Source: a virus. Taken from it: 64,000 bases of DNA. Position 1 is the stretch's first letter, and every line of letters begins with the position of its first letter. The position numbers and the translations under genes were made by a program. A model generated the notes under the pieces. That model was not told where the DNA came from. It did not search any database and worked only from the letters and a program-made list of their open reading frames with translations. Of the stretch, positions 1 through 64,000 are shown piece after piece. The stretch is taken from positions 124,001-188,000 of the IMG/VR virus record IMGVR_UViG_3300035665_000001; one strand, given 5' to 3'.

Positions 1-744
1 ACAAAATACACATACAGTATTGTTGCCGGTAAAGTAACTAGACAACCTGCATATACATTCACAGCACTTGAAGATTTATTTGATAGATTGAGCACAATTA
101 GTAACATTGATACAATTAATGGTATTGCTTCTAGAACACTTCAAGGTGAATCTGAAAGACCATTGATTGATAAAGAAGATGCTTGGTTTAAAGTACAAAC
201 AAGCATTCAAGATATGGATGCGGAACGTGTTTCATTAGAAGCAAAATTAAAAAGTGGTGATGCTTCTGGTAATCCACTTTCACCAACATTACAAAAAAAT
301 GTTGCTGCTCGTATTGCTGATTTAAAAGCTGGTAGTATTACAGTTACTAAACAGTTCTATAACCACTATACTCGTCAAACTATGTCTGTTGAAGAAGTGG
401 TTCAAACATCATACACTGTTTCTTTGGAAAAAAGAACTGATCTAGAACAAACAACACCATATTTAGCTGGTTTAAGAGGTATTTCTGCGGCTCCAACAAG
501 ACCAGCAGTTACTTTAGATCCTGCTAAAGATGCTGAAATTAGAAAAATTCTAGTTAGACAAAAAATTGGTGTTACCGTTGGTGATGACAAAGATATTATT
601 GCCGATTTGGCAAATGCTTTTAACGCTATTATCAAAAAAGTTGGTGGTCAAGCAGTAACACCTGTGGAAGAAGCACTTATCACTAAATATAGTGCACGTC
701 AAGCTCAAATTGCTACTATTTTAGCAACTGACTATAAAAAATAA
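1..744 (+). CDS. Partial CDS, hypothetical protein (C-terminal part), possibly virion
   Basis: The reading frame is open from the first base of the window, so the gene starts upstream; about 247 residues are visible. An in-frame TTG at 88 is not needed as a start. The protein is soluble and Ala/Thr-rich, with alternating helical stretches and no membrane segment or known motif that I recognise. It ends just before a strong hairpin terminator. Smooth low-complexity composition is compatible with a structural protein, but this is inference only. Confidence 0.75.
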   Translation, partial: TKYTYSIVAGKVTRQPAYTFTALEDLFDRLSTISNIDTINGIASRTLQGESERPLIDKEDAWFKVQTSIQDMDAERVSLEAKLKSGDASGNPLSPTLQKNVAARIADLKAGSITVTKQFYNHYTRQTMSVEEVVQTSYTVSLEKRTDLEQTTPYLAGLRGISAAPTRPAVTLDPAKDAEIRKILVRQKIGVTVGDDKDIIADLANAFNAIIKKVGGQAVTPVEEALITKYSARQAQIATILATDYKK

Positions 745-763
745 AATTTATAGTTAAAAAGTT

Positions 764-793
764 AAAAGGTGGGTTTTTACCCACCTTTTTTTT
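764..793 (+). terminator. Rho-independent terminator
   Basis: An 11-bp perfect stem (AAAAGGTGGGT with ACCCACCTTTT), a four-base loop and a T-run follow the stop codon at 744. Confidence 0.9.
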
Positions 794-806
794 GCCAAAA
801 ATTTAG

Positions 807-812
807 TATAAT
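807..812 (+). promoter_or_regulatory. Putative -10 box (early-type promoter)
   Basis: TATAAT lies 36 bases before the start at 848 and directly after the preceding terminator. No clear -35 box is visible. Confidence 0.4.
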
Positions 813-847
813 AATTTAAATTTTTTTAAATATATTGAGGTATTACC

Positions 848-1780
848 GTGGATTTACAAACCAACACTAAACACCGATTCATTAAAGATTTTTCTTTGCC
901 TATTCAGGTAATTCAAGAACCAATGTTTATGTATTATATTGATGAATTGGATAGTTATTATTCAACTATTAAAAAACTTCAATATTTGAAAGATGCAATA
1001 AATCTGTTAGGTAGTGAAGATAAAGTTTTTAGTGAATTCAGTAAAATTAAAGATAGTTTGATTGCTGCAGTTACCGAACAAAAAAAATACCAAGAATTAA
1101 GTGTTGATTCACTTGAACAATATACCGTGAAAAATGGTGTTACACAAAAAAATATTTATAGTTTGGAAAATTCGAATAAAGTTTTTATTTCTATCGATTT
1201 AAAACATGCAAATTTTAATGTTTTGAAAATGTATGATAGTAGTTTAGTTTTAGAATCTGAAAATTATGAAGATTTTGTTGGTACTATGACTGATGTGGAA
1301 TATTTTAAAAAATCAAAATATATTAGGCAGTTTATTTTTGGAAATTTGTTACCTAAGAAGCAGCAAAAGTTACAGCATTGGGTTATAGATTCTATAGTTC
1401 AAGTTTTACTTTCATCGGGATTAAAATTACCAGAATTTAATTCTGCTTCAGCTGATGAAATTGTGATACACGTGGATAAAAATCGTGTTGATGATGTTTT
1501 CAATCATATAAAAAATGAATTAAAGACGAATGTAAAAACCTGTGGTTTCTATGAGTGGTTGAAAATAGAAATGTTTGTATTAAAGTCAATTGGTGGTAAA
1601 AGTTATTTTGTAAAAGAAAATATGTTAGATGGTTCGATAGAGTTTAAAGCAATACCATCATTTATCTTCATGCAAGTCTACAAAAAATATGTTGGTAACC
1701 CTGTAGAATATTTTGATAGAATATTTTTTCATGAGGGTTATCTGGCTGAATTTAAACAACCTGTATTTAGTGAGGGGTAA
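848..1780 (+). CDS. Conserved-looking hypothetical phage protein, 310 aa
   Basis: The start is a GTG preceded by TTGAGG. The protein opens with a Leu-Pro-Ile-Gln-Val motif (residues 17-21) and has a central Lys-Tyr-Ile-Arg-Gln-Phe-Ile-Phe-Gly-Asn stretch (about 157-166) followed by basic residues. From memory this resembles a family of unknown function in T4-like phages (NrdC.11 type), but I cannot confirm that. No catalytic motif is evident. It is followed after three bases by a small gene, so the two probably share one transcript driven from the box at 807. Confidence 0.8.
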   Translation: MDLQTNTKHRFIKDFSLPIQVIQEPMFMYYIDELDSYYSTIKKLQYLKDAINLLGSEDKVFSEFSKIKDSLIAAVTEQKKYQELSVDSLEQYTVKNGVTQKNIYSLENSNKVFISIDLKHANFNVLKMYDSSLVLESENYEDFVGTMTDVEYFKKSKYIRQFIFGNLLPKKQQKLQHWVIDSIVQVLLSSGLKLPEFNSASADEIVIHVDKNRVDDVFNHIKNELKTNVKTCGFYEWLKIEMFVLKSIGGKSYFVKENMLDGSIEFKAIPSFIFMQVYKKYVGNPVEYFDRIFFHEGYLAEFKQPVFSEG

Positions 1781-1783
1781 AGA

Positions 1784-2032
1784 ATGTTTGTAGGTGGGAG
1801 TTTTTTTAATATAGAAAATAAATTTTGGGAATTTCAAGTTGAACGATATTCTGAATGGGAAACATATTTTAATTTTCAAATTTGTTTTAATCGCAAATGC
1901 GATCATGCCGGTTTAAGATGTAATGCAGAAATTTGTGGTTATTGGGTCGATTTACAGATTTACGATTGTCGACACTGGGATTATGACCACGATAAATGGT
2001 TCGAATATACATCTGAGGTTGATGGTGATTGA
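1784..2032 (+). CDS. Small hypothetical protein, 82 aa
   Basis: It starts three bases after the preceding stop, with a GAGGGG ribosome-binding site inside the upstream gene's end. The product is rich in aromatic residues (many Trp, Tyr, Phe) and has five cysteines (Cys34, 39, 46, 51 and 61), so a small metal-binding or disulfide fold is possible. It is acidic at the C-terminus. Function is not recognised. Confidence 0.65.
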   Translation: MFVGGSFFNIENKFWEFQVERYSEWETYFNFQICFNRKCDHAGLRCNAEICGYWVDLQIYDCRHWDYDHDKWFEYTSEVDGD

Positions 2033-2040
2033 TAAGTTAT

Positions 2041-2067
2041 TCCCCACTCTAAGGTGGGGATTTTTTT
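2041..2067. terminator. Terminator between convergent genes
   Basis: TCCCCAC pairs with GTGGGGA around a six-base loop, followed by T7. It ends the plus-strand pair and abuts the folA stop codon on the other strand. Confidence 0.85.
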
Positions 2068-2570
2068 CATTGAATTCTTCTTATTAATTTTTTAAATTTC
2101 CAGGCTGGTGTAGTTTCAGTTTGAATAAAATTCTGTTCTTCTATTAGTTGGAAATCATCATATTTTATTGGTGTTAAAAAGGTATCTGCCTCACCCTCAA
2201 AATCTACTTCACTGACATACATCGTATCTACTAAATTCATAAAATAATTGTAGATCTGAGCACCACCAATAATAAACAATTCGGTTTCATGTTTTTCTTT
2301 TGCAAATTTAATTGCTTCTGAAATATCTGTAAATACGTGCAAATGGTCAATACTACTATCACTATAAAATCCTTGTTTAGAAACAACTAATGAAACTCGA
2401 TTTGGTAGTGGTTTACCAATACTTTCAAAAGTTTTTCTTCCCATCAAAATATGGTGTCCTGTTGTTAATTCTTTGAATATTTTTAAATCCTCTGAAATTC
2501 GCCACAATAGTTGGTTTTTGAAGCCTAACTCATAGTTATTACCATGTGCAACAATCATCGAAATTTTCAT
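2067..2570 (-). CDS. folA: Dihydrofolate reductase
   Basis: This 167-residue protein is of normal DHFR length. It reduces dihydrofolate to tetrahydrofolate with NADPH and regenerates the folate consumed by the adjacent thymidylate synthase. Visible hallmarks are an N-terminal strand followed by [19 protein letters not shown] (the nucleotide loop and substrate helix), the [20 protein letters not shown] segment (cofactor loop), and FIIGGAQIY (the Gly-Gly of the NADPH site). The start overlaps the thyA stop as ATGA, so translation is likely coupled. The phage thus supplies its own thymidylate cycle. Confidence 0.95.
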
Positions 2571-4240
2571 ACTGCCATTTCTCCTTCAATTTTATCATGA
2601 CACTGATAGTTTAATAATTCGAAGTCATTCATAGTAAAATCATTAATATTTTTGGTGTTTGAATTTAGTTTCATTGTGGGTAGTGGAAAGGGAGTTCTAC
2701 TTAATTGTAGTTTACATTGCTCGAAATGATTTTTATAAATATGAGCATCTCCACTGGTATGAATAAATTCTCCTGGAACTAAGTTGCAAACTTGTGCGAT
2801 CATCATCGTAAGGAGTGCATATGATGCAATGTTAAAACCCAACCCTAAAAAACTGTCCACTGATCGTTGGTATAGTTGACAACTTAATTTTCCGTTCACA
2901 ACATAAAATTGAAATAAGGTATGACATGGTGGTAGTGCCATACCATCCAAATCACTTACATTCCACGCACTTAAAATTATTCTCCGACTATCTGGGTTAG
3001 TTTTAATGGTGTTAACAATTTCTGATAATTGGTCAATAATAATTTGTTTTCTAAATGCGTGATTTGGTGATGCACGAACTGTATAAAACTTACAATCTAT
3101 ATGAAATTCTTGTTTACCATCAATACAGGCTTTTATTAAATCTTTATTGAATTTTTTATTTGGAAATTTATTATTGAGATCATTAAATGATAAATATTCA
3201 AAACGCACACCATCTGAAAATTCAACGACCGTCTTTGTATTAAAATCGATTTCGTGAGCACTATAAAATTTATTCACCTTTGATGGTAGAAATATACATG
3301 TGTCCTTTGAATATTTGTTAGAGTTATAGTATTCCCTGTCAAGACACCAATCATTTATATTATCTTTTGTGCCAATTGACCATTCGTAAAAAAATGGTAA
3401 TAATTCTAAATCATATAAAAACTGTTTAAAGTCAAACCATCGAGAATCGACAAATATTCCTTTACCACCATATAGATGGTAGGATACATTATTAACATCG
3501 TAACACCGTTGTATCATGTTGTACCACATAGTTTGTGCTTTTGCATAATACGAAATATTCTTATCTTTTTTTATTGTAGAATAAAATTTACCAAAGTATA
3601 TTTGCTGACCAAATGTATTATTTCTGAGATTATGTTTACTTGCTATTTCCTTATGTCCAGTCAATATGGATTGTATTTCATAAGAACTATTTTTTGATTT
3701 ATCCAACTTTTTCAAAACCTTATATTCTGTACCATATTTGTTAGTCATAATACGACCAATAAATTCATCATTTGGAACTGGTTGATGATTATCAATGGAT
3801 GGTATTGGTATGGATTCTATGAATTTTTTTTCTTCCATTTCTATTAAAGTTGTAGAGTTTAACGCCCCTGTTTTTCTCCAACCAGAACCATATACATTTC
3901 CGAGCAATTTCATAGTATCACTATTGGTGTATCCCAATTTTTTACCTTGATTATCTGCGTTTGCAGTCCATATAGTTTTTTTACCAATGAGATTTTCTCT
4001 ACTATCCCCATAGTGTATTTCTGCTAATCTTCTTTCATCGGTACTACCTTCAATAAACCATAATAATTCGGAAATAATAGCTTTTAAATATGTTTTTTTT
4101 GTAGTGATTAATGGAAACCCTTGTGATAAATCGAATCGCATTTGATAACCAAAAATCGATTTTGTTCCAACGCCAGTTCTATCCGTTTTTTCATCACCAT
4201 CATCAATTATTTTTCTTAATAAGTCCAAATATTGTTGCAT
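2567..4240 (-). CDS. thyA: Thymidylate synthase interrupted by an in-frame endonuclease-like insert
   Basis: The enzyme makes dTMP from dUMP and methylene-tetrahydrofolate. Residues 1-122 and about 398-557 together give a normal ~280-residue synthase: DRTGVGT near the N-terminus, the VYGSGWR loop (117-122), [11 protein letters not shown], the catalytic Cys439 in [20 protein letters not shown], and [11 protein letters not shown]. Residues about 123-397 are foreign. They include an IGRI...TGHKEI...IR-like N-terminal module (about 160-207) and a WYNMIQRCY...[12 protein letters not shown]...LDREYY...CIFLP segment (239-320), as in phage HNH-type homing endonucleases. There is no intein signature (no Cys/Ser start, no terminal His-Asn followed by Cys/Ser/Thr). 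The whole insert is open in frame, unlike a typical group I intron core. Whether the full polypeptide is active is unknown. Confidence 0.9.
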
Positions 4241-4273
4241 AATATCCTATTCCTTTGTAGTTTAGATGATAAT

Positions 4274-4279
4274 ATTATA
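4274..4279 (-). promoter_or_regulatory. Early-type -10 box upstream of thyA-folA
   Basis: On the minus strand the sequence reads AATTGTATAATATT, placing TATAAT about 35 bases before the thyA start. The same TTGTATAAT core recurs before several other genes in the window. Confidence 0.5.
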
Positions 4280-4304
4280 CAATTATTTTAAAATTTTGTT
4301 TTTT

Positions 4305-5585
4305 CTATGTTTTCTTTAAAAATTTATATCTTACTAACATTGGCACATAACTTGAAAAATTATGTCTTACTTGGTCGGATGTATCTTTTATTTTATTTAC
4401 ACTACTGTTATAATTTACAATGATCGCTTTTGCAAATTTAGTATCTTTTATTTTTTCCCATGATTCTTTATTTCTTTTTATCCATATTGCCATTATAGTA
4501 ACCACAGCAGCAATACCTATATTTGTGCTTATATCAAATGATGTTACTGAGTTAACCCCTTTATGACCTGCAAGTAACCATAATAAATTTTCAAACCCTG
4601 TATCATTATTTTTATCATCAGCAGAAAGAAACCAGTCAGCTACGTTAAATTTACCTGCAATTGCATCTACAGCCTGTTCTAAATTGTAATCATATACTAA
4701 ATCACCTTTGAAAACCATAGTTTGCCATGTTTGCCATGCAACCCATGCCATCCCACAACCAATCGCGGTTCTTAATGCTAATCCAGCAGATGTTTTTAAA
4801 AATCCTTTAGATGCTACCGTCAATTTTAAAATTCTTATATCGTTAATAGCTTCATTTTTTTTACCCTGATAGTCATTTTCTATAATTTCTTTTATTTTTG
4901 GGTTGACTAGATCGGGTTTCATCATCATTTTGTCCAAATAATCTTGACCATATTTCTGTAGAAAGTTTTTTAGTGCTACTACTGGTGTTGTTCCCGCAAA
5001 ACTTTCACATACTCCTTTGGATAGAATTTCGTGTAATTTTTTATAAACTACAAAACCATCAATTAATCTTTTTAAAAACCAATTACCTGTAGATTTTACT
5101 AAACCTATGAAATCTTTATTTTTTATCATTAACCATACAGCTTTAAAATCTACATCACTTAAAGATAAACCTTTAATAAAATTAAATAATGCCTTTCCAA
5201 AAACACCAACTGATTTTATAAATGAGATGATGATTTTTTTTACATCACTTATTGTGTTTTGAACAACTGTATTTTTCTGTACTGGTTGACCAAATCGTTC
5301 CATCATAATCGTATTTTCTAAGTTATCTATCAATTCGCTTTTTACTGATTCGGTTAGGGTTTTATCTTTTTTCAATCTGTTAATAACTAACTGATTTTCA
5401 AGTAAATGTATATCAACTATAGATTTTTTATCATTTAAAATTGATGTACCAAATCTATTCACTAGAATTTCTATTGCATTTATAGTTTCTAATATTTTGT
5501 TATACTCGCCGTTGCTAATAGTTTGGTTTGCAACGTCTTTAGGTGGTATTGTGAGTAATGTTAATTGTAGGTCAGTTATATTCAT
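4305..5585 (-). CDS. Probable virion-associated protein with hydrophobic segments, 426 aa
   Basis: The chosen ATG (MNITDLQLT) has GAGAT seven bases upstream; an in-frame TTG five codons earlier is less likely. The N-terminal third is helical and charged. Two hydrophobic stretches near residues 275-300 (AGLALRTAIGCGMAWVAW) and 355-375 (IGIAAVVTIMAIWI) could be membrane-inserting. Its upstream region carries an AATAAATA late-type box, and it lies among structural genes. It could be an ejected or internal virion protein; no family is recognised. Confidence 0.75.
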   Translation of the reverse strand: MNITDLQLTLLTIPPKDVANQTISNGEYNKILETINAIEILVNRFGTSILNDKKSIVDIHLLENQLVINRLKKDKTLTESVKSELIDNLENTIMMERFGQPVQKNTVVQNTISDVKKIIISFIKSVGVFGKALFNFIKGLSLSDVDFKAVWLMIKNKDFIGLVKSTGNWFLKRLIDGFVVYKKLHEILSKGVCESFAGTTPVVALKNFLQKYGQDYLDKMMMKPDLVNPKIKEIIENDYQGKKNEAINDIRILKLTVASKGFLKTSAGLALRTAIGCGMAWVAWQTWQTMVFKGDLVYDYNLEQAVDAIAGKFNVADWFLSADDKNNDTGFENLLWLLAGHKGVNSVTSFDISTNIGIAAVVTIMAIWIKRNKESWEKIKDTKFAKAIIVNYNSSVNKIKDTSDQVRHNFSSYVPMLVRYKFLKKT

Positions 5586-5622
5586 TTTCAATCTCAGCAA
5601 GGGGTATGATTACAAATATTTA

Positions 5623-5651
5623 TTGTGCACATTGATAAATTATTGTATAAT
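5623..5651 (+). promoter_or_regulatory. Sigma70-like promoter
   Basis: TTGTGC (5623-5628) and TATAAT (5646-5651) are separated by exactly 17 bases and lie 34 bases before the start at 5685. Confidence 0.7.
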
Positions 5652-5684
5652 AGATAAAAAATAATTGAAATAGGAATTTAGTTT

Positions 5685-6005
5685 ATGACTAAAAAATTCA
5701 ACAAGCAACGAACTGATTTATTGCAAACTGTAGACGATTTTGAAAGAGTTATGGAGGATTATTTTGGTATGCCTCCATTTAAATTGGAACTGTTTAAACT
5801 CGACAGAATAACCTATTGGGAATATGAAGATGTTGAAAATTCATTAACTTTACATTTTCGTGATATTTTTGATTTGGATGAATTGGTATCTGGGTTAATG
5901 AGTACACCAGATAGATTATTTATGTTTGAATTTGAAGAATACAAACACGTTGATAGAGAAAATTTAACATTAACTATAATTGGTCGAATGGGTGGATTAA
6001 AATAA
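5685..6005 (+). CDS. Hypothetical protein, 106 aa
   Basis: The gene follows a good sigma70-like promoter and overlaps the ligase gene by one base (TAATG). The product is acidic and soluble, with no recognised motif. Co-transcription and translational coupling with the DNA ligase subunit suggest a role in early nucleic acid metabolism, but that rests on context only. Confidence 0.75.
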   Translation: MTKKFNKQRTDLLQTVDDFERVMEDYFGMPPFKLELFKLDRITYWEYEDVENSLTLHFRDIFDLDELVSGLMSTPDRLFMFEFEEYKHVDRENLTLTIIGRMGGLK

Positions 6006-6811
6006 TGAAACTGAATGCGTTATATGAAAAAATTAATAGTATGGTTTCACTAGAAATATTTCAGTTTGGTGATACACAAAAGATATTGGAACAGGAATTC
6101 GTATCCGAATTCCTATATCTCAATAATATGGTAAATGATGTATTCAAAAATGAAACAACTGAAGCTAAATTTAACATTTTGCGAATTTTTGATGTTTATT
6201 ATCGTAGTGGTGTTCCACTAATAAGCGACAATCATTATGATGGTATGTACAAAATTTATGTAGATTCGATCAAAGAACCCGTTTCACCTATTATGTTTGA
6301 ACCCACAATTAATGCATGGGAAAAAGTTAACCATGATATACCTATGGGATCACTTGATAAACAAACAACGATTGATGAGATTGAAAAATGGTGTATGAAA
6401 AAAGGTATAGCTGGTTTACCATCGGTAGTATCGGAGAAACTAGATGGCATTTCGGCAGAACTTATTTTTAAAAATGGTAAATTCACTCAAGCTATTACCA
6501 GAGGTGATGGTAAAAAAGGTGATGATATTACTGAAAATGCTAAGTATTTTGATGGGGTAGTTAAGGAATTACAGGAACCCTGGGATTGTTCTATACGAGG
6601 TGAAGTAATGATAACTAAAGATAATTTAATATCTATCAATACTATTTTAATGTCTAATGGAAAAGATCCTTTAAAAAATACCAGAAACGGTGTTGCTGGA
6701 TTAGCAACAAAATTCAAAGATAGAAACTTAGAAATTCTATCTTTGATTTCATTTTTAGCTTATGATATTCAAGTATTTGCGGTACATGATACCGGTGAAA
6801 ATGTTGTATAA
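6005..6811 (+). CDS. ligA: NAD-dependent DNA ligase, adenylation subunit (LigA-type)
   Basis: Residues about 65-95 (DVYYRSGVPLISDNHYDGMY) match the NAD-binding Ia module, GSLDKQ (115-120) the conserved turn before the active site, and EKLDGIS (144-150) the KxDG motif, with Lys145 as the adenylated residue. RGDGKKGDDITEN and the IRGEV segment follow. The protein stops after the adenylation domain at 268 residues, whereas a complete bacterial enzyme is about 670. The OB fold, zinc finger, HhH and BRCT parts are absent. Phage T5 also encodes its ligase as two subunits, so the partner is probably encoded elsewhere; truncation is the alternative. Confidence 0.9.
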   Translation: MKLNALYEKINSMVSLEIFQFGDTQKILEQEFVSEFLYLNNMVNDVFKNETTEAKFNILRIFDVYYRSGVPLISDNHYDGMYKIYVDSIKEPVSPIMFEPTINAWEKVNHDIPMGSLDKQTTIDEIEKWCMKKGIAGLPSVVSEKLDGISAELIFKNGKFTQAITRGDGKKGDDITENAKYFDGVVKELQEPWDCSIRGEVMITKDNLISINTILMSNGKDPLKNTRNGVAGLATKFKDRNLEILSLISFLAYDIQVFAVHDTGENVV

Positions 6812-6819
6812 TTATTATT

Positions 6820-7263
6820 TTACGGTTTAAACCATTCTTGGATTGGGTTGTAATGAGTACCTTCCTCACTAATCCAAGTTTGTTCACTTACTAATCTAAT
6901 TGATATTTCCTCAACGTCCCCATACTCAACATATTTAACCTTTGTGGTTATCACTACTTCGTGTGCTTTATCACCTGTTCCTGCCGTACAAATAACCTCT
7001 AATAATTCAGCTCTTGGTTCGTATTTTTTGATTACGTTAGTTATCTCTGTCTGTGCGATGTTTCTAGTTCGTTGAATATTTGGTTCGTATATTAATAGGT
7101 GTAGATTTGTTCCATAGTCTGGATCATATACCCTAGAACCTTTATGGGTGTTTATCAAATTTTGAATTGATTGTTTGATAACCTCCTTATCATATATAAC
7201 AAAACCATCCTCACTTGAATTAATAGAAGGTGATAGTTTAAACAAACCTAAATATTTTGACAT
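6820..7263 (-). CDS. 25: Baseplate wedge protein, gp25 family
   Basis: At 147 residues it has the length of T4 gp25. The middle reads IYDKEVIKQSIQNLINTHKG followed by SRVYDPDYGTNLHLLIYEP, the conserved core of the GPW/gp25 family (compare the T4 segment ending RVFNPEFGTSIHDLLFEP). Such proteins form the sheath-initiating core of the baseplate wedge. The gene sits two bases downstream of the gp53-like gene and is read in the same direction, as a baseplate pair. A late promoter lies upstream of that pair. Confidence 0.9.
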   Translation of the reverse strand: MSKYLGLFKLSPSINSSEDGFVIYDKEVIKQSIQNLINTHKGSRVYDPDYGTNLHLLIYEPNIQRTRNIAQTEITNVIKKYEPRAELLEVICTAGTGDKAHEVVITTKVKYVEYGDVEEISIRLVSEQTWISEEGTHYNPIQEWFKP

Positions 7264-7265
7264 AA

Positions 7266-7643
7266 TTAAAATCCTAAAGTTTTTTTAAAAAAGTTAAAAT
7301 CCGGTATTTTTAGTTCTCTACCTTTGTAAAATTCAATAAATGGATCCTGTATTTCATTAAATAATGCAATTATCCACCAATATTTTGCGTTTCCATAAAC
7401 ATCATAGGCTATGGCATCTGGTCTGTTTACAAATTTTTCCTGATTTATTATAAAAGTGGTAGAATCTATTTTAACATTGTTGAAATTTAATCTCCAATCA
7501 TATGGTAAATCTTTGTTGCCCGGTTTCATATAAACGAATCTATTGAAATTTGTCCCAGTTGCACTTGAATCCTGTTTTAAAAAATAATCTCGTTTATGTA
7601 CCACCGCTCTTGATAAAGCATCTGTTTCATTTCTTATAGCCAT
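7266..7643 (-). CDS. 53: Baseplate wedge protein, gp53 family
   Basis: The 125-residue protein contains RPDAIAYDVYGNAKYWWIIA followed by LFNEIQDPFIEF and a basic Lys-Ile-Pro segment. This is the pattern of the gp53 wedge family, in which a YG...WWxI...N...DPF block is conserved. It is shorter than T4 gp53 (about 196 residues) and so may be a minimal version. It precedes gp25 in a two-gene unit behind a strong late promoter module. Confidence 0.8.
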   Translation of the reverse strand: MAIRNETDALSRAVVHKRDYFLKQDSSATGTNFNRFVYMKPGNKDLPYDWRLNFNNVKIDSTTFIINQEKFVNRPDAIAYDVYGNAKYWWIIALFNEIQDPFIEFYKGRELKIPDFNFFKKTLGF

Positions 7644-7663
7644 TCATAACTCCTTTTTTAAGT

Positions 7664-7688
7664 TATTTATCGTCGCTCTGCCGAAAAA
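7664..7688 (-). promoter_or_regulatory. Late promoter with shared upstream element
   Basis: On the minus strand TTTTTCGGCAGAGCGA is followed directly by CGATAAATA, about 20 bases before the gp53-like start. The same upstream stretch occurs before the late boxes at 31978 and 46278. Confidence 0.75.
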
Positions 7689-7740
7689 CTCCAGGTAATA
7701 TTTAACGATAATTCTCATAAAAAAAATTTAATATTCATCC

Positions 7741-7773
7741 GAATCCCTACTAGTCTTGGAGAAAAGCAGTGAA
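7741..7773 (+). repeat. Repeated leader element, copy 1
   Basis: This segment, with core TAGTCTTGGA and AAGCAGTG, matches 10658-10690 at 26 of 33 positions. Both copies precede plus-strand genes. The core can form a CTT...AAG mini-hairpin. No known riboswitch class is recognised. Confidence 0.5.
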
Positions 7774-7776
7774 CGC

Positions 7777-8256
7777 ATGATGATTTGGGTTACTATTATT
7801 TCAATTATTTTTAGTATAATATATTTTCAAAAGATAATTTACATGAGGTTAACAGTGTATAGTCATTTTTACAAAAGAAAATACGTTGTTCGATATGAAT
7901 ATATTGGAACTGATTTAAATATCGATATAGTTGAAGTATTTGAATTGTTGACCTTTGATAAAGGTATTGTCAGTATGTCACTCTATATTGAACCACATAA
8001 ATGGAAAAATATTGCATTATTGTCAATAACTGAAAGTAATAAACAAACACTTTTAAATCATGGTGTTGAAATTTTAGAATCTAAATTTTTGTATGATGAT
8101 GAAATAGATGCTTTGATTCAATTGGCTTTTATTTGTTCTAAATATATGGTTGCACCCAGTAAAATTTTTGATTGTTCGAATGGTAGATTAACTACCATAG
8201 CTTATAAAAAATTGGTAAATACATTTTATGATGATTTCCCAGAGAAATATATTTAA
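7777..8256 (+). CDS. Hypothetical protein with N-terminal membrane segment, about 159 aa
   Basis: From the ATG at 7777 the protein begins with a clear transmembrane helix (MMIWVTIISIIFSIIYF), then a cytosolic-looking domain without recognised motifs. The start is uncertain: an upstream in-frame TTG (7756) and a downstream ATG (7843, which would remove the helix) are both possible. No good Shine-Dalgarno site marks 7777. It is followed after nine bases by a P-loop protein. Confidence 0.6.
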   Translation: MMIWVTIISIIFSIIYFQKIIYMRLTVYSHFYKRKYVVRYEYIGTDLNIDIVEVFELLTFDKGIVSMSLYIEPHKWKNIALLSITESNKQTLLNHGVEILESKFLYDDEIDALIQLAFICSKYMVAPSKIFDCSNGRLTTIAYKKLVNTFYDDFPEKYI

Positions 8257-8265
8257 GGAGTTTAA

Positions 8266-8829
8266 ATGATTAAAATAGGATTAATTGGAGCCCCAGGTTG
8301 TGGTAAATCGACACTTGCTGCGTATGTATATGCTATGCTAAAAGATAAGGGTGTTGATGGTGAATTAGTTTCAGAATATATTCGTGAACATGTAAATAGG
8401 CATAAGCGAGTTCCCAGCATAACATTTCAGGGCGTTATTTACGAACGCCAATTAGAAAAAGAAAAAATAATTCCACAACATTTGGGTTTTTTTATAACTG
8501 ATAGTCCGCATATTTTATCCTATATTTTCGCATCATTGTATATAGATTATGGTGATCCAGATCAAATTGAATTGTTAGGAGATTTATACCTTAAATTTGT
8601 TAGACAGTCAAGAGATGCCTATGATTTAATTTATGTTTTAGATCATAACCATCCACCTAAAATGGATGATGGTGTGCGTTATCAAAATGATGATGAAATG
8701 GAATTATTAAAACGAGTTATACCTACATTTTTAGATATGCACAAGATTTCATATACAGTATTGGATGGAACAATATCCACAAAAGAACGTGCTGAGATGG
8801 TTGTTAATGATGTTTTGAAATTATTGTAA
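8266..8829 (+). CDS. P-loop NTPase, NadR/AAA_28-type kinase-like protein
   Basis: The Walker A motif GAPGCGKST lies at residues 8-16 of 187. A DSPH segment near residue 86 could serve as the Walker B or lid region, and YDLIYVLDHNHPP recalls the substrate-binding part of NadR-like and deoxynucleoside-kinase-like P-loop proteins. The ribosome-binding site AAGGAG is ideal. The reaction is not assignable; a phosphotransfer role in nucleotide or NAD metabolism is an inference. Confidence 0.8.
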   Translation: MIKIGLIGAPGCGKSTLAAYVYAMLKDKGVDGELVSEYIREHVNRHKRVPSITFQGVIYERQLEKEKIIPQHLGFFITDSPHILSYIFASLYIDYGDPDQIELLGDLYLKFVRQSRDAYDLIYVLDHNHPPKMDDGVRYQNDDEMELLKRVIPTFLDMHKISYTVLDGTISTKERAEMVVNDVLKLL

Positions 8830-8865
8830 TGTATGGGAGAAATTTTTAATTCCTCCCATACATTA
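8827..8865. terminator. Hairpin between convergent genes
   Basis: A 13-bp perfect inverted repeat (TAATGTATGGGAG with CTCCCATACATTA) overlaps the stop codon at 8829. There is no T-run, so it may be a 3' end stabiliser rather than a classical terminator. Confidence 0.7.
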
Positions 8866-8892
8866 CATATCAAGTTAAGCCATTGCTGGAGT

Positions 8893-9552
8893 TTATTTTG
8901 TTGTTTTTGTGAGGGATACTACTTTATTTAACAGTTTGTTGGCTAATGTCAATTGATTTGTTGGTAAAACCTTTTCTATTTTTGATTTCAACGACTTAAT
9001 AATGTCAGTAATACCTGGTTCGTGATGTCCACCTGCATTACCATGTGCAGCATGGGCATCTTTACTTTCCCACGGTAATACTATGTGTACCCCAGTTAAC
9101 GCAGAAACCATATGTAATGGGCCAGTTATTAGATGTGCTGTAGCGGTATCAAGCTGTAATAGAACATCAATTACGTTTTGTTGACTAAACGCTTTTTGAA
9201 TATCCCCTTTAAGATCTTTTGCTTGTATTTGACAATTTTTAAATTTTTCTTTGTCACCCGAAGCTTTTGCTTGAGTTGCAGCTAAACCTAATAGGAAAGA
9301 TTTCACTAATGTCTTTCCACCTTTTGCTAAAACTTGAATTAATCCGGGTTTTGTATTGTGAAATTCAAAACCCCATTCTTTAAATTTATCGGTTAAACCA
9401 TCCAATTTACCTTTTAATAAATCTAAAATTGAACTTTCAGTCAAAATAGATTCATCATCTATGACATCAATTAAAAAAGCATATTCTAATACTAGTAATT
9501 CTTGATTAGTTAAATGAGTACCATCATCAACTAATAATTGTTTTAATTTCAT
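8893..9552 (-). CDS. Probable internal virion protein with T4-like leader, 219 aa
   Basis: The N-terminus (MKLKQLLVDDGTHLTNQELL) is closely related to that of the next gene at 9640 (MKLKRLLDDNGFQLTNRELQ). The remainder differs: a helical middle and a His/Gly-rich patch (DAHAAHGNAGGHHEPG) near residues 172-187. Short basic-hydrophobic N-termini of this kind recall the capsid targeting sequences of T4 internal proteins. An ILTES site near residue 36 fits the gp21 protease rule (Leu/Ile-x-Glu). Function is otherwise unknown. Confidence 0.75.
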   Translation of the reverse strand: MKLKQLLVDDGTHLTNQELLVLEYAFLIDVIDDESILTESSILDLLKGKLDGLTDKFKEWGFEFHNTKPGLIQVLAKGGKTLVKSFLLGLAATQAKASGDKEKFKNCQIQAKDLKGDIQKAFSQQNVIDVLLQLDTATAHLITGPLHMVSALTGVHIVLPWESKDAHAAHGNAGGHHEPGITDIIKSLKSKIEKVLPTNQLTLANKLLNKVVSLTKTTK

Positions 9553-9639
9553 AATAATTTTTTCTCCATGAATATAATTTGTAATTTTTTTTATTTACTT
9601 TGTCTTGTTGTAACTAACTACAATCTTATTTGGTAATGA

Positions 9640-10446
9640 TTATGGTTGTCGTGTTTTGTTTTGATTACTTTTGTTTTTCATAATTGTTTTGATTAAATAT
9701 ACAAAAGTTTTGTTTAGTTTTTCTCTCTGGGGGTTATTTTTATCCCCTGGTAGTAATTTCAAAGTATATGAATATATTTTTTCTAATGTTTCTTTTGCAA
9801 TTATCGGTGTAATTGGTTTTCCTCCAATTTTCCCTTTATTGTTTGTGTTTCCAGTAGTTACAGAATCATCACTCATTGTTGGTTGTGTTGTATCTTGAAC
9901 TTTGGTCGAAGCAATTTTTATAAATTCTTTACCTAGATCAATCAATTTATCGAATCCAGTTTTTTCTAATTCTCCACCAAAGTGTTTCATAGACCAAGAT
10001 GGTATGCTAACTTTAAGTGCTTTACTAAATTCTATTATTTCTGTGACTCTATTGTTGTCTGCGAGAATATCGTTCAGTTTTAAACCTAATGGTGGTGAAG
10101 TGAGTTCTTTTTGTAAAGCGTTTACTGATTTTTTACCTTGTGCAAATGCAGTCATTAATTTTAAAAATACGCCAATTGTTAATGATGAAACTGATAATTT
10201 TTTAAACATTGATTTTACGTTATTTATTGAATCACCAATAAGACCCTCTTCTAAAGTTGATTCATTTTCAAGTGCTTCTAAAATAGTATCAAAAAGTTCT
10301 TGATGTCTTAATGAAACAACATCTATCATTTCTGTGGATTGCAACAAACTATCGGAATAATCGGTAAATAATGTATGTTCTATTATTTGTAATTCTCTAT
10401 TAGTTAGTTGAAAACCATTATCATCCAGTAACCGTTTTAATTTCAT
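9640..10446 (-). CDS. Probable internal virion protein with T4-like leader, 268 aa
   Basis: It shares the first ~35 residues with the neighbouring 8893-9552 product, including the MKLK leader, the Leu-Thr-Asn-(Gln/Arg)-Glu-Leu motif and an Ile-Glu-His/Leu-Glu-Tyr segment, while the rest is unrelated. The body is helical and basic at the end. An AATAAATAAATA stretch upstream is late-promoter-like. A shared targeting leader attached to different bodies is the simplest reading. Confidence 0.75.
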   Translation of the reverse strand: MKLKRLLDDNGFQLTNRELQIIEHTLFTDYSDSLLQSTEMIDVVSLRHQELFDTILEALENESTLEEGLIGDSINNVKSMFKKLSVSSLTIGVFLKLMTAFAQGKKSVNALQKELTSPPLGLKLNDILADNNRVTEIIEFSKALKVSIPSWSMKHFGGELEKTGFDKLIDLGKEFIKIASTKVQDTTQPTMSDDSVTTGNTNNKGKIGGKPITPIIAKETLEKIYSYTLKLLPGDKNNPQREKLNKTFVYLIKTIMKNKSNQNKTRQP

Positions 10447-10511
10447 AATAATTTTCCTTTGTAGATATTTTATTTTTCAATGTATATATATTTATTTATT
10501 ATTCATATTGA

Positions 10512-10526
10512 AAGACCTCAAACTTT
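10512..10526 (-). repeat. Short shared upstream motif, copy 1
   Basis: AAAGTTTGAGGTCTT on the minus strand differs by one base from the motif at 34137-34151. Both copies lie upstream of AATAAATA runs leading minus-strand genes. Confidence 0.4.
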
Positions 10527-10579
10527 AGTTGAAGGTTGATGGATAGTTTTGTAGTTAATTTGTGAAAATAATTGACTTT

Positions 10580-10610
10580 TTGCATGAATATTTTTCAATT
10601 GTGGTATAAT
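10580..10610 (+). promoter_or_regulatory. Sigma70-like promoter with extended -10
   Basis: TGGTATAAT (an extended -10, hexamer 10605-10610) follows a weak TTGCAT at 10580-10585 with a 19-base spacer. The implied leader to the gene at 10756 is about 140 bases. It holds a small hairpin (AAATCAG...CTGATTT) and the repeated leader element. Confidence 0.6.
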
Positions 10611-10657
10611 TAGTAATAAATCAGTAATTCTGATTTTGGATAACTGTATATTAATAT

Positions 10658-10690
10658 GAATACTTGTTAGTCTTGGAAACAAGCAGTGGA
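10658..10690 (+). repeat. Repeated leader element, copy 2
   Basis: It matches 7741-7773 at 26 of 33 bases. Here the core forms CTTG-GAAA-CAAG, a perfect four-pair stem capped by a GNRA tetraloop, inside the 5' leader of the gene at 10756. Confidence 0.5.
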
Positions 10691-10755
10691 ATCACCATTC
10701 TTTAGATTATTTAATGTAGAATAATAGAAAATGTATAATGCACAAGGAGAAATCG

Positions 10756-11157
10756 ATGCCCAATAAAAAATTTGAAATTCAATTAACACCTCAAAATGAT
10801 GAGTGGATAAACTTAATTCCAAACCCAACACAAAATATGGATGTTATCTTTAACAAAATTGTTGATTTGGTAATCAACGAAGGTATTTTTTTAGAGGTAA
10901 TTTCACAGTCACTAACATTGAATGACTTATCAAAATTTAAAATGACATATGCTAAAATGCAAGCAACTCGGGCAAAACATATGCTAGATTTGGAAATAAC
11001 ACCCACTCAAACTGAAAGAAAGAAAATAACACAAATAAAAACTGTAGAAGTGGAAAAAGAAATTATTATCCCAGATGAAATTAAAGTTCCTGTGGAAACT
11101 AAGATTGAGAAAAAAGAAAAGAAAATGTCTCATGGGTTTTCAGAAGAAAGCTTCTGA
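10756..11157 (+). CDS. Hypothetical protein, 133 aa
   Basis: The ATG at 10756 has AAGGAG eight bases upstream and is preferred to the in-frame ATG at 10738. The N-terminal 75 residues are helical; the C-terminus is strongly charged with many Lys-Glu pairs (VEVEKEIIIP, KIEKKEKK), suggesting a flexible tail. It heads a two-gene unit with the gene at 11195, expressed from the promoter at 10605. No function is recognised. Confidence 0.75.
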   Translation: MPNKKFEIQLTPQNDEWINLIPNPTQNMDVIFNKIVDLVINEGIFLEVISQSLTLNDLSKFKMTYAKMQATRAKHMLDLEITPTQTERKKITQIKTVEVEKEIIIPDEIKVPVETKIEKKEKKMSHGFSEESF

Positions 11158-11194
11158 TTGGATATAATTGATTTTTTAAACATAGGAGAAAAAT

Positions 11195-11644
11195 ATGGAT
11201 TTGAAATTAGAGGAACGTTTTAATACAGAAGAACTGAATGAAATAAGAAAACGGGTATTTTCATTTGCCGATCAGATGTTTTTGGAAGGAGTTTCAGTTG
11301 GTCGTGAATTAAATAGAGATTTGATATATGGTGAAACCGAACAATTTGTTCGAGATAAATTATCTGCAATGACTGCATATTTTGTTACAGATTCATTATG
11401 GACTGCAATGCCACCACACGGTTATAATCCTGATCCATCCGTTGATATTCCAAAACCTAGTGATGCCGTAGCATCGACATTTGGAAAATCTATAAAAAGA
11501 TCTATTACTGGAGAATGTAACGCACAACAAAAACCCGAAGATGTTGGTTTGGTTTCGGAAGAAAAACCTGATTGGGTTAAAGAAGTTGAGAAAGCTGGGT
11601 TGCTTCGTGAAGGTGTAGATGTTAACACGTTGGAAAACCTATAA
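11195..11644 (+). CDS. Hypothetical protein, 149 aa
   Basis: The ribosome-binding site AGGAG lies seven bases before the ATG. The first 75 residues are predicted helical and acidic, then comes a Pro-rich linker (MPPHGYNPDPSVDIPKP) and a second acidic region. There is no known motif. Co-transcription with the gene at 10756 is likely, and a convergent terminator follows. Confidence 0.75.
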   Translation: MDLKLEERFNTEELNEIRKRVFSFADQMFLEGVSVGRELNRDLIYGETEQFVRDKLSAMTAYFVTDSLWTAMPPHGYNPDPSVDIPKPSDAVASTFGKSIKRSITGECNAQQKPEDVGLVSEEKPDWVKEVEKAGLLREGVDVNTLENL

Positions 11645-11676
11645 CATCACGATATTTTAGTAAGGTTGTCAAATGT

Positions 11677-11710
11677 ATTGGTGGTTTAACTAATTGATTA
11701 AACCACCAAT
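11677..11710. terminator. Terminator hairpin between convergent genes
   Basis: A 13-bp perfect stem (ATTGGTGGTTTAA with TTAAACCACCAAT) with an eight-base loop sits between the plus-strand gene ending at 11644 and the minus-strand paralog array. Confidence 0.75.
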
Positions 11711-11713
11711 CAT

Positions 11714-12502
11714 TTAAAAAAATAAGTTTTGTAATTTATCTGGTAATAAATGGGTATTGTTAGTTTTTAATGCATATTTTAGCATATCAGGATAATCTTT
11801 CCAAAAATCACCATCATATCTGTCTACTAATTCATTATCTACAATTAATTTTGGTGATGTAACTTGACCAATTATCATAGAATCATGTATTTTTTCTAAT
11901 TCTGTTATTGCATTATGATTATCCGTGTTTAATGCTACGGTAAATGGACTTTCACCTTTTTTATTTAATGGATTAATAATTGTTTGTTTGGCTAAACTAA
12001 AAAATAAAGATAAATATGGAGTATATAAATTTATACCTGATAAAATATGCAATATATGAGTACCTGTTATACTTTGAGAATTTACATTGATATTTTTATG
12101 TGATATGACAATTTCAAACATTTTATTTGGGTTAAGTGAATTTAAAGCACTTTTCATAAGATTGAAATCGGCAGATCTTTTTTCTGTAGTTTTGTGGTGT
12201 TCTAGCATCGTTTCAATGGTCATTGAATAATCATGTGTCGCTGTTTTTGAAACCGATATTGCAACTTCGATAGGTGATAAAAAGTTACTACCACCAACAT
12301 CAACATTGCATCCTTGATCGATGAATTGAGTTACCTTTTGTAATAATTTTATTTTATCAAGATCCGAATATATTAATGCTTCTAAAAGTGTTATTTTATT
12401 GGCAACTCCTTCTATACTTGAAATATCGATAGTTATATCAGGTTTTATATTACCATTTTTTAATTGTTCTAACCATTGATCAATTTGTTCAATTGAAAAC
12501 AT
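11714..12502 (-). CDS. Ankyrin-like paralog 1 of the LPxK-tail family, 262 aa
   Basis: This is the last gene of a seven-gene tandem minus-strand array. The body has ankyrin-like helix pairs (TLLEALIYSDLDKIKLLQKV, GCNVDVG, SPIEVAI, SPFTVALNTDNHNAI). A conserved C-terminal block reads VDRYDGDFWKDYPDMLKYAL, and the protein ends LLPDKLQNLFF. The same block and tail end its neighbours, so these are paralogs. Ankyrin folds bind proteins, which suggests host-factor binding; no enzyme motif is visible. Confidence 0.85.
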   Translation of the reverse strand: MFSIEQIDQWLEQLKNGNIKPDITIDISSIEGVANKITLLEALIYSDLDKIKLLQKVTQFIDQGCNVDVGGSNFLSPIEVAISVSKTATHDYSMTIETMLEHHKTTEKRSADFNLMKSALNSLNPNKMFEIVISHKNINVNSQSITGTHILHILSGINLYTPYLSLFFSLAKQTIINPLNKKGESPFTVALNTDNHNAITELEKIHDSMIIGQVTSPKLIVDNELVDRYDGDFWKDYPDMLKYALKTNNTHLLPDKLQNLFF

Positions 12503-12540
12503 TATTTTTCTCCTTTATAATAAATTGTTAATGTTATTCC

Positions 12541-13305
12541 TCAGAATAAAAGGTTTTGTATTTTTTCTGGCAATAAAAATTTTTTTTCTGATTTAACTGC
12601 GTATGTTAACATTGCTGGGTAATCTTTCCAAAAGTTACCAATATATCTGTCCACAATTTCATATTTCACAATGTGTACTGGTGATTTACCATCATAACCT
12701 ATTAACATTGCGTGTTTGTTTTGTTTCCAGGCTAATATTGTAGCAGTGTTGGTGTTTAATAATGCAACAGTCATTGGACTATATCCATCCTTATTTATTG
12801 GATTAACATCAATATCAGGTCTAAGAGTTAGAATATCGTTAAGATGTTCAACATAATATGCCACTGCAGATAATATATGTAAAATATGAGTATTGTCATC
12901 TATAGAAATTGTGTTAACATTGATGTTTTCATTTGTTACTACTAAATTAAACATAATATTTGCATGTAATGCACCTAACGAACATTTCATAATATTTAAA
13001 TCGTTTTCGTGTTTTTTGTGGTGAGATAATAATAATCTGATTAGATCAACATAATCATTATCCTCAGACCAAAAAATTGCAGTTTCAATAGCAGAACAAC
13101 CGACTTGTACACCATCCACATCACAACCAAGTGATATAAGTTTTTCAATTAGTTTAATTTTTTCATTTGGTGATACATTTGTTACTCGTATAGCTGCATC
13201 AAGTAAGGTTGTTTGAAATTCCGTATCAACCATAAAATCGGGGGTAATCTTATGCTCTTCTAAATCTGAAATCCATCCATTAAGTTCTGTTAAGGTAATA
13301 ATCAT
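12541..13305 (-). CDS. Ankyrin-like paralog 2 of the LPxK-tail family, 254 aa
   Basis: It has the same architecture as its neighbours: an N-terminal helix (LNGWISDLEEHKITPDF), ankyrin-like units with a GCDVDG turn, a HILHILSA segment, and SPMTVALLNTNTATI. The C-terminal block VDRYIGNFWKDYPAMLTYAV comes last, with the tail LLPEKIQNLLF. Divergence from paralog 1 is high in the middle and low in the last ~45 residues, so the end of the protein appears to carry the shared function. Confidence 0.85.
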   Translation of the reverse strand: MIITLTELNGWISDLEEHKITPDFMVDTEFQTTLLDAAIRVTNVSPNEKIKLIEKLISLGCDVDGVQVGCSAIETAIFWSEDNDYVDLIRLLLSHHKKHENDLNIMKCSLGALHANIMFNLVVTNENINVNTISIDDNTHILHILSAVAYYVEHLNDILTLRPDIDVNPINKDGYSPMTVALLNTNTATILAWKQNKHAMLIGYDGKSPVHIVKYEIVDRYIGNFWKDYPAMLTYAVKSEKKFLLPEKIQNLLF

Positions 13306-13342
13306 TTTTTCACCAATGCTTTTAAATATTCAAATAGGGGTG

Positions 13343-14131
13343 TTAAAAAAACACATTTTTTAATTTTTCTGGTAGTTGATTAAATTTACCATTTTTATAG
13401 GCATAATTTAACATTTTTGGATATTTTTTCCAAAAATCTCCAAAATATCTATCAACTAAATTGTTGTCTATAATGTCAGTTTCAGCACCAGTAAAATTTC
13501 CAATAATCATGGTATATTTTCTTTTTTGTAGTTCCCTGACTGCAACATAATTTTTTATGTTTAATGCCACTGTGAATGGACTATTACCATTGTTATCTAG
13601 TGGGTTTAGATGTACATCTGGTGCATAAGAAAATAAATCGCCAATGAATGCTGCGTGATGTTCAGATTCAACTAAAATATGTAAAATATGTTGGTTGTTA
13701 CTATTTAATGCGTTTACATCCACTTGTTTATTTGATACCACAAGTTTAAATCTGGAATCTGGATCGTAAGAATTTATTGCCGTTATCATTAGACTAAAAT
13801 CTGATTCTTGTGTGGAATTATGTTTTCTTAACATCATATTTAATATAGATGTATTTATAACATCATCTTTTAACTGTAGTGCAATTTCTAATGGTGATCT
13901 ATAATTTTTATCATTTAAACTAGCATAATTAACACCATCAACATCACAACCAAAATCTAATAATTGTTTTATTACGTCAAATTTGACATTTACAGGCTCA
14001 TTACTCAAAATAATACTTTCAAGCATAGTAATGTCACCTTTACTACTACCTATAATTGCTTTATTTGGCTTTAATTCACCAGTTCGCAACATTTCAATCC
14101 ACGAATCAAAATACTTTTTGTTAAAACTCAT
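13343..14131 (-). CDS. Ankyrin-like paralog 3 of the LPxK-tail family, 262 aa
   Basis: The ATG at 14131 (MSFNKKYF) has GAAGG seven bases upstream and avoids overlapping the upstream paralog, so the longer frame to 14254 is rejected. Ankyrin-like units (GCDVDGVNY, SPLEIALQL, SPFTVALNIKNYVAV) are followed by VDRYFGDFWKKYPKMLNYAY and the tail QLPEKLKNVFF. Confidence 0.85.
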   Translation of the reverse strand: MSFNKKYFDSWIEMLRTGELKPNKAIIGSSKGDITMLESIILSNEPVNVKFDVIKQLLDFGCDVDGVNYASLNDKNYRSPLEIALQLKDDVINTSILNMMLRKHNSTQESDFSLMITAINSYDPDSRFKLVVSNKQVDVNALNSNNQHILHILVESEHHAAFIGDLFSYAPDVHLNPLDNNGNSPFTVALNIKNYVAVRELQKRKYTMIIGNFTGAETDIIDNNLVDRYFGDFWKKYPKMLNYAYKNGKFNQLPEKLKNVFF

Positions 14132-14141
14132 ATGCATACCT

Positions 14142-14912
14142 TCAAAATAAAAGACTTGAAATTTTAGGTGGTAGCATATCAAATTTCCCAAATTTATATG
14201 CATATTGTAACATATCTGGATGATCTTTCCAAAAATCCCCATTATATCTATCAACTAATTCATAATGTATTATCTTTTTTGGGTCATTTACTTTTCCAAT
14301 TATTCTGCATTTTATATTGTGTTTTAATGCAGAAATTGCAGATGAATCATCTATGTTGATTGCCAATGTTAATGGACTTTCACCTTCGGAATTTAGTGGA
14401 TTGGATATTGTTTTTGGGTTATCCAAAATTAAATTAACAAACGTTGGGTTATAGATTCCTTCATAAATCATAATATGTAATATGTAATCACCATATATTG
14501 TTTTTTCATTTGTGTTTATATTATCACTACCAACAATTACAGGGAATAATGCTTCTGCATGTGGTGATTTAAACGACGTTTTTATTATTTCTAAATCTAA
14601 ATGGTTAGATTTATGGTGTTGTAACATTAGATATACAACATCTGTATAGTTCATGGTTTGCATAATTGCTCGCTCTATTGGGGTAAATACCCCTTCTGCA
14701 TCAACATCACACCCCAATTCAATTAACTTTTCTACTCTATCTAATAATTCCTTTTTAGTTAATTTACTGCTTATTGCAGCATCTAATAAATTTACGGAAT
14801 TCTTATTTCCCAAACTAACTAACTTATTTGGGTTCATTACACCGCTTTTTATTTTTTTTATCCATTCATCAATTTGTTCTGGAGTATAAACTGTAACTGT
14901 GTTCTTTGTCAT
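14142..14912 (-). CDS. Ankyrin-like paralog 4 of the LPxK-tail family, 256 aa
   Basis: The N-terminal helix (EQIDEWIKKIKSGVMNPNKL) closely parallels that of paralog 1 (EQIDQWLEQLKNGNIKPD). GCDVDAEG, TPIERAIMQ and SPLTLAINIDDSSAI mark ankyrin-like units. The C-terminal block VDRYNGDFWKDHPDMLQYAY and tail MLPPKISSLLF are present, the tail being the most deviant of the first four. Confidence 0.85.
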   Translation of the reverse strand: MTKNTVTVYTPEQIDEWIKKIKSGVMNPNKLVSLGNKNSVNLLDAAISSKLTKKELLDRVEKLIELGCDVDAEGVFTPIERAIMQTMNYTDVVYLMLQHHKSNHLDLEIIKTSFKSPHAEALFPVIVGSDNINTNEKTIYGDYILHIMIYEGIYNPTFVNLILDNPKTISNPLNSEGESPLTLAINIDDSSAISALKHNIKCRIIGKVNDPKKIIHYELVDRYNGDFWKDHPDMLQYAYKFGKFDMLPPKISSLLF

Positions 14913-14931
14913 TTTATTGCCTTTTGTGAAT

Positions 14932-15795
14932 TCAAATTATATCGCTGATAAAAAATATGTTTCGAATATTTTCTGGTAATGTTTCGGGAATATAAGTCAA
15001 AATTAATTTTATTAATGTTGGTTCTAATTTTATAACATTTTTTACCTGTGTACTGTTGATTTTATCAATCCATACATCTTTACCATCAATAAATTGTAAG
15101 ATGTAATCTTTATTAATTCCTTCCCCGCTAGTAATATAATCATAGACATCTTTTGAACCATTAGTTAAGGCTTCCAATGCTATTCGCTGAACATCACCTA
15201 ATCTTGTCAAACTACTTGTGTTCATTTCACCGTACTGAGAATATTCATAGCCCATGTTTCGAAATAAATTTTCACGATTCTTGTTTTTTTCTGAAAAATT
15301 AAAAATTTCTTTTATGAAATCTAAATCATTATGTTTTGCTGCAATGATACACACTAGATGTAAGAACCCATTATCTCTAATATTTCCCGATTTATGTAAA
15401 TTTCTTAAATTATTTCCAAAACATTTGTCGTTGATACCATACTTATCCATAAATTGAATAATATCTTTTAAGGTTTTAGTTTCCCCACCACTAATTGCGT
15501 GTGATACTGCCGATTGTAATTTTATATTTAAAGATGCGAATAGAATGTTTAACTTTTTTTCTTCATCACGACAATACGCCATAAGTTCCGGTAATATATC
15601 TTTATCCGAAACATTACTAGCCCCGTATTTTGTTTCTAATGATTTTTTAATTTTTTCAAATTTATCATCATAAGACTGATAGTTTGATAAAATTTTTGAA
15701 ATTTCATCCCCAATATTTTCGACACCTGAAAAATTATCTCTTGCATGTTTTTCCTGTGATGAAATTTTTTTAATATTTTTAGTTGCTGTATTCAT
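14932..15795 (-). CDS. Diverged LPxK-tail family member 5, 287 aa
   Basis: It has lost the VDRY-FWKDYP block but keeps the tail as TLPENIRNIFF, followed by an extra SDII. The N-terminal ~75 residues are charged and helical; the middle has ankyrin-like or alpha-solenoid repeats (FLHLVCIIAAKHNDLDFIKE). It is inserted in the same tandem array with short spacers, so common origin is likely even though the body differs. Confidence 0.8.
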   Translation of the reverse strand: MNTATKNIKKISSQEKHARDNFSGVENIGDEISKILSNYQSYDDKFEKIKKSLETKYGASNVSDKDILPELMAYCRDEEKKLNILFASLNIKLQSAVSHAISGGETKTLKDIIQFMDKYGINDKCFGNNLRNLHKSGNIRDNGFLHLVCIIAAKHNDLDFIKEIFNFSEKNKNRENLFRNMGYEYSQYGEMNTSSLTRLGDVQRIALEALTNGSKDVYDYITSGEGINKDYILQFIDGKDVWIDKINSTQVKNVIKLEPTLIKLILTYIPETLPENIRNIFFISDII

Positions 15796-15816
15796 AATTT
15801 GTGTCGATTGATTGAG

Positions 15817-16725
15817 TTAAAAAAACAAATTTTTTATTTTTTCCGGTAAATATCTATTATCTTTTGTAATCTTATATAACAATTTACTCACTATTGGGGA
15901 TTGAATATCAACTATGCGTTTTAACCATGGTGTGTAATCTTCTTCAGCAAATTTACCCAATTCTATTAAATTGCAGAATAATATTCCTGTTTCTGTTGTA
16001 TAATAATTTCTTATTAGTGATGCTAAAGTATCCATAGCTTGTTTATCGGTAGATAAAACGGTTTCATACTTTTTCATAATATCGTCGATTGTTTCACCAC
16101 CATTGAAAAATAATATTTCACTTGGAAATGTTTTAATCGCTGATAACATCATTCGAAATAATTCAGGCGAATAATTTGCATCAACCAGAGAATAGTAAAA
16201 ATGTAAGTCTTTAAGTGTTCGGAAAATTGCCCATGACTTATCAGGACTTATTGATTTAGCCTGTTTAACCAATTCTTTTTTAAAAAAGAATTCCATATCA
16301 GAAAACCAAGGTTTTTCCGAGAGAGCCGTAAACCAATGTCCAGAACCGCCACCATCATAGTTCAACACTGCGTAAACTAATATTCCAATGTCATAATTAT
16401 TAAATCTGATTTTATCATTCAGTGAAATATTTTTGTACATGAACTTATAACTCCAGGGTGGTTTATTTTTCCCTTTTATGAGTTTATTGAATTCATTAAA
16501 TATCACCGACCAAATAAATTCACAGTTTTCCGTGTTGTTTGCTATACCGGATGCATATTCATATAATGCTTCATTTTTTGAATTTCGCAGTAATCCTCTC
16601 ACAAACTCAGCTTTTTGTATATAATGAGTATCCTTTAAACTGTCATTACATAATTTAATAAATTCGATTGGGTTTTTGGGTGAATGTAGTTTTTTAGCTT
16701 TTTCACCAGCTTCAAGGTAATCCAT
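15817..16725 (-). CDS. Diverged LPxK-tail family member 6, 302 aa
   Basis: An all-helical body of probable solenoid type carries no ankyrin signature that I can see. The end reads LLYKITKDNRYLPEKIKNLFF over two short segments, matching the array's tail. The Leu-Tyr-Lys-x-Thr-Lys segment before the tail is shared with member 7 and the dispersed copy at 33270, which defines a sub-branch. Confidence 0.8.
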   Translation of the reverse strand: MDYLEAGEKAKKLHSPKNPIEFIKLCNDSLKDTHYIQKAEFVRGLLRNSKNEALYEYASGIANNTENCEFIWSVIFNEFNKLIKGKNKPPWSYKFMYKNISLNDKIRFNNYDIGILVYAVLNYDGGGSGHWFTALSEKPWFSDMEFFFKKELVKQAKSISPDKSWAIFRTLKDLHFYYSLVDANYSPELFRMMLSAIKTFPSEILFFNGGETIDDIMKKYETVLSTDKQAMDTLASLIRNYYTTETGILFCNLIELGKFAEEDYTPWLKRIVDIQSPIVSKLLYKITKDNRYLPEKIKNLFF

Positions 16726-16736
16726 ATTATCTCCAT

Positions 16737-17591
16737 TTAAAAGAAAATTAGATTTTTAACCTTTTCAGGTAAAAAATCGACATTTTTAGTTTTGTTATAT
16801 AATAATTTTTTTATATCATCTGGACAGTTTGGATTTTTACAAAAGTTTAGAATAGTAGCTATTCTAAAATTCGACATCATTGATTGTGAACTTAAAACAC
16901 GAGTCAATAATTTCCCCAACTCTATTCCATTTGCTACTACTCGCCACTCTAAGTTGTGGTTAGTTAATAATGCTTCGACTAAATCATCTGTATCTAATGT
17001 TCGGATTTTCCAATCCTTTGCTTTATCACATACAGCTTCAAAGATTTTTGGCATTTTTAATAATCCTGGGTTTGATGCCATCATAATTAGATTTTTATCA
17101 GATTTTATATTTTTCAATAATATTTTTTCAGGTGCGTTAGGATGTTTGAAAAAATCTGCTCGTTGTCTTTCTAACCAACTTTTATCTACTTGTGGATTAT
17201 TTTTAGGTATTAGCGAACTATAAATTTCTTCTAATTGTTTTGGTGAGGTATGTTTTGATTTCCAAAATTTAAATGGTAGTCCTCTAGCTAAACCATTTTC
17301 CCATACGTCATCGAATAATTCTTTCGAACCATTATCAAATAATTTATAAGTGTCGTTGCCATAAATAATCAAAAATTTTTCAAGATTAATATTTGCCAGT
17401 TCTCTGATAATATCATCTGTACAGTTTTTTTCTTCCGATATTTTTAGATAAATTTCCCATGGAGTGTGGATACTTGTTCCAATTAAGTGGGTTGGGGTAT
17501 TTTTTATGGTTTTTACTAATTCTTCTAATTCAACATGAGAAATACTCGGATTTTTAAGTTTTTCATAGCAATCATCATACATATTTATCAT
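16737..17591 (-). CDS. Diverged LPxK-tail family member 7, 284 aa
   Basis: It is the first gene of the array, with AAAGGT before the ATG and a TATAAATA late-type box about 45 bases upstream. Repeats of the type HPNAPEKILLKNIKSDKNLI and NPNCPDDIKKLLYNKT resemble leucine-rich variant repeats (an alpha-solenoid). The tail is FLPEKVKNLIFF, one residue longer than usual. Confidence 0.8.
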   Translation of the reverse strand: MINMYDDCYEKLKNPSISHVELEELVKTIKNTPTHLIGTSIHTPWEIYLKISEEKNCTDDIIRELANINLEKFLIIYGNDTYKLFDNGSKELFDDVWENGLARGLPFKFWKSKHTSPKQLEEIYSSLIPKNNPQVDKSWLERQRADFFKHPNAPEKILLKNIKSDKNLIMMASNPGLLKMPKIFEAVCDKAKDWKIRTLDTDDLVEALLTNHNLEWRVVANGIELGKLLTRVLSSQSMMSNFRIATILNFCKNPNCPDDIKKLLYNKTKNVDFLPEKVKNLIFF

Positions 17592-17634
17592 TTTTCGGAC
17601 CTTTTAACATTGTTCTAGACATATTATTATAATA

Positions 17635-17642
17635 TATTTATA
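17635..17642 (-). promoter_or_regulatory. Late-type box for the paralog array
   Basis: TATAAATA on the minus strand, about 45 bases before the first gene of the seven-gene array. Confidence 0.55.
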
Positions 17643-17678
17643 GGTGTTTTTAATGTTCACTTTATTTTAAAAGGTCAG

Positions 17679-17686
17679 TATAAATA
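17679..17686 (+). promoter_or_regulatory. Late promoter for the tail fibre cluster
   Basis: TATAAATA lies 54 bases before the fibre start at 17740. It is divergent to the late box at 17635. Confidence 0.65.
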
Positions 17687-17739
17687 TTATTTGAATAGTT
17701 TTAAATTATTAAGTTTTAATAACAAAAAGGAGATACAAA

Positions 17740-18555
17740 ATGGTTGATTCAATTTTTAAAAAAATGGGTAGTGTAGTTGCAACCGCTGTTGCAAATGAAG
17801 CATCTGCCAGACAGGCGGCAGTTACTACTTTAACCACTGCATTAGAAACTGCTAATACTAATAGACAAAATGCTATTTCAACTGAAGCATCTGCAAGACA
17901 AGCCGCAGATACTACTTTAACAAATAATCTTGCTTCTGAAGCAACTTCAAGAGCAACTGCTGATAACAATTTGACTACAGCTATCAATACCGAAAAAGCT
18001 AGAATTGATGCTATTTTATCAGCATCATCTGCTGATAAAGATTCATTTGCTGAAATTGTTACTTTGATTAACTCAGTTGATACTACTAATGATAACGCAT
18101 TCGCATCATATGTAACATCTAATAATGCAGCAGTCGCGGCATTAGATACTGCGTATAAAGCTGCTGATACTACATTAACTAATAATTTGGCATTAAAAGC
18201 ACCAATTGCAAACCCAACATTTACTGGTGTTGCAACTTTCGTAGGTATTAAAGAAACTAAAATTGCTATGTCAGCAAACAACATTGATTTAGCTACAGGG
18301 TCTGTATTCAGTAAAACTATTTCAGGTGCTACTACATTAACTATTTCAAATTCACCTACATCTGGTTTAGTAGGAACTTTTATTCTTAACCTTACTAATG
18401 GTGGTTCATCAACTATTACTTGGTTTAGTGGTATTAAATGGGTTGGTGGTACAGCTCCAACTTTAACAACTGCTGGTAGAGATAGATTGGGTTTCATTAC
18501 TGAAGATGGTGGTACAACTTGGGATGGTTTTGTAATGGGTAAAGATCTTAAATAA
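17740..18555 (+). CDS. Tail fibre protein with MVDSIFKK leader, 271 aa
   Basis: The first ~30 residues (MVDSIFKKMGSVVATAVANE) are nearly identical to two other fibres in the window, marking a common attachment end. Next come EASARQAADTTLTNNLASE-type repeats (about 25-150), typical of trimeric coiled-coil fibre shafts, then a beta-rich C-terminal domain ending in DGGTTWDGFVMGKDLK. It is followed ten bases later by a glycine-rich adhesin, a shaft-plus-tip order. Confidence 0.85.
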   Translation: MVDSIFKKMGSVVATAVANEASARQAAVTTLTTALETANTNRQNAISTEASARQAADTTLTNNLASEATSRATADNNLTTAINTEKARIDAILSASSADKDSFAEIVTLINSVDTTNDNAFASYVTSNNAAVAALDTAYKAADTTLTNNLALKAPIANPTFTGVATFVGIKETKIAMSANNIDLATGSVFSKTISGATTLTISNSPTSGLVGTFILNLTNGGSSTITWFSGIKWVGGTAPTLTTAGRDRLGFITEDGGTTWDGFVMGKDLK

Positions 18556-18565
18556 GGAGATTTTT

Positions 18566-19807
18566 ATGATTAAAGACATTATATTGTGTGCAAATACCCC
18601 AAAGGTATCTAGTGGAACTACATATGCGAGTAGTTCAAATACTACCGCTAGTACAAACCGTGGAACTCCAGTATCACAAGCCTTTAATACATCGGGATCA
18701 TATTTTATATTTGGGACAACATCTGCTGGAAACTACTTACAGGTATCATTTGGATTTGCAGTATCCGTTACACAGGTAACATATCGAAATGCTGTTGGTA
18801 GTAGCTGGGCACCAACAAGTGTAAAAATTAGGTATAGTAATGATGGCAGTACATGGAATGATGCTGTCACTTACTCTGATAACGCCAGTACATCTTTACA
18901 AACTATATCTGTATCTGGTGGTTCTGGTTCTTATTGGCAGTTATACCAAAATAGTAGCACTCGTGCTGGTAGTGGTGGTTATGAGTGGCACATGGATAGT
19001 TTTTCTATGACTGGTTCGTATGGATTAGTTAATGGTCAGATTTCTTATACTGTTCCAGGTACTTATACATGGGTTTGTCCGCAAGGAATAACTAGTGTTT
19101 GTGCAGTTGCTATTGGTGGTGGTAGTGGAGGCTGTCATTATACTGGTGGTGCTGGTGGCGGTTTATCTTACCAAAATAATATTTCTGTAACGCCAGGTCA
19201 ATCTTATACTGTAGTTGTAGGTGCAGGTGCGGTTGGTACAGGTTGGACTTATGGAAAAGGTGGCGATAGTAGTGTTTTTGGTATGGTTGCTGGTGGCGGT
19301 GGTACAATCGGAGGTTTAGGTTATAATTCTACTCCACCTGGTGGTGTTGGTAATGCTGGAACTGGTGGGTTAGGAGAGGGTTATTTTAGAAATAATTCTG
19401 TCTACAATGTTGGTGGTAGTGGTGCTGGTGGTTACGGATACAATGGTGGCGTAGGTACATATATCACTAGTTCACATGGTAATGGAAATGGTGGTGGTGG
19501 TACTGGTATTTTTGGTGGTACTGTTGGTGGATCTGGTGGTACATATGGGTTTGGTAATGCTGGATATACTGGAAGCGGTGGTGCTGGTGGATCTGGTGGT
19601 ACATCCGGTGGATTAGTAACTGGGTGGACAACAGACAGTAGTGCAAGTAGTGGTTCTGGTACACCTGGCAGTGGCGGTTTATACGGTGGTGGTGGTGGTT
19701 CTGGATGTGGATATGGGTATGTTAGTTCCACTGGTGGAAATGGTGCTATACGTATCATCTGGGGTGCTGGTCGTGCGTTCCCAAATACATTAACTGGAGA
19801 CTTATAA
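18566..19807 (+). CDS. Glycine-rich adhesin with discoidin-like N-terminal domain, 413 aa
   Basis: The protein begins MIKDIILC, the tag shared by six adhesins here. Residues about 30-150 look like an F5/8-type C (discoidin) beta-sandwich (VSFGFAVSVTQVTYRNAVGSSW, VKIRYSNDGSTWNDA). From about 155 a Gly-rich region with GGGxGG runs resembles polyglycine-helix adhesins of the gp38 type. The end GNGAIRIIWGAGRAFPNT is a signature of many phage fibre tips. It probably mediates receptor binding. Its stop overlaps the next start (TAATG). Confidence 0.85.
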   Translation: MIKDIILCANTPKVSSGTTYASSSNTTASTNRGTPVSQAFNTSGSYFIFGTTSAGNYLQVSFGFAVSVTQVTYRNAVGSSWAPTSVKIRYSNDGSTWNDAVTYSDNASTSLQTISVSGGSGSYWQLYQNSSTRAGSGGYEWHMDSFSMTGSYGLVNGQISYTVPGTYTWVCPQGITSVCAVAIGGGSGGCHYTGGAGGGLSYQNNISVTPGQSYTVVVGAGAVGTGWTYGKGGDSSVFGMVAGGGGTIGGLGYNSTPPGGVGNAGTGGLGEGYFRNNSVYNVGGSGAGGYGYNGGVGTYITSSHGNGNGGGGTGIFGGTVGGSGGTYGFGNAGYTGSGGAGGSGGTSGGLVTGWTTDSSASSGSGTPGSGGLYGGGGGSGCGYGYVSSTGGNGAIRIIWGAGRAFPNTLTGDL

Positions 19808-20091
19808 TGGATATGTATATTGAAGTTAACGATGGTGTTATTCATGGACATCCAATACTTGCAGATAATTTGGGTTATTTAGGGTTAGATCTACACAACT
19901 TACCAAGTAATTATGTAAAATATATCAGAGATGATCATTCTATCTCACCTACAAATGTAAAATCCGGGCAGTGGTTGGAGTATATTAAAGAATATAATCC
20001 TGAATTGGGGGTTGTATTTGAGTATGCTTTAGTTTTGGGAAATCCTGATTCTGATGCAAATCATATACCACCTGCATTACAAACAAATTAA
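19807..20091 (+). CDS. Small adhesin-linked protein, 94 aa
   Basis: It is translationally coupled (TAATG) to the glycine-rich adhesin. A paralog at 47086 has the same coupling to another adhesin: both begin M(D/K)MYIE and share DGVIH-HPIL-DNL and SGQWLEY segments. Constant pairing suggests a dedicated assembly factor or accessory subunit of the adhesin, by analogy with tail fibre chaperones; this is inference. Confidence 0.8.
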   Translation: MDMYIEVNDGVIHGHPILADNLGYLGLDLHNLPSNYVKYIRDDHSISPTNVKSGQWLEYIKEYNPELGVVFEYALVLGNPDSDANHIPPALQTN

Positions 20092-20111
20092 TTTTAAAAG
20101 GGAAAACTATT

Positions 20112-20627
20112 ATGCAAATTGCAATTATCGACAACGGTCAAGTCATTAAATTAGGCTACTATAAATCATTATTTCCAAATGTATCTTTTCCAACAACTGG
20201 ACCTGATGCAGAATTTTTACAAGCTAATTCGGCTTTAGAAGTTACTGTTTGGAAACCAACAACAGCAACACAAAAATTAGTTGCATCCGAACCTTATGTT
20301 GAAGGAAATTTTGTTTATACTGTTAGAGTAGAAGACAAAACTGCAGAAGAACTTGCTGCAGAAACAGCTTCAGTAGAAGCAAAAAAAGATGCACAAACAG
20401 TATCAATGAAACAAGCAAGAATTGCTCTTTCAAGACAAGGATTGTTAGATGATGTTACTGCTGCATTATCATTAATTGAAGGTCAAGTTGGTGAAGAAGC
20501 AAGAATTGCTTGGGAATTTGCTACAGAAGTAAAACGTGGTGATAAAGTGTTAAAATCTGTGGCTTATGCTTTAAGCTGGGATGAAAGTAAATTAGATGAA
20601 TTGTTTGAATTAGCTACAACAATTTAA
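20112..20627 (+). CDS. Tail fibre assembly chaperone-like protein, 171 aa
   Basis: The C-terminal half reads KQARIALSRQGLLDDVTAAL...ARIAWEFATEVKRG, a pattern common in small proteins that follow phage fibre genes. The N-terminal half is beta-rich (MQIAIIDNGQVIKLGYYKS). A charged Ala/Glu helix links the halves. Position after the adhesin cassette supports a fibre-folding or attachment role. Confidence 0.75.
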   Translation: MQIAIIDNGQVIKLGYYKSLFPNVSFPTTGPDAEFLQANSALEVTVWKPTTATQKLVASEPYVEGNFVYTVRVEDKTAEELAAETASVEAKKDAQTVSMKQARIALSRQGLLDDVTAALSLIEGQVGEEARIAWEFATEVKRGDKVLKSVAYALSWDESKLDELFELATTI

Positions 20628-20642
20628 TAATGTTAAAAAAAT

Positions 20643-20683
20643 AAAACCCCATACAAACTTAATTGTTTTTATGGGGTTTTTCA
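20643..20683 (+). terminator. Rho-independent terminator
   Basis: AAAACCCCAT pairs with ATGGGGTTTT, followed by further T residues, 15 bases after the chaperone-like gene. Confidence 0.85.
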
Positions 20684-20769
20684 TGCCATCATCAAATCTT
20701 AAATTATTTCCGTGTAACCAAAAATCATATATTTTCAAAAATTTAACTGTCCTAACTGAGCGGATATGT

Positions 20770-20792
20770 CTTTCGGCAGGAGTGGATAAATA
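20770..20792 (+). promoter_or_regulatory. Late promoter with partial shared upstream element
   Basis: CTTTCGGCAGGAGT followed by GGATAAATA, 33 bases before the adhesin start at 20826. It is a variant of the module at 7664, 31978 and 46262. Confidence 0.7.
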
Positions 20793-20825
20793 AGATTGAA
20801 ATAATAATTTAGAGGGATATGTTTT

Positions 20826-21737
20826 ATGATTAAACAACTTATAATGGGTGTTGGTGATAGCACTTCTGGTGGGGGTGCGACGTTATTTACTTTTTCATCA
20901 TTCACTTTTACAAACGCCTCATCAACTGGACGAAATGGCCCAACATTAGCTCAATGTACATCTGCCTATTCTACTCAACCATGGGTATCTAGCACTGCAA
21001 ATTTTAATATGGTAACACAAGGAATACAGTTATGGACTGTTCCCTCAACTGGAACATATCGTATACTCGCAACTGGTGCTGCTGGAGCACAAAGTAATCC
21101 AAAAGCATATACTGCAGGTGGTAATGGTGGTTCGGCACAAGGAGATTTTACTTTAACATCTGGAACTATACTAGCAATCCTTGTTGGACAAATGGGAACT
21201 ATACCACAAACATATTCTGGTGGTTGGGCTGCAGGTAGTGGTGGTGGTGGTTCATTTGTAGTATTGAATTCATCAAATACTCCATTAATTGTTGGAGCAG
21301 GTGGTGGCGGTGGTGGTGATGATGGTGCTACGTACCAAACATTTCAACAAGGTGGACAAGGATCGGTTGTTACGAATTATACTGGCTCAAATGGACTTGC
21401 AGGTAACAATGGTGGTGGTAATGGTGGGGCTGCAGGTGGTGGTTTCAATAATAATGGTGTTAGTGGTTATAACAAAGTTGGTGGTCTTTCTTATCTGAAT
21501 GGTGGCACTGGTGGTAATGGAAATGTTGATTATCCATCTGGACAGATTGGAGGATTTGGTGGTGGCGGTCAGGGTGGTGGTTGTCCTGGCGGTGGTGGTG
21601 GTGGTTTTATAGGTGGGGCATATGGTCCAGGAAACGTAAGTGGACGTGGTGCAACCCATTTTAATTCCGGTTCAAACCAAATAAATACAACTGGTGGTAA
21701 TAGTGGGCATGGTTTCGTCACTATTACAAAATTATAA
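20826..21737 (+). CDS. Glycine-rich adhesin, 303 aa
   Basis: It starts MIKQLIMGVGD, a variant of the shared adhesin tag. Residues about 70-303 are Gly-rich beta structure (VPSTGTYRILATGAAGAQ, GGWAAGSGGGGSFVVLN, LIVGAGGGGGGDD, GGGGGGFIGGAYGPG), as in glycine-rich receptor-binding tips. It lacks the RIIWG...RAFP end seen in the others and instead ends GHGFVTITKL. It has its own late promoter. Confidence 0.85.
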   Translation: MIKQLIMGVGDSTSGGGATLFTFSSFTFTNASSTGRNGPTLAQCTSAYSTQPWVSSTANFNMVTQGIQLWTVPSTGTYRILATGAAGAQSNPKAYTAGGNGGSAQGDFTLTSGTILAILVGQMGTIPQTYSGGWAAGSGGGGSFVVLNSSNTPLIVGAGGGGGGDDGATYQTFQQGGQGSVVTNYTGSNGLAGNNGGGNGGAAGGGFNNNGVSGYNKVGGLSYLNGGTGGNGNVDYPSGQIGGFGGGGQGGGCPGGGGGGFIGGAYGPGNVSGRGATHFNSGSNQINTTGGNSGHGFVTITKL

Positions 21738-21762
21738 TAAAAGATTAAAAAGGGGAAAATCT

Positions 21763-22344
21763 ATGTATATTAATACATTAACAAAAGAAACATATAACAC
21801 ATTGGATGACATAAGAACAAGTTTTAGTAGTATATCCTTACCCACAAATTTAACAGATTCAGTATTGTTAACATTTAATATTGTAGAAGTATTAAATTTA
21901 CCAGAACCTCAAGTTACAGATTTACAAGTTGCAATCGAAACAAATGATGTAGAATTGGCAAATGATGGAAATTATGTACAAAAATGGGTTATTACTGATA
22001 AGTTTGCAACTTATACTAATTTTCAAGGGGTAATTGTTACTAAAGAAGAACAGGAACAAAATTTTTTATTAGATAAAAATAAACTACGAGTTCCTTATGC
22101 GATTACACCTATACAAGCAAGAATGGGCTTTTTAAATGTTGGTTTACTTGATAAGGTAGAGACTTTAATAAATGCAGATAAAGTTAAAACTATTTGGTGG
22201 GAATACTCATTAGAAATTCATCGCAACAACGAACATATTTTAAGTTTAACACAGGCATTAAATTTAACTGATACAGAAATGGATGATATTTTTATTTCTG
22301 GTAGAAATTTGGTTCCAGACGTTCTCGCAGATGTTGTTCAGTAA
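21763..22344 (+). CDS. Adhesin-associated protein, fibre chaperone-like, 193 aa
   Basis: The ATG at 21763 has AAGGGG upstream; the frame is open further into the adhesin gene, but that extension is not used. The C-terminal part (PIQARMGFLNVGLLDKVETL...WWEYSLEIHRNNEHI) parallels the 20112-20627 product (KQARIALSRQGLLDDV...IAWEFATEVKRGD), so the two are distant paralogs. Function is inferred as adhesin assembly. Confidence 0.75.
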   Translation: MYINTLTKETYNTLDDIRTSFSSISLPTNLTDSVLLTFNIVEVLNLPEPQVTDLQVAIETNDVELANDGNYVQKWVITDKFATYTNFQGVIVTKEEQEQNFLLDKNKLRVPYAITPIQARMGFLNVGLLDKVETLINADKVKTIWWEYSLEIHRNNEHILSLTQALNLTDTEMDDIFISGRNLVPDVLADVVQ

Positions 22345-22372
22345 ATAACATTCTGTTATAATTGACATTTTG

Positions 22373-22408
22373 TCCCCACTCAAAATTAAATTTGTCTGGG
22401 GATTTTTT
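22373..22408 (+). terminator. Rho-independent terminator
   Basis: TCCCCA pairs with TGGGGA around an AT-rich partly paired loop, followed by T6. Confidence 0.75.
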
Positions 22409-22417
22409 GTGCTCGCC

Positions 22418-22425
22418 GATAAATA
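22418..22425 (+). promoter_or_regulatory. Late promoter box
   Basis: GATAAATA directly after the terminator and 27 bases before the LamG adhesin start at 22452. Confidence 0.65.
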
Positions 22426-22451
22426 ATTTTTAATATAATGTGGAGTATAAA

Positions 22452-25139
22452 ATGATTAAAGATATTATTTTGGGTGTTGAATCACCATATACAGTAAGTG
22501 GTAGTAGTGCTGGTGATAAAAATTGGGATAAAGTAAGTTTATTATTGAATGGGGATGATTTGTTTGATCATTCATCAAATACTAAAACTATAAGCAATAC
22601 ATTAACAACCGTTAACAATGCAACAAAAAAATTTGGTAGTGGCAGTTTATCATTTTCATCTTTAGCAACTATGGTTGTACATTCACCTTCTGATAATTTA
22701 ATAAATTGGTTTTCTGGTGGGACTTATACTTTTGAATGTTGGGTTTATCCTACATCAATAACAGATGCAAATTCTGGTGGATCGTTAGTTGGAAATGGGT
22801 GTTCGGATGGATCTAATGGATATAATTATTGGTCATTTGGACCTAAGTCTGATGGTAGACTCGGTTTGTATTATTATACAGGTGGGTTAAACAATGTTTA
22901 TTCAAACTCAACAATCCCGTTTAATGCTTGGACTCATATTGCTTTCACATGTGATGGAACTAATATAAAATTTTGGATAAATGGCAACTTAGATACCAAT
23001 ACCACCATAGTAGGTTCGCCACAAATTTCTAATGCTGCAAACACTGGTGATTTTTCTATGGGTAGATTAGCCGCAGGTGTATTTAGTGGTTACGTTGACG
23101 ATGTTCGAATTACAAAAGGTATTGATAGATATACAGCTAATTTTACGCCACCAACAGCAGCATTGCCAACTTCCATGTTTGTGGCTGATTCATCAGCAAC
23201 ACCTGTTTCTGATCCCAATACATCAAAATATGTTTCTTTGTTATTAAATGGCGATGGTACAAATGGTTCACAAAATAACACTTTCATTGATGGTAGTGTT
23301 AACAATGTAACCATTACTAAGTATGGTGATGCTACTCAAGGTTCTTTTAGTCCTTTCGGTAATTCGTGGAGTGTTTATTTTGATGGCAATGGGGATTATT
23401 TAAGTTTGCAAAATAGTGTTACCAATCAACCAGGCAATGGAGATTTTACTATAGAATGTTGGGTTAACGTAGATTACATTTCTTCGTATCAAATTATATT
23501 TTGTAAAGGTGAAGGGATAACTTCGGGTGAAATGTTTTTTGCTGTTACTGCATCTGGTTATATTGTATTGTATAACCCCTCAGTAACAAGTTCAAATACA
23601 ATTACTCCAGGTTTATGGAATCATGTAGCATTAGTTAGACAATCCGGAGTAATAAAAATATTCGTAAATGGTGTTGGTGGGACAGGTGTAAATGATTCGA
23701 CAAATTTCAATTCTACAAGCTATTTTAATTTAGGAGATAGAAATGCAGGTGCTAGTTATTTAAACTATCCGTTAAAGGGTGCAATATCAAATTTTAGAAT
23801 GGTGAAAGGTAGTGCACTTTATACTGCTAACTTTACACCATCTACAGCACCATTAGTTGCAGTAACGGGAACAACATTATTGATGTGTCAATCAAACGGG
23901 TTTATTGATAACAGCTCTAATAATTCTTTGATTACTGTTTATGGTGAAACTAAAATTATTAAAAGTAGTCCATTTCCCGAAATATATGATAAGAATGTTC
24001 ATGGAGGCAGTGTTTATTTTGATGGAACTGGTGATTATTTGAGTATGCCTAGTTCTGCTAATTATGCGTTTGATACCAGTGATTTTACAGTGGAAGCCTG
24101 GGTTAACCCAGCTACTGTTGGGTTATTGTGTGTTTTTCAATGTAGAGATACTGCATCTAATGGTATGTGGTTGGGATTATATAATGGTAACGTATTTTGG
24201 TATGATTCGGCAATTGGTACATGGAGTGGTACTGCGGTAAAATTAAATAGCTGGACACATTTAGCTTGGTCGAGAAATTCTAGTACATGCAGAATGTTTG
24301 TAAATGGTGATGATGTTGGAGTTACAAAAACATCAAATGCAAATTATACAAGCACTAATGCGAAAATAAGTTATGATGCTAGTAATAATGGTAATTATTT
24401 TAATGGTTATATTTCAAATTTGCGAGCAGTAAAAGGAACCGCACTTTACACTGTAAATTTTACACCAGGTACAAGTCCATTAAGTCAGGTATCCAATACG
24501 ATTTTACTGTTAAAATTTGATAATGCCGGGATTTATGATGCAATAGGTAAAAACGATTTAATAACTTATGGCAACTCTCAAATTAGTACAACCCAAAAGA
24601 AATATGGTACAGGTGCTATGTATTTTGATGGTAGTAGTTATGTAAAAATTCCAACTAGTGTTGGTGGAGATTTAGATTTTCAATCTATTGATTTTACTAT
24701 AGAATTTTGGGCAAATAGTCCAATGAGTGCAAATCAAGGATGGGTTGATAAGTGGGGAAGTAGTAGTAGCAGATCTGTGTTCATAGGATACTCAAATTCA
24801 TCACCTAGTTCAGGTGTGAATTTTAACTGGACTACTAATGGTACTAATTGGAGTGCAATTAATTCTTTATCTATCCCATCTGCAAATGTATGGCATCATT
24901 ACGCTGCAATTAGAAATGGTAATACATTAAACTTTTTTATTGATGGTGTTTCTCAAGGTACTGCATCGATAAGTGGTTCTATATATTCTAGTTCATCACC
25001 GTTTATTATTGGTTGTAATGGTGAAACACTAGGTTCTAGTTGGTATTATACGGGGTATATTGATGATTTGCGTATAATCAAAGGGAAAGCACTTTATACT
25101 GCAAATTTTACCCCTCCATCTGCACCATTATCATTATAA
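22452..25139 (+). CDS. LamG-repeat adhesin 1, 895 aa
   Basis: The ATG at 22452 gives the shared MIKDIILGVES tag; a GTG four codons earlier is rejected. Four concanavalin/LamG-like domains follow (about residues 20-225, 245-455, 500-665, 690-895). Each carries a YFDG(S/T/N)GDYL strand, an F(T)(I/V)E(C/A/F)WV strand, a W-H(I/V)A...R strand and a closing (I/F)R..KG.ALYT-NFTPP. LamG folds bind glycans, so this is a probable receptor-binding tail protein. Two paralogs lie at 47449 and 50243. Confidence 0.85.
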   Translation: MIKDIILGVESPYTVSGSSAGDKNWDKVSLLLNGDDLFDHSSNTKTISNTLTTVNNATKKFGSGSLSFSSLATMVVHSPSDNLINWFSGGTYTFECWVYPTSITDANSGGSLVGNGCSDGSNGYNYWSFGPKSDGRLGLYYYTGGLNNVYSNSTIPFNAWTHIAFTCDGTNIKFWINGNLDTNTTIVGSPQISNAANTGDFSMGRLAAGVFSGYVDDVRITKGIDRYTANFTPPTAALPTSMFVADSSATPVSDPNTSKYVSLLLNGDGTNGSQNNTFIDGSVNNVTITKYGDATQGSFSPFGNSWSVYFDGNGDYLSLQNSVTNQPGNGDFTIECWVNVDYISSYQIIFCKGEGITSGEMFFAVTASGYIVLYNPSVTSSNTITPGLWNHVALVRQSGVIKIFVNGVGGTGVNDSTNFNSTSYFNLGDRNAGASYLNYPLKGAISNFRMVKGSALYTANFTPSTAPLVAVTGTTLLMCQSNGFIDNSSNNSLITVYGETKIIKSSPFPEIYDKNVHGGSVYFDGTGDYLSMPSSANYAFDTSDFTVEAWVNPATVGLLCVFQCRDTASNGMWLGLYNGNVFWYDSAIGTWSGTAVKLNSWTHLAWSRNSSTCRMFVNGDDVGVTKTSNANYTSTNAKISYDASNNGNYFNGYISNLRAVKGTALYTVNFTPGTSPLSQVSNTILLLKFDNAGIYDAIGKNDLITYGNSQISTTQKKYGTGAMYFDGSSYVKIPTSVGGDLDFQSIDFTIEFWANSPMSANQGWVDKWGSSSSRSVFIGYSNSSPSSGVNFNWTTNGTNWSAINSLSIPSANVWHHYAAIRNGNTLNFFIDGVSQGTASISGSIYSSSSPFIIGCNGETLGSSWYYTGYIDDLRIIKGKALYTANFTPPSAPLSL

Positions 25140-25153
25140 TTTTTAGTTTGATT

Positions 25154-25192
25154 AATACCCTTCATATCGATTAAGATGGGAAGGGTATTTTT
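25154..25192. terminator. Terminator after LamG adhesin 1
   Basis: AATACCCTTC pairs with GAAGGGTATT, followed by T residues. Confidence 0.8.
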
Positions 25193-25194
25193 AA

Positions 25195-25371
25195 TTAACT
25201 GATATTATACTTAGAAGGGTAGATTAAGGTTATAACAAAATGAGGATATTTTTTATCAACAATTTTCCTAACATCCTGTGGATTATCAGCAATAATTGCA
25301 AAATGGGTCTCTGAACTAGGAGTTGTATCTTTGTTATATCTACCAAAAACTTCAAAACTACTTTTACACAT
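25195..25371 (-). CDS. Small hypothetical protein, 58 aa
   Basis: This is a short minus-strand gene with ATG at 25371 and stop TAA at 25195. The product (MCKSSFEVFGRYNKDTTPSS, then a HFAIIADNPQDVRKIV segment) has normal composition and a plausible alpha/beta fold. A weak AGAGGG ribosome site precedes it. It fills the gap between the adhesin terminator and RNase HII. Confidence 0.55.
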   Translation of the reverse strand: MCKSSFEVFGRYNKDTTPSSETHFAIIADNPQDVRKIVDKKYPHFVITLIYPSKYNIS

Positions 25372-25404
25372 AACAATCGGCCCTCTAAAAAATAATTTAA
25401 CTTA

Positions 25405-26019
25405 TCAAAATAATATATCTGTTGTTTTTTGATTTTTGAATTCTTGTAATTCTTTTACATTATATGACATGCGATGTACTTCACAATAACCATAATTTTT
25501 TATAGCAGAAATATGTTCTTTGGTAGCATAACCAACATTATTTAAAAAATTATAATTTGGATATTTTTTATGATGTTCACTCATAAGTGAATCTTTAGTA
25601 TGTTTTGCGATGATAGATGCTGCACCAACACCTTTTACTAATGCGTCTGCTTTTATTAACGTTGTTAAGTTTTTATTGGTTACACCGAACGTTTTATTTC
25701 CATCATATAAGTAATTTTCATTTTTACCAAAATGGTCAATAATATTCTCTAATGATCTTTTAATCATTGCAGACAATCCAAACACATCAATATCTTTTGC
25801 AGTTGTTATTACTGAAAAATATTCACTATTAGATTTGATTTTATCAACTAAGTCATTTCGTTGTTTAGTGGATAATTTTTTAGAATCATTAGCAAAAGAA
25901 ACATCACCAGTTATTTTTAATCCAGTAAATACCATTTCAGCTGCTAAACACCCTCTACCTGCTTCGTCTATGAATACATAATTCTTATAAATTTCATCAT
26001 AATTTGTTACATCAATCAT
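25405..26019 (-). CDS. rnhB: Ribonuclease HII
   Basis: It cleaves the RNA strand of RNA-DNA hybrids, probably removing primers during phage replication. Motifs in order: FIDEAGRGCLAAEMV (first catalytic Asp-Glu), NDSKKLSTKQR, KADALVKGVGAASIIAKHTKD (third Asp and the conserved Ala-Ser-Ile-x-Ala-Lys), and NVGYATKEHISAIKNYGYCEVHRMSY. At 204 residues it is full length. RNase HII rather than T4-type RNase H is less common in T4-like phages. Confidence 0.93.
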   Translation of the reverse strand: MIDVTNYDEIYKNYVFIDEAGRGCLAAEMVFTGLKITGDVSFANDSKKLSTKQRNDLVDKIKSNSEYFSVITTAKDIDVFGLSAMIKRSLENIIDHFGKNENYLYDGNKTFGVTNKNLTTLIKADALVKGVGAASIIAKHTKDSLMSEHHKKYPNYNFLNNVGYATKEHISAIKNYGYCEVHRMSYNVKELQEFKNQKTTDILF

Positions 26020-26126
26020 AGATTATATCCTTATTTCTAAAAAATTACCCGTTAATATTTATTTAACATTTTTTCAGATTCACTGAAAAACTTTCAACAG
26101 TCGACAATTTTTTTTGTTATCAAATT

Positions 26127-26347
26127 TTAAACATTATCCCATTGTAAACCTTCTACTAATTTTTCTACAGCTAGATTTTTGGCTTTAGATTCACACATCA
26201 TATCTGCCCACGATAGATGAGTTAAAGCCCAATCATTAACAGCTATATTCCAGTAGAAATCGGAATGAGCACGCAATTTGGATTTAGTGTAACCGGCGGC
26301 AACTAATGAAGGTAAATCTGGAAAACTCCAGTTAAAAAAAGAATATA
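26127..26347 (-). pseudogene. Gene remnant without start codon
   Basis: A coherent minus-strand frame ends with TAA at 26127 and encodes about 70 residues of protein-like sequence (SFPDLPSLVAAGYTKSKLR, HSDFYWNIAVNDWALTHLSW). In-frame TAA lies just upstream and no ATG or GTG precedes this stretch. A TTG within it (KLR) has no ribosome site. It is most simply the 3' remnant of a larger gene; use of an unusual start is the alternative. Confidence 0.5.
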
Positions 26348-26403
26348 AATATTATACCATATATCTTTAACTGTGTCAAGATATGTTACCAATTGTTTTA
26401 GTT

Positions 26404-26724
26404 TCACCATTCAATCATGACTTTGGTGTTGATTTGAGTATTGCGTAAAGCATGTTCGACATAAACAACATCAAAATTTCGACTTAACATTTCTATACAA
26501 ATTAAACGAGTTAACACTTTTCTATGTTGTTCATCTGAAACGATAAAAGTGTGATTTCCATCATGTATAGTGTTTGTTGAAATGTTAAAGCCCACTGCAT
26601 TCCTTGAAGGTTTAATAGCTAATATCATCGATTTTATTTCATCGAGAATTGATGAAAATCCCTCATAGTAACAATCTTTTGATGGTGGTTCGGGGGTTTT
26701 TCTAAGTGCGTCAGCATTTATCAT
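26404..26724 (-). CDS. Hypothetical protein, 106 aa
   Basis: A small alpha/beta protein with a HDGNHTFIVSDEQHRKVLTR segment in the middle and a hydrophobic C-terminal third. It lies 22 bases downstream of another unknown gene, so the two may be co-transcribed. No family is recognised. Confidence 0.65.
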   Translation of the reverse strand: MINADALRKTPEPPSKDCYYEGFSSILDEIKSMILAIKPSRNAVGFNISTNTIHDGNHTFIVSDEQHRKVLTRLICIEMLSRNFDVVYVEHALRNTQINTKVMIEW

Positions 26725-26746
26725 TTTTTGAATATCCTACTAATTT

Positions 26747-27094
26747 TCACATCATTGCAAATGATAAACTATTTAAGATTTGCAATGATGTTTTATTTAA
26801 TGCATATTGAAAGTTGGTGTTGTCAAAATTTAAAAGTTCCCATAGAGTTAAATCTATATCACCACCACACACAGTCATATTTTTAAATGCACTACTAAAC
26901 GTATATTCGATTTCTGATATTAAATACTGTTTAGTAAAGTCCTCATCACATTCTTTAACCACATGATTAACACATTCGTTAAAATGTGGGCAAATTTTTG
27001 AATAATGTCCATCAAACATTTTTATCAGTGCATTATCACCCGAAGTTTGATTTCTTAAACTTAATTCAGAGTATAAAATAGCAAAATAATTCAT
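26747..27094 (-). CDS. Hypothetical protein, 115 aa
   Basis: A helical, mildly acidic protein with four cysteines (Cys35, Cys41, Cys49, Cys76), three in the HFNECVNHVVKECDEDF region and its flank. No recognised motif. It sits between the type IIG-like nuclease (upstream on this strand) and the unknown gene at 26404. Confidence 0.65.
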   Translation of the reverse strand: MNYFAILYSELSLRNQTSGDNALIKMFDGHYSKICPHFNECVNHVVKECDEDFTKQYLISEIEYTFSSAFKNMTVCGGDIDLTLWELLNFDNTNFQYALNKTSLQILNSLSFAMM

Positions 27095-27168
27095 GTAGTT
27101 TTTTACCTTTTTTTGACGTTTTTTGTATTTAGTGGATATAGTTAAAAATTCTTTTGATTAAAAAATTT

Positions 27169-29193
27169 TCAATCTATATGATTTGTATAGAAATTTTGTT
27201 CTTCATTATACAAAGAATCTAACATCATTTCAATTCGAACTAATTCTAATTCGTCTTTGGTTGTGTTTAAACTTGTTTTTTTCAATTTATCTAATTTAAA
27301 CTCATATAAATTAATTTTATCTTTAATTTCATATTTACTTTTTTCCAAGTTTATAAATTCATCACTCACCATTTTCTGTGAAAATACAGTCGAATTTAAA
27401 GATTTTGAATTTGTTAGATTCAAGTATTTCTTAAAATCAGCAGATGATAATAGATATTGTAAGTTATCATTGGTTGATTTAATAAAAATACCATTTTGTT
27501 CACTTTCATAATATTCGGTATTATGTTGAAAACTACCAAATTCATCTTTTTTATAAACTTCATGTAAATAGGGATTATATAATAAATCGGCGTCACTAGG
27601 GTTATCGACAACTACACCATACTCACCGAATTTTACAGAATTGGTATTGTAATTCTGTAACCAAATTTTTTCATCTACATTTAAAATTTTTATTTTATCA
27701 GTTATTTCAGATTTAACAATCGCAAAACAGTCCCCGTAATTATCAATATGAATACTTTTCGATTTTGTAGAGTTAAACCCTAAAAGAACATAGGCTTTCT
27801 CATCAATATCAATAAGTTGCATGTTATCAATGTGAGGCATTATATGTTTGATTACGTCCTCATCTTCCAAATCCGCTTTTTCAATAATTGAAAACCATTT
27901 TGAATAATTGAATACTTTATTATATTCCATTGAAAAATAATCGGTTTTTGAGCTGGAAACAATTTTTTCTAATGATAGTTGGTTAAACAATTCAATTAGT
28001 GGGTGGTTAATATCATTAGTTTCACCAATTAAAAATGATGTACACAGGTTTAATGGGCAGTATTTTTCCTGTATAATTTTTTTATAAAATGAATATTGGT
28101 CCTGTTTATTTTCATCAACCCAATCATAAAAATCTACACCATGATAAGGATTAAAGATCTTTTTTGTTAATGAGAAAAACAATTTATTTAAATTTGTTGA
28201 TTTTAGATTATATTCACTTAATAATACCACTTGATCGATTATAGATTTTGGTATTTTTACTCTTCCTAGATATGAAATATCTTGCCATACGGGTAATTTT
28301 GCAATTTCATCGGAAATATGTAAATTTTCTCGACTGTTTTTATTATTTTTCATAGTTTGAAAAAATAACGAAAACACATTCCAGTGGGATTTTAAATTTT
28401 GGTCGAAATCATTTTTTCGATTGTATATAGTTTTGATTAATAATGGAGGTAATTTAGAACAATCCTCTAAATATGCCATTGCTAAAAATTTATTGAATAA
28501 ATCGTCAGCATACGCAGGTTTTATTTGATTGTGTATAGATTTATAAATGCTAGATGCAATTAAATAGAAATCTTCATCAATTTCTTTTTCAGTCTCACCA
28601 CTTTGTGCTATCATCAATTTAGTTAAATTTCCATAGAAACTATTATAACTCATTACTAGATAAAATTCTTTAAAATCATCGTAACTCATGTTGAAAATTG
28701 ACCATGATTGGCGAAATTCTTCTTTTCTATTGAATACTACAAAACTATCAAAATTACTCACCACTGCTAATTCTGAATTAGATGTTTGAAACAAATATTT
28801 AGCACCCTGTGTGATTGGTGATAATTTACCACTCTTTTTAAATAAGTCCGGTGTATCTAACGCTTTTAATTCGATAACAACTTTGATTGTTTTTTTATCA
28901 TTTGCATAAAAAACACCATCAATTCTCTCTTCCTTTTTTCCAGCACCATTGGTAGTCCAACTTTCTCTGGATTTTAATTTTTTTGGATAACCTAAAATTT
29001 CACAAAAAATTTCATCGATCCATTCTGCATCAAAAGTTGATTCTGAGTATAATCGTTTATCATTTTTGTATTCGTTTCTGAAAGTTTGGAGTTTATTCCA
29101 AGCATCACTATATTCTGTTTCGGAATAATTATCAATAAATTTGTTGAGCACTAATTCAGTAATTAAAGTTTTGTTGTTAAACATTTTTATCAC
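27169..29193 (-). CDS. Type IIG restriction-like nuclease lacking a methyltransferase domain, 674 aa
   Basis: The N-terminal ~170 residues resemble the PD-(D/E)xK nuclease of type IIG (Eco57I-like) enzymes: WIDEIFCEILGYPKKLKSR, then ERIDGVFYAND (catalytic Asp), KVVIELKALDTP (Glu-x-Lys), and ITQGAKYLFQ (Gln of the Q-motif). A helical connector follows (AYADDLFNKFLAMAYLEDCSKLPP; LHISDEIAKLPVW), as in type IIG proteins. No AdoMet motif I or Asn-Pro-Pro-Tyr is seen. The last ~70 residues form a coiled coil like the end of a specificity domain. It may cut competing or host DNA while the phage genome is protected in another way. An outright non-functional relic is possible. Confidence 0.7.
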   Translation of the reverse strand: MIKMFNNKTLITELVLNKFIDNYSETEYSDAWNKLQTFRNEYKNDKRLYSESTFDAEWIDEIFCEILGYPKKLKSRESWTTNGAGKKEERIDGVFYANDKKTIKVVIELKALDTPDLFKKSGKLSPITQGAKYLFQTSNSELAVVSNFDSFVVFNRKEEFRQSWSIFNMSYDDFKEFYLVMSYNSFYGNLTKLMIAQSGETEKEIDEDFYLIASSIYKSIHNQIKPAYADDLFNKFLAMAYLEDCSKLPPLLIKTIYNRKNDFDQNLKSHWNVFSLFFQTMKNNKNSRENLHISDEIAKLPVWQDISYLGRVKIPKSIIDQVVLLSEYNLKSTNLNKLFFSLTKKIFNPYHGVDFYDWVDENKQDQYSFYKKIIQEKYCPLNLCTSFLIGETNDINHPLIELFNQLSLEKIVSSSKTDYFSMEYNKVFNYSKWFSIIEKADLEDEDVIKHIMPHIDNMQLIDIDEKAYVLLGFNSTKSKSIHIDNYGDCFAIVKSEITDKIKILNVDEKIWLQNYNTNSVKFGEYGVVVDNPSDADLLYNPYLHEVYKKDEFGSFQHNTEYYESEQNGIFIKSTNDNLQYLLSSADFKKYLNLTNSKSLNSTVFSQKMVSDEFINLEKSKYEIKDKINLYEFKLDKLKKTSLNTTKDELELVRIEMMLDSLYNEEQNFYTNHID

Positions 29194-29216
29194 CTAAACA
29201 AATGAAACTAAGACAA

Positions 29217-29242
29217 ATGACCATCATATTAAAGATGGTCAT
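29217..29242. terminator. Hairpin between minus-strand genes
   Basis: ATGACCATC pairs with GATGGTCAT; there is no T-run, so it may be a weak terminator or a processing site. Confidence 0.45.
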
Positions 29243-29260
29243 TAAACCATAAAATTCGTA

Positions 29261-29452
29261 TCACCCTTCACATTTACAAACTTTTACAACTTCGAGTAAC
29301 GCATCATATTTCCCAGTGTAATATTGAACAAGTTCATTTATTTCATCTCTAGTTTTACCCGAACCATCTATTGCTGTTTGGTCGTTTAATACTTTACTCC
29401 AGTTATTTTTTTTTGCTTCGGCTGCATAAATCATTGATTTGATTGTATTCAT
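29261..29452 (-). CDS. Small hypothetical protein, 63 aa
   Basis: A short helical protein (MNTIKSMIYAAEAKKNNWSK) ending in CKCEG. It has a hairpin downstream. Function unknown. Confidence 0.55.
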   Translation of the reverse strand: MNTIKSMIYAAEAKKNNWSKVLNDQTAIDGSGKTRDEINELVQYYTGKYDALLEVVKVCKCEG

Positions 29453-29609
29453 AATCTTTTGATGTCCTTAAAATGTTGCTACGTTAAAACCTAAAAAATT
29501 TTGATGTTAGATTTAATTTATTTTCAGAGCATTTGAAATAATTCAACGCCATTTTTAGTTCAGTTTTATAAGTTGAACAAACCTTATTAGATTATTTTAC
29601 CAAATTTTT

Positions 29610-29873
29610 TCACTTAGTAAGTCTTTTATTATGCACTACATACGGTGTTTCTCCACTATGAATTGTTGTATCATCATATGTTTTCGTGTCATATGTTGGT
29701 AAATTTTCATTTTTTGGTGGTATTGATGAACTCCTTGTATGCACAAATTTACGCCCAGATTCCGAATTAGTAGATTCTGGTGTTTTTTGTAATACTTCAT
29801 CTTTAATTTTTGATGATTGTGAGTTATCTATTGTTTTTTTAGTATGCACTAAAACCATTCCTTTTTGAGTCAT
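29610..29873 (-). CDS. Hypothetical disordered protein, 87 aa
   Basis: Rich in Ser, Thr, Lys and Asp, with no hydrophobic core. Short beta-like motifs recur (VLVHTKK, KFVHTRS, YVVHNKR). It follows 29878-30306 by four bases and shares its composition and the hydrophobic-Val-His pattern, so the two may be related or act together. The terminal VVHN is not followed by an extein, so it is not an intein end. Confidence 0.55.
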   Translation of the reverse strand: MTQKGMVLVHTKKTIDNSQSSKIKDEVLQKTPESTNSESGRKFVHTRSSSIPPKNENLPTYDTKTYDDTTIHSGETPYVVHNKRLTK

Positions 29874-29877
29874 ATGA

Positions 29878-30306
29878 TTATCCTTTTAAATCAGCTGTAA
29901 GTAACTCCAATTTTTTTTCCCAATCGAGAATATCTTCCAAAAAAAATGGTTCGTTATTGTCAAATGTAGTATATTCATCACCTAAAGAATCGGAATAAAG
30001 CACTCCATCATCATGTTTTTTATTAGTTTTTTCCACTACTCTGGTTGGTGGTGTAGTATTTTCATGAACTATTACATTCTGTTTCAAATTCAAAACTTTA
30101 TTGGGTTCGGTAATCATTATTTTACCAGGCTCAACAGTCTCACGCATTTGCTGGATTATTTCTGCATGTGGTGAAGGTTTTGTTTCTGAAACATACACAC
30201 TATCAATCTTTTTTACTTCATCGACCAAATCAGAATCGGTTCGTTTATGTTTATCTGATCGTCCCCATTGACTTTTACCATGGGTAATAATTATTCCCAT
30301 ATTCAC
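29878..30306 (-). CDS. Hypothetical disordered protein, 142 aa
   Basis: It starts MNMGIIITHGKSQWGRSDKH and is low in hydrophobics through the middle, with an acidic C-terminal helix (EPFFLEDILDWEKKLELL). A TATAAATA box lies about 30 bases upstream, consistent with late expression and perhaps a virion or assembly role. No family recognised. Confidence 0.6.
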   Translation of the reverse strand: MNMGIIITHGKSQWGRSDKHKRTDSDLVDEVKKIDSVYVSETKPSPHAEIIQQMRETVEPGKIMITEPNKVLNLKQNVIVHENTTPPTRVVEKTNKKHDDGVLYSDSLGDEYTTFDNNEPFFLEDILDWEKKLELLTADLKG

Positions 30307-30336
30307 TCCAATAATAATTTTAATATTTTTTGGTTA

Positions 30337-30344
30337 TATTTATA
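30337..30344 (-). promoter_or_regulatory. Late-type box
   Basis: TATAAATA on the minus strand, 31 bases before the start at 30306; it overlaps the 3' end of the preceding gene. Confidence 0.5.
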
Positions 30345-30606
30345 TTAATTTTTCGGGGTAATGTAATTCTAACTGTTTTGTAAATTGTGGTTTTATTTTT
30401 ATTTCAATTGGAGTTATCACATCTATAGTTCCGTCAGTGTTATATCTTATACATATACTGACATATTTTTCATTCATAATATGTACATAATTTGATGAAA
30501 TAAAATTATTAATATTATGTTCCATATTATGAATTAGATTCTCAGTCAATAATTCAAATGATGAACTATCGGTTAATTGTTCGATGTAATCAATCAAACT
30601 TTTCAT
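30340..30606 (-). CDS. Hypothetical protein, 88 aa
   Basis: An N-terminal helix (MKSLIDYIEQLTDSSSFELL) is followed by beta strands (EKYVSICIRYNTDGTIDVIT). It starts directly after the HAD-like gene stop, so the two are probably co-transcribed. Function unknown. Confidence 0.65.
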   Translation of the reverse strand: MKSLIDYIEQLTDSSSFELLTENLIHNMEHNINNFISSNYVHIMNEKYVSICIRYNTDGTIDVITPIEIKIKPQFTKQLELHYPEKLI

Positions 30607-30607
30607 T

Positions 30608-31135
30608 TTAAATTGGTGATCTATTGATGAAACTATGAATCTTATATGAAATTATATTTGTGATGAATCCTACGGTTTCAACAAACAAATAATGGGAATC
30701 AATCGTTTCATCGGATACTAATTTATTTAGATTTTTAATTTTTTGTGAACACAAATCCATATCATCTAAGGCAACTACTTTATATCCATCATTAAGTAAA
30801 TTAATAATGTCGTTAAATCTGCAACCTGACGATAAACCAATTATTCGATTACCGATACCATCACTGATAGTTTGAAAAGCTTCATATTCATCTTTTTGAT
30901 TTTTGTGTGAAATTTTTCGATTATATGCTAGACAATTTGTTACTTCGTCAATTTTCAAAATTGAATACCACGATGATGTTATGAACACACCCATATTATA
31001 CTTTTCCAACATCATTGATATTCTTTTCATGTTTAACTGTAACAAATGTAATGAATCATCAACTTGTCCAAAACAAGTATAGTCGGATGGAAGGATACAA
31101 TCATCTATATCTAAGCACAAAATATGTTGGTACAT
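30608..31135 (-). CDS. HAD-like phosphatase family protein, 175 aa
   Basis: The N-terminal CLDIDDCILPSD supplies the DxDxx nucleophile motif (Asp9, Asp11) of the haloacid dehalogenase fold. GVFITSSWYS gives the motif II Thr/Ser, and VVALDDMDLC is motif IV. No cap domain is visible. The SSW after motif II is shared with small HAD domains associated with nucleic acid repair. The substrate is unknown. It follows the gene at 31137 by one base. Confidence 0.75.
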   Translation of the reverse strand: MYQHILCLDIDDCILPSDYTCFGQVDDSLHLLQLNMKRISMMLEKYNMGVFITSSWYSILKIDEVTNCLAYNRKISHKNQKDEYEAFQTISDGIGNRIIGLSSGCRFNDIINLLNDGYKVVALDDMDLCSQKIKNLNKLVSDETIDSHYLFVETVGFITNIISYKIHSFINRSPI

Positions 31136-31136
31136 G

Positions 31137-31409
31137 TTAAAAATGTTCCTCTGATGAAAAATTTGAATGGATGTTATTTGAAATGTAAAAATTTTCTACG
31201 ATTTTTCGTTCTTTTGGTATAGTAGATAGTTTCATATCTATTACACTTTTTTGAATGTAACCTAACCATCGGTTTGCTTTACCTTCGGGCATTGAATCAA
31301 TCTTATCAATTATGGTTAAGCACATATTTCTAAGATGTTGATCTCTATTAAAACCAAGCATTTTTAAATATCTATTTGCAAGTAGTAATATTATATCTTT
31401 TTCATTCAT
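31137..31409 (-). CDS. Conserved-looking hypothetical protein, 90 aa
   Basis: An all-helical small protein with the motif MPEGKANRWLGYIQ near residue 39, which I recall as a conserved feature of small phage proteins of unknown function. An early-type promoter is upstream and the HAD-like gene follows immediately, giving at least a two-gene operon. Confidence 0.7.
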   Translation of the reverse strand: MNEKDIILLLANRYLKMLGFNRDQHLRNMCLTIIDKIDSMPEGKANRWLGYIQKSVIDMKLSTIPKERKIVENFYISNNIHSNFSSEEHF

Positions 31410-31433
31410 TTAATAAATCCTTTAGTTATTAAT

Positions 31434-31439
31434 ATTATA
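31434..31439 (-). promoter_or_regulatory. Early-type -10 box
   Basis: TATAAT on the minus strand within TATAGTATAATA, 25 bases before the start at 31409. Confidence 0.45.
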
Positions 31440-31456
31440 CTATAATTAATTGGATT

Positions 31457-31942
31457 TTAATCACTTGTTTTTTCTAATTTCGATTTTATTGCAAATGTTA
31501 AAATACCACCTAAGTAACTAGGAGCAATATTATAGTTATTTGCTTGTGAACCTAAACTAGACATAATTATCGTTGTTATATGGTTTGTTACATCTTCTTG
31601 ACTGATTTCCTGGTTGGTTTGTCTCACAATAAATTTTCCAGGATTATTAGAAAAATTGAATATTACTGTAACTATGTTGTTTGCAACTTTTACTTCCTTA
31701 ACATTTAATTCATTAGTTAGAGTTTTTTGTAAGTTAACACCCAGTTGTGATGAAACTTTATAACTTTCTTTACCAATACCATCACTCGAACTTTTTATTT
31801 TATCCGTTATACGTTGTGGTTTATTTGTAGGTGCTGTTGATGTTGGTTTATTAGTACCTGCATCTGTTGGTTTTACATCTGTAGAAACCGCAGGTTGTGT
31901 ATCATCCTCGAATATAATATTCTTTAAATCTTTAAGTAGCAT
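31457..31942 (-). CDS. Probable packaged virion protein with capsid-targeting leader, 161 aa
   Basis: The ATG at 31942 (MLLKDLKNIIFEDD) is preferred because AGGA lies eight bases upstream and the longer frame runs into the promoter. The leader resembles T4 capsid targeting sequences, and Ile-Phe-Glu at residues 10-12 fits the gp21 protease rule. A Thr/Pro/Lys-rich linker (about 15-50) precedes a folded C-terminal domain. A strong late promoter module lies directly upstream. Confidence 0.75.
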   Translation of the reverse strand: MLLKDLKNIIFEDDTQPAVSTDVKPTDAGTNKPTSTAPTNKPQRITDKIKSSSDGIGKESYKVSSQLGVNLQKTLTNELNVKEVKVANNIVTVIFNFSNNPGKFIVRQTNQEISQEDVTNHITTIIMSSLGSQANNYNIAPSYLGGILTFAIKSKLEKTSD

Positions 31943-31977
31943 ATGGTATATCCTATTTAGTTTACTGTTATATCTTA

Positions 31978-32002
31978 TATTTATCCTCGCTCTACCGAAA
32001 AA
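31978..32002 (-). promoter_or_regulatory. Late promoter with shared upstream element
   Basis: On the minus strand TTTTTCGGTAGAGCGA followed by GGATAAATA, directly downstream of the terminator of the gene at 32039 and about 36 bases before the ATG at 31942. Confidence 0.75.
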
Positions 32003-32024
32003 CCCCATCCCTTTAGGGTGGGGT
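32002..32024 (-). terminator. Terminator fused to a late promoter
   Basis: ACCCCACCC and GGGATGGGGT pair (one bulge) around TAAA, followed on the minus strand by T5 that is also the start of the late promoter module. Confidence 0.75.
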
Positions 32025-32038
32025 AATTGACCTGACTA

Positions 32039-33223
32039 TTAACAAATAATTTCTAGTCCTTCCATATTTTTCAATCTTGAATAATCGGGATTCAACCAGC
32101 AAATGTGATGTGCATCAACCCAAGGATAGTATCCATTAACAGTATTTCCTTCTAAAACCAGCGAATAAAACATTTCAGTTCTATATCTATGTTCAACTTT
32201 AATTTTTTTACTTCCATCTGTAAGGCTAAGTATTTTTTCATCTCTTGATAAATCCAATGCAGGGACATATCCTTTATTTGGTACTGACACTAACGTATCT
32301 CTGGAAACCGAATAAACGTACTCATAATTAACTTTTTTAGAATTTTTAGATGAGTGCATTTGTATTATTATATTTTGATCTCTTTTACCAACAATACCTT
32401 GTATTCGATAAATTGTATTAAATGGTCCTGGAACATATAAACCTAAATTTGGATGATGTGATAAAACCTCTTTAAGGAAAAAAAAGTTTGTTTGAATTTG
32501 CATCATTTCTCTACGGTTTGTATCAATAAATTTATTATAGTAGTTGGTTATGAAATTATATTCATTGACATCAGGTGGATTATTAGCTAATGCACTGTTT
32601 CTATAGACGATTTCAACAATTCGTAAAGCTTCGTGGTATGCATCATCTCTTTCCATACCTTCAGAAATATTGAAATCGGTTAATCCATAAATTAATTCTG
32701 TGTTGAGTGCTTTACCTTTAAAGGTTGAAGTAACTGCATCTTCATAAGTCATACCACCCATATATATTTTTTCCATTACGGATCTAGAATCAAATCCCAT
32801 GGAAACATTTAACATTGGTGAATTTGGTATCGATATGGTGTTTCTCATTTTTTTTGCAGTTTTTGCAGTTCTATCAAATTTACCACCAACTCCCCACCAA
32901 CCTAAAACATAACTGTTGAATTTTTCATTATAATCATAATATATGTTGCCTACAACATCTGCATAGTTGGATTCTTTTTTTTCATATTGTTTTCCATTAG
33001 CAAATACGTTTGATTCTTGATGCCACCCCATGATTTTTAATGGTCTCGTGTAACCAGTATCATGTTTGCGATTGTTTTCCAATACTTTTACTTCATCAAC
33101 TCCTAGAACATCCGCTGTTCTCCATCGCCTTTTTGTTCTCTCATGCCAATTCTTAAAATTATAATATGTGTAAGTATCTTTTGGTGCTATCCAAATTTTT
33201 AACAATGTTGATGCAGAAAACAT
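32039..33223 (-). CDS. Hypothetical protein with possible degenerate Hint-like end, 394 aa
   Basis: The N-terminal 300 residues are rich in Tyr, Asn and Lys and not recognised. The segment about 309-380 (VSRDTLVSVPNKGYVPALDL, then KILSLTDGSKK, then FYSLVLEGNTVNGYYPWVDAHH) follows the strand order of Hint domains: an opening thiol/hydroxyl region, an S-L-D turn, a Y-L-V-eg strand and a terminal His pair. No canonical Cys1 or terminal His-Asn is present, so splicing is unlikely. An early-type promoter precedes the gene. Confidence 0.6.
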   Translation of the reverse strand: MFSASTLLKIWIAPKDTYTYYNFKNWHERTKRRWRTADVLGVDEVKVLENNRKHDTGYTRPLKIMGWHQESNVFANGKQYEKKESNYADVVGNIYYDYNEKFNSYVLGWWGVGGKFDRTAKTAKKMRNTISIPNSPMLNVSMGFDSRSVMEKIYMGGMTYEDAVTSTFKGKALNTELIYGLTDFNISEGMERDDAYHEALRIVEIVYRNSALANNPPDVNEYNFITNYYNKFIDTNRREMMQIQTNFFFLKEVLSHHPNLGLYVPGPFNTIYRIQGIVGKRDQNIIIQMHSSKNSKKVNYEYVYSVSRDTLVSVPNKGYVPALDLSRDEKILSLTDGSKKIKVEHRYRTEMFYSLVLEGNTVNGYYPWVDAHHICWLNPDYSRLKNMEGLEIIC

Positions 33224-33256
33224 AAAACTCCTTAGTTAAATAAAACATATTCTATT

Positions 33257-33262
33257 ATTATA
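33257..33262 (-). promoter_or_regulatory. Early-type -10 box
   Basis: Minus strand AATTGTATAATAATAG, 34 bases before the start at 33223; same core as at 4274, 5646 and 46123. Confidence 0.5.
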
Positions 33263-33269
33263 CAATTTA

Positions 33270-34082
33270 TCAAAATATTAATAGTTGTTTCAGTTTTTTA
33301 GGTAATATAGTTTCATCTTTAGTGTACTTATACATTTCAATTTTTATTTTATCTGGACTGTTTTTATGTTTTGCAATGGCAATTTTTCTTGATGTTGTGG
33401 TACATTTATCAAAAAAATCAACTAAAATTTTTGTTGATGTATCTTTGAATTGTGTTAAAACGTTAACAATCTGGTCTTCAAATACATCATCATCCGATAA
33501 CTGATATTCCACTTCATCTCGATACCAATCATACATGTCATCGTCAGACATAGAACTGAATAATTTATGTAAAAAAACAATTGTTTCTTTGTTTGCTATG
33601 TTATACGAGATAGTTATAGTTGCGAATATTCGGTTAAAAGGCTCATCTGTAATATCAAACCATAATGGTCTCCCTAAAACACAATAATGTAAAAAACTAT
33701 ATGGGGATTTTGAATTAAAATACTTGATCCAGTCCAATTTATTACTGGTACCTACACCAGGGGTAAGTTTAAATAGGTGATTTAAAGTATTAAAATGATC
33801 ATCTGTATTTACAAAATTATCAAGATAAACAACATTCGCAAATTTATTCAAAACATCTAAATTGAATGGTCCCTGTTGACTACATATTAAACTTTTATAA
33901 AAAGAGATTCTATTAGACGCTTTTTCTATATTCTCCGATATTTCAAAAATCTCCAATAATTCTGTATTTGAAAAAGTGAATTTACTTAGAAATTCACTAT
34001 TCCTCGCAGTTATAGATGTATTAAAAAATTCTTTGATCTGTTTTGATTTATCCACAATATCACTTTTTTTTAATTTACTCAT
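33270..34082 (-). CDS. Dispersed LPxK-tail family member 8, 270 aa
   Basis: The ATG at 34082 (MSKLKKSD) is placed five bases after GAGGG; a GTG two codons earlier is less likely. The body is an alpha-solenoid without clear ankyrin signature. The C-terminus reads MYKYTKDETILPKKLKQLLIF, matching the array at 11.7-17.6 kb, most like members 6 and 7. Its separation by 16 kb shows that the family has spread beyond the tandem array. Confidence 0.75.
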   Translation of the reverse strand: MSKLKKSDIVDKSKQIKEFFNTSITARNSEFLSKFTFSNTELLEIFEISENIEKASNRISFYKSLICSQQGPFNLDVLNKFANVVYLDNFVNTDDHFNTLNHLFKLTPGVGTSNKLDWIKYFNSKSPYSFLHYCVLGRPLWFDITDEPFNRIFATITISYNIANKETIVFLHKLFSSMSDDDMYDWYRDEVEYQLSDDDVFEDQIVNVLTQFKDTSTKILVDFFDKCTTTSRKIAIAKHKNSPDKIKIEMYKYTKDETILPKKLKQLLIF

Positions 34083-34136
34083 AAACACCCTCGTTTGTTT
34101 TTTTATTTATTTATTTATTTGTTATTCTCTTGTCAT

Positions 34137-34151
34137 AAGACCTCACACTTT
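34137..34151 (-). repeat. Short shared upstream motif, copy 2
   Basis: AAAGTGTGAGGTCTT on the minus strand, one base different from 10512-10526, followed by a run of AATA units before the gene at 34082. Confidence 0.4.
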
Positions 34152-34213
34152 AATTCGTTGCACAAGTTAAAAAAATTGATGGTGTACATTCATATACCAA
34201 ACGTGAATCGTGA

Positions 34214-34249
34214 AAAAATCATCAACTCTAAATTAAAGTTGATGATTTT
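34214..34249 (-). terminator. Rho-independent terminator
   Basis: AAAATCATCAACT pairs perfectly with AGTTGATGATTTT; on the minus strand T residues follow the stem, ten bases after the stop at 34259. Confidence 0.8.
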
Positions 34250-34258
34250 GATTAGATG

Positions 34259-34648
34259 TTAAATCTTTCTACCTTTACCCATTTTTTCTAACTTAGCTAT
34301 CTTTCGCAACAATGCAAATTCAATAGTATCGAAGTCGTGAGGTAAAACCAAATGATCCATAATATTTCCTAAAAAGGCTTCATTTTGAGTAAGTGAATAT
34401 TCAATTTGTTCTGATGTACCAATCAATAGAAATTTAACATTATTATTTCTACCAAATTTACGAAATACAAATCTAACATCCAACCCTATCAAATCAAAGG
34501 TAATAACGGGTAGGATTATGATAGTTTTTTCCGACGTTTCCCAGTTTTCATGAAATTCAGTCCATTTTGAAAATTTCTGTATTTCTTTTTCATTCGAAAA
34601 TAAGTTTCTAAATGGTCTATAGTAATTGTAGAATATTTTTTTCATCAA
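34259..34648 (-). CDS. Receiver-like (pseudo-REC) protein, 129 aa
   Basis: Alternating strands and helices resemble a response-regulator receiver fold: EKTIIILPVITFD, VKFLLIGTSEQIEYS, and MDHLVLPHDFDTIEFALLRKI (equivalent to the KP-loop and last helix). No phosphorylatable Asp is obvious, so it would be a pseudo-receiver. Its start overlaps the stop of the upstream membrane-protein gene by four bases (ATGA). The REC/HD-GYP gene 1.1 kb away makes a functional link possible. Confidence 0.5.
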   Translation of the reverse strand: MMKKIFYNYYRPFRNLFSNEKEIQKFSKWTEFHENWETSEKTIIILPVITFDLIGLDVRFVFRKFGRNNNVKFLLIGTSEQIEYSLTQNEAFLGNIMDHLVLPHDFDTIEFALLRKIAKLEKMGKGRKI

Positions 34649-34998
34649 CGTTCAAATGTTTTGAATAATTTTTCTCGATTACCTAATTTAATTTTATATG
34701 TATCACAGGTATTTTTTACTAGAAATACCTCCTCTTTAATTTGTACATTGGTAATATCTCTAATATAGTAAATGCCCGTATTTATACCATTAATATCTGC
34801 AACAGTAAGTTGCATTCTTGGTAAATCGTTGAAAGATGTGGGTATTTCTTTCGCATCACTTAAAAATCCAACAGATGTTTTACTTGCAATATCACACACG
34901 GTTGGTACGTTAAATGGAAATAAAATAAATGTTGCAAAACCAACTATAAGTATGATTGGAGTTAAAACTTTGCATGTTTCCCATAAAATTTTTTTCAT
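34645..34998 (-). CDS. Membrane-anchored hypothetical protein, 117 aa
   Basis: One N-terminal transmembrane helix (VLTPIILIVGFATFILFPF) is followed by a beta-rich domain with two cysteines (Cys35, Cys98) that would be periplasmic. It is translationally coupled to the receiver-like gene, suggesting the two act together. Confidence 0.7.
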   Translation of the reverse strand: MKKILWETCKVLTPIILIVGFATFILFPFNVPTVCDIASKTSVGFLSDAKEIPTSFNDLPRMQLTVADINGINTGIYYIRDITNVQIKEEVFLVKNTCDTYKIKLGNREKLFKTFER

Positions 34999-35018
34999 TT
35001 TTTTCCTCGTTATATTTT

Positions 35019-35591
35019 CTACATAAGTCTCAAACCCTTATTGAATGAGTTTTTACCTTTTAAATTGTTGATGATTGTTTTTGGTGATTTTTGTGGTTTT
35101 TCACTGTTGTCATCATTATCTGTTGTGGAGTCGTTATATTGTGAATCATTATTTTCTTTGTTTTTAGTGAGTTTAGTATATTCTTTTTGTTTTGAATTTG
35201 CCCTTACATCAGTATAAGCATTTTTATCGTGTGATACCGTTTCTTCTCCATTTTCATTTGTAGTTGGGATAAATGATAATGTTCCCCAATCAGTTTTAAA
35301 AAAAACATATGAACCAACACCGGATGAATCTCTGGTTTTTAATAATTTTGCTCTAATAATTCCTGAATCTCTTGATGCTGAATTTGGGATGAACGCTAAT
35401 ACATTATCAGCACTTTGAATTTTTGCGATACCACCTTGAATATTTTCTTCTGAAATATCATTGGTATCACCACTAGCACTATTATGGGTAAGTATGTCAT
35501 TAGTAAAAAATAAGTGATCACCATCAACAGTAATATCTCTGGTTTTTCTAATACCAATTTTTTGAATATTTACGATTTCATCCAATACCAT
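35019..35591 (-). CDS. Replicative helicase C-terminal piece with gp41-type split C-intein
   Basis: Residues 1-37 (MVLDEIVNIQKIGIRKTRDI, then DHLFFTNDILTHN) are a C-intein ending in the catalytic His-Asn, of the same length and pattern as the gp41-1 and gp41-8 C-inteins. Ser38 is the +1 extein residue. The extein (GGIAKIQSADNVLAFIPNSA, IIRAKLLKTRDSSGVG, WGTLSF) is the end of a DnaB/gp41-type helicase core. A low-complexity acidic/Lys tail of ~80 residues follows. The ATG at 35591 has GGGAG six bases upstream. The N-terminal helicase piece with its N-intein must lie outside this window. Trans-splicing would be required for an intact helicase. Confidence 0.9.
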   Translation of the reverse strand: MVLDEIVNIQKIGIRKTRDITVDGDHLFFTNDILTHNSASGDTNDISEENIQGGIAKIQSADNVLAFIPNSASRDSGIIRAKLLKTRDSSGVGSYVFFKTDWGTLSFIPTTNENGEETVSHDKNAYTDVRANSKQKEYTKLTKNKENNDSQYNDSTTDNDDNSEKPQKSPKTIINNLKGKNSFNKGLRLM

Positions 35592-35629
35592 TATTTCTCC
35601 CAATTAAATTGATTTAGTTGTTTTTAAGA

Positions 35630-35635
35630 ATTATA
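35630..35635 (-). promoter_or_regulatory. Early-type -10 box
   Basis: Minus strand ATTGTATAATTC, 39 bases before the helicase-piece start at 35591. Confidence 0.5.
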
Positions 35636-35762
35636 CAATAGTTTTACTTGTAATGATATTAGAAATATGATGCTATGAGAGTTCATTTACCAATGCTCTG
35701 CAGAAATGCCACGTCTTGTAGGGTGGGGTGGTTCACAACATCATATTTCTAATGTAATGGTG

Positions 35763-36863
35763 TTAAGTGTTATTCTGATTGACTTGTGATATTTCTTGAA
35801 GACCAACTTTTTTAATTTCTTCAAAACATTTTTCAAACGCTTCTACTATAGTAGGATCAAATTGTGTTCCTGCACCTGCTATGATAATTTCTTTTGCCTC
35901 GTCAAAACTTACTTTTTCTCGGTATGGTCTTTTTGAAATTAAAGCCTCTAAAGTATCAATTATGTGAATTAATCTTGCAGATATTGGTATTTCAAATCCA
36001 CTCAATCCTTCTGGATACCCTGTTCCATCCCATTTCTCATGATGATAATGTGCCATTTCAATCGCAGTATCAATGTATGTAGTTACTTCTGGTTTCATCA
36101 ATAGTTCGTCTTTAACAAATTCTAATGCAACACATCCCAATCGTGTATGTTCCTGCATGATATGATTTTCATTTTCTGTATATTTATCCCTTTTTAAGAG
36201 TGTATTGTCTCGAATACCTACCATACCTATGTCATATAATGTCGCAGATAAACAGATATGTTCAACAAATTCAGATGTTAAATCATAAATATATTCTTTA
36301 TTTTTAGTAAGCTGATTGACTAAAATTTTAATATACTCTTTTATGAGTGAACTATGTTCAAATGCATTAGCGTGGTTAAATTTTGTCAAGTATGACACCG
36401 CCAATAATACTACATCGGTAAATTTATTATAATCCGTTTGAAATCGATTATTGTCATTCTCTAATTTCACAATGTATTCTTGTAATTCTTTTATTTTTGT
36501 GTTTGCTTTTATCTGATTGTTGACCCTAGCTAAAAAAATCAATGGTGTAATTGGTTTACGCATATAATCTACTGCACCTAATTCAAATCCTCGAAATTCA
36601 TCGGAAATATCATCTAATTCAGATATAAAAATTACGGGTGTGTTTTTATATCTGGAATCGTTTTTCAACAGTTCAAACATATCATACCCAGTTTCAAAAG
36701 GCATGATTACATCTATTACAAAAAGTGATATGTTATTAGCTACGGATATTATTTTTTTTGCTGATTTAACAGAGCTTGCAGTTTTAACTTTGTAAAATGG
36801 TTTTAAAATTCCACGAATGGTATCGACACTTTCACCATCATCATCGATTATCAATATAGTCAT
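35763..36863 (-). CDS. REC plus HD-GYP response regulator with altered HD motif, 366 aa
   Basis: Residues 1-125 form a receiver domain: acidic cluster IDDD (6-9), phospho-acceptor Asp51 in FVIDVIMP, Ser of FISE and Lys of YMRKP. A short coiled coil leads to an HD-GYP domain (about 160-350) with HSSLIKEY, QEHTRLGCVAL, HYHHEKWDGTGYPEGLSG, SARLIHIIDTLEAL and GTQFDP. HD-GYP proteins normally hydrolyse cyclic-di-GMP. Here the central LHDIGK reads LYDIGM, losing a metal-binding His, so catalysis is doubtful. It may act as a dominant decoy or a sensor in host signalling. Confidence 0.9.
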   Translation of the reverse strand: MTILIIDDDGESVDTIRGILKPFYKVKTASSVKSAKKIISVANNISLFVIDVIMPFETGYDMFELLKNDSRYKNTPVIFISELDDISDEFRGFELGAVDYMRKPITPLIFLARVNNQIKANTKIKELQEYIVKLENDNNRFQTDYNKFTDVVLLAVSYLTKFNHANAFEHSSLIKEYIKILVNQLTKNKEYIYDLTSEFVEHICLSATLYDIGMVGIRDNTLLKRDKYTENENHIMQEHTRLGCVALEFVKDELLMKPEVTTYIDTAIEMAHYHHEKWDGTGYPEGLSGFEIPISARLIHIIDTLEALISKRPYREKVSFDEAKEIIIAGAGTQFDPTIVEAFEKCFEEIKKVGLQEISQVNQNNT

Positions 36864-36893
36864 AATTTCCCCACTTGGTTTGAATGAACTTGG

Positions 36894-37244
36894 TTAGTTA
36901 TTGAAATTTAACAGATTATTATTTTGTTCCAATGGTTTCCACATTTTTGCAAATTTCAAAACTTTCGGGACATCATCTTTTTGTGTTGGACAAACAACTA
37001 TACTTGAGTCTTTACCACCTAAAGTATGTAATTCATGACCGATACACACATTAGGTAATTCTTTTATTTTATCAAACTCTTTTTGTGTAACTCGAAGAAC
37101 AACTTTTCGAAATGATTCAGATAACCATTGTTGATAATTTTCATTATCGCTAAATTTAATATGTGCCCATAAAACACTATGTGCAACTAATGTTGGTGTC
37201 ATAAAATCAGGAAATTCATCCAAAACGGCAATATACATCTTCAT
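36894..37244 (-). CDS. Peptidyl-tRNA hydrolase II-like protein, 116 aa
   Basis: The order KMYIAVLDEFPDFMTPTLVA followed by AHSVLWAH, SFRKVVLRVTQKEFDKIKEL, HTLGGKDSSIVVCPT and PKVLKFAKMWKP resembles the compact PTH2 fold: strand, helix with conserved His, strand, and a T-GG turn. The usual catalytic pattern is only partly kept, so the assignment is tentative. It would recycle peptidyl-tRNA or use the fold for another purpose. Confidence 0.5.
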   Translation of the reverse strand: MKMYIAVLDEFPDFMTPTLVAHSVLWAHIKFSDNENYQQWLSESFRKVVLRVTQKEFDKIKELPNVCIGHELHTLGGKDSSIVVCPTQKDDVPKVLKFAKMWKPLEQNNNLLNFNN

Positions 37245-37276
37245 AATTTTCTCTTTTTAAGATTTAATATGTTGAT

Positions 37277-37284
37277 TATTTATA
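37277..37284 (-). promoter_or_regulatory. Late-type box
   Basis: TATAAATA on the minus strand, 33 bases before the start at 37244. Confidence 0.5.
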
Positions 37285-37337
37285 AGTTCACCGATTAACT
37301 CAATTAATATCATTTTTTTGTAAAAAAATAGTTTAAA

Positions 37338-38189
37338 TTATTTTTTCATATCAAAATTTTTGATAAAGTATTCTTCTCTGAGCACTTCAATGGTATTGTC
37401 TTTTTTCCATTGAATTGCCACGGTTTTTTTAACTAATGCATCATCTCTTTCTTTTCCTAATCCAATCACTATTACGTAATTAGATTTAGATTCTAAATGT
37501 GCTGATGATTTTGACCATAAACTACCTATCTCAATATTACAAGTTGTGTTGGGGTTTTCTTCTTGAAAGAGTATTTCTGTTTTTAATATGTTTGAATTTC
37601 TATCTGCCCAATGAACTACAACACACATTTCTTCTGCTTTTGGTGGTGCGGTATTCCAATCAGGAATAAATTTTTCATATTTGGTGAATGATTGATAATT
37701 AAGAAATTCTTTAATATCTTCGACAGAATGAAAATGTTTATTCTCTGTAAAATGATAAACCATTTTGTTTATTTGGTCTTCATTCAAACCAACTGCAACT
37801 TCAACCGTAGTAGGTTTAACAAAATCATCTCGATTATTTACCAACCATTTTTTTATTTTGGTAATATTTGAGTTTATATCACCATCTAAAAATCGTGCTA
37901 AACGATGTACTTGTTCATTTGTCAACCCAACCGCAACTTCTTTCTCCACCACATCGTCAAATTTCTGTAAATTTAAATAAGATTTAATGCACTCTAAAAT
38001 AGTTATCGTGCCTTTTCTTTGCCATATTGCATTTTCTAAATCTATGATTTGACTATCACTCAAGCCAACAACAGACTTGGTTGGTTTAGGGTTATTTAAT
38101 TCTACCCACCGGGTAATAGCTTTCTTATAATCGAAAATTGTATCAACTGATAAAAATTTTGCTAAACTTTCAATTTCCAATGAATTCAT
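37338..38189 (-). CDS. Three-repeat hypothetical protein, 283 aa
   Basis: Three helical repeats of ~50 residues each open with Val-Gly-Leu followed by x-x-x-Gln-(Ile/Val): VGLSDSQIIDLENAI (about 41), VGLTNEQVHRLARFL (about 87), VGLNEDQINKMVYHF (about 133). A C-terminal beta-rich domain of ~110 residues follows. The modular helical part may be a binding scaffold; no catalytic motif is visible. Confidence 0.7.
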   Translation of the reverse strand: MNSLEIESLAKFLSVDTIFDYKKAITRWVELNNPKPTKSVVGLSDSQIIDLENAIWQRKGTITILECIKSYLNLQKFDDVVEKEVAVGLTNEQVHRLARFLDGDINSNITKIKKWLVNNRDDFVKPTTVEVAVGLNEDQINKMVYHFTENKHFHSVEDIKEFLNYQSFTKYEKFIPDWNTAPPKAEEMCVVVHWADRNSNILKTEILFQEENPNTTCNIEIGSLWSKSSAHLESKSNYVIVIGLGKERDDALVKKTVAIQWKKDNTIEVLREEYFIKNFDMKK

Positions 38190-38294
38190 TTTTTCTCTCT
38201 TTTAAGGTTATTTTTGCAAATTAGTTTGATGAGGAGTGTTTTTTAAATGTTAAAATGTGGCATTTTTTTGGTTTTCGTAGGGAAGGATTGTAGT

Positions 38295-38329
38295 ATCTTA
38301 ATGTTGATGGATAACACCAACATTAAGAT
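38295..38329. terminator. Hairpin downstream of the 38344 gene
   Basis: ATCTTAATGTTG pairs perfectly with CAACATTAAGAT; no strong T-run follows on the minus strand. Confidence 0.55.
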
Positions 38330-38343
38330 GTAATTTTTGTTGC

Positions 38344-38829
38344 TTAATCAATAAATGATGATGCTTTTCCATTATCATCAATTAGAATATAAGCCGAACT
38401 TCTACCGGCATATGCCCTAACAACAATAGAACCGTTTGCTCGATAAGGAGGAACAGTATCTAATGACCACCCTTTATTTTCTTCAACATATTTTTTTGCG
38501 ATACTCAAAGCATCATCTTTTTCTTTTTTTGATAACTCAGTAGTTTTATCATCTTTAACACTATCGGCAGTTTGAGATTTTTTTGTTATTTCTGATACAG
38601 GTTTATCAACACCTTCACCAAACTTTTCATCTGCCGCAGAAATATTTTGTTTAGCAGTAGCACCACTGGTATTGTAGATTCCATAAAACCAACTTTTTTC
38701 TTCTGCATCCCATTTCAAACCCATTTTTTTTGCAATTTCTTTATCTTTGAAATCAACTTTATAATACCGTTTTGTTACCAAAGTGGGGGCTTGTTTTGTT
38801 TCATTAATCAATAATTCACGAACTTTCAT
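38344..38829 (-). CDS. Probable packaged protein with leader and DUF5710-like domain, 161 aa
   Basis: The leader MKVRELLINETKQAP resembles T4 capsid targeting sequences; Ile-Asn-Glu (8-10) fits the gp21 cleavage rule. Residues about 21-52 (RYYKVDFKDKEIAKKMGLKW, DAEEKSWFYG) match the DUF5710-like motif found in DNA-processing proteins. A Lys/Asp/Thr-rich linker and a second small domain follow. A TATAAATA late box lies 32 bases upstream. A co-injected protein is the inferred role. Confidence 0.7.
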   Translation of the reverse strand: MKVRELLINETKQAPTLVTKRYYKVDFKDKEIAKKMGLKWDAEEKSWFYGIYNTSGATAKQNISAADEKFGEGVDKPVSEITKKSQTADSVKDDKTTELSKKEKDDALSIAKKYVEENKGWSLDTVPPYRANGSIVVRAYAGRSSAYILIDDNGKASSFID

Positions 38830-38860
38830 TTAGAATTCTCCATTTACTATATTTTATCAG

Positions 38861-38868
38861 TATTTATA
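38861..38868 (-). promoter_or_regulatory. Late-type box
   Basis: TATAAATA on the minus strand, 32 bases before the start at 38829. Confidence 0.6.
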
Positions 38869-38907
38869 TTTTTCATCAAAAAAAGTGAATGATTTTCTGT
38901 GATTTCA

Positions 38908-39990
38908 TTACACTATTTTCGTTTTATTTTCGAAGATATACTGAATTTCATCAAATTCATCAAAATTTGGTAGTTCAAAGTTTTTTACCTGGTTTGAAAT
39001 AATATTATACTCTAATTTTTTATGATCTCGGTTATTTAAATTTTGAGTTATTTGTTTTTCACCAATTAAGAAAACCACAGCCTTATGATTATACTGTGTG
39101 GTTGGTATTTTAATAAGTTTATTCAAGCGATGTTCCTTAGTTAAATTTGTCATATCAACTAAAATGTTTTCTTTGTTTTTTACTGCATTTAGTAAATCTT
39201 TTAAACTCTGGTCGTGAGCTTTTTTAATATTTTTTTTATAATCGACAGAATCGTATCCCATTTTTTTATTATAAAAAAAGTTGTCAACTGATATTATACT
39301 ATAATTTGAAAAATCTGAATTGTTTTTGACAAACGTTGATTTTCCACTACCAGATAACCCAATTAAAAATACAGCATCCAATTTTCTTTTTTCCCTAAAC
39401 TGTTGTTTATTATATGGGATATAGTTTTCTAAATGAGTGAACTGGTTGTCAATAAATACCAGCTCATCATTAAAATCGGGTGAAATTTCTCTACCGTACG
39501 CATCAGCCTTAACAAAATCAATAAGTTCTTTTAAAAATTCCGGTTGGTGTCCATAACATAAATCCAAATTTTTTATTTTTTCCTCAATAGGAATTTTGTT
39601 CCAAAGAGTACCGTGTCTAGCAATTAATTGCAATGTTAATAAAAAATCGATTTCAAATTCTGTTGAGGCATGTTTTAGAATATCTATACTTTTGACCATT
39701 GATACGTTTTCATGGTCATAAAACGCTACTCGCCCGTTCTCTTTTTCATATCTTACATAAACTTTACCGATATCATGCAGTATTGCCGCAAAAATATGGT
39801 TATTATTATTTAATGCTAAATCCAATACCATTTCAGTATGACACCATACAGTTCCTTCAAAATGAAAAGGATTTTTACTACCATTACTATGTGTATGATC
39901 ACATAATACCATAGCATTGTATAATTCAACATAATTGGTTTTAAACCAATTCACAATTTTTTGTTTTTCAACTGTCATTAGATTAGCCAT
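38908..39990 (-). CDS. HD-domain phosphohydrolase fused to a P-loop kinase, 360 aa
   Basis: Residues about 40-175 form an HD domain: WCHTEMVLDLA, AAILHDIGKVYVRYEK (the His-Asp pair with Gly-Lys), FYDHENVSM and a closing Asp. Residues about 205-350 are a kinase-like P-loop domain with FLIGLSGSGKSTF, VDNFF and ILVDMTNLTKEHR. This recalls RNA-end or nucleotide phosphatase-kinase enzymes such as T4 Pnk in logic, but with an HD phosphatase placed first. Substrate unknown; RNA repair is an inference. It overlaps the upstream gene by 13 bases. Confidence 0.8.
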   Translation of the reverse strand: MANLMTVEKQKIVNWFKTNYVELYNAMVLCDHTHSNGSKNPFHFEGTVWCHTEMVLDLALNNNNHIFAAILHDIGKVYVRYEKENGRVAFYDHENVSMVKSIDILKHASTEFEIDFLLTLQLIARHGTLWNKIPIEEKIKNLDLCYGHQPEFLKELIDFVKADAYGREISPDFNDELVFIDNQFTHLENYIPYNKQQFREKRKLDAVFLIGLSGSGKSTFVKNNSDFSNYSIISVDNFFYNKKMGYDSVDYKKNIKKAHDQSLKDLLNAVKNKENILVDMTNLTKEHRLNKLIKIPTTQYNHKAVVFLIGEKQITQNLNNRDHKKLEYNIISNQVKNFELPNFDEFDEIQYIFENKTKIV

Positions 39991-40343
39991 TCTGGATTTT
40001 CTATTTGGATTTTTTTATATAATTCTATAAAATGTGAAAAATCTATACCATTGATTGACTCAAAATTTTTGAAAAATTCTTTAGCCCATAATTTTTCAGC
40101 TATCTCTTTATCTTGTATTTTAAACAGATAATTATAATTTGCAGGTGGAATATCAATATATACTGTAAGAAATTCCATATTATCGCTTTTGTCAAACTTA
40201 ACTGTGCGAAATGTGGCGGATTTATCTTGCAGTAAATCTACTAAAAATACTTTTTCAAGTTTAATAGTTTGTACCGCGGTATACGTTGGAATAAAAACAT
40301 ACCAATAGTAATTATGTGGCACTAGATCACTGGGTTTTATCAT
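39978..40343 (-). CDS. Hypothetical protein, 121 aa
   Basis: A mixed alpha/beta protein rich in aromatic residues (PHNYYWYVFIPTY near the N-terminus) ending ENPEWLI. It overlaps the HD-kinase gene by 13 bases, so they form a unit. No motif recognised. Confidence 0.65.
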   Translation of the reverse strand: MIKPSDLVPHNYYWYVFIPTYTAVQTIKLEKVFLVDLLQDKSATFRTVKFDKSDNMEFLTVYIDIPPANYNYLFKIQDKEIAEKLWAKEFFKNFESINGIDFSHFIELYKKIQIENPEWLI

Positions 40344-40349
40344 AACATA

Positions 40350-40610
40350 TTATTCCAAATAGTCATTTGTTTTAACTGGGTGTTTAAATGTTGATACCCA
40401 TTTTTCAATACAGTCATCACAAATTTCAAAATCCCAGGTATCCATATCAAATTTTGAACCATATCCAAATAAAATTGAAAAATTGGTTATGTTTGAACAT
40501 ACAAATTGATATTCATCTGTGATATGGGTTTCTTTACCACAACAATCACAAGCCACCATAGATACTATTTTTTCTGTTGTAGTTACTTCTTTTTCAATGT
40601 ATTTAATCAT
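40350..40610 (-). CDS. Small zinc-binding-like protein, 86 aa
   Basis: The ATG at 40610 (MIKYIEKEV) is used; it overlaps the previous gene's end by eight bases. Two Cys-x-x-Cys pairs (ACDCCGKET and EICDDCIEKW) suggest one zinc site. A short hydrophobic stretch lies between. Similar small zinc-ribbon proteins are common in large phages, but the role is unknown. Confidence 0.7.
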   Translation of the reverse strand: MIKYIEKEVTTTEKIVSMVACDCCGKETHITDEYQFVCSNITNFSILFGYGSKFDMDTWDFEICDDCIEKWVSTFKHPVKTNDYLE

Positions 40611-40911
40611 GATTAATTTTCTTTTTTTTGGTTTTAATTTTAGAATCACATAGAGAAGACATTAGATCCTCCTGTTGTACCATATATTCTATAAATTTTT
40701 TATGAGACATAACATCGAAACAAACATAATCAATTATATTTTTAAAATTTGGAATTGCAACTATTAATTCTTCATCATTTGATAGAGTTTCAATGGCATA
40801 TTTAAATTCTAAAATTGATGGTTTGTGGTTATATCCATACGCCATAACATAATTATAATTATTATCCATAAACACCAAATAATATTCGAACTCTTTAAAA
40901 GTTGTTGTCAT
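40603..40911 (-). CDS. Hypothetical protein, 102 aa
   Basis: It starts MTTTFKEFEYYLVFMDNNYN and ends in a strongly basic Lys-rich tail (KIKTKKKKINHD). Coupled by overlap to the zinc-binding-like gene. Unrecognised. Confidence 0.6.
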   Translation of the reverse strand: MTTTFKEFEYYLVFMDNNYNYVMAYGYNHKPSILEFKYAIETLSNDEELIVAIPNFKNIIDYVCFDVMSHKKFIEYMVQQEDLMSSLCDSKIKTKKKKINHD

Positions 40912-40988
40912 TTTTTAATCCTGTAGAGTTATTGAAAAAACACTCCCATAACTGGGTTAAGTAGATGCAATGTATTATTTTCAATTCA

Positions 40989-41249
40989 TTATACATTTTT
41001 TTTAAAAACAATTGGATCTGACGCTTTTCCTTTTTCACGAGTATTGGAAACCTGAAATTTTCTTTGGTGGTTATTATCAACAGCAACACCCGACCATTCA
41101 ATACTTTCTGAAAAATCACCATAAAAATTACTTTCATTGTTATGGATTGCTTCATAATTTACAACATATTCTCTACCACCCACAATGAATATATCACCAC
41201 TTTTTAACTCTTTAAGTTCATCAAAAGTATATCTGACCATGTTTTTCAC
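40989..41249 (-). CDS. Hypothetical protein, 86 aa
   Basis: An N-terminal Tyr-Thr-Phe-Asp-Glu-Leu-Lys-Glu-Leu helix leads to SGDIFIVGGREYVVNYEAI, a small beta-barrel-like pattern (SH3-like). It lies one base from the stop of the membrane-protein gene at 41251 and is probably co-transcribed. Confidence 0.65.
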   Translation of the reverse strand: MKNMVRYTFDELKELKSGDIFIVGGREYVVNYEAIHNNESNFYGDFSESIEWSGVAVDNNHQRKFQVSNTREKGKASDPIVFKKNV

Positions 41250-41250
41250 A

Positions 41251-41880
41251 TTATAATTTAAAATTTGATGTAATGTTTAATAAACTACTAAACAAATTAA
41301 GTATATTCAAATATAAATCCATTGCTGCCTCTATTGGAGTAACATCGGTGTATAGAACTCGCTGTGTATCATAAATCATGTAAAATGAAAACATAATAGC
41401 CACACAATATGAAATATATAATGATAGTAATGAACTTCCTATAAATATGTTGATTACCATTAATAGTAACATACCAATTAACACCCAAAATAAATAAGTG
41501 CCCATAGTTAAGAAATTTTTACGAGTGGTTGATGCGTAAAGTGTCAAACCACCAGTGATAAACGTTGTTAATGTTAATGATTGTATAATCACATCACTTG
41601 ATCCAATACTGATAAAATGATTTAATGTAGGTACTAAAGTTATACCTGTAAATAAAGTAAAAAGATAATATGCCACTGGAACTTTTTTAAATATAAACCA
41701 AAAAAGAATCAAAAATTCCAACAATATTAAAATGAAAAATGTAACAGCTGTCAATACATGTGTGTATGGTAATATTGCCCATGATCCAAGCATTGCCAAT
41801 AAGACCCCATTAAACACATACGAGTATGTTTTTCCTAATTTTTGTAAATTGTCACTTGTAGTATTACTAACTAATTGCAT
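41251..41880 (-). CDS. Bax inhibitor-1/YccA-like membrane protein, 209 aa
   Basis: Six or seven transmembrane helices fill the 209 residues. The end YMIYDTQRVLYTDVTPIEAA followed by MDLYLNILNLFSSLLNI is the conserved signature of the BI-1/YccA (UPF0005) family, in which an Asp pair in the last helices is essential. Bacterial YccA and YbhL modulate the FtsH membrane protease. A phage copy could protect membrane or phage proteins from FtsH or affect ion balance; this role is inferred. A GATAAATA box lies about 40 bases upstream. Confidence 0.85.
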   Translation of the reverse strand: MQLVSNTTSDNLQKLGKTYSYVFNGVLLAMLGSWAILPYTHVLTAVTFFILILLEFLILFWFIFKKVPVAYYLFTLFTGITLVPTLNHFISIGSSDVIIQSLTLTTFITGGLTLYASTTRKNFLTMGTYLFWVLIGMLLLMVINIFIGSSLLSLYISYCVAIMFSFYMIYDTQRVLYTDVTPIEAAMDLYLNILNLFSSLLNITSNFKL

Positions 41881-41912
41881 GTTTGTACCCTCTATATATT
41901 AAAATTAATTTT

Positions 41913-42206
41913 TCACCTATTTATCAATTCGTACAGTTCGTCACGTAAAGTTTCGATTTCAAATTCCATTGCATTAATTTTTGCTTTCAATTCATTAATC
42001 TTTTCTTCTGAAATACGTTCCTCTAAAAATAAATCAATCATATCATTTATTAATACTAGTTCTGAAAAATCAGTTTTAAAAATCAACTCCGATTTAACAT
42101 TATTCCTTGTTCGATACACCGAAATTCCAGAATCTTCTTTTTCAATACACAAGGTAAAAATTGTTTTACTGTTTTCTGATAAGAAACTATTGTCATCTCT
42201 TAACAA
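41913..42206 (-). CDS. Hypothetical protein with C-terminal coiled coil, 97 aa
   Basis: The first 55 residues are beta-rich (TIFTLCIEKEDSGISVYRT); the last 40 form a coiled coil (EEKINELKAKINAMEFEIET). It lies just downstream of the metallo-beta-lactamase-fold gene in the same direction. Function unknown. Confidence 0.65.
   Translation of the reverse strand: MLRDDNSFLSENSKTIFTLCIEKEDSGISVYRTRNNVKSELIFKTDFSELVLINDMIDLFLEERISEEKINELKAKINAMEFEIETLRDELYELINR
41918..41925 (-). promoter_or_regulatory. Late-type box
   Basis: GATAAATA on the minus strand inside the end of the 41913 gene, 38 bases before the BI-1-like start. Confidence 0.45.
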
Positions 42207-42219
42207 TGGTTCGAGTGAT

Positions 42220-43080
42220 TTAGGAATCTGTTTTTTCCTTTTCTAACGTATTTTTAATGATGGTAGTGTCAAATACTTGACCTCTATAAATTACTCCCGC
42301 AAAACCATCGTTTATTACCTCTGTATTTAATTCATCAAAAGTTTTACCATTTAACATATAATGGTATAACCACATTTTTTTCTTATATACCTCAGGAATA
42401 TCTTTTAATTGGTGGTATTGACAATGTACACCATTTTCATAATTTGCAAATTCACATTCTTGGAAAATAATATCGGCATATTCCCAGAATGACATTAATC
42501 GCCAAAAATCAAATTGTGTGTCCCCACTGTAAAAAAACTTAATTCCATCTTCCTGCCATTTCAAACCAAATGCAGGTACTTCATCTTCATCATCAACAAT
42601 ATGTGGTAGTCTAACTGGATAAAATTCAGTTCCTAGAAATTGAAATCCATCTCTAGGTCTAATACGTCTAACATCGAAGTAATCATCCAATCCAACTTTA
42701 CTATTTTTATTATGACACCCCATATTTCCTTTTAAAACATTCTCCCATAAAACATCCATTACCTTTGGGTTTGCAAATAACATAGGTTTTTCTGCGTTAG
42801 GATTAAAAAATGTTTTGAATCCAATAAGTTCGAGACCACCATTATGGTCGCCATGGTTGTGCGTAATAAAAATATGTTTAATATCTGTTACATCAATATT
42901 GTTATACTCTAAAGCCTCACCAATATGATAACCTACATCAATTAACAGATTAGAAGTAACTACTTCAGTTACTCCTTCCTCTGATACAATAGTTCCTGTC
43001 TTGGTTATTAAAATGTTGGAATGGAAATTTTCTTTTATTGAAACAAATGCACTTCCACTACCTAAAAATTTAATTATCAT
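42220..43080 (-). CDS. Metallo-beta-lactamase-fold hydrolase, 286 aa
   Basis: Motifs in order: IIKFLGSGSAF (N-terminal strand as in RNase Z/PhnP-like proteins), LLIDVGYH, IFITHNHGDHNGG (HxHxDH metal site, about 73-78), a later VRLPHIVDDED (His), FFYSGDTQFD (bridging Asp) and QECEFAN. These fit an RNase Z-like phosphodiesterase of the fold. Phage enzymes of this fold (Apyc1) hydrolyse cyclic nucleotide immune signals, so an anti-Pycsar or related role is conceivable; tRNA or phosphonate-type hydrolysis are alternatives. Confidence 0.85.
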   Translation of the reverse strand: MIIKFLGSGSAFVSIKENFHSNILITKTGTIVSEEGVTEVVTSNLLIDVGYHIGEALEYNNIDVTDIKHIFITHNHGDHNGGLELIGFKTFFNPNAEKPMLFANPKVMDVLWENVLKGNMGCHNKNSKVGLDDYFDVRRIRPRDGFQFLGTEFYPVRLPHIVDDEDEVPAFGLKWQEDGIKFFYSGDTQFDFWRLMSFWEYADIIFQECEFANYENGVHCQYHQLKDIPEVYKKKMWLYHYMLNGKTFDELNTEVINDGFAGVIYRGQVFDTTIIKNTLEKEKTDS

Positions 43081-43092
43081 TCATTTTCACCA

Positions 43093-43386
43093 TTATGACC
43101 CAGTAAAATAACCCATTTCATCTTCATCACCATCATATTCTTCATTACCATAATTTTCTTCATCTGCAAGATCTTCTAAGATTTCTTGTAGATTATATTG
43201 TGTATCAGAAATTTTTTCTGAAATTTTTTGATATTCAAAATCATCAATATCATCAATAATGGTATCTAATTGAGTTACTAAATCGTCTAAAGTATTCAAT
43301 AATTGTTCAATAATATGTTCGTCTTTAATTGTTTCTGCTTCTAATGAGATTTCTGCCAAAGTTGATTTAATGGTTGCAATAGTCAT
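43093..43386 (-). CDS. Acidic helical protein, 97 aa
   Basis: Almost entirely helical and strongly acidic, with a C-terminal Glu/Asp/Gly-rich tail (ENYGNEEYDGDEDEMGYF). It could mimic nucleic acid or act as a small scaffold or chaperone; neither is supported by a motif. The gene is followed by the MBL-fold gene. Confidence 0.65.
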   Translation of the reverse strand: MTIATIKSTLAEISLEAETIKDEHIIEQLLNTLDDLVTQLDTIIDDIDDFEYQKISEKISDTQYNLQEILEDLADEENYGNEEYDGDEDEMGYFTGS

Positions 43387-43427
43387 AAACTGTCTCCAAG
43401 TTTTTATGTTATTTAAAAATAGTTGTT

Positions 43428-43976
43428 TTAAAGACCGATGAGTGGTGGAACATCATCATCGGAATAGTCTGAGTTTGGGTTCATCATATGTTTAATCTGA
43501 TCTAAAATCTCTTTTTGAGTCCCTTTTATACCTGGTTGATCCATATTTAAATTGTTGATGGTTACTGATTTTATTTCAAGTTTCTGTTTTTCAATTTCCA
43601 TTTTCTCTTTTTGTAGAGTGAAATTCAAAAGAGCCTTCGATGCGTCACTAGCATTTCCCAATGCTTGTTGTGCTACCTCCGAAATTCTCGCAGCAGATTT
43701 ATCATCAATTTTACCCATAATTTCAATTAATTCATCATGATCGTTTAAACTTTTTTGTGCTACTTTCATTAGAATTATTTTTGAAAAATCTGCAAGACCA
43801 AGATCTGTTTCCATTGCTCGAAACATTGAAATATCTTGATCCGTAATCAATGAAGAGGAATAAATGGGTTGGTTTGTCAAAGGATTTATAGAAACTACTG
43901 ATTCTTCAATTTTTTTATCGTCAACTATATTATCGATATTGAGCATCTTTGATAATTTCTTACTTACTATATCCAA
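43428..43976 (-). CDS. terS: Terminase small subunit-like (gp16-like), 182 aa
   Basis: The start is a TTG at 43976 (DIVSKKLSKML), seven bases after AAGGAG; a longer frame overruns the late promoter. The helical core (ARISEVAQQALGNASDASKA, LNFTLQKEKMEIEKQKLE) and the end (GTQKEILDQIKHMMN) follow the order of T4 gp16 ([30 protein letters not shown]), and the length is similar (gp16 is 164). It would recognise phage DNA and stimulate the gp17-type motor, whose middle piece is encoded 1.4 kb upstream on the same strand. Confidence 0.65.
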   Translation of the reverse strand: MDIVSKKLSKMLNIDNIVDDKKIEESVVSINPLTNQPIYSSSLITDQDISMFRAMETDLGLADFSKIILMKVAQKSLNDHDELIEIMGKIDDKSAARISEVAQQALGNASDASKALLNFTLQKEKMEIEKQKLEIKSVTINNLNMDQPGIKGTQKEILDQIKHMMNPNSDYSDDDVPPLIGL

Positions 43977-44008
43977 AATGAATCTCCTTTTTATTGTTAT
44001 AAAATACC

Positions 44009-44017
44009 TATTTATCC
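44009..44017 (-). promoter_or_regulatory. Late promoter box
   Basis: GGATAAATA on the minus strand, 33 bases before the TTG start of the small terminase-like gene. A TATAAT (44031-44036) lies just upstream of it. Confidence 0.65.
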
Positions 44018-44115
44018 AAAATACAAAACCATTATACAAAAAATATTTATTTTTTTGCGTTTATTATTTTAAAAAATAATCATTAACGTCAACATATAGT
44101 AAATTTTGTGGGACG

Positions 44116-45351
44116 GTGCTTTTTTGTAAAATAGGTAAAAACAACGTGTGGTTACACTGGAAAAAATATATGAAATCCGATAATTCAATCAGCTATCATT
44201 ATGTTTACAAAATTACAAATATTAATCCTCCTGATGAAAAAAAGTATTACATTGGTGTTAGAACAACCAAAAATAGAACACCTCAAGAGGATAGTAGTTA
44301 CATGGGATCATCAAAACATTTAAAATCCGCGATTAAAAAACAAGGAAAACAACATTTTTTTAAGGAAATATTATCTACTTGGAATTCAAGGGATGAAGCA
44401 AATGTAGAAGAAATAAGATTACATTCATTGTACTCAGTTTCGAGTAATGTCGAATATTACAATATGGCAGAAGCTGTAAGTGTTGGGTTTTGTACATACG
44501 GAAATGTTCCCGTTATCGATACAAATACGGGTAAAACACTTTCAGTGTCGTTAAAAAATTTTAATGAAACTTGTCATTATGTAACAAATTCAAAAGGTTG
44601 GGTATCTGTTATTGATACCCGAACAAATGAAACTACAAGAGTAACAGTGGAAAATTATCATCGATATGGATATTATAAGTGTATCAACACAGGTACCTTA
44701 GTGGTTATTGATACTCGAGACAAAAAGCGAAAAAAAGTGTCGGTAGAAGATTATTACAAACACGAACATTTTGAATGTTTGAGTGTGGGAAAATTAACGG
44801 TTAAAGATACTCGCACAAACAAACTAGTTAAAGTTTCAGTTGATGATTACTATAGATATGATTATTTTCAACATCCCTTCATAGGTCAAGTTACAGTAAT
44901 TGATACACGTGATGGAACAGTGAAAAATGTAAGTAGAGAAGAATTTTTAAATAATAATCATTTTGTTTCACCCTCAAAAGGTAGAGTCAGTGTTATCGAT
45001 TTGCGAGATGGTGTTAAAAAAATGGTTTCACAAGATGAATATCAAAATAATGAGTATTTCGTTTCTCCTGTCAAAGGGTTAGTTACAGTTATTGATACTC
45101 GTGATGGAGTAACTAAAAATGTCACGAGAATGGAATATCAAAGCACCGATAATTATATTTCGGTGGCAAGTAAAAAAGTGAATATTTACAATGCCTCACA
45201 TGAGTTAAAATATACCATTTGGGGAAAATTTAGAGAAACCTGTGTCAAACTAAAAATCCCTGCGAGATTATTTAAAGAATCGTGTAACAATAACTCAAAA
45301 CCCATTGTACACAAAAAATTTAATGGTTGGTATGCGATTGAAGTAAAATAA
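44116..45351 (+). CDS. GIY-YIG homing endonuclease with seven tandem repeats, 411 aa
   Basis: The catalytic domain spans about residues 28-120: YHYVYKITN (GIY half), KYYIGVRTTK (YIG half), YMGSSKHLKSAIKKQG, FFKEIL and a Glu in NVEEIRLH. Seven repeats of ~32 residues follow, each reading V-x-V-I-D-T-R-(D/T)-G/N and ending in a phenylalanine/tyrosine plus S-x-G, presumably the DNA-binding linker. The last ~60 residues look like a DNA-binding helix module. The true start may be the ATG at 44170. It is convergent with, and six bases from, the middle terminase piece, consistent with a role in spreading that split-intein locus. Confidence 0.85.
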   Translation: MLFCKIGKNNVWLHWKKYMKSDNSISYHYVYKITNINPPDEKKYYIGVRTTKNRTPQEDSSYMGSSKHLKSAIKKQGKQHFFKEILSTWNSRDEANVEEIRLHSLYSVSSNVEYYNMAEAVSVGFCTYGNVPVIDTNTGKTLSVSLKNFNETCHYVTNSKGWVSVIDTRTNETTRVTVENYHRYGYYKCINTGTLVVIDTRDKKRKKVSVEDYYKHEHFECLSVGKLTVKDTRTNKLVKVSVDDYYRYDYFQHPFIGQVTVIDTRDGTVKNVSREEFLNNNHFVSPSKGRVSVIDLRDGVKKMVSQDEYQNNEYFVSPVKGLVTVIDTRDGVTKNVTRMEYQSTDNYISVASKKVNIYNASHELKYTIWGKFRETCVKLKIPARLFKESCNNNSKPIVHKKFNGWYAIEVK

Positions 45352-45357
45352 TCCAGC

Positions 45358-46074
45358 TTATTGGTATTCATCCCCATAGTACAAATCCTGAATATCGATT
45401 TCTCTGATTTCACCTGTTTTTTTGTTTCTAATAGTAATCTGTGTTTTACCATCCAGACAGTAAACAAATTTTAGCGATTTACCCCTAGCTGCGTTCGCAG
45501 TTGTAGCTTCCGCAATGATACGCATACCATTATCAAATTCTACCGAGGTTTCATTGTTCTTAATCATCCCAGGTTTTAACCAGTTTGGAGCAGAATAATA
45601 CATATCTTTTATTCGCTTCAATACTTCAACAGAATGTGCTTGTTTGTGAGCAACAATTAAAATATCCCCTTTTGCTACAGGAAAACATGCTTCATAAAGT
45701 AAATAAAAAGCACCAATGGTTGTATTATGACTGAGAATGCCATTCGTATAATATCGATGATCTTCACTTTCTACCGAAAGGTCATACATAGGTGTTGATT
45801 CGATTGTTTTCTTTACAGAAATTATTTTTTCTAATCCATCTTCTGTTACAATGAAATCATCAACGGTTAAATCTTTTACAAAAATTGAATTGTAATTACT
45901 ATCAAAAACAATATGATTATCTGCACATTCCAATATGTGATTTTCAGTAATCACTTCCCATACACAATAATCAACGGTCTTATTACTACCAATTATTTTT
46001 TGAAATCCCGTGTCTGTATTTACTGACCACCCATCAACTAAAAGTTGTTCAATAAATTTTTGTTTTTCATTCAT
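45358..46074 (-). CDS. terL: Terminase large subunit, middle piece between two split inteins
   Basis: From M1 (46074) the first ~117 residues are a C-intein (GFQKIIG; LECADNHIVF; MYDLSVESEDHRYYTNGILS then terminal His-Asn). An extein of 88 residues starts TTIGAFYLLYE, completing Walker A, and includes VAHKQAHSVEVLKRIKD and EATTANAARGKSLKFVY, which aligns with T4 gp17 just before Walker B. Then CLDGKTQITI begins a 33-residue N-intein that ends the protein. ATG 46110 would be almost leaderless from the -10 box at 46123, so 46074 with GGA upstream is preferred. The product is useless without trans-splicing at both ends. Confidence 0.9.
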   Translation of the reverse strand: MNEKQKFIEQLLVDGWSVNTDTGFQKIIGSNKTVDYCVWEVITENHILECADNHIVFDSNYNSIFVKDLTVDDFIVTEDGLEKIISVKKTIESTPMYDLSVESEDHRYYTNGILSHNTTIGAFYLLYEACFPVAKGDILIVAHKQAHSVEVLKRIKDMYYSAPNWLKPGMIKNNETSVEFDNGMRIIAEATTANAARGKSLKFVYCLDGKTQITIRNKKTGEIREIDIQDLYYGDEYQ

Positions 46075-46122
46075 ACTGTATCCATTAAGTTTTTCACAAT
46101 TCAAAATCATCGATTATTTCTA

Positions 46123-46128
46123 ATTATA
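46123..46128 (-). promoter_or_regulatory. Early-type -10 box for the terminase middle piece
   Basis: Minus strand CAATTGTATAATTAG, about 50 bases before the ATG at 46074. Confidence 0.5.
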
Positions 46129-46240
46129 CAATTGGTTGTGAAATAATTACAAAAACAGTCAAATTTTTTTGATGATTAGCTATCAAATATCTATACCACA
46201 TCGGTAAAAGTTTGATGACTTATGGTTGGGGTTGTCAATT

Positions 46241-46266
46241 ACCCCAACCTAAAGGTCGGGGTTTTT
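46241..46266 (+). terminator. Terminator fused to a late promoter
   Basis: ACCCCAACC pairs with GGTCGGGGT (one mismatch) around TAAA, followed by T5 that opens the late promoter module. The same arrangement occurs at 32002. Confidence 0.7.
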
Positions 46267-46286
46267 CGGCAGAGCGAGGATAAATA
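46262..46286 (+). promoter_or_regulatory. Late promoter with shared upstream element
   Basis: TTTTTCGGCAGAGCGA followed by GGATAAATA, 33 bases before the adhesin start at 46319. Confidence 0.75.
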
Positions 46287-46318
46287 TCAATATGGTTCAC
46301 TTTAAATGGGTGGTAACA

Positions 46319-47086
46319 ATGATTAAAGATATTATAGTTGGTTCAAGTAGTTATACAGGTGTTCCTGCAACTGGTGCACAAATTACGTTCACAACACCTG
46401 GAACTTATACGTGGATATGTCCATCCAATGTAACTACGGTTTGTGCAGTTGCCATTGGTGGTGGTGGTAGTAGTGGAGCATACTATACTGGTGGTGCTGG
46501 TGGTGGATTATCTTATTTAAACAATATCGCTGTAACGCCAGGTCAATCTTATACCGTAGGTGCAGGTGGTATCGGTTCAGGTGGTATCGGTTGTATTGCA
46601 GGTGGTATCGGTTCAGGTGGTATCGGTTGTATTGCAGGTGGTATCGGTTCAGGTGGTATCGGTTGTATTGCAGGTGGGAATAGTTCAGTATTTGGTATGG
46701 TAGCTGGTGGAGGTGGTGGAAATAGTGCCCCTGGTTATAATAATGCACCACCACAAGGTGGTTATGATAATGCGGGAACTAGCGGGAGATCACCATACAA
46801 CTACTCTACTAACAGTTCAATTTACAACGTAGGTGGTGCTGGTGCTGGTGGTACTGGCATTTTTGGTGGAACAGGTGGTGGAACAGGTGGTGGAACAGGT
46901 GGTTTGCCTGGCGGTATAGATAACTCCAATAATACAACTACTATCAGTGGTTCGGTTGGTATTGGTGGTGGTGGCGGATCAGGGTGTGGATATGACTATA
47001 TAGATTCAAAAGGTGGGAATGGAGCAGTTAGAATAATTTGGGGTTCTGGTAGAGCTTTTCCTAATACAAATACGGAGGATTTATAA
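46319..47086 (+). CDS. Glycine-rich adhesin with internal tandem repeats, 255 aa
   Basis: The ATG at 46319 gives the shared MIKDIIVGSSS tag; the frame is open nine codons further upstream. After a beta strand (TFTTPGTYTWICPSNVTTVC) comes a Gly-rich tip with three perfect 12-residue repeats (GGIGSGGIGCIA) and three short GGTG units. The end GNGAVRIIWGSGRAFPNT matches the adhesin at 18566. It lacks that protein's discoidin-like domain. Its stop overlaps the next start as TAATG. Confidence 0.85.
   Translation: MIKDIIVGSSSYTGVPATGAQITFTTPGTYTWICPSNVTTVCAVAIGGGGSSGAYYTGGAGGGLSYLNNIAVTPGQSYTVGAGGIGSGGIGCIAGGIGSGGIGCIAGGIGSGGIGCIAGGNSSVFGMVAGGGGGNSAPGYNNAPPQGGYDNAGTSGRSPYNYSTNSSIYNVGGAGAGGTGIFGGTGGGTGGGTGGLPGGIDNSNNTTTISGSVGIGGGGGSGCGYDYIDSKGGNGAVRIIWGSGRAFPNTNTEDL
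46565..46672 (+). repeat. Three tandem 36-bp repeats inside an adhesin gene
   Basis: Three identical in-frame units (46565-46600, 46601-46636, 46637-46672) each contain two GGTGGTATCGGTT halves. They encode GGIGSGGIGCIA three times. Perfect identity implies recent expansion by slippage. Confidence 0.95.
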
Positions 47087-47379
47087 TGAAAATGTATATT
47101 GAACTTAAAGATGGAGTTATTCACAATCATCCTATTTTGGAAGATAATTTAATTCATTTAGGCTTTGATATTAATAACTTACCAAATAATTATGTTGAGT
47201 TTGTTAGAGATGATTATTCCATTTCATCCACAAAATTAAAAGCTGGACAATGGTTGGAATATTATGCAGAATATAATGAAGCAAATAAAATAGTGTATGA
47301 ATATTCTATAGTTATGGGTGAGGCTATTCCTGCAGATCCAAATATGTTTCCTCCAGGGTTACTGATTGGTCGTGAATAG
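47086..47379 (+). CDS. Small adhesin-linked protein, 97 aa
   Basis: This is a paralog of the 19807-20091 product, with the same TAATG coupling to an upstream glycine-rich adhesin. Shared features are M-MYIE, DGVIH-HPIL-DNL, LPxNYVxxxRDD and GQWLEY. The repeated pairing suggests a dedicated chaperone or subunit. Confidence 0.8.
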   Translation: MKMYIELKDGVIHNHPILEDNLIHLGFDINNLPNNYVEFVRDDYSISSTKLKAGQWLEYYAEYNEANKIVYEYSIVMGEAIPADPNMFPPGLLIGRE

Positions 47380-47412
47380 TTTAGGGTGGTGAAGTAATTT
47401 TTTTTTTAATCA

Positions 47413-47419
47413 TAAATAA
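47413..47419 (+). promoter_or_regulatory. Possible weak late box
   Basis: ATAAATA (in AATCATAAATAATTC) about 30 bases before the LamG adhesin at 47449; the preceding base context departs from the GATAAATA consensus. Confidence 0.35.
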
Positions 47420-47448
47420 TTCAAATCGGGTAAATTAGAGGGTATGTT

Positions 47449-50082
47449 ATGATTAAGGATATTATATTAGGTTCATCAGAAACATTGACATCGACAGGCA
47501 GTGGTTCTGGTGATTCAAATTGGGATAAGGTAAGTTTATTATTAACCGGAAACAGTTTGTTAGATAGTAGTTTGTCAAACAATACTGTTTCTATTGTAGG
47601 CAACACGACTACATCATCTACACAGAAAAAATACAATAACACTAGTATTTATTTTGATGGTAGTGGTGATGAACTGTATGTTTCAAAAACAACTAGTCAG
47701 TTGATTGGACTATCAAATGATTTTACTGTTGAATTATGGTATTATGCTGATGGTAATCAATCTGCGTGGACGGGTATTATAAACAACTATCAAAGTGGTG
47801 GTTGGGGTTCAAATTCTAGTTGGTGGCTTGGATATGATGGTTCAGGTAGTAATGTACAAATTGGTGTAAAAACGGATTCTTCTCAAACATCAACTACACC
47901 AGTAAATGTTTCAGTTAATACATGGCATCATATTGCGTTTGTGCGTTATGGAAACAATTATACCATGTATCTTGATGGTGTTGGTGTAGGAACAGTTACT
48001 AATTCGGGTACGATAGTAGATACCAGCACAAAATTGGAAATTGGTGCCTGGGGTAATAATGTATATAATGTTAAAGCTTATATGAGTGACATTAGAATTA
48101 CAAAAGGTGTTGCTAGATATACTACAACATTTACACCACCTATTTCATCATTACCAACAGCAGCATTTGTTGCGACATTAGCAACACCAGCTTCCGATCC
48201 TAATACATCTAAATATGTTACTCTCCTATTAAATGGTGAGGGAACAAATGGATCTCAAAACAATACGTTTATTGATTCATCCTCTAATAACGCAACCGTC
48301 ACTAAATATGGTGATGTTACTCAAGGTTCATTTGGACCATTTGGTAATTCGTGGAGTGTTTATCTTGATGGTGCTGGGGATGATTTATATATACCTACTT
48401 CTTATGGTATTGGAGTTGGAGATTTTACTGTTGAAGCCTGGGGATATTTAAATGTACTATCTTCATGGAGTGATATTATCTGTTTTATTGGTAGTACATC
48501 ATGGGGATTAACCACGAATAACGGTGATATTGGTGCTTATAACATTGGTATAAACACATCGGGCACTATAATACCTACAAATTCATGGAACCATTTATCA
48601 ATTACGAGACAATCGGGTACAGTTAGATTATTTTTAAATGGTAGTCTTATAGGATCATCCACAAATAACACATCATTGGATAATACAAGTGTTAGAATTG
48701 GTGCCTGGGTATCATCTGGTACTGAAAACTGGAACGGTTATATTTCAAATCTTAGAGTAGTAAAAGGTACTGCACTTTATACCTCTAATTTTACTCCACC
48801 AACATCACCTTTAACAGCAGTTTTGGGAACAGTATTGTTGACTTGTCAATCAAATTGGATAAAAGATAATTCAGTCAATAATGTAACAATAACAGTAAAT
48901 GGTGATACTAAAGTAGTTAAAGATAGTCCTTTTCCTGAAGTTTATGATAAAACTGTTCATGGTGCAAGTGTTTATATACCATCAACGAGTTATTTGTCCA
49001 TACCTACCTTAGCAAATTATGGATTAGATGGGGATTTTACTGTTGAGGCATGGATTTATCCAAATAGTTATTCGACGTACGCCTATATTTTTTCAGTTAC
49101 TAACAATCCTAATGGGTTTGTATTTTATATTAATGGTGGTTATCTTAAAGTTCGAGCATATTATAACACTGATTTATTGTCCGTAACTGCACCACCATTA
49201 AATGTATGGTCTCACGTTGCCGCAACCAGAAGTGGTTCAACACTTAAAATTTTTATAAATGGTGTTCAAATGGGCAGTGTATCCAATTCAACCATTTTTC
49301 CTGCAAATGCTATTAGAGTTGGTGTGGATGGTACTGGTGGTGACTGGAATGGATATATATCAAATTTAAGAGTAGTGAAAGGAAGTGCACTCTATACTAA
49401 CAATTTCACTCCACCATCATCACCACTAAACATCGTTACAAATACATCAGTTTTATTGAAATTCGATAATGCTGGAATTATTGATTCTAGTGGGAAAACT
49501 GATTTAACAACTTATGGAAATGCTCAAATTAGTACAACATCAAAAAAATTTGGTACAGGTGCTATCTACTTTGATGGTAGTGGTGATTATCTAATAACAC
49601 CTCCAATATCAAGTAGTTATTTGATTGACACCACTGTTAACTACACTATAGAATGTTGGGTAAATATTACTGCAAATCCAAATACAGGTTATGGTCCTGT
49701 ATTTGTTTTAAATGGTGGTAGTTCAGGTACAAATGGCATTAGTGTTTGGATTTATAATAGTACCATCAATTTTTGGAATAATGGTTATTCTGCACCATTT
49801 GGTACATCAGGAAGTATTAGTTTTAATACCTGGTACCATATCGCTTATGTAAAAAATGGAACTACACTTACAGGTTATGTGAATGGTATATCTGTTGGAA
49901 CTGCAACTACGGTTACTGCAAACGGTGCTACTAATCAAATATATATTGGTGGAACATCCGCCGGTAAATCGTGGGATGGTAATTATTCATATTTGGGTTA
50001 TATTGATGATTTTAGAATTACTAAAGGAAAAGCTCTTTATACTAGTAATTTTACACCACCCACAACATCATTAACATTATAA
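47449..50082 (+). CDS. LamG-repeat adhesin 2, 877 aa
   Basis: The tag MIKDIILGSSETL is followed by four LamG/concanavalin-like domains of ~200 residues. Each has a YFDGSGD-type strand, an FTVE(L/A)W strand, a WHH(I/V)A strand and a closing SxxRxxKGxALYT-NFTPP. The third domain boundary carries PFPEVYDKTVHGASVY, nearly the same in all three LamG proteins. Likely a receptor-binding tail protein of the same set as 22452 and 50243. Confidence 0.85.
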   Translation: MIKDIILGSSETLTSTGSGSGDSNWDKVSLLLTGNSLLDSSLSNNTVSIVGNTTTSSTQKKYNNTSIYFDGSGDELYVSKTTSQLIGLSNDFTVELWYYADGNQSAWTGIINNYQSGGWGSNSSWWLGYDGSGSNVQIGVKTDSSQTSTTPVNVSVNTWHHIAFVRYGNNYTMYLDGVGVGTVTNSGTIVDTSTKLEIGAWGNNVYNVKAYMSDIRITKGVARYTTTFTPPISSLPTAAFVATLATPASDPNTSKYVTLLLNGEGTNGSQNNTFIDSSSNNATVTKYGDVTQGSFGPFGNSWSVYLDGAGDDLYIPTSYGIGVGDFTVEAWGYLNVLSSWSDIICFIGSTSWGLTTNNGDIGAYNIGINTSGTIIPTNSWNHLSITRQSGTVRLFLNGSLIGSSTNNTSLDNTSVRIGAWVSSGTENWNGYISNLRVVKGTALYTSNFTPPTSPLTAVLGTVLLTCQSNWIKDNSVNNVTITVNGDTKVVKDSPFPEVYDKTVHGASVYIPSTSYLSIPTLANYGLDGDFTVEAWIYPNSYSTYAYIFSVTNNPNGFVFYINGGYLKVRAYYNTDLLSVTAPPLNVWSHVAATRSGSTLKIFINGVQMGSVSNSTIFPANAIRVGVDGTGGDWNGYISNLRVVKGSALYTNNFTPPSSPLNIVTNTSVLLKFDNAGIIDSSGKTDLTTYGNAQISTTSKKFGTGAIYFDGSGDYLITPPISSSYLIDTTVNYTIECWVNITANPNTGYGPVFVLNGGSSGTNGISVWIYNSTINFWNNGYSAPFGTSGSISFNTWYHIAYVKNGTTLTGYVNGISVGTATTVTANGATNQIYIGGTSAGKSWDGNYSYLGYIDDFRITKGKALYTSNFTPPTTSLTL

Positions 50083-50100
50083 TACAAATTTAATCATTTT

Positions 50101-50138
50101 AATCCTATTACATTTTTTTAAGTGTGATAGGATTTTTT
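50101..50138 (+). terminator. Rho-independent terminator
   Basis: AATCCTATTACA pairs with TGTGATAGGATT (one G-T pair) and is followed by T residues. Confidence 0.8.
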
Positions 50139-50200
50139 ACTCTCGCAATTGACTTAAAAACACATACCCTAATTGTGATGAATGTTTCCTATAGGATGAA

Positions 50201-50208
50201 GATAAATA
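50201..50208 (+). promoter_or_regulatory. Late promoter box
   Basis: GATAAATA, 35 bases before the start at 50243. Confidence 0.6.
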
Positions 50209-50242
50209 ACTGTATCGACTAATTACAAATGAGGAGTAATAC

Positions 50243-52855
50243 ATGATTAAAGATATTATATTAGGTTCATCCGAAATAGTAACAGTAAGTGGTACAGGTG
50301 ATCCAAATTGGAGTAACGTTGCGTTGTTATTAAATGGTGATGATTTATTGGATCATTCGAGTAATTCTAAAACCATAACTGTTAATGGTACTATATCAAT
50401 TAATACAACTACAAAGAAATACGGAACAGGTTCATATTATAGTTCATCTGCTGGAAATTATTTAACAGTTACAAATATGGGTTTATTTGGATCTTCTAAT
50501 TTTACAATGGAAGGATGGTTTTATAAGATAGCTAGCACTGGAAATGGGTTGACAAGTTATTTTTCATATAACCAATATACGGATGGTATTTTATTCCGCG
50601 ACGATTGTTTATATATTAATGGTTTGAATTTAGGTTCATTTTCATCAGGTTTATCAACAAACACTTGGCACCATATAGCATTAGTCCGTGATGGAAACAC
50701 TTTTACAATTTATTTAGATGGTGTGTCGACTAAACAATATAGTAGTAATGCTGTTATTTCACCATCATCCACAACAACATTATGGGTGGGTGCGGCATCA
50801 CATAATGCAGGTAGTGAAGGGTTTTATGGGTATATTGATGATGTAAGAGTAACTAAAGGGGTTGCGGTTTATACTGCAAATTTTACACCAACACAATTAC
50901 AGATTGGAGCTTTCACAACTTCACCTGTTTCTGCTTCCGATCCAAATACATCGAGATATGTTTCTTTATTATTAAATGGTGATGGTACAAACGGTGCACA
51001 AAATAATACTTTTGTTGATAGTAGTTCAAGTAATTTGACTGTTACTAGGTATGGTGATTCAACACAGGGCTCATTTGGACCTTTTGGTAATAGTTGGGGT
51101 GTTTCTTTTAATGGTGCATCCGATTATTTAGAGGTACCAACAGCTTTTGCAGGTTTAACAAATACAACATCACCATTTACAGTCGAAGGTTGGTTTAATA
51201 GTAATATATCTATTTCTGGTATTTGTCCAATCGGTATGAATAGTAAGAGTTCAGGGACAAATGTTTTATTATGGGGTGGTGATTTATGGGTAAATAATAC
51301 GAATGTATTTTCATTTAGTACAAACCATACCGATGTAGTAAAATATAATTGGTATCATGTTGCTATTTGTTACAATGGATCAACAGTAAAATGGTATGAA
51401 AATGGTAATTTAATTTATACTTATAATGGGGCATTAACAGTTGCACCTAATGATTGTACATTAGGAATTGGTGCTGAATTTGACGCTGCAAATGGTGGCA
51501 GTCCAGGCAATTATCATAATGGTTACATAAGTAATTTTAGAGTTAGTAATATCGTTCGTTATACATCGAACTTTACACCACCAACATCTAATTTTGTTTC
51601 AGATACAAATACTTTACTATTAACCTGTAGTGGTAATATGTTTAAAGATTATTCATCACTTAATAAAACAATATCAATTTTTAATACACCAAAAATTGTA
51701 AAGGAATGTCCATTTCCAGAAGTGTATGATAAAACTGTTCAAGGTGGAAGTGCTTATTTTGATGGTACAGGTGATTATTTGACTACTAATGGAGTATCTA
51801 TTTCATCAGCAACAAATTATACCTTAGAATTCTGGTTTTATACCACCGATGTAACTGCAAGTTATCACAGAATTATTCATAATAACTCCAATGGTAATAT
51901 TTATTATTGGTACACCAATGGGACAACATTATATGGTTATAATGCTGACATTGGTACCCTTATTTCTGCAGGGACATTTGTTCCAGGTCAATGGACTCAT
52001 GTTGCGATTAGTAGAGTGAGTACAACGACCACGGTGTATTTAAATGGGGTTTCTACAAAAACGTATTCTGGTTCAAGTGCATTCACTACGATTGGTAATA
52101 CAATTGGTGGCGGTCCAGCTTCAGAATATTTTACTGGATACTTATCTAATATTCACATTGTAAATGGTACAGCATTATATACCTCCAATTTTACACCATC
52201 AACATCTCCATTAACAGCAATTGCAAACACCTCATTACTATTGAAGTGTGATAATGCTGGTATTATCGATGCAATAGGTAAAAATGATTTGGTTACTTAT
52301 GGTAATGCTCAAATTAGTACAGCTAAGAAAAAATATGGTACAGGCAGTATGTATTTCGATGGTTCAAATGGTTATTTGGTAATACCCCACAATACCAATT
52401 TAAATATGGTAGGAGGTAATTTTACTATTGAGTTTTGGGCTAATTTTGCGGCAAATCAAAACGGTCCTGTTATTTCGAAATGGATAAATGGTAAAGGTGA
52501 ATTTTATTTTGGTATTCATAATTCAGCAGTACAATGTGCAATTTTAAATAGTTCCAGTGCTGGGAATACCTCTGGTGGTACATTTTGTTCAGCAGGTGCA
52601 TTTACAACGAATGTTTGGAATCATTGGGCTGCGGTTAGAAATGGTGATAATATTTTAATGTTTAAAGATGGTGTTTTACAATCAACTACATCATTTACTG
52701 GTAATATTTTTACATCTGATTCAAAATTAACATGTGGGTATAATTTAGACAATGGTTGGACAATAAACGGTTACATAGATGATTTAAGAATCACAAAAGG
52801 GAAAGCGTTGTACACATCAAACTTTACACCTCCATCTACACCACTAACACCATAA
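50243..52855 (+). CDS. LamG-repeat adhesin 3, 870 aa
   Basis: It has the tag MIKDIILGSSEIV and four LamG-like domains in the same order as adhesins 1 and 2. Conserved closures are DDVRVTKG, SNFRVSN, SNIHIVNG and DDLRITKG, each followed by an (A/R)YT-NFTP segment. Domain sequences differ strongly in the loops that would contact glycans while the framework strands are kept, as expected for diversified receptor binding. Its own terminator and late promoter make it a separate unit. Confidence 0.85.
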   Translation: MIKDIILGSSEIVTVSGTGDPNWSNVALLLNGDDLLDHSSNSKTITVNGTISINTTTKKYGTGSYYSSSAGNYLTVTNMGLFGSSNFTMEGWFYKIASTGNGLTSYFSYNQYTDGILFRDDCLYINGLNLGSFSSGLSTNTWHHIALVRDGNTFTIYLDGVSTKQYSSNAVISPSSTTTLWVGAASHNAGSEGFYGYIDDVRVTKGVAVYTANFTPTQLQIGAFTTSPVSASDPNTSRYVSLLLNGDGTNGAQNNTFVDSSSSNLTVTRYGDSTQGSFGPFGNSWGVSFNGASDYLEVPTAFAGLTNTTSPFTVEGWFNSNISISGICPIGMNSKSSGTNVLLWGGDLWVNNTNVFSFSTNHTDVVKYNWYHVAICYNGSTVKWYENGNLIYTYNGALTVAPNDCTLGIGAEFDAANGGSPGNYHNGYISNFRVSNIVRYTSNFTPPTSNFVSDTNTLLLTCSGNMFKDYSSLNKTISIFNTPKIVKECPFPEVYDKTVQGGSAYFDGTGDYLTTNGVSISSATNYTLEFWFYTTDVTASYHRIIHNNSNGNIYYWYTNGTTLYGYNADIGTLISAGTFVPGQWTHVAISRVSTTTTVYLNGVSTKTYSGSSAFTTIGNTIGGGPASEYFTGYLSNIHIVNGTALYTSNFTPSTSPLTAIANTSLLLKCDNAGIIDAIGKNDLVTYGNAQISTAKKKYGTGSMYFDGSNGYLVIPHNTNLNMVGGNFTIEFWANFAANQNGPVISKWINGKGEFYFGIHNSAVQCAILNSSSAGNTSGGTFCSAGAFTTNVWNHWAAVRNGDNILMFKDGVLQSTTSFTGNIFTSDSKLTCGYNLDNGWTINGYIDDLRITKGKALYTSNFTPPSTPLTP

Positions 52856-52871
52856 TTATGTGTTGAAATTT

Positions 52872-52909
52872 AAAACCCCTTCCATTTAAATAATTGGCGA
52901 AGGGGTTTT
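52872..52909. terminator. Bidirectional terminator
   Basis: AAAACCCCTTC pairs perfectly with GAAGGGGTTTT between convergent genes. Confidence 0.85.
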
Positions 52910-52914
52910 AATCA

Positions 52915-53790
52915 TCATTGTATAGTTAATACTGTATAGTAATTTTTTGGTTCATGAAAAAATGTAGTGTAATCAGAAACAACATTTACCAAAGAAAGTG
53001 TATTGTTTGTGGATTCAATTTTCTCAATTTTTTCTAAATCAAACATAATGTATGGAATAAAATATCCACCCCCATCTGCCATAATTTTAATAGTATTACC
53101 TACGTTATTATAGGCTAACAAAATTTTATCACCAATTGCCTCATGTATTCGGATTTTAATATTCTGATTGATGTAAAAAGAACCATCATCTTTACAATTT
53201 AAAAATTTTTTCTCTACATCCAAGATTTTAAAGTTACTAAATGTTTTTGATGATATTACTATCACATTTGCAGTACCTCTTCGATTTTTTCTACCAATGT
53301 TATTTGCTTCATTTTGAATGATACCAAAAATTTTAATATCAACATCATCCACAAAAGTAAATTTTTCTGCACGATCAACAATTTCACATAACATCTTATT
53401 TTCGATTGATTCATATAAAACTGAAAAGGTGTCATGTAAATTATGTTGTGGTGTTTTATCTTGTTGCAATGTATCTAAAAAGTCTAAAGTAATTTGACAT
53501 ACAGATTCATTATCTGTTTCTACCACAATATCATCGGTTTGTAATGAAAAAGAAGTGTTGGAATCATTAGAAACATACATAAATTTTATGGTATCCTGTT
53601 TTTTTGATACAGGTTGTATCTGCATAATATCATTAATGATTGATTTTTTTAAAAAATTAACTACAGCATTCAAAAATATATTCTTAGTATCTTCAGTCTG
53701 AGATATTAACAGTTGGTTTGATAGTAGTTGTATTGCAACATTATGTTTACCGCAACCTGGTGTAAAATCAATTTTTTCTACAATTTGCAT
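52915..53790 (-). CDS. Capsid-like protein related to the C-terminal part of gp23, 291 aa
   Basis: The C-terminal half parallels T4 gp23: a (Q/H)NEANNIGRKNRRGTANVIVI segment (gp23 has HNAANEIGRQTGRGAGNFII), then NIKIRIHEAIGDKILLAYNN (the chain corresponding to KYRVYIDQ), and ADGGGYFIPYIMF (gp23 has DAGIYYAPYVAL). The N-terminal half lacks gp23's long leader and insertion domain; with 291 residues it is far shorter than gp23 (521). It could be a minor vertex-type capsid paralog, or a derived protein with a new role. The similarity is by eye only. Confidence 0.55.
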   Translation of the reverse strand: MQIVEKIDFTPGCGKHNVAIQLLSNQLLISQTEDTKNIFLNAVVNFLKKSIINDIMQIQPVSKKQDTIKFMYVSNDSNTSFSLQTDDIVVETDNESVCQITLDFLDTLQQDKTPQHNLHDTFSVLYESIENKMLCEIVDRAEKFTFVDDVDIKIFGIIQNEANNIGRKNRRGTANVIVISSKTFSNFKILDVEKKFLNCKDDGSFYINQNIKIRIHEAIGDKILLAYNNVGNTIKIMADGGGYFIPYIMFDLEKIEKIESTNNTLSLVNVVSDYTTFFHEPKNYYTVLTIQ

Positions 53791-53799
53791 AATTTTCCT

Positions 53800-54414
53800 C
53801 TAACGATTTTTAATTAATGGTTGTGTTTCTTCACCAAAAAATAATTTTTCAGTTTTATATTTTTTTAGCCAATTAGCGGTATCTTTAGCTTGTTCAATAA
53901 ATTCTGGTGACACCTTCTCCCATCGCTCATCTGATTCAGAATCCCAACCACCTTTTGTTTTATCAGGAACATAATTTTCCAATGAATGAATTACTTCATC
54001 AATAGTTTTATATTCACTAAAGGCACTTTCAATCATGCTCGCAGAATGTTGTTTTAACCCAGGAATTGTATTAATACCCAACAATTCTTCTGCATGACAT
54101 TTAGTACAACTGCACGGAACACAAGTGCAATCACCAATATGAATGCCACTTAATTCAGTTAGGAATATATCAAATAATTCATCAACTCTTTCATCTAATT
54201 TAGATTTTATATTATCTTCTGGACACCAATAATCAATATCTAAATCTTTTCGGATTTTTTCAATATCATAATCTGTTTTTTTAGATTCAAACCAAGCAAA
54301 TTCAATAATATTTTCCATTCTGGAAATTTTTATCTTTAACCAAAATTCTTTTTTGTCTGATTCTGTTAATTCAACTATCGAATCTAGTGGATTATCTTTA
54401 TATATTATATGCAT
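53800..54414 (-). CDS. Hypothetical protein with cysteine cluster, 204 aa
   Basis: A central CTCVPCSCTKCHAE cluster (about 96-109) suggests a metal or iron-sulfur site. Flanking regions are helical and acidic. It lies nine bases upstream of the capsid-like gene on the same strand, with an early-type -10 box ahead of it. Function unknown. Confidence 0.65.
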   Translation of the reverse strand: MHIIYKDNPLDSIVELTESDKKEFWLKIKISRMENIIEFAWFESKKTDYDIEKIRKDLDIDYWCPEDNIKSKLDERVDELFDIFLTELSGIHIGDCTCVPCSCTKCHAEELLGINTIPGLKQHSASMIESAFSEYKTIDEVIHSLENYVPDKTKGGWDSESDERWEKVSPEFIEQAKDTANWLKKYKTEKLFFGEETQPLIKNR

Positions 54415-54455
54415 GTTATGTAAGTTTTGTAATAATTAAATGGTTATCAATGTCA

Positions 54456-54461
54456 ATTATA
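54456..54461 (-). promoter_or_regulatory. Early-type -10 box
   Basis: Minus strand ATAGTATAATTG, 42 bases before the start at 54414. Confidence 0.45.
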
Positions 54462-54480
54462 CTATATTCTTTTAGAGGTA

Positions 54481-54513
54481 AAAAAAACCTAACAAGTTAT
54501 TTGTTAGGCTTTT
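54481..54513 (-). terminator. Rho-independent terminator
   Basis: TTGTTAGG and CCTAACAA pair, followed on the minus strand by a run of T, after the gene ending at 54536. Confidence 0.75.
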
Positions 54514-54535
54514 TAATTATGATGTTAACTAAGAT

Positions 54536-54982
54536 TTAAACAAAAAGTTTATTTCTTTCACCAGCAAACCATGATGCGAATTTCATCCAATCTTTATCAC
54601 TGATAGGCATAGATACACCATTTTCCATTTTTAATACAGTAGAATTAAACGCATTATTCATGATTGCAATTGTAATTGCAGCCACTGTATCCTGTGTTTC
54701 TTTAGTTAATGTAATTTTATAAGTTTTACCATTCAACTCATAATCTACACCAGCTCTTTTAGCATCTAAAGCCGCTAAATCTGCAGCTACTTTTTCTTCT
54801 TGTGCTTTAAGTTCTGCAGCTGTAAACGCTCTAATGTCACCATTAGTTTCTTTAATTAATCTTCCTTGGAAAGTAAAACCTTCTTGAAGTGTATCAAAAC
54901 CAGTGGTATCAAAATCTTCTGCAGGATTAACAATAATTTCTGTTGATATACCATCTTTACCAAATTTAACGTATGTAGTCAT
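54536..54982 (-). CDS. Tail fibre chaperone-like protein, 148 aa
   Basis: It lies 27 bases downstream of a tail fibre gene. The N-terminal beta part leads to an Ala-rich charged helix (TAAELKAQEEKVAADLAALD), then a small domain (YKITLTKETQDTVAAIT; MPISDKDWMKFASWFAGERN) like those of DUF4376-type tail proteins. Role inferred from position. Confidence 0.7.
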   Translation of the reverse strand: MTTYVKFGKDGISTEIIVNPAEDFDTTGFDTLQEGFTFQGRLIKETNGDIRAFTAAELKAQEEKVAADLAALDAKRAGVDYELNGKTYKITLTKETQDTVAAITIAIMNNAFNSTVLKMENGVSMPISDKDWMKFASWFAGERNKLFV

Positions 54983-55009
54983 TTTAAATATCTCCTTTTT
55001 TTAGTTTAA

Positions 55010-56341
55010 TTATCTATTGCCATAATCTCTGGCACATGCAGTCCAGATATTTGCAAAGTTAGCAGTAGTATAACCTAAATTCCATTTTGATGAATTTAAC
55101 GTTGCTAACATTCTTAAATCACAAATAGTAGATGAACCATCAATTAATGTGGAAAGATTGTAAATTTTATTAATATCAACAAATGTTTCACCACCATTAC
55201 TACTAGTCCATTTATACATTGAAGCAGATAGTAAAATAATAACTGTAGTATTGGCAGGAATAGTAACAGTCATAGATGAATTGTTAGGTGTATTTCCACC
55301 TGTATATTGATATACATACGAATGACTTGTATTTGTAACAGAATTATAAGTTGTGGCATTTGGCGTAATAACTACTGCACCAGATCCTTCATGACCATAC
55401 ACCCACCCTGCAGCAAAATCCCAATACAACGTTTTATTTAATGATGACCCTGTTGTGTTTCTAACTGGTATTGCTAGGAATGAGTTTGGACAGTAACCAC
55501 CGTTATTGTAGGAGCCGTTGTATGCCGCTTGATAACTTCTATCTGTACCAACGATGTTATCGTGTCTAGCCCATAGAATTTGTGGACCTGGTTGTGCATC
55601 CGAACCAGAAAAACCATCATGTGTTGAATGTGAGGTTCCCAAACCATAACCAGATAATAAACACATTGCCTGAATTAATGAGGTATCACCATTTCCAGAT
55701 AGATAAGAATAATATGTTGTCCATGGTCCACTACTTGAACTTACTGGATAACCAGAAGCTCTATCCCATACGTTGTATAACGCACCTACAGAATAACCTT
55801 CTTTACCTTGATAACTGGATGCACTTGTTGATGCACTGCTAGCATTAACAACAGTAGTAGAAATAGATGCATTTCCAGTTCCATCAAATGAAACTGAACC
55901 AGTAACGTCCCCAGTTAATGCGATTGTTCTTGCAGTTGCTAATTTAGTGGCAGCAGCAGCAGTTGCAGTTAGACCTAATTTACCATCAATGTTTGTTTGT
56001 AATGTTGTAACTGCTGAAGCTCTTGTAGATACTTCACTTGCCAAATTGTTGGTTAAAGTGGTAATTGCTGAAGCTCTTGTAGATGCTTCAGTTGCCAAAT
56101 TATTGGTTAAAGTAGTATCTGCGTTTTGTCTTGCGGTTACTTCCGCAGTCAAATTATTGGTTAAAGTGGTATCTGCTGCTTGTCTTGCAGTTGCCTCAGT
56201 AGTAATCGCTGTTGAACGAGCAGTTTCAGCTGCGGTAATAGCAGTTTGCAATGCAGTGTCTGCTGCTTGTCTTGCAGTTGCCTCATTTGCGATATTAGTA
56301 GCAACAACACTACCGATTTTTTTAAATATTGAATCGACCAT
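55010..56341 (-). CDS. Tail fibre protein with MVDSIFKK leader, 443 aa
   Basis: The start MVDSIFKKIGSVVATNIANE is nearly that of the fibres at 17740 and 57210. Residues about 20-130 are ATARQAADTTLTNNL-type shaft repeats; the SFDGTGNASISTTV segment (about 155-168) is shared with 57210. The C-terminal domain (WDRASGYPVSSSSGPW, SGSDAQPGPQILWARHDN) is unlike the others and may be a distinct receptor-binding head. The gene shares a 112-bp identical block with 57210-59381. Confidence 0.85.
   Translation of the reverse strand: MVDSIFKKIGSVVATNIANEATARQAADTALQTAITAAETARSTAITTEATARQAADTTLTNNLTAEVTARQNADTTLTNNLATEASTRASAITTLTNNLASEVSTRASAVTTLQTNIDGKLGLTATAAAATKLATARTIALTGDVTGSVSFDGTGNASISTTVVNASSASTSASSYQGKEGYSVGALYNVWDRASGYPVSSSSGPWTTYYSYLSGNGDTSLIQAMCLLSGYGLGTSHSTHDGFSGSDAQPGPQILWARHDNIVGTDRSYQAAYNGSYNNGGYCPNSFLAIPVRNTTGSSLNKTLYWDFAAGWVYGHEGSGAVVITPNATTYNSVTNTSHSYVYQYTGGNTPNNSSMTVTIPANTTVIILLSASMYKWTSSNGGETFVDINKIYNLSTLIDGSSTICDLRMLATLNSSKWNLGYTTANFANIWTACARDYGNR
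55959..56070 (-). repeat. 112-bp identical block shared between two fibre genes, copy 1
   Basis: Base-for-base identical to 58135-58246 in the same orientation and reading frame; identity ends abruptly after TTGCTG. It indicates recent gene conversion or duplication. Confidence 0.9.
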
Positions 56342-56847
56342 TTGTATCTCCTATTTAATAATTTTTAATTTCAATAAATCATTTCATTTTTTAAAATGAA
56401 ACATCACCTAAATAGTGAAGTTTCTATACCTATTTCTAGGTCTTATAAAGATTTTTATTCCCTAAGAAAACCATAATATTTTCTATTTCAAGGACACACA
56501 TTGTTTTAATTTCTTAGAAAATACAATGACCATGAATTAAAAATATTATGATTTTCTCATCCTTTATATCCATACAAAAAGTGGTATTTTAGAAAAGGGA
56601 TGATAAAAAATTAAATAATTCCACTTTTATTTATTCACAAACATCAAAATGATGATGAGTTGATGGGAAAATAACCATGAATCCAAAATATAGTATTTCT
56701 AAATTTTAGTTTTGTTGGTATTAAATTTTTAATATATCAACTATTTTACATTTGACCACTTAATTGACTAAAAATATTTATTTTTTGAAGTTAAAAAAAC
56801 TCCAACATATTAAACATTGGAGTTTTTAGTAGAGTAAATATTAACTA
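56342..56847 (-). other. About 500-base gene-free region upstream of the 55010 fibre
   Basis: No convincing reading frame is present. On the minus strand it contains a possible late box, GAATAAATA (near 56627), and several hairpins close to the fibre start, including a GAAAC-TCAC/GTGA-GTTTC stem and TTTCATTTT/AAAATGAAA. It also holds the terminator at 56795. It looks like a long structured 5' leader. Confidence 0.5.
56795..56827 (-). terminator. Rho-independent terminator
   Basis: AAAAACTCCAA pairs perfectly with TTGGAGTTTTT, with T residues following on the minus strand, after the gene ending at 56848. Confidence 0.85.
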
Positions 56848-57210
56848 TTATTTACTTGGTTCTACAGGCCATGCAATTTGCTCAGGTGTTGTAACATAGG
56901 GTTGAACACTTGGAAAATTACGTAATGCATTACGATAAGCTGCCCATTCTGCTTTTTTTGCATCTGATAATGCCGCGTCTGGAAGTTGTGTCCAATCAGA
57001 CATTTTCAATAAATCTGTACGAACAGTTCTAATATAATTAAAGAACTGTTCGTTGGTTGGAGGAACGATTGTTTCCGCCTCAAAATATTCAACATACCCT
57101 AATTCAGCTAAACCGACTTGGTCTTTTAAACCTGTTCTAGCTAATACATCCAAATATGGTATTTTACTTTCTGTAACAATACCACCAACTTCTAAATTAT
57201 AATAAACCAT
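56848..57210 (-). CDS. Phage tail assembly chaperone (Phage_tail_APC-like), 120 aa
   Basis: The ATG at 57210 overlaps the fibre stop (TAATG), giving coupled translation. The segment VRTDLLKMSDWTQLPDAALS followed by KAEWAAYRNALRNFP is the classic tail-assembly chaperone signature. It probably folds or attaches the upstream fibre. Confidence 0.85.
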   Translation of the reverse strand: MVYYNLEVGGIVTESKIPYLDVLARTGLKDQVGLAELGYVEYFEAETIVPPTNEQFFNYIRTVRTDLLKMSDWTQLPDAALSDAKKAEWAAYRNALRNFPSVQPYVTTPEQIAWPVEPSK

Positions 57211-59381
57211 TACATATCTCCTGTACCTGTTGATGGGAATGAACGACCAGATCCCCAAATTATACGAACGCAACCACGACCACCTTTATTTAATCCGTAA
57301 CCCATTGGACTACTACTACCAGTTCCGCCACCGCCACCGCCATATAAACCACCTACTTTTGTACCAAAAACACCTATACTCCACCATGGGTTTTCACCAA
57401 TGTCACCATCTGTACCACCGGAACCACACATACCACCCGAATGTGCCCGTGAACTTCCTGATGTACCTTGACCAAATGGACCAACACCACCACCTGCACC
57501 TGTACCATAAGTAGAAGAGTACATATAACCACCTGCTGCACCGCCACCAGATCCATTGTGATTGGCACCATTTTCTCCAGATCCACCGTTTCCTGTATAA
57601 CCGCCGGCACCACCACCAGAACAAGCCCATTGTCCTGAACCATAACCACCATTACCACCACCACCTCTATATGCTCCACCACCACCAGCATTACTACCAT
57701 TGGAACCGCCATTAGCATAGAGTGTAGATGTATTTATGAAGTATGATTGACCACCGGATAAATCACCACCATTCCCATCACCACCTTTACCAACTTGAAC
57801 CGTATAATCTGTACCTGGTGTTACTGGAATGTTATTACCCCACGATAAAGCTCCACCAGCTCCACCACCATAAGACCATTGTGAACCACCACCAGCTCCA
57901 CCACCGATACAAACTACAGAAACAGATGTTACCCCAGGAGGACATCTCCATGTATAAGTACCATGTCCAGAACCATAGAAAGCTTGTCCAACTAATGAAC
58001 CACTACCACCAACAACAGTTCCAGAAACAGTAGTAGAAATAGATGCATTTCCTGTTCCATCGAATGAAACCGAACCAGTGACGTCACCAGTTAAAGAGAT
58101 AGTTCTTGCAGTTGCTAATTTAGTTGCTGCTGCTGCAGTTGCAGTTAGACCTAATTTACCATCAATGTTTGTTTGTAATGTTGTAACTGCTGAAGCTCTT
58201 GTAGATACTTCACTTGCCAAATTGTTGGTTAAAGTGGTAATTGCTGCTTGTCTTGCAGATGTTTCAACAGCTATAGCAGCTGCTTGTGCAGTTGAAACAG
58301 GTTTTGATAAGTCGGCTGTATTATCAACGTTAGTTAAACCAATTGCTGATTTATCTAATACACCATTTACAAAATTAGTACCATTCCATTTAATAATGTC
58401 GTTCACTTGTTTATTTGAAATTAATACATCATTTAATGAACCTAAAGCATGGTTATGATTGGTTTTACTATAGGTAAGATTTGTAAACTCTCTAGTTGCG
58501 ATAGTTTCAAATGTTCCACCAATTTGACCAACTTTGAAGAAATCATCTAATTCATCAAATAATAGAGCAAAATCAGACATATCACCACGATCAACTTGGA
58601 TACCAGCTTTACCTAAAGTAACACCTGAACCAATTTCTCCGGAATTAACTACAATAATGTTATCTTTAACATTTACAATTGTTGAGTTTACAGATGTTTG
58701 TGTACCGTTAACTGTTAAGTTACCACCAATAGTTAAATTACCACTCAATTGTTGACTAGTTCCAGAAATAGTGCTACTAAACACAGTTGGTGCAGATACT
58801 TGTACCTCATTAGTTGCACCAATACGAACATTAGAACCGGTACCAACTGCATTTAAAAATACGTCAGCGTTAATTCCTGATGTAGATATATTTACTGATT
58901 TTTCAGATTCAACTGTAGTTGTGCCAGTCCCAGAAGTTTTCATATCAATTGACTGATTACTATCTGAATGAATGTTAATTGTAGTTGCAGTTGTACCCAA
59001 AATAGCTGTATCACCAATATACAATGTATTTGTCGATAATTTGGCTTCATCAACGAAGATTGTTTTAAATCTTTGTGTTACTGAACCAATATCAATGTTA
59101 GCACCGCTTGGTAAAATTGTACTTGCTACAGTAAGTGATTTTGCATTGAAATCTTGTAACACGCTACCTGCTAAATTGGCTTTTAATGCATCTGCAGCTT
59201 TATAGGCTGTATCCAGTGCATTAACTGTATTCGATAATGTAGTAATAGCAGTTGTTCTAGATGTATTTGCAGAGGCAATATCAGCAGATAAACTATTATC
59301 AGCTGCCTGTCTTGCAGATGCTTCATTTGCAACAGCGGTTGCAACTACACTACCAATTTTTTTAAAAATTGAATCAACCAT
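57210..59381 (-). CDS. Large tail fibre with glycine-rich tip, 723 aa
   Basis: The leader MVDSIFKKIGSVVATAVANE is followed by beta-helix-like repeats with a NLTIGGNLTVNGTQTSVNS segment (about 220-240) typical of T4-type fibre proteins. A coiled-coil/shaft segment (about 395-430) follows, then a Gly-rich tip from about 485, ending RGCVRIIWGSGRSFPSTG. It combines in one chain the shaft and tip that are separate genes at 17740 and 18566. Late promoter upstream. Confidence 0.9.
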   Translation of the reverse strand: MVDSIFKKIGSVVATAVANEASARQAADNSLSADIASANTSRTTAITTLSNTVNALDTAYKAADALKANLAGSVLQDFNAKSLTVASTILPSGANIDIGSVTQRFKTIFVDEAKLSTNTLYIGDTAILGTTATTINIHSDSNQSIDMKTSGTGTTTVESEKSVNISTSGINADVFLNAVGTGSNVRIGATNEVQVSAPTVFSSTISGTSQQLSGNLTIGGNLTVNGTQTSVNSTIVNVKDNIIVVNSGEIGSGVTLGKAGIQVDRGDMSDFALLFDELDDFFKVGQIGGTFETIATREFTNLTYSKTNHNHALGSLNDVLISNKQVNDIIKWNGTNFVNGVLDKSAIGLTNVDNTADLSKPVSTAQAAAIAVETSARQAAITTLTNNLASEVSTRASAVTTLQTNIDGKLGLTATAAAATKLATARTISLTGDVTGSVSFDGTGNASISTTVSGTVVGGSGSLVGQAFYGSGHGTYTWRCPPGVTSVSVVCIGGGAGGGSQWSYGGGAGGALSWGNNIPVTPGTDYTVQVGKGGDGNGGDLSGGQSYFINTSTLYANGGSNGSNAGGGGAYRGGGGNGGYGSGQWACSGGGAGGYTGNGGSGENGANHNGSGGGAAGGYMYSSTYGTGAGGGVGPFGQGTSGSSRAHSGGMCGSGGTDGDIGENPWWSIGVFGTKVGGLYGGGGGGTGSSSPMGYGLNKGGRGCVRIIWGSGRSFPSTGTGDM
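58135..58246 (-). repeat. 112-bp identical block shared between two fibre genes, copy 2
   Basis: Identical to 55959-56070. Confidence 0.9.
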
Positions 59382-59452
59382 TTTGTATCTCCTTTTAAAT
59401 AATTTTGGGTTAATAGATTTTTTTTCATTTGAAATTTGAATAAATCCAACTT

Positions 59453-59461
59453 TATTTATCC
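59453..59461 (-). promoter_or_regulatory. Late promoter box
   Basis: GGATAAATA on the minus strand, about 70 bases before the large fibre start at 59381. Confidence 0.6.
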
Positions 59462-59570
59462 AAATTTCAAAATATACATGATATTTATTTTTTAAAAAAA
59501 TATCACAAAATTCATATTTTAATATGATTTACTTTTATTATTTTACATTCACAGCGATAAAAATAACAAA

Positions 59571-60890
59571 TTATTTTTTTAAAATTAATGGGTTTTGACT
59601 ACCATATATTAATGCCGAATCAATATCCTCAATATCAAATGTTCTTTCACATTCATGACACTGATAACATTGTGATTTACATACAGATAATATTTTTTCT
59701 AATCTTATTCCTTTTTCAGTCATCCAAATATTATTATATAGATATTTTTCTTTAATTTCGGTGTAAATGTCGGGTGTTAAGTATCTATATTCATGATCAT
59801 CTGTTACTCGATTTAGTTTCCAGGTACTCATTGGAGCTGCTTCTAAATTATAAATATTTTCAAAGGTTTTGTCGATGATGATATAATCTTTTTCACCAGT
59901 CAAACCAAATTTTTTTGTTGCACTAACTGCTGCCGCACCAAATGTCCAGGCTAAATGAATGTTTTTATCTATTATATCCTGTTCACTGAAAGTTGAAAAA
60001 CTATCTAATCTACCCGAATATTTTAAAATATCTACATTTTCAAAATATTGGTCTTGTGTTTCTCTATGATTTGCTTCAATATTAACACCATTTCTAGGTA
60101 GTTGACCAAATATTGGATTTCTCCAATTGTTACATGTAAAATTGGCTAATGTTCTAAAATAATTAACACTGATCGATGAACCAATATCATCATGTTCCTT
60201 TTTAAAGGGGCATCTATACAAACATCCTTCAGTAACTAACAGTGATGTTTTTAATTGTTTTGCATTAGGATCTAATTCTTTTTTTATGGTATTATATTTA
60301 TCAATGATTTTCTTTGTTTTTTTAAGTTCTGGTATATTTCTATTATAGGATCTGTCTAATAATATGGTATCATATCCCAAACTGATAAATTCGACCACCT
60401 GTTGTGTATCTGAAACAATATGATTGACCGTGTTTTTCCAACGCATTTCTGGACATCTATGTTGTAATGCACCACTTCTTAATAAATGTGTCCAAGCAAT
60501 TGTACAACTTCTTAACCCTCTGTCATAAAAAGCACCAATCCAATCGAGAAATTGGTTTCCAATTTCAGGATTAGTTTGTAGTTCTTCAGGCACTTCTAAA
60601 GTGTTTAATGTCAAAGAAATTTGTACACCTGTTTCTTCTTGAATTTTAAATAAATTGTCTACCTGTGCATCTGTTGCTTCAACACCCATACAATTACCAT
60701 ATTTCTTTTTTGTACCATTACTTTCAAAATAGAAATATTTACCGAAATAAATGTCTTCAATTTCAGCCAATGTTTCTTTTGGTGTTTGTTTTATAAGAAG
60801 ATAAAAATGGTTGGGTGCATTTTCCATATGTAGTTCTGGATGTGCTATCGAAAATCTTTTTTTAAAATTTTGTGTCTGGGTATGTTCCAT
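59571..60890 (-). CDS. U32 peptidase-like (possible Fe-S) protein, 439 aa
   Basis: The N-terminal ~200 residues look like a TIM-barrel: ISLTLNTLEVPEEL, RSCTIAWTHLLRSG, HIVSDTQQVVEFISLGYDTI, LDRSYNRNIPELKK. A LLVTEGCLYRCPFKKEHDD segment (near 220-235) resembles the conserved Cys region of U32 proteins. A C-terminal CKSQCYQCHEC cluster follows. U32 proteins such as UbiU/UbiV, TrhP and RlhA hold a [4Fe-4S] cluster through four Cys and act in hydroxylation of RNA or quinones rather than proteolysis. A phage copy may modify RNA; this is inference. Confidence 0.65.
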   Translation of the reverse strand: MEHTQTQNFKKRFSIAHPELHMENAPNHFYLLIKQTPKETLAEIEDIYFGKYFYFESNGTKKKYGNCMGVEATDAQVDNLFKIQEETGVQISLTLNTLEVPEELQTNPEIGNQFLDWIGAFYDRGLRSCTIAWTHLLRSGALQHRCPEMRWKNTVNHIVSDTQQVVEFISLGYDTILLDRSYNRNIPELKKTKKIIDKYNTIKKELDPNAKQLKTSLLVTEGCLYRCPFKKEHDDIGSSISVNYFRTLANFTCNNWRNPIFGQLPRNGVNIEANHRETQDQYFENVDILKYSGRLDSFSTFSEQDIIDKNIHLAWTFGAAAVSATKKFGLTGEKDYIIIDKTFENIYNLEAAPMSTWKLNRVTDDHEYRYLTPDIYTEIKEKYLYNNIWMTEKGIRLEKILSVCKSQCYQCHECERTFDIEDIDSALIYGSQNPLILKK

Positions 60891-60956
60891 AATTTTCGTT
60901 CCAATTTTAATTTGATATTATTATATTATTTTACATTAAAAATCATTTTCATGTGA

Positions 60957-61298
60957 TTAATGTTTGGTCATATCATGAAATTCTTTAATAGTAAACTCCA
61001 TTATTTCACCAGTTAAATCATTCCTTACAGTGATGATTGAATTTCCTTTTACACATTTACTCATTTGACGACTAGCTAAAAGAATAGATCTTTCAGAATT
61101 TTGAAAAAGATCTAACATTTCAAATTGATATGGTTTGATAACCTTTGCAAAATTAACAGGTCCATCGGATGTATTAATATCACAATAATAAGTAAACCGT
61201 TTTAATCCTGTTGGTCTTCTCATTAATCTAGCCATTTCCATAGTTTGTTCTAATGAAAGTGATATTTCCTGATTTGCTCTCCTAATATAATCTGCCAT
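60957..61298 (-). CDS. terL: Terminase large subunit, N-terminal piece with split N-intein
   Basis: Residues 1-81 are an extein like the gp17 N-terminus, ending KPYQFEMLDLFQ...ILLASRQMSK, which stops inside Walker A (T4 has SRQLGKTT). Cys82 starts a 32-residue N-intein (CVKGNSIITVRNDLTGEIME...). Fragments this short recall the atypical AceL-TerL split intein. The matching C-intein and the next extein residues (TTIG) are encoded 15 kb away at 45358-46074. The start has AAGGAT upstream. Confidence 0.9.
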   Translation of the reverse strand: MADYIRRANQEISLSLEQTMEMARLMRRPTGLKRFTYYCDINTSDGPVNFAKVIKPYQFEMLDLFQNSERSILLASRQMSKCVKGNSIITVRNDLTGEIMEFTIKEFHDMTKH

Positions 61299-61368
61299 AA
61301 TATGGTATCCTTTTGTTGTATGATTTATGCTATTTATTTTACATTTGATTTGGTGGTGTAATAATCTA

Positions 61369-61376
61369 TATTTATA
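61369..61376 (-). promoter_or_regulatory. Late-type box for the terminase N-terminal piece
   Basis: TATAAATA on the minus strand about 70 bases before the start at 61298. Confidence 0.45.
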
Positions 61377-61471
61377 AGGTGTTAAAACATGATTATTATC
61401 TTATGGTGATAAATTCTATTTTAGATGATATTTTCTTTTTCTTTTTGCTGAAAGCAGATGTTATCCTCAAG

Positions 61472-61494
61472 GGAGCTTCTTAAAAAGAAGCTCC
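61472..61494. other. Stable hairpin in the origin-like region
   Basis: GGAGCTTCTT pairs perfectly with AAGAAGCTCC around AAA, in an AT-rich stretch upstream of the iterons. It could be a terminator for either side or part of the origin. Confidence 0.6.
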
Positions 61495-61590
61495 TCTTTA
61501 AGATTCTTTAATATCTATTCTTTAGGAAAATATTTTTCGTTTTTATACTATATTAATAAGGGGTTTTTTCGAGGGTGTTCAAAAAAATTC

Positions 61591-61694
61591 ATTTTCTATT
61601 GGGAGAAATCAATTTTTTTTCATTTTCTATTGGGAGGAAATAACGAAAATTCATTTTCTATTGGGAAAGATTCAAATATCATTTTCTATTGGGA
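61591..61694 (+). repeat. Four iterons upstream of rep
   Basis: CATTTTCTATTGGGA occurs at 61591, 61621, 61652 and 61680 (15 bases each, starts 30, 31 and 28 apart), with a partial copy (CATTTTCTAAGG) at 61705. Spacing near three helical turns puts them on about the same DNA face, as in plasmid Rep-binding iterons. Confidence 0.9.
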
Positions 61695-61716
61695 AGTTAT
61701 TTTTCATTTTCTAAGG

Positions 61717-61722
61717 TATAAT
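61717..61722 (+). promoter_or_regulatory. rep promoter -10 box
   Basis: TATAAT directly downstream of the iterons; iteron 4 and the partial copy cover the expected -35 position, so Rep binding could repress it. Confidence 0.55.
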
Positions 61723-61753
61723 AATATGTAAAATATTTCATTCTATTCTTTGA

Positions 61754-62962
61754 ATGAAAATGAAAAATAACTTCCCAATAGAAAATGAAAAAATGAAAAT
61801 AAATAAGCACAATTTTGAAATCAATAAACCCTCCGAACTATGTCAAGTAGTTTTTTTTGAAAATTATAAAAAAGGTATTTTTGCATACTTAACACCAACA
61901 CAAATTGACCTGATTAATATTTTATTTTATCAGGTTAAAAAAGAGATATTAACTGATAAAACATCAACCGATGATTTAGATAGTATAATTATGGTAGATA
62001 TTGAATTGACTGAAATTCACAGAATGTTAAATTATAAGTATAATAAGGATAGTGAAGCCTTACTAAATTACCTCTATGAGTTAAAGAAAGTTGATGTTAT
62101 GGTTAATACTTTAGGTAAAGTAAAAGACAGAATTGATTATAAACTAACATCAATAATCCATACACTAGAATGGTCAAAACATAAGAATATTTTAGATAAG
62201 AAAATAAAAATTGGTATAGACCGAGATATTATTCTATCTTTCATTGATAGAAAGGATTATTTTGCAAAGATGCATCTTTCATTACAATTATCAATGGTTT
62301 CAAAATATTCTAAGTTGTTATATGAGATATTGAAAGATTACGCTGGACTAAAAACGATTACTGTTGATTTTGGAATATTATTACCATTACTAAATGTTAA
62401 TTTTGAAAATACTAGGAATGGTGAATGGTCTATGTTTAATCAAAACATTTTAATGAAATCGGTTAATGAAATCAATGAAAAATCTGATATTGTAGTTTCT
62501 TATGAAGCGATTAAAGAAAAACCAGAAGGTGGTAGATTGCAAGTAACTAAAATAAAATTTACTATTGAAAAACAACCAGAAATAAGATTGTGTGAATTGG
62601 GTTTAATTCCACCAAGAATTGATAATAATAAATTTTATAATAAATCAAAAACTAAACTAGATAAATTGATTAGTAGTGGTTATAAAGTTATTGATGAGGA
62701 AAAATGGATTGAAACAGATATTACCAATAATGAAGAAAGATATGATGCAGAAATGCGTGTAGATATGTGGTTGAAAAGCACACCACGAGAAGATAGAAAT
62801 AAGATTTATGAATTACTTGCAACAAATTTAGATGAATGTCATGAGCAATTTATCACCATTGAAGGCTATTTAATTAAAGGTATTTTTTCAAATGAAGCCT
62901 ATACTAAGAATCCAATGGAAACTATTGCTGTTATGAATGATTTTTTGAGCAAAATAACATAA
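61754..62962 (+). CDS. rep: Plasmid-type replication initiator, Rep_3 family, 402 aa
   Basis: The N-terminal domain (about 25-150) is a winged helix (LCQVVFFENYKKGIFAYLTP, MVDIELTEIHRMLNYKYN). The stretch SKYSKLLYEILKDYAG followed by ITVDFGILLPLLNV, WSMFNQNILMKSVNEINEKS and DIVVSYEAIKEKPEGGRL is the Rep_3/RepB core in which the second winged helix binds iterons. A C-terminal ~100 residues are extra. Exact iterons lie just upstream and one inverted copy overlaps the gene's start. Start could be 61754 or, without an iteron in the coding part, 61793; neither has a strong ribosome site. Confidence 0.85.
   Translation: MKMKNNFPIENEKMKINKHNFEINKPSELCQVVFFENYKKGIFAYLTPTQIDLINILFYQVKKEILTDKTSTDDLDSIIMVDIELTEIHRMLNYKYNKDSEALLNYLYELKKVDVMVNTLGKVKDRIDYKLTSIIHTLEWSKHKNILDKKIKIGIDRDIILSFIDRKDYFAKMHLSLQLSMVSKYSKLLYEILKDYAGLKTITVDFGILLPLLNVNFENTRNGEWSMFNQNILMKSVNEINEKSDIVVSYEAIKEKPEGGRLQVTKIKFTIEKQPEIRLCELGLIPPRIDNNKFYNKSKTKLDKLISSGYKVIDEEKWIETDITNNEERYDAEMRVDMWLKSTPREDRNKIYELLATNLDECHEQFITIEGYLIKGIFSNEAYTKNPMETIAVMNDFLSKIT
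61773..61787 (-). promoter_or_regulatory. Inverted iteron, candidate rep operator
   Basis: TCCCAATAGAAAATG is an exact inverse copy of the iteron, lying just before ATG 61793 or inside the first codons if ATG 61754 is used. Inverted operator copies near the initiator gene are typical of autoregulated Rep_3 systems. Confidence 0.7.
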
Positions 62963-62997
62963 ATAAACATATTAAAATAATAAAAAGGTATTCACAT

Positions 62998-63513
62998 ATG
63001 GCTGACGAAAAACTTAGTGCAAAATTTGCAAAATATTGTGGAGAAGGCAAACTTACCATGGTTAAAAAATATATTGCTGATAAAAATGTCGATGTTAATT
63101 GGAATATGAGTTCACCATTAACAAAAGCAGTTAAATATGATAAAATTGAAGTTGTGAAACTTTTACTATCTGACCCTCGATTACAAACCGATTTTGAGAA
63201 TAAAAAAGAGTTGCGTGGATCGTTAATGTATAATAACCCACCATTAGTTTTAAATAATGTTATTATCAATCCATTTACTGAGGCAATGTTTACTAAAAAG
63301 TATGATATTCTCGATTTATTTTTATCAGATGGTAGATTTACAACTAATCGAACTGAATATTTGGATATTTTATTAAAAATTGATGATGATGAATTGAACA
63401 ATTACTTTAAAAAAATTCCAGGGTTTAAAGAATATGCTGTTTCCAAAGTTAAAGAAAACAATGATTATGTTAAGATAATTTCTAAATCTGTTGCATCCAT
63501 TATGATGTTTTAA
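62998..63513 (+). CDS. Ankyrin-repeat protein, 171 aa
   Basis: It starts 35 bases after rep with AAGGT upstream. Ankyrin-like units are visible: KLTMVKKYIADKNVDVNWN, SPLTKAVKYDKIEVVKLLLS, DPRL, NPFTEAMFTKKYDILDLFLS. The C-terminus ends IISKSVASIMMF and lacks the LPxK tail of the array at 11.7-17.6 kb, but the Met-Met-Phe end is similarly hydrophobic. It may be a distant relative placed in the rep transcript. Confidence 0.75.
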   Translation: MADEKLSAKFAKYCGEGKLTMVKKYIADKNVDVNWNMSSPLTKAVKYDKIEVVKLLLSDPRLQTDFENKKELRGSLMYNNPPLVLNNVIINPFTEAMFTKKYDILDLFLSDGRFTTNRTEYLDILLKIDDDELNNYFKKIPGFKEYAVSKVKENNDYVKIISKSVASIMMF

Positions 63514-63568
63514 GAGTTTAACCACTAACTATTTGAATAATGAAATATCTAGTTTTTTGAAGTGGTGA

Positions 63569-63577
63569 GGATAAATA
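63569..63577 (+). promoter_or_regulatory. Late promoter box
   Basis: GGATAAATA in GGTGAGGATAAATAATT, 28 bases before the start at 63606. Confidence 0.7.
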
Positions 63578-63605
63578 ATTAAAACAAAAATATATAGGGG
63601 AAAAT

Positions 63606-64000
63606 ATGCGTATATTAGATTTAATTTTGGAATTCCAATTTGAAGAATTAGCTCAAGCATTATTTGAAAAAACAGGTGATGGTAAGAATGCAACAGTTGT
63701 CGCATGGGCTAAAAAATTAGATATGACTTATGAAGAATTACATAAAGTATGGGATAAATCTAAAAAAATAGCAAAAAGTGATACTGATTATGGTTTGATT
63801 ATGACTATTTTTAAAAGACAGGTTACCTCACTTAAAGGCGTAACTAAAAAACAACTTAAAGATGGTGGCGATGCTAAATTTAATTATAAAGTTAGAACAC
63901 AACAAACAATAGATCAGTTATTAGACGATAAACCTGCACCAAAATCCACAAATCGAGTTGAAGTTAAAAAAGCAGCAGTAAAACTTAAAAAAATTAGTCA
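63606..64000 (+). CDS. Partial CDS, probable packaged virion protein with T4-like leader
   Basis: The frame is open to the end of the window (131 codons visible). AGGGG precedes the ATG and a late promoter lies upstream. The leader MRILDLILEFQFEE is like T4 capsid targeting sequences, with Ile-Leu-Glu (7-9) fitting the gp21 cleavage rule. A helical domain (VVAWAKKLDMTYEELHKVWD, TIFKRQVTSL) and a Lys-rich Pro-containing linker follow. Confidence 0.8.
   Translation, partial: MRILDLILEFQFEELAQALFEKTGDGKNATVVAWAKKLDMTYEELHKVWDKSKKIAKSDTDYGLIMTIFKRQVTSLKGVTKKQLKDGGDAKFNYKVRTQQTIDQLLDDKPAPKSTNRVEVKKAAVKLKKIS

Follow-up and report, generated by a model that had tools for sequence, protein, structure and literature searches.

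Proteins of the U32 family form a class of oxygen-independent hydroxylation enzymes that is still being worked out. UbiU, TrhP and RlhA have a bound [4Fe-4S] cluster, and hydroxylation by TrhP and RlhA requires prephenate. The two U32 proteins UbiU and UbiV act in the hydroxylation of quinones, and CX6CX15CX3/4C has been described as a recurrent cysteine motif of U32 families, with UbiU having CX6CX16CX38C (PMC6747719). Hydroxylation by TrhP depends on E162, C170 and C177, and that by RlhA on the counterparts of these residues (PMC6599085). In Bacillus subtilis the U32 proteins TrhP1 and TrhP2 first make ho5U34 in tRNA, which is then converted to mo5U34 by TrmR (YrrM), encoded in the same operon (PMC6599085).

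The window analysed here is a stretch of 64,000 nucleotides, corresponding to positions 124001-188000 of a virus contig of 306,333 bases (IMG/VR record IMGVR_UViG_3300035665_000001). The record carries a single U32-like gene. The first-pass annotation of this gene had proposed a U32-like TIM barrel with candidate Fe-S cysteines and, as a consequence, a modification of RNA during infection. The features of the gene and of its two neighbours are collected in Table 1.

Table 1. Positions, within the window, of the U32-like gene, its candidate functional residues and the genes on both sides.
Feature	Position	Strand	Basis
U32-like protein, CDS, 439 aa	59571..60890	-	ATG start, no internal stop; PHROG 1458 E 7.5e-19
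C223-LYR-C227 codons, candidate Fe-S ligands where the fifth barrel strand ends	60210..60224	-	Cys in 112/112 rows; aligns with the first U32 Cys pair
C253 codon, candidate third ligand	60132..60134	-	Cys in 112/112 rows
K290-YSG-R294 codons, counterpart of U32 K-x-x-G-R	60009..60023	-	K, G, R in 52/52 rows of alignment A5; aligned with KIEGR
C404-x3-C408-x2-C411-x2-C414 codons, C-terminal, candidate second metal or Fe-S site	59649..59681	-	conserved in alignments
Insertion of ~40 residues preceding the C-terminal Cys motif	59697..59816	-	missing in the compared relatives (alignment A3); low-confidence model region
GGAA, possible ribosome-binding site, 8 bases 5' of the ATG	60899..60902	-	inferred by reading the sequence
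Downstream neighbour, 723 aa, glycine-rich fibre-like protein	57210..59381	-	Gly_rich_2 PF21722 E 1.4e-9; composition
Upstream neighbour, terminase large subunit, N-terminal piece	60957..61298	-	PHROG 5989 E 0.0029; sequence

A promoter scan of the locus yielded 20 promoter-like sites where 18.2 were expected, and a terminator scan yielded none. The motif TGTAAAATAA was found three times on the minus strand (59538-59547, 60926-60935 and 61334-61343), and these were its sole copies in the window against 1.63 expected. In that order they lie ahead of the genes for the fibre-like protein, the U32-like protein and the terminase piece, a pattern that was first spotted by eye and is thus post hoc; TGTAAAATAA may be a phage promoter element.

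Several further features of this phage were observed around the locus. The large terminase subunit is present in three distant, out-of-order pieces on the same strand (window 60957-61298 and 45358-46110, both minus, and 12201-13511, minus, in stretch L207), with apparent split intein halves at the breaks; the third piece was assigned by eye. The large subunit of ribonucleotide reductase extends over three consecutive ORFs with intein-half-like ends (L206 2996-6468, plus strand), the first of which matches phage NrdA, and another ORF of L206 (13465-14697) starts like an intein C-half. Fractured genes seem to be frequent in this phage, and a 291-residue ORF with a partial match to the T4 major capsid protein Gp23 (window 52915-53790, minus strand; PF07068 5e-8) may be another split gene. 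Just before an ORF with Rep3 initiator domains (61754-62962, plus strand; PF01051 7.2e-8, PF21205 6e-9) there are four direct repeats around TTCATTTTCTATTGGGA, spaced 28-31 bases apart (window 61584-61713); repeats and ORF together would make a putative plasmid-like origin, iterons included, in this giant phage. Two large proteins encoded at 47449-50082 and 50243-52855 (plus strand) have four matches each to Laminin-G-like (concanavalin A-like) domains, and both resemble phage virion and baseplate proteins.

The structural model of the window protein was weak (pLDDT 59.7, pTM 0.57), and a family model, made for residues 1-344 of the relative L086 with 52 aligned sequences, was good (pLDDT 87.2, pTM 0.87). 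VIA-align placed the U32 protein Mk0906 (5d88) first for both models, so that the U32-like barrel of the first-pass annotation was recovered. For the window protein the match reached a Z of 15.0 and an rmsd of 4.9 over 212 residues, followed by an unrelated TIM barrel at Z 12.9; for the family model it reached Z 16.2 and an rmsd of 3.3 over 224 residues, the next match being at 12.8. The sequence identity between the family model and 5d88 was 11%. Ranked by Foldseek E-value, 5d88 came seventh, behind six other TIM-barrel chains, and its TM-scores (0.52 and 0.70) were the highest among the 50 matches listed. The closest viral model outside the family was the 'Peptidase' A0A3G3MCS7 of Escherichia phage OLB35 (Foldseek E 3.8e-11).

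The resemblance to U32 proteins was seen by structure comparison and by profile-profile comparison, but not by HMMER against Pfam or PDB sequences. The window protein had no Pfam match at E<=10, PF01136 (U32) was absent among the Pfam matches of 16 family members, and the search of PDB sequences with a family profile did not recover U32 chains. A match of the window protein to RecU (NCBIfam, E 0.025) was regarded as a chance match. When the 52-row family alignment was compared by hhalign with 33 U32 proteins (four from E. coli and 29 from other genomes), an E-value of 1.3e-4 and a score of 41.4 were obtained, although the probability was only 54%. The controls stayed lower, the best of 40 column shuffles reaching 21.5, the best of eight neighbour families 24.7 and the reversed alignment 10.5; the window sequence alone gave no significant match to the U32 profile (E 0.028). 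The fuller profile alignment spanned the whole barrel, with the strand preceding the cysteines, the Cys pair and K-x-x-G-R in register. Among the single E. coli sequences TrhP gave the best E-value (8.6e-5), followed by RlhA (0.003), UbiU (0.027) and UbiV (0.2), yet as sets the RlhA-like proteins (1.4e-4) matched better than the TrhP-like ones (0.0032). A specifically TrhP-like family was therefore rejected and, because the two rankings disagree, the U32 subfamily cannot be named. We concluded that the phage family is very probably related to the U32 superfamily.

The two cysteine clusters pointed out earlier, CLYRC and CKSQCYQCHEC, were found at residues 223-227 and 404-414, and C253 was identified as an additional conserved cysteine. 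Conservation among homologues, on which the first-pass annotation had staked its reading, was observed for all seven cysteines across 112 distinct sequences. In the alignment of 112 rows (111 distinct IMG/VR sequences and the window protein) C223, C227, C253 and C404 were Cys in every row, and C408, C411 and C414 were Cys in 110 rows; in L150 and L151, which deviate, C-x3-C-x2-C-x2-C lies at residue 362, where it was clipped by the 365-residue limit. L044, with an open start, was left out of one of the cysteine tallies and of the ORF-length tally, and L148, whose match was longer than the cut, was left out of alignment A5 and has the Cys motif at its residue 341. All seven cysteines were also invariant between the window protein and seven cyanophage records. 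E221, E232 and H233 (window numbering) were kept in all 52 rows of A5, as were K290, G293 and R294. The window protein is only ~26-32% identical to other family members, and stretches elsewhere that are conserved in the family are changed in it. The retention of seven cysteines at this low identity, while other stretches changed, speaks for a functional metal site, of which the cysteines would be the putative ligands.

The family departs from the described U32 proteins in several ways. The spacing in the window protein, C223-x3-C227-x25-C253 with four further cysteines ~150 residues later, does not correspond to CX6CX15CX3/4C. The two essential cysteines of TrhP and RlhA have aligned counterparts in the family, and the column of the essential Glu holds D in 36, I in 9, V in 4, A in 2 and S in 1 of 52 rows. 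Because the family lacks a match to the Pfam model, the CX6CX15CX3/4C spacing and the TrhP/RlhA Glu, we regard it as a divergent U32-related branch and not as a canonical member.

In PHROGs the window protein matched, besides phrog_1458 (function not assigned), also phrog_36869 (E 1.4e-10). At E<=1e-3, tblastn matched 123 phage records, whose names refer to Synechococcus phage, cyanophage or Prochlorococcus phage, and the identity was ~24-29% among the matches listed. GenBank notes for Syn19, P-SSM4 and metaG-MbCM1 give the gene as T4-GC 354, a hypothetical protein. In a literature search that covered few subscription journals we found no account of the family as U32-like, of its cysteines or of a link to a TrmR-type methyltransferase, and the number 354 does not occur in the available portion of PMC3037559. 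U32-type proteins in phages are not new per se, since 44 phage records matched TrhP (E<=0.01), some of them labelled 'putative protease' or YegQ. In Prochlorococcus phage P-SSM3 (L002 5812-7496) a fused form of the gene is unannotated and its frame is broken within the methyltransferase part; this protein was read up to the frame break only.

As a single query against IMG/VR the window protein gave 12 pattern matches and no relatives, so that an alignment was required for the search. Two alignment-led scans, of up to 600 stretches each, then found relatives in at least 503 and at least 558 stretches, respectively, and the two sets may overlap. The best 80 from each scan were taken as a set of 160 loci, in which duplicates are included and which is biased to similarity with the query; judged by their first 330 residues, they hold 112 distinct sequences. 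One scan of cellular genome contigs with the phage-family patterns gave three short contigs, all from metagenome-assembled genomes; patterns of this origin may miss distant relatives in cells. In the family tree the window protein sits on a very long branch, and for this reason its exact position is unsure and its function may have changed.

The relatives differ in the length of the ORF, which was at least 460 residues in 82 of the 160 loci and shorter in 78. The extra C-terminal part corresponds to a methyltransferase: two members matched Methyltransf_24 above the cut-off (2e-8 and 2.1e-6), and one cyanophage member gave Methyltransf_23 at 0.092, below the cut-off. Where the short form is present, a separate gene for the same methyltransferase comes next (phrog_1458 positions 296-518; Methyltransf_24 8.4e-7). 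Seven of the 112 distinct sequences had too little downstream sequence to be judged; among the remaining 105 the O-methyltransferase was fused in 63, adjacent downstream in 42 and missing in none. In each of the 123 phage records the match covers 80% or more of a fused protein from a cyanophage.

A profile of this methyltransferase searched against all PDB sequences gave a sole significant match, B. subtilis YrrM (TrmR), at E 1.4e-5, with the next at 0.092. YrrM/TrmR also came first when the separate genes (7e-5, next 0.061) or the fused domains (7.6e-5, next 0.22) were used alone, two sets that have no sequences in common. COMT coordinates its metal by Asp, Asp and Asn (PMC6543040). In the phage methyltransferase D131 and D159 were invariant (37/37), the site of the third ligand is an invariant Asp (D160), and an invariant Asn follows two residues further.

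In the window record, which may be a fragment, searches at E<=10 with PF13578 and with profile A6 found no matching methyltransferase. A hidden methyltransferase was also sought with PF01596 and rejected, as this model gave only sub-cut-off traces in ORFs not resembling methyltransferases. The record, possibly incomplete, likewise yielded no radical SAM protein. ARAGORN detected no tRNA genes in the window, and in the whole record Rfam gave one tRNA match, below the cut-off, and none above. Since tRNA genes were present in 7 of 12 chosen relative records, tRNA carriage does not decide about the substrate. The window phage may have kept the first step alone, may borrow a methyltransferase of the host, or may have altered the chemistry.

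On these observations we propose the following mechanism. The TIM barrel would most likely bind a [4Fe-4S] cluster at its mouth via C223, C227, C253 and one more ligand, and the C-terminal C-x3-C-x2-C-x2-C would provide a second Fe-S or metal site. By analogy with the studied U32 proteins the enzyme would hydroxylate a ring without oxygen, and in the relatives the fused or neighbouring COMT/TrmR-type methyltransferase would then O-methylate the hydroxylated product. Binding of an Fe-S cluster is likely, and we hold it with good confidence; a hydroxylase-type chemistry is slightly favoured. The hydroxylate-then-methylate logic of TrhP1/TrhP2 and TrmR at the tRNA wobble uridine makes an RNA pyrimidine the preferred substrate, and it is the match of the methyltransferase to TrmR, a tRNA ho5U methyltransferase, that leads us to RNA. 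Against RNA stand the window record, in which neither a methyltransferase nor an above-cut-off tRNA was found, the lack of conservation of the Glu on which TrhP and RlhA depend, and the fibre-like virion surroundings. From the first-pass annotation the U32-type barrel and the conserved candidate Fe-S cysteines were thus retained, and RNA as the target became a tentative assignment, to which we give somewhat less than an even chance. The best overall explanation, a diverged U32 branch that performs Fe-S hydroxylation on an RNA pyrimidine, is a tentative one as well. Hydroxylation of RNA is plausible, with the modification of a virion fibre protein only slightly less likely.

The gene order speaks for such a protein substrate, for which the enzyme and the methyltransferase, and next to the unfused form a radical SAM protein too, would hydroxylate and methylate the adjoining fibre-like proteins. 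Every one of the 93 relatives whose upstream sequence was long enough has fibre-like genes (c1) within 6.5 kb upstream, an arrangement that suggests a virion target, and in 74 of these 93 a second gene (c2) lies within 4 kb. The c1 proteins are rich in G, S, T and N, and the label 'fibre-like' rests on this composition and on the GenBank name 'sericin 1 precursor-like', which weakens the argument. A radical SAM gene adjoins the unfused form in 43 of 48 cases and the fused form in 1 of 59. The radical SAM family (45 sequences) has CX3CX2C and nine more invariant cysteines, and by this richness in cysteine its members look like auxiliary-cluster peptide maturases, although the Pfam SPASM model gave no match in the phage protein. 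At one locus (L089) the U32-like gene has DUF6445 and a SPASM-domain radical SAM protein as neighbours, and in three others (L058, L070 and L086) a 2OG-Fe(II) oxygenase gene comes after the domain. The downstream neighbour in the window phage is glycine-rich and fibre-like too, though by profile it is unrelated to c1. On the other side, the methyltransferase is nearest to a tRNA enzyme, the gene order may reflect merely a conserved late gene block, and we know of no U32 protein that acts on a protein substrate. Taken by itself, a virion target is rather unlikely.

If the target were a small molecule, such as a quinone, cofactor, sugar or nucleotide, the gene would be an auxiliary metabolic one, and the COMT-type methyltransferase would complete the product as in ubiquinone synthesis. 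This is in line with the role of UbiU-UbiV in quinone hydroxylation (PMC6747719) and with small catechols as the usual substrates of COMT (PMC6543040), and c6, a gene cluster found close to the domain at 59 of 80 loci, is weakly similar to membrane transporter families (DUF401 1.2e-9; CitMHS below the cut-off). UbiU and UbiV were, however, the weakest of the U32 matches, behind RlhA and TrhP, and other genes of a pathway were not recognised, so that we consider a small-molecule target improbable. That the likeness to U32 goes no further than a shared TIM-barrel fold, with a different enzyme whose cysteines bind structural zinc, would agree with the low identity to 5d88, the missing Pfam match, the Foldseek E-values in favour of other TIM barrels and weak matches to PF01261 (xylose-isomerase-like barrel; 4 of 16 members, best E 0.0035), but it is very improbable, as in both VIA-align lists the margin of 5d88 over the next entry exceeds 2 Z units and the profile match spans the whole barrel including KxxGR, far above the shuffles.

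Returning to the U32-type hydroxylase as the preferred reading, we tentatively suggest that a widespread branch of aquatic T4-like phages possesses a two-step enzyme in which such a hydroxylase is joined to a TrmR-type O-methyltransferase, making either wobble mo5U in the infected cell or hydroxylated and methoxylated residues on the fibres of the phage itself, and that the version in the giant phage is far-diverged, free of the methyltransferase and of its own specificity; as a whole this scenario is possible rather than probable. If true, the wobble base of tRNA would be altered by aquatic phages, or phages would chemically modify their adhesion fibres. If the family works alike, it would offer a phage U32 version joined with an O-methyltransferase in one polypeptide, of a size suited to expression and assays, and it would give a function to a gene that is annotated as hypothetical in the well-studied cyanophages P-SSM4 and Syn19.

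In comparison with known proteins, the window protein belongs to the same sequence family as PHROG 1458 / T4-GC 354 of P-SSM4 and Syn19, with which it has the seven cysteines in common. The PHROG 1458 proteins of cyanophages have a C-terminal methyltransferase, whereas the window protein stops shortly past the Cys motif and has insertions. The OLB35 protein A0A3G3MCS7 has a similar predicted fold at 16% identity to the family model. With the U32 superfamily (UbiU, UbiV, TrhP, RlhA, Mk0906) the family shares the TIM barrel, the strand order, the Cys pair after the fifth strand, KxxGR and invariant cysteines; it is unlike this superfamily in having no PF01136 match, a different cysteine spacing with the additional C-terminal C-x3-C-x2-C-x2-C, and no counterpart of the TrhP/RlhA Glu. 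The TrhP1/TrhP2-TrmR route of B. subtilis is resembled in that a U32-type protein and a TrmR-type O-methyltransferase occur together in all 105 judged relatives. It differs from the phage systems in that such a methyltransferase was not found in the window record, and in that the relatives carry the two activities as one polypeptide or as a gene pair within a virion block.
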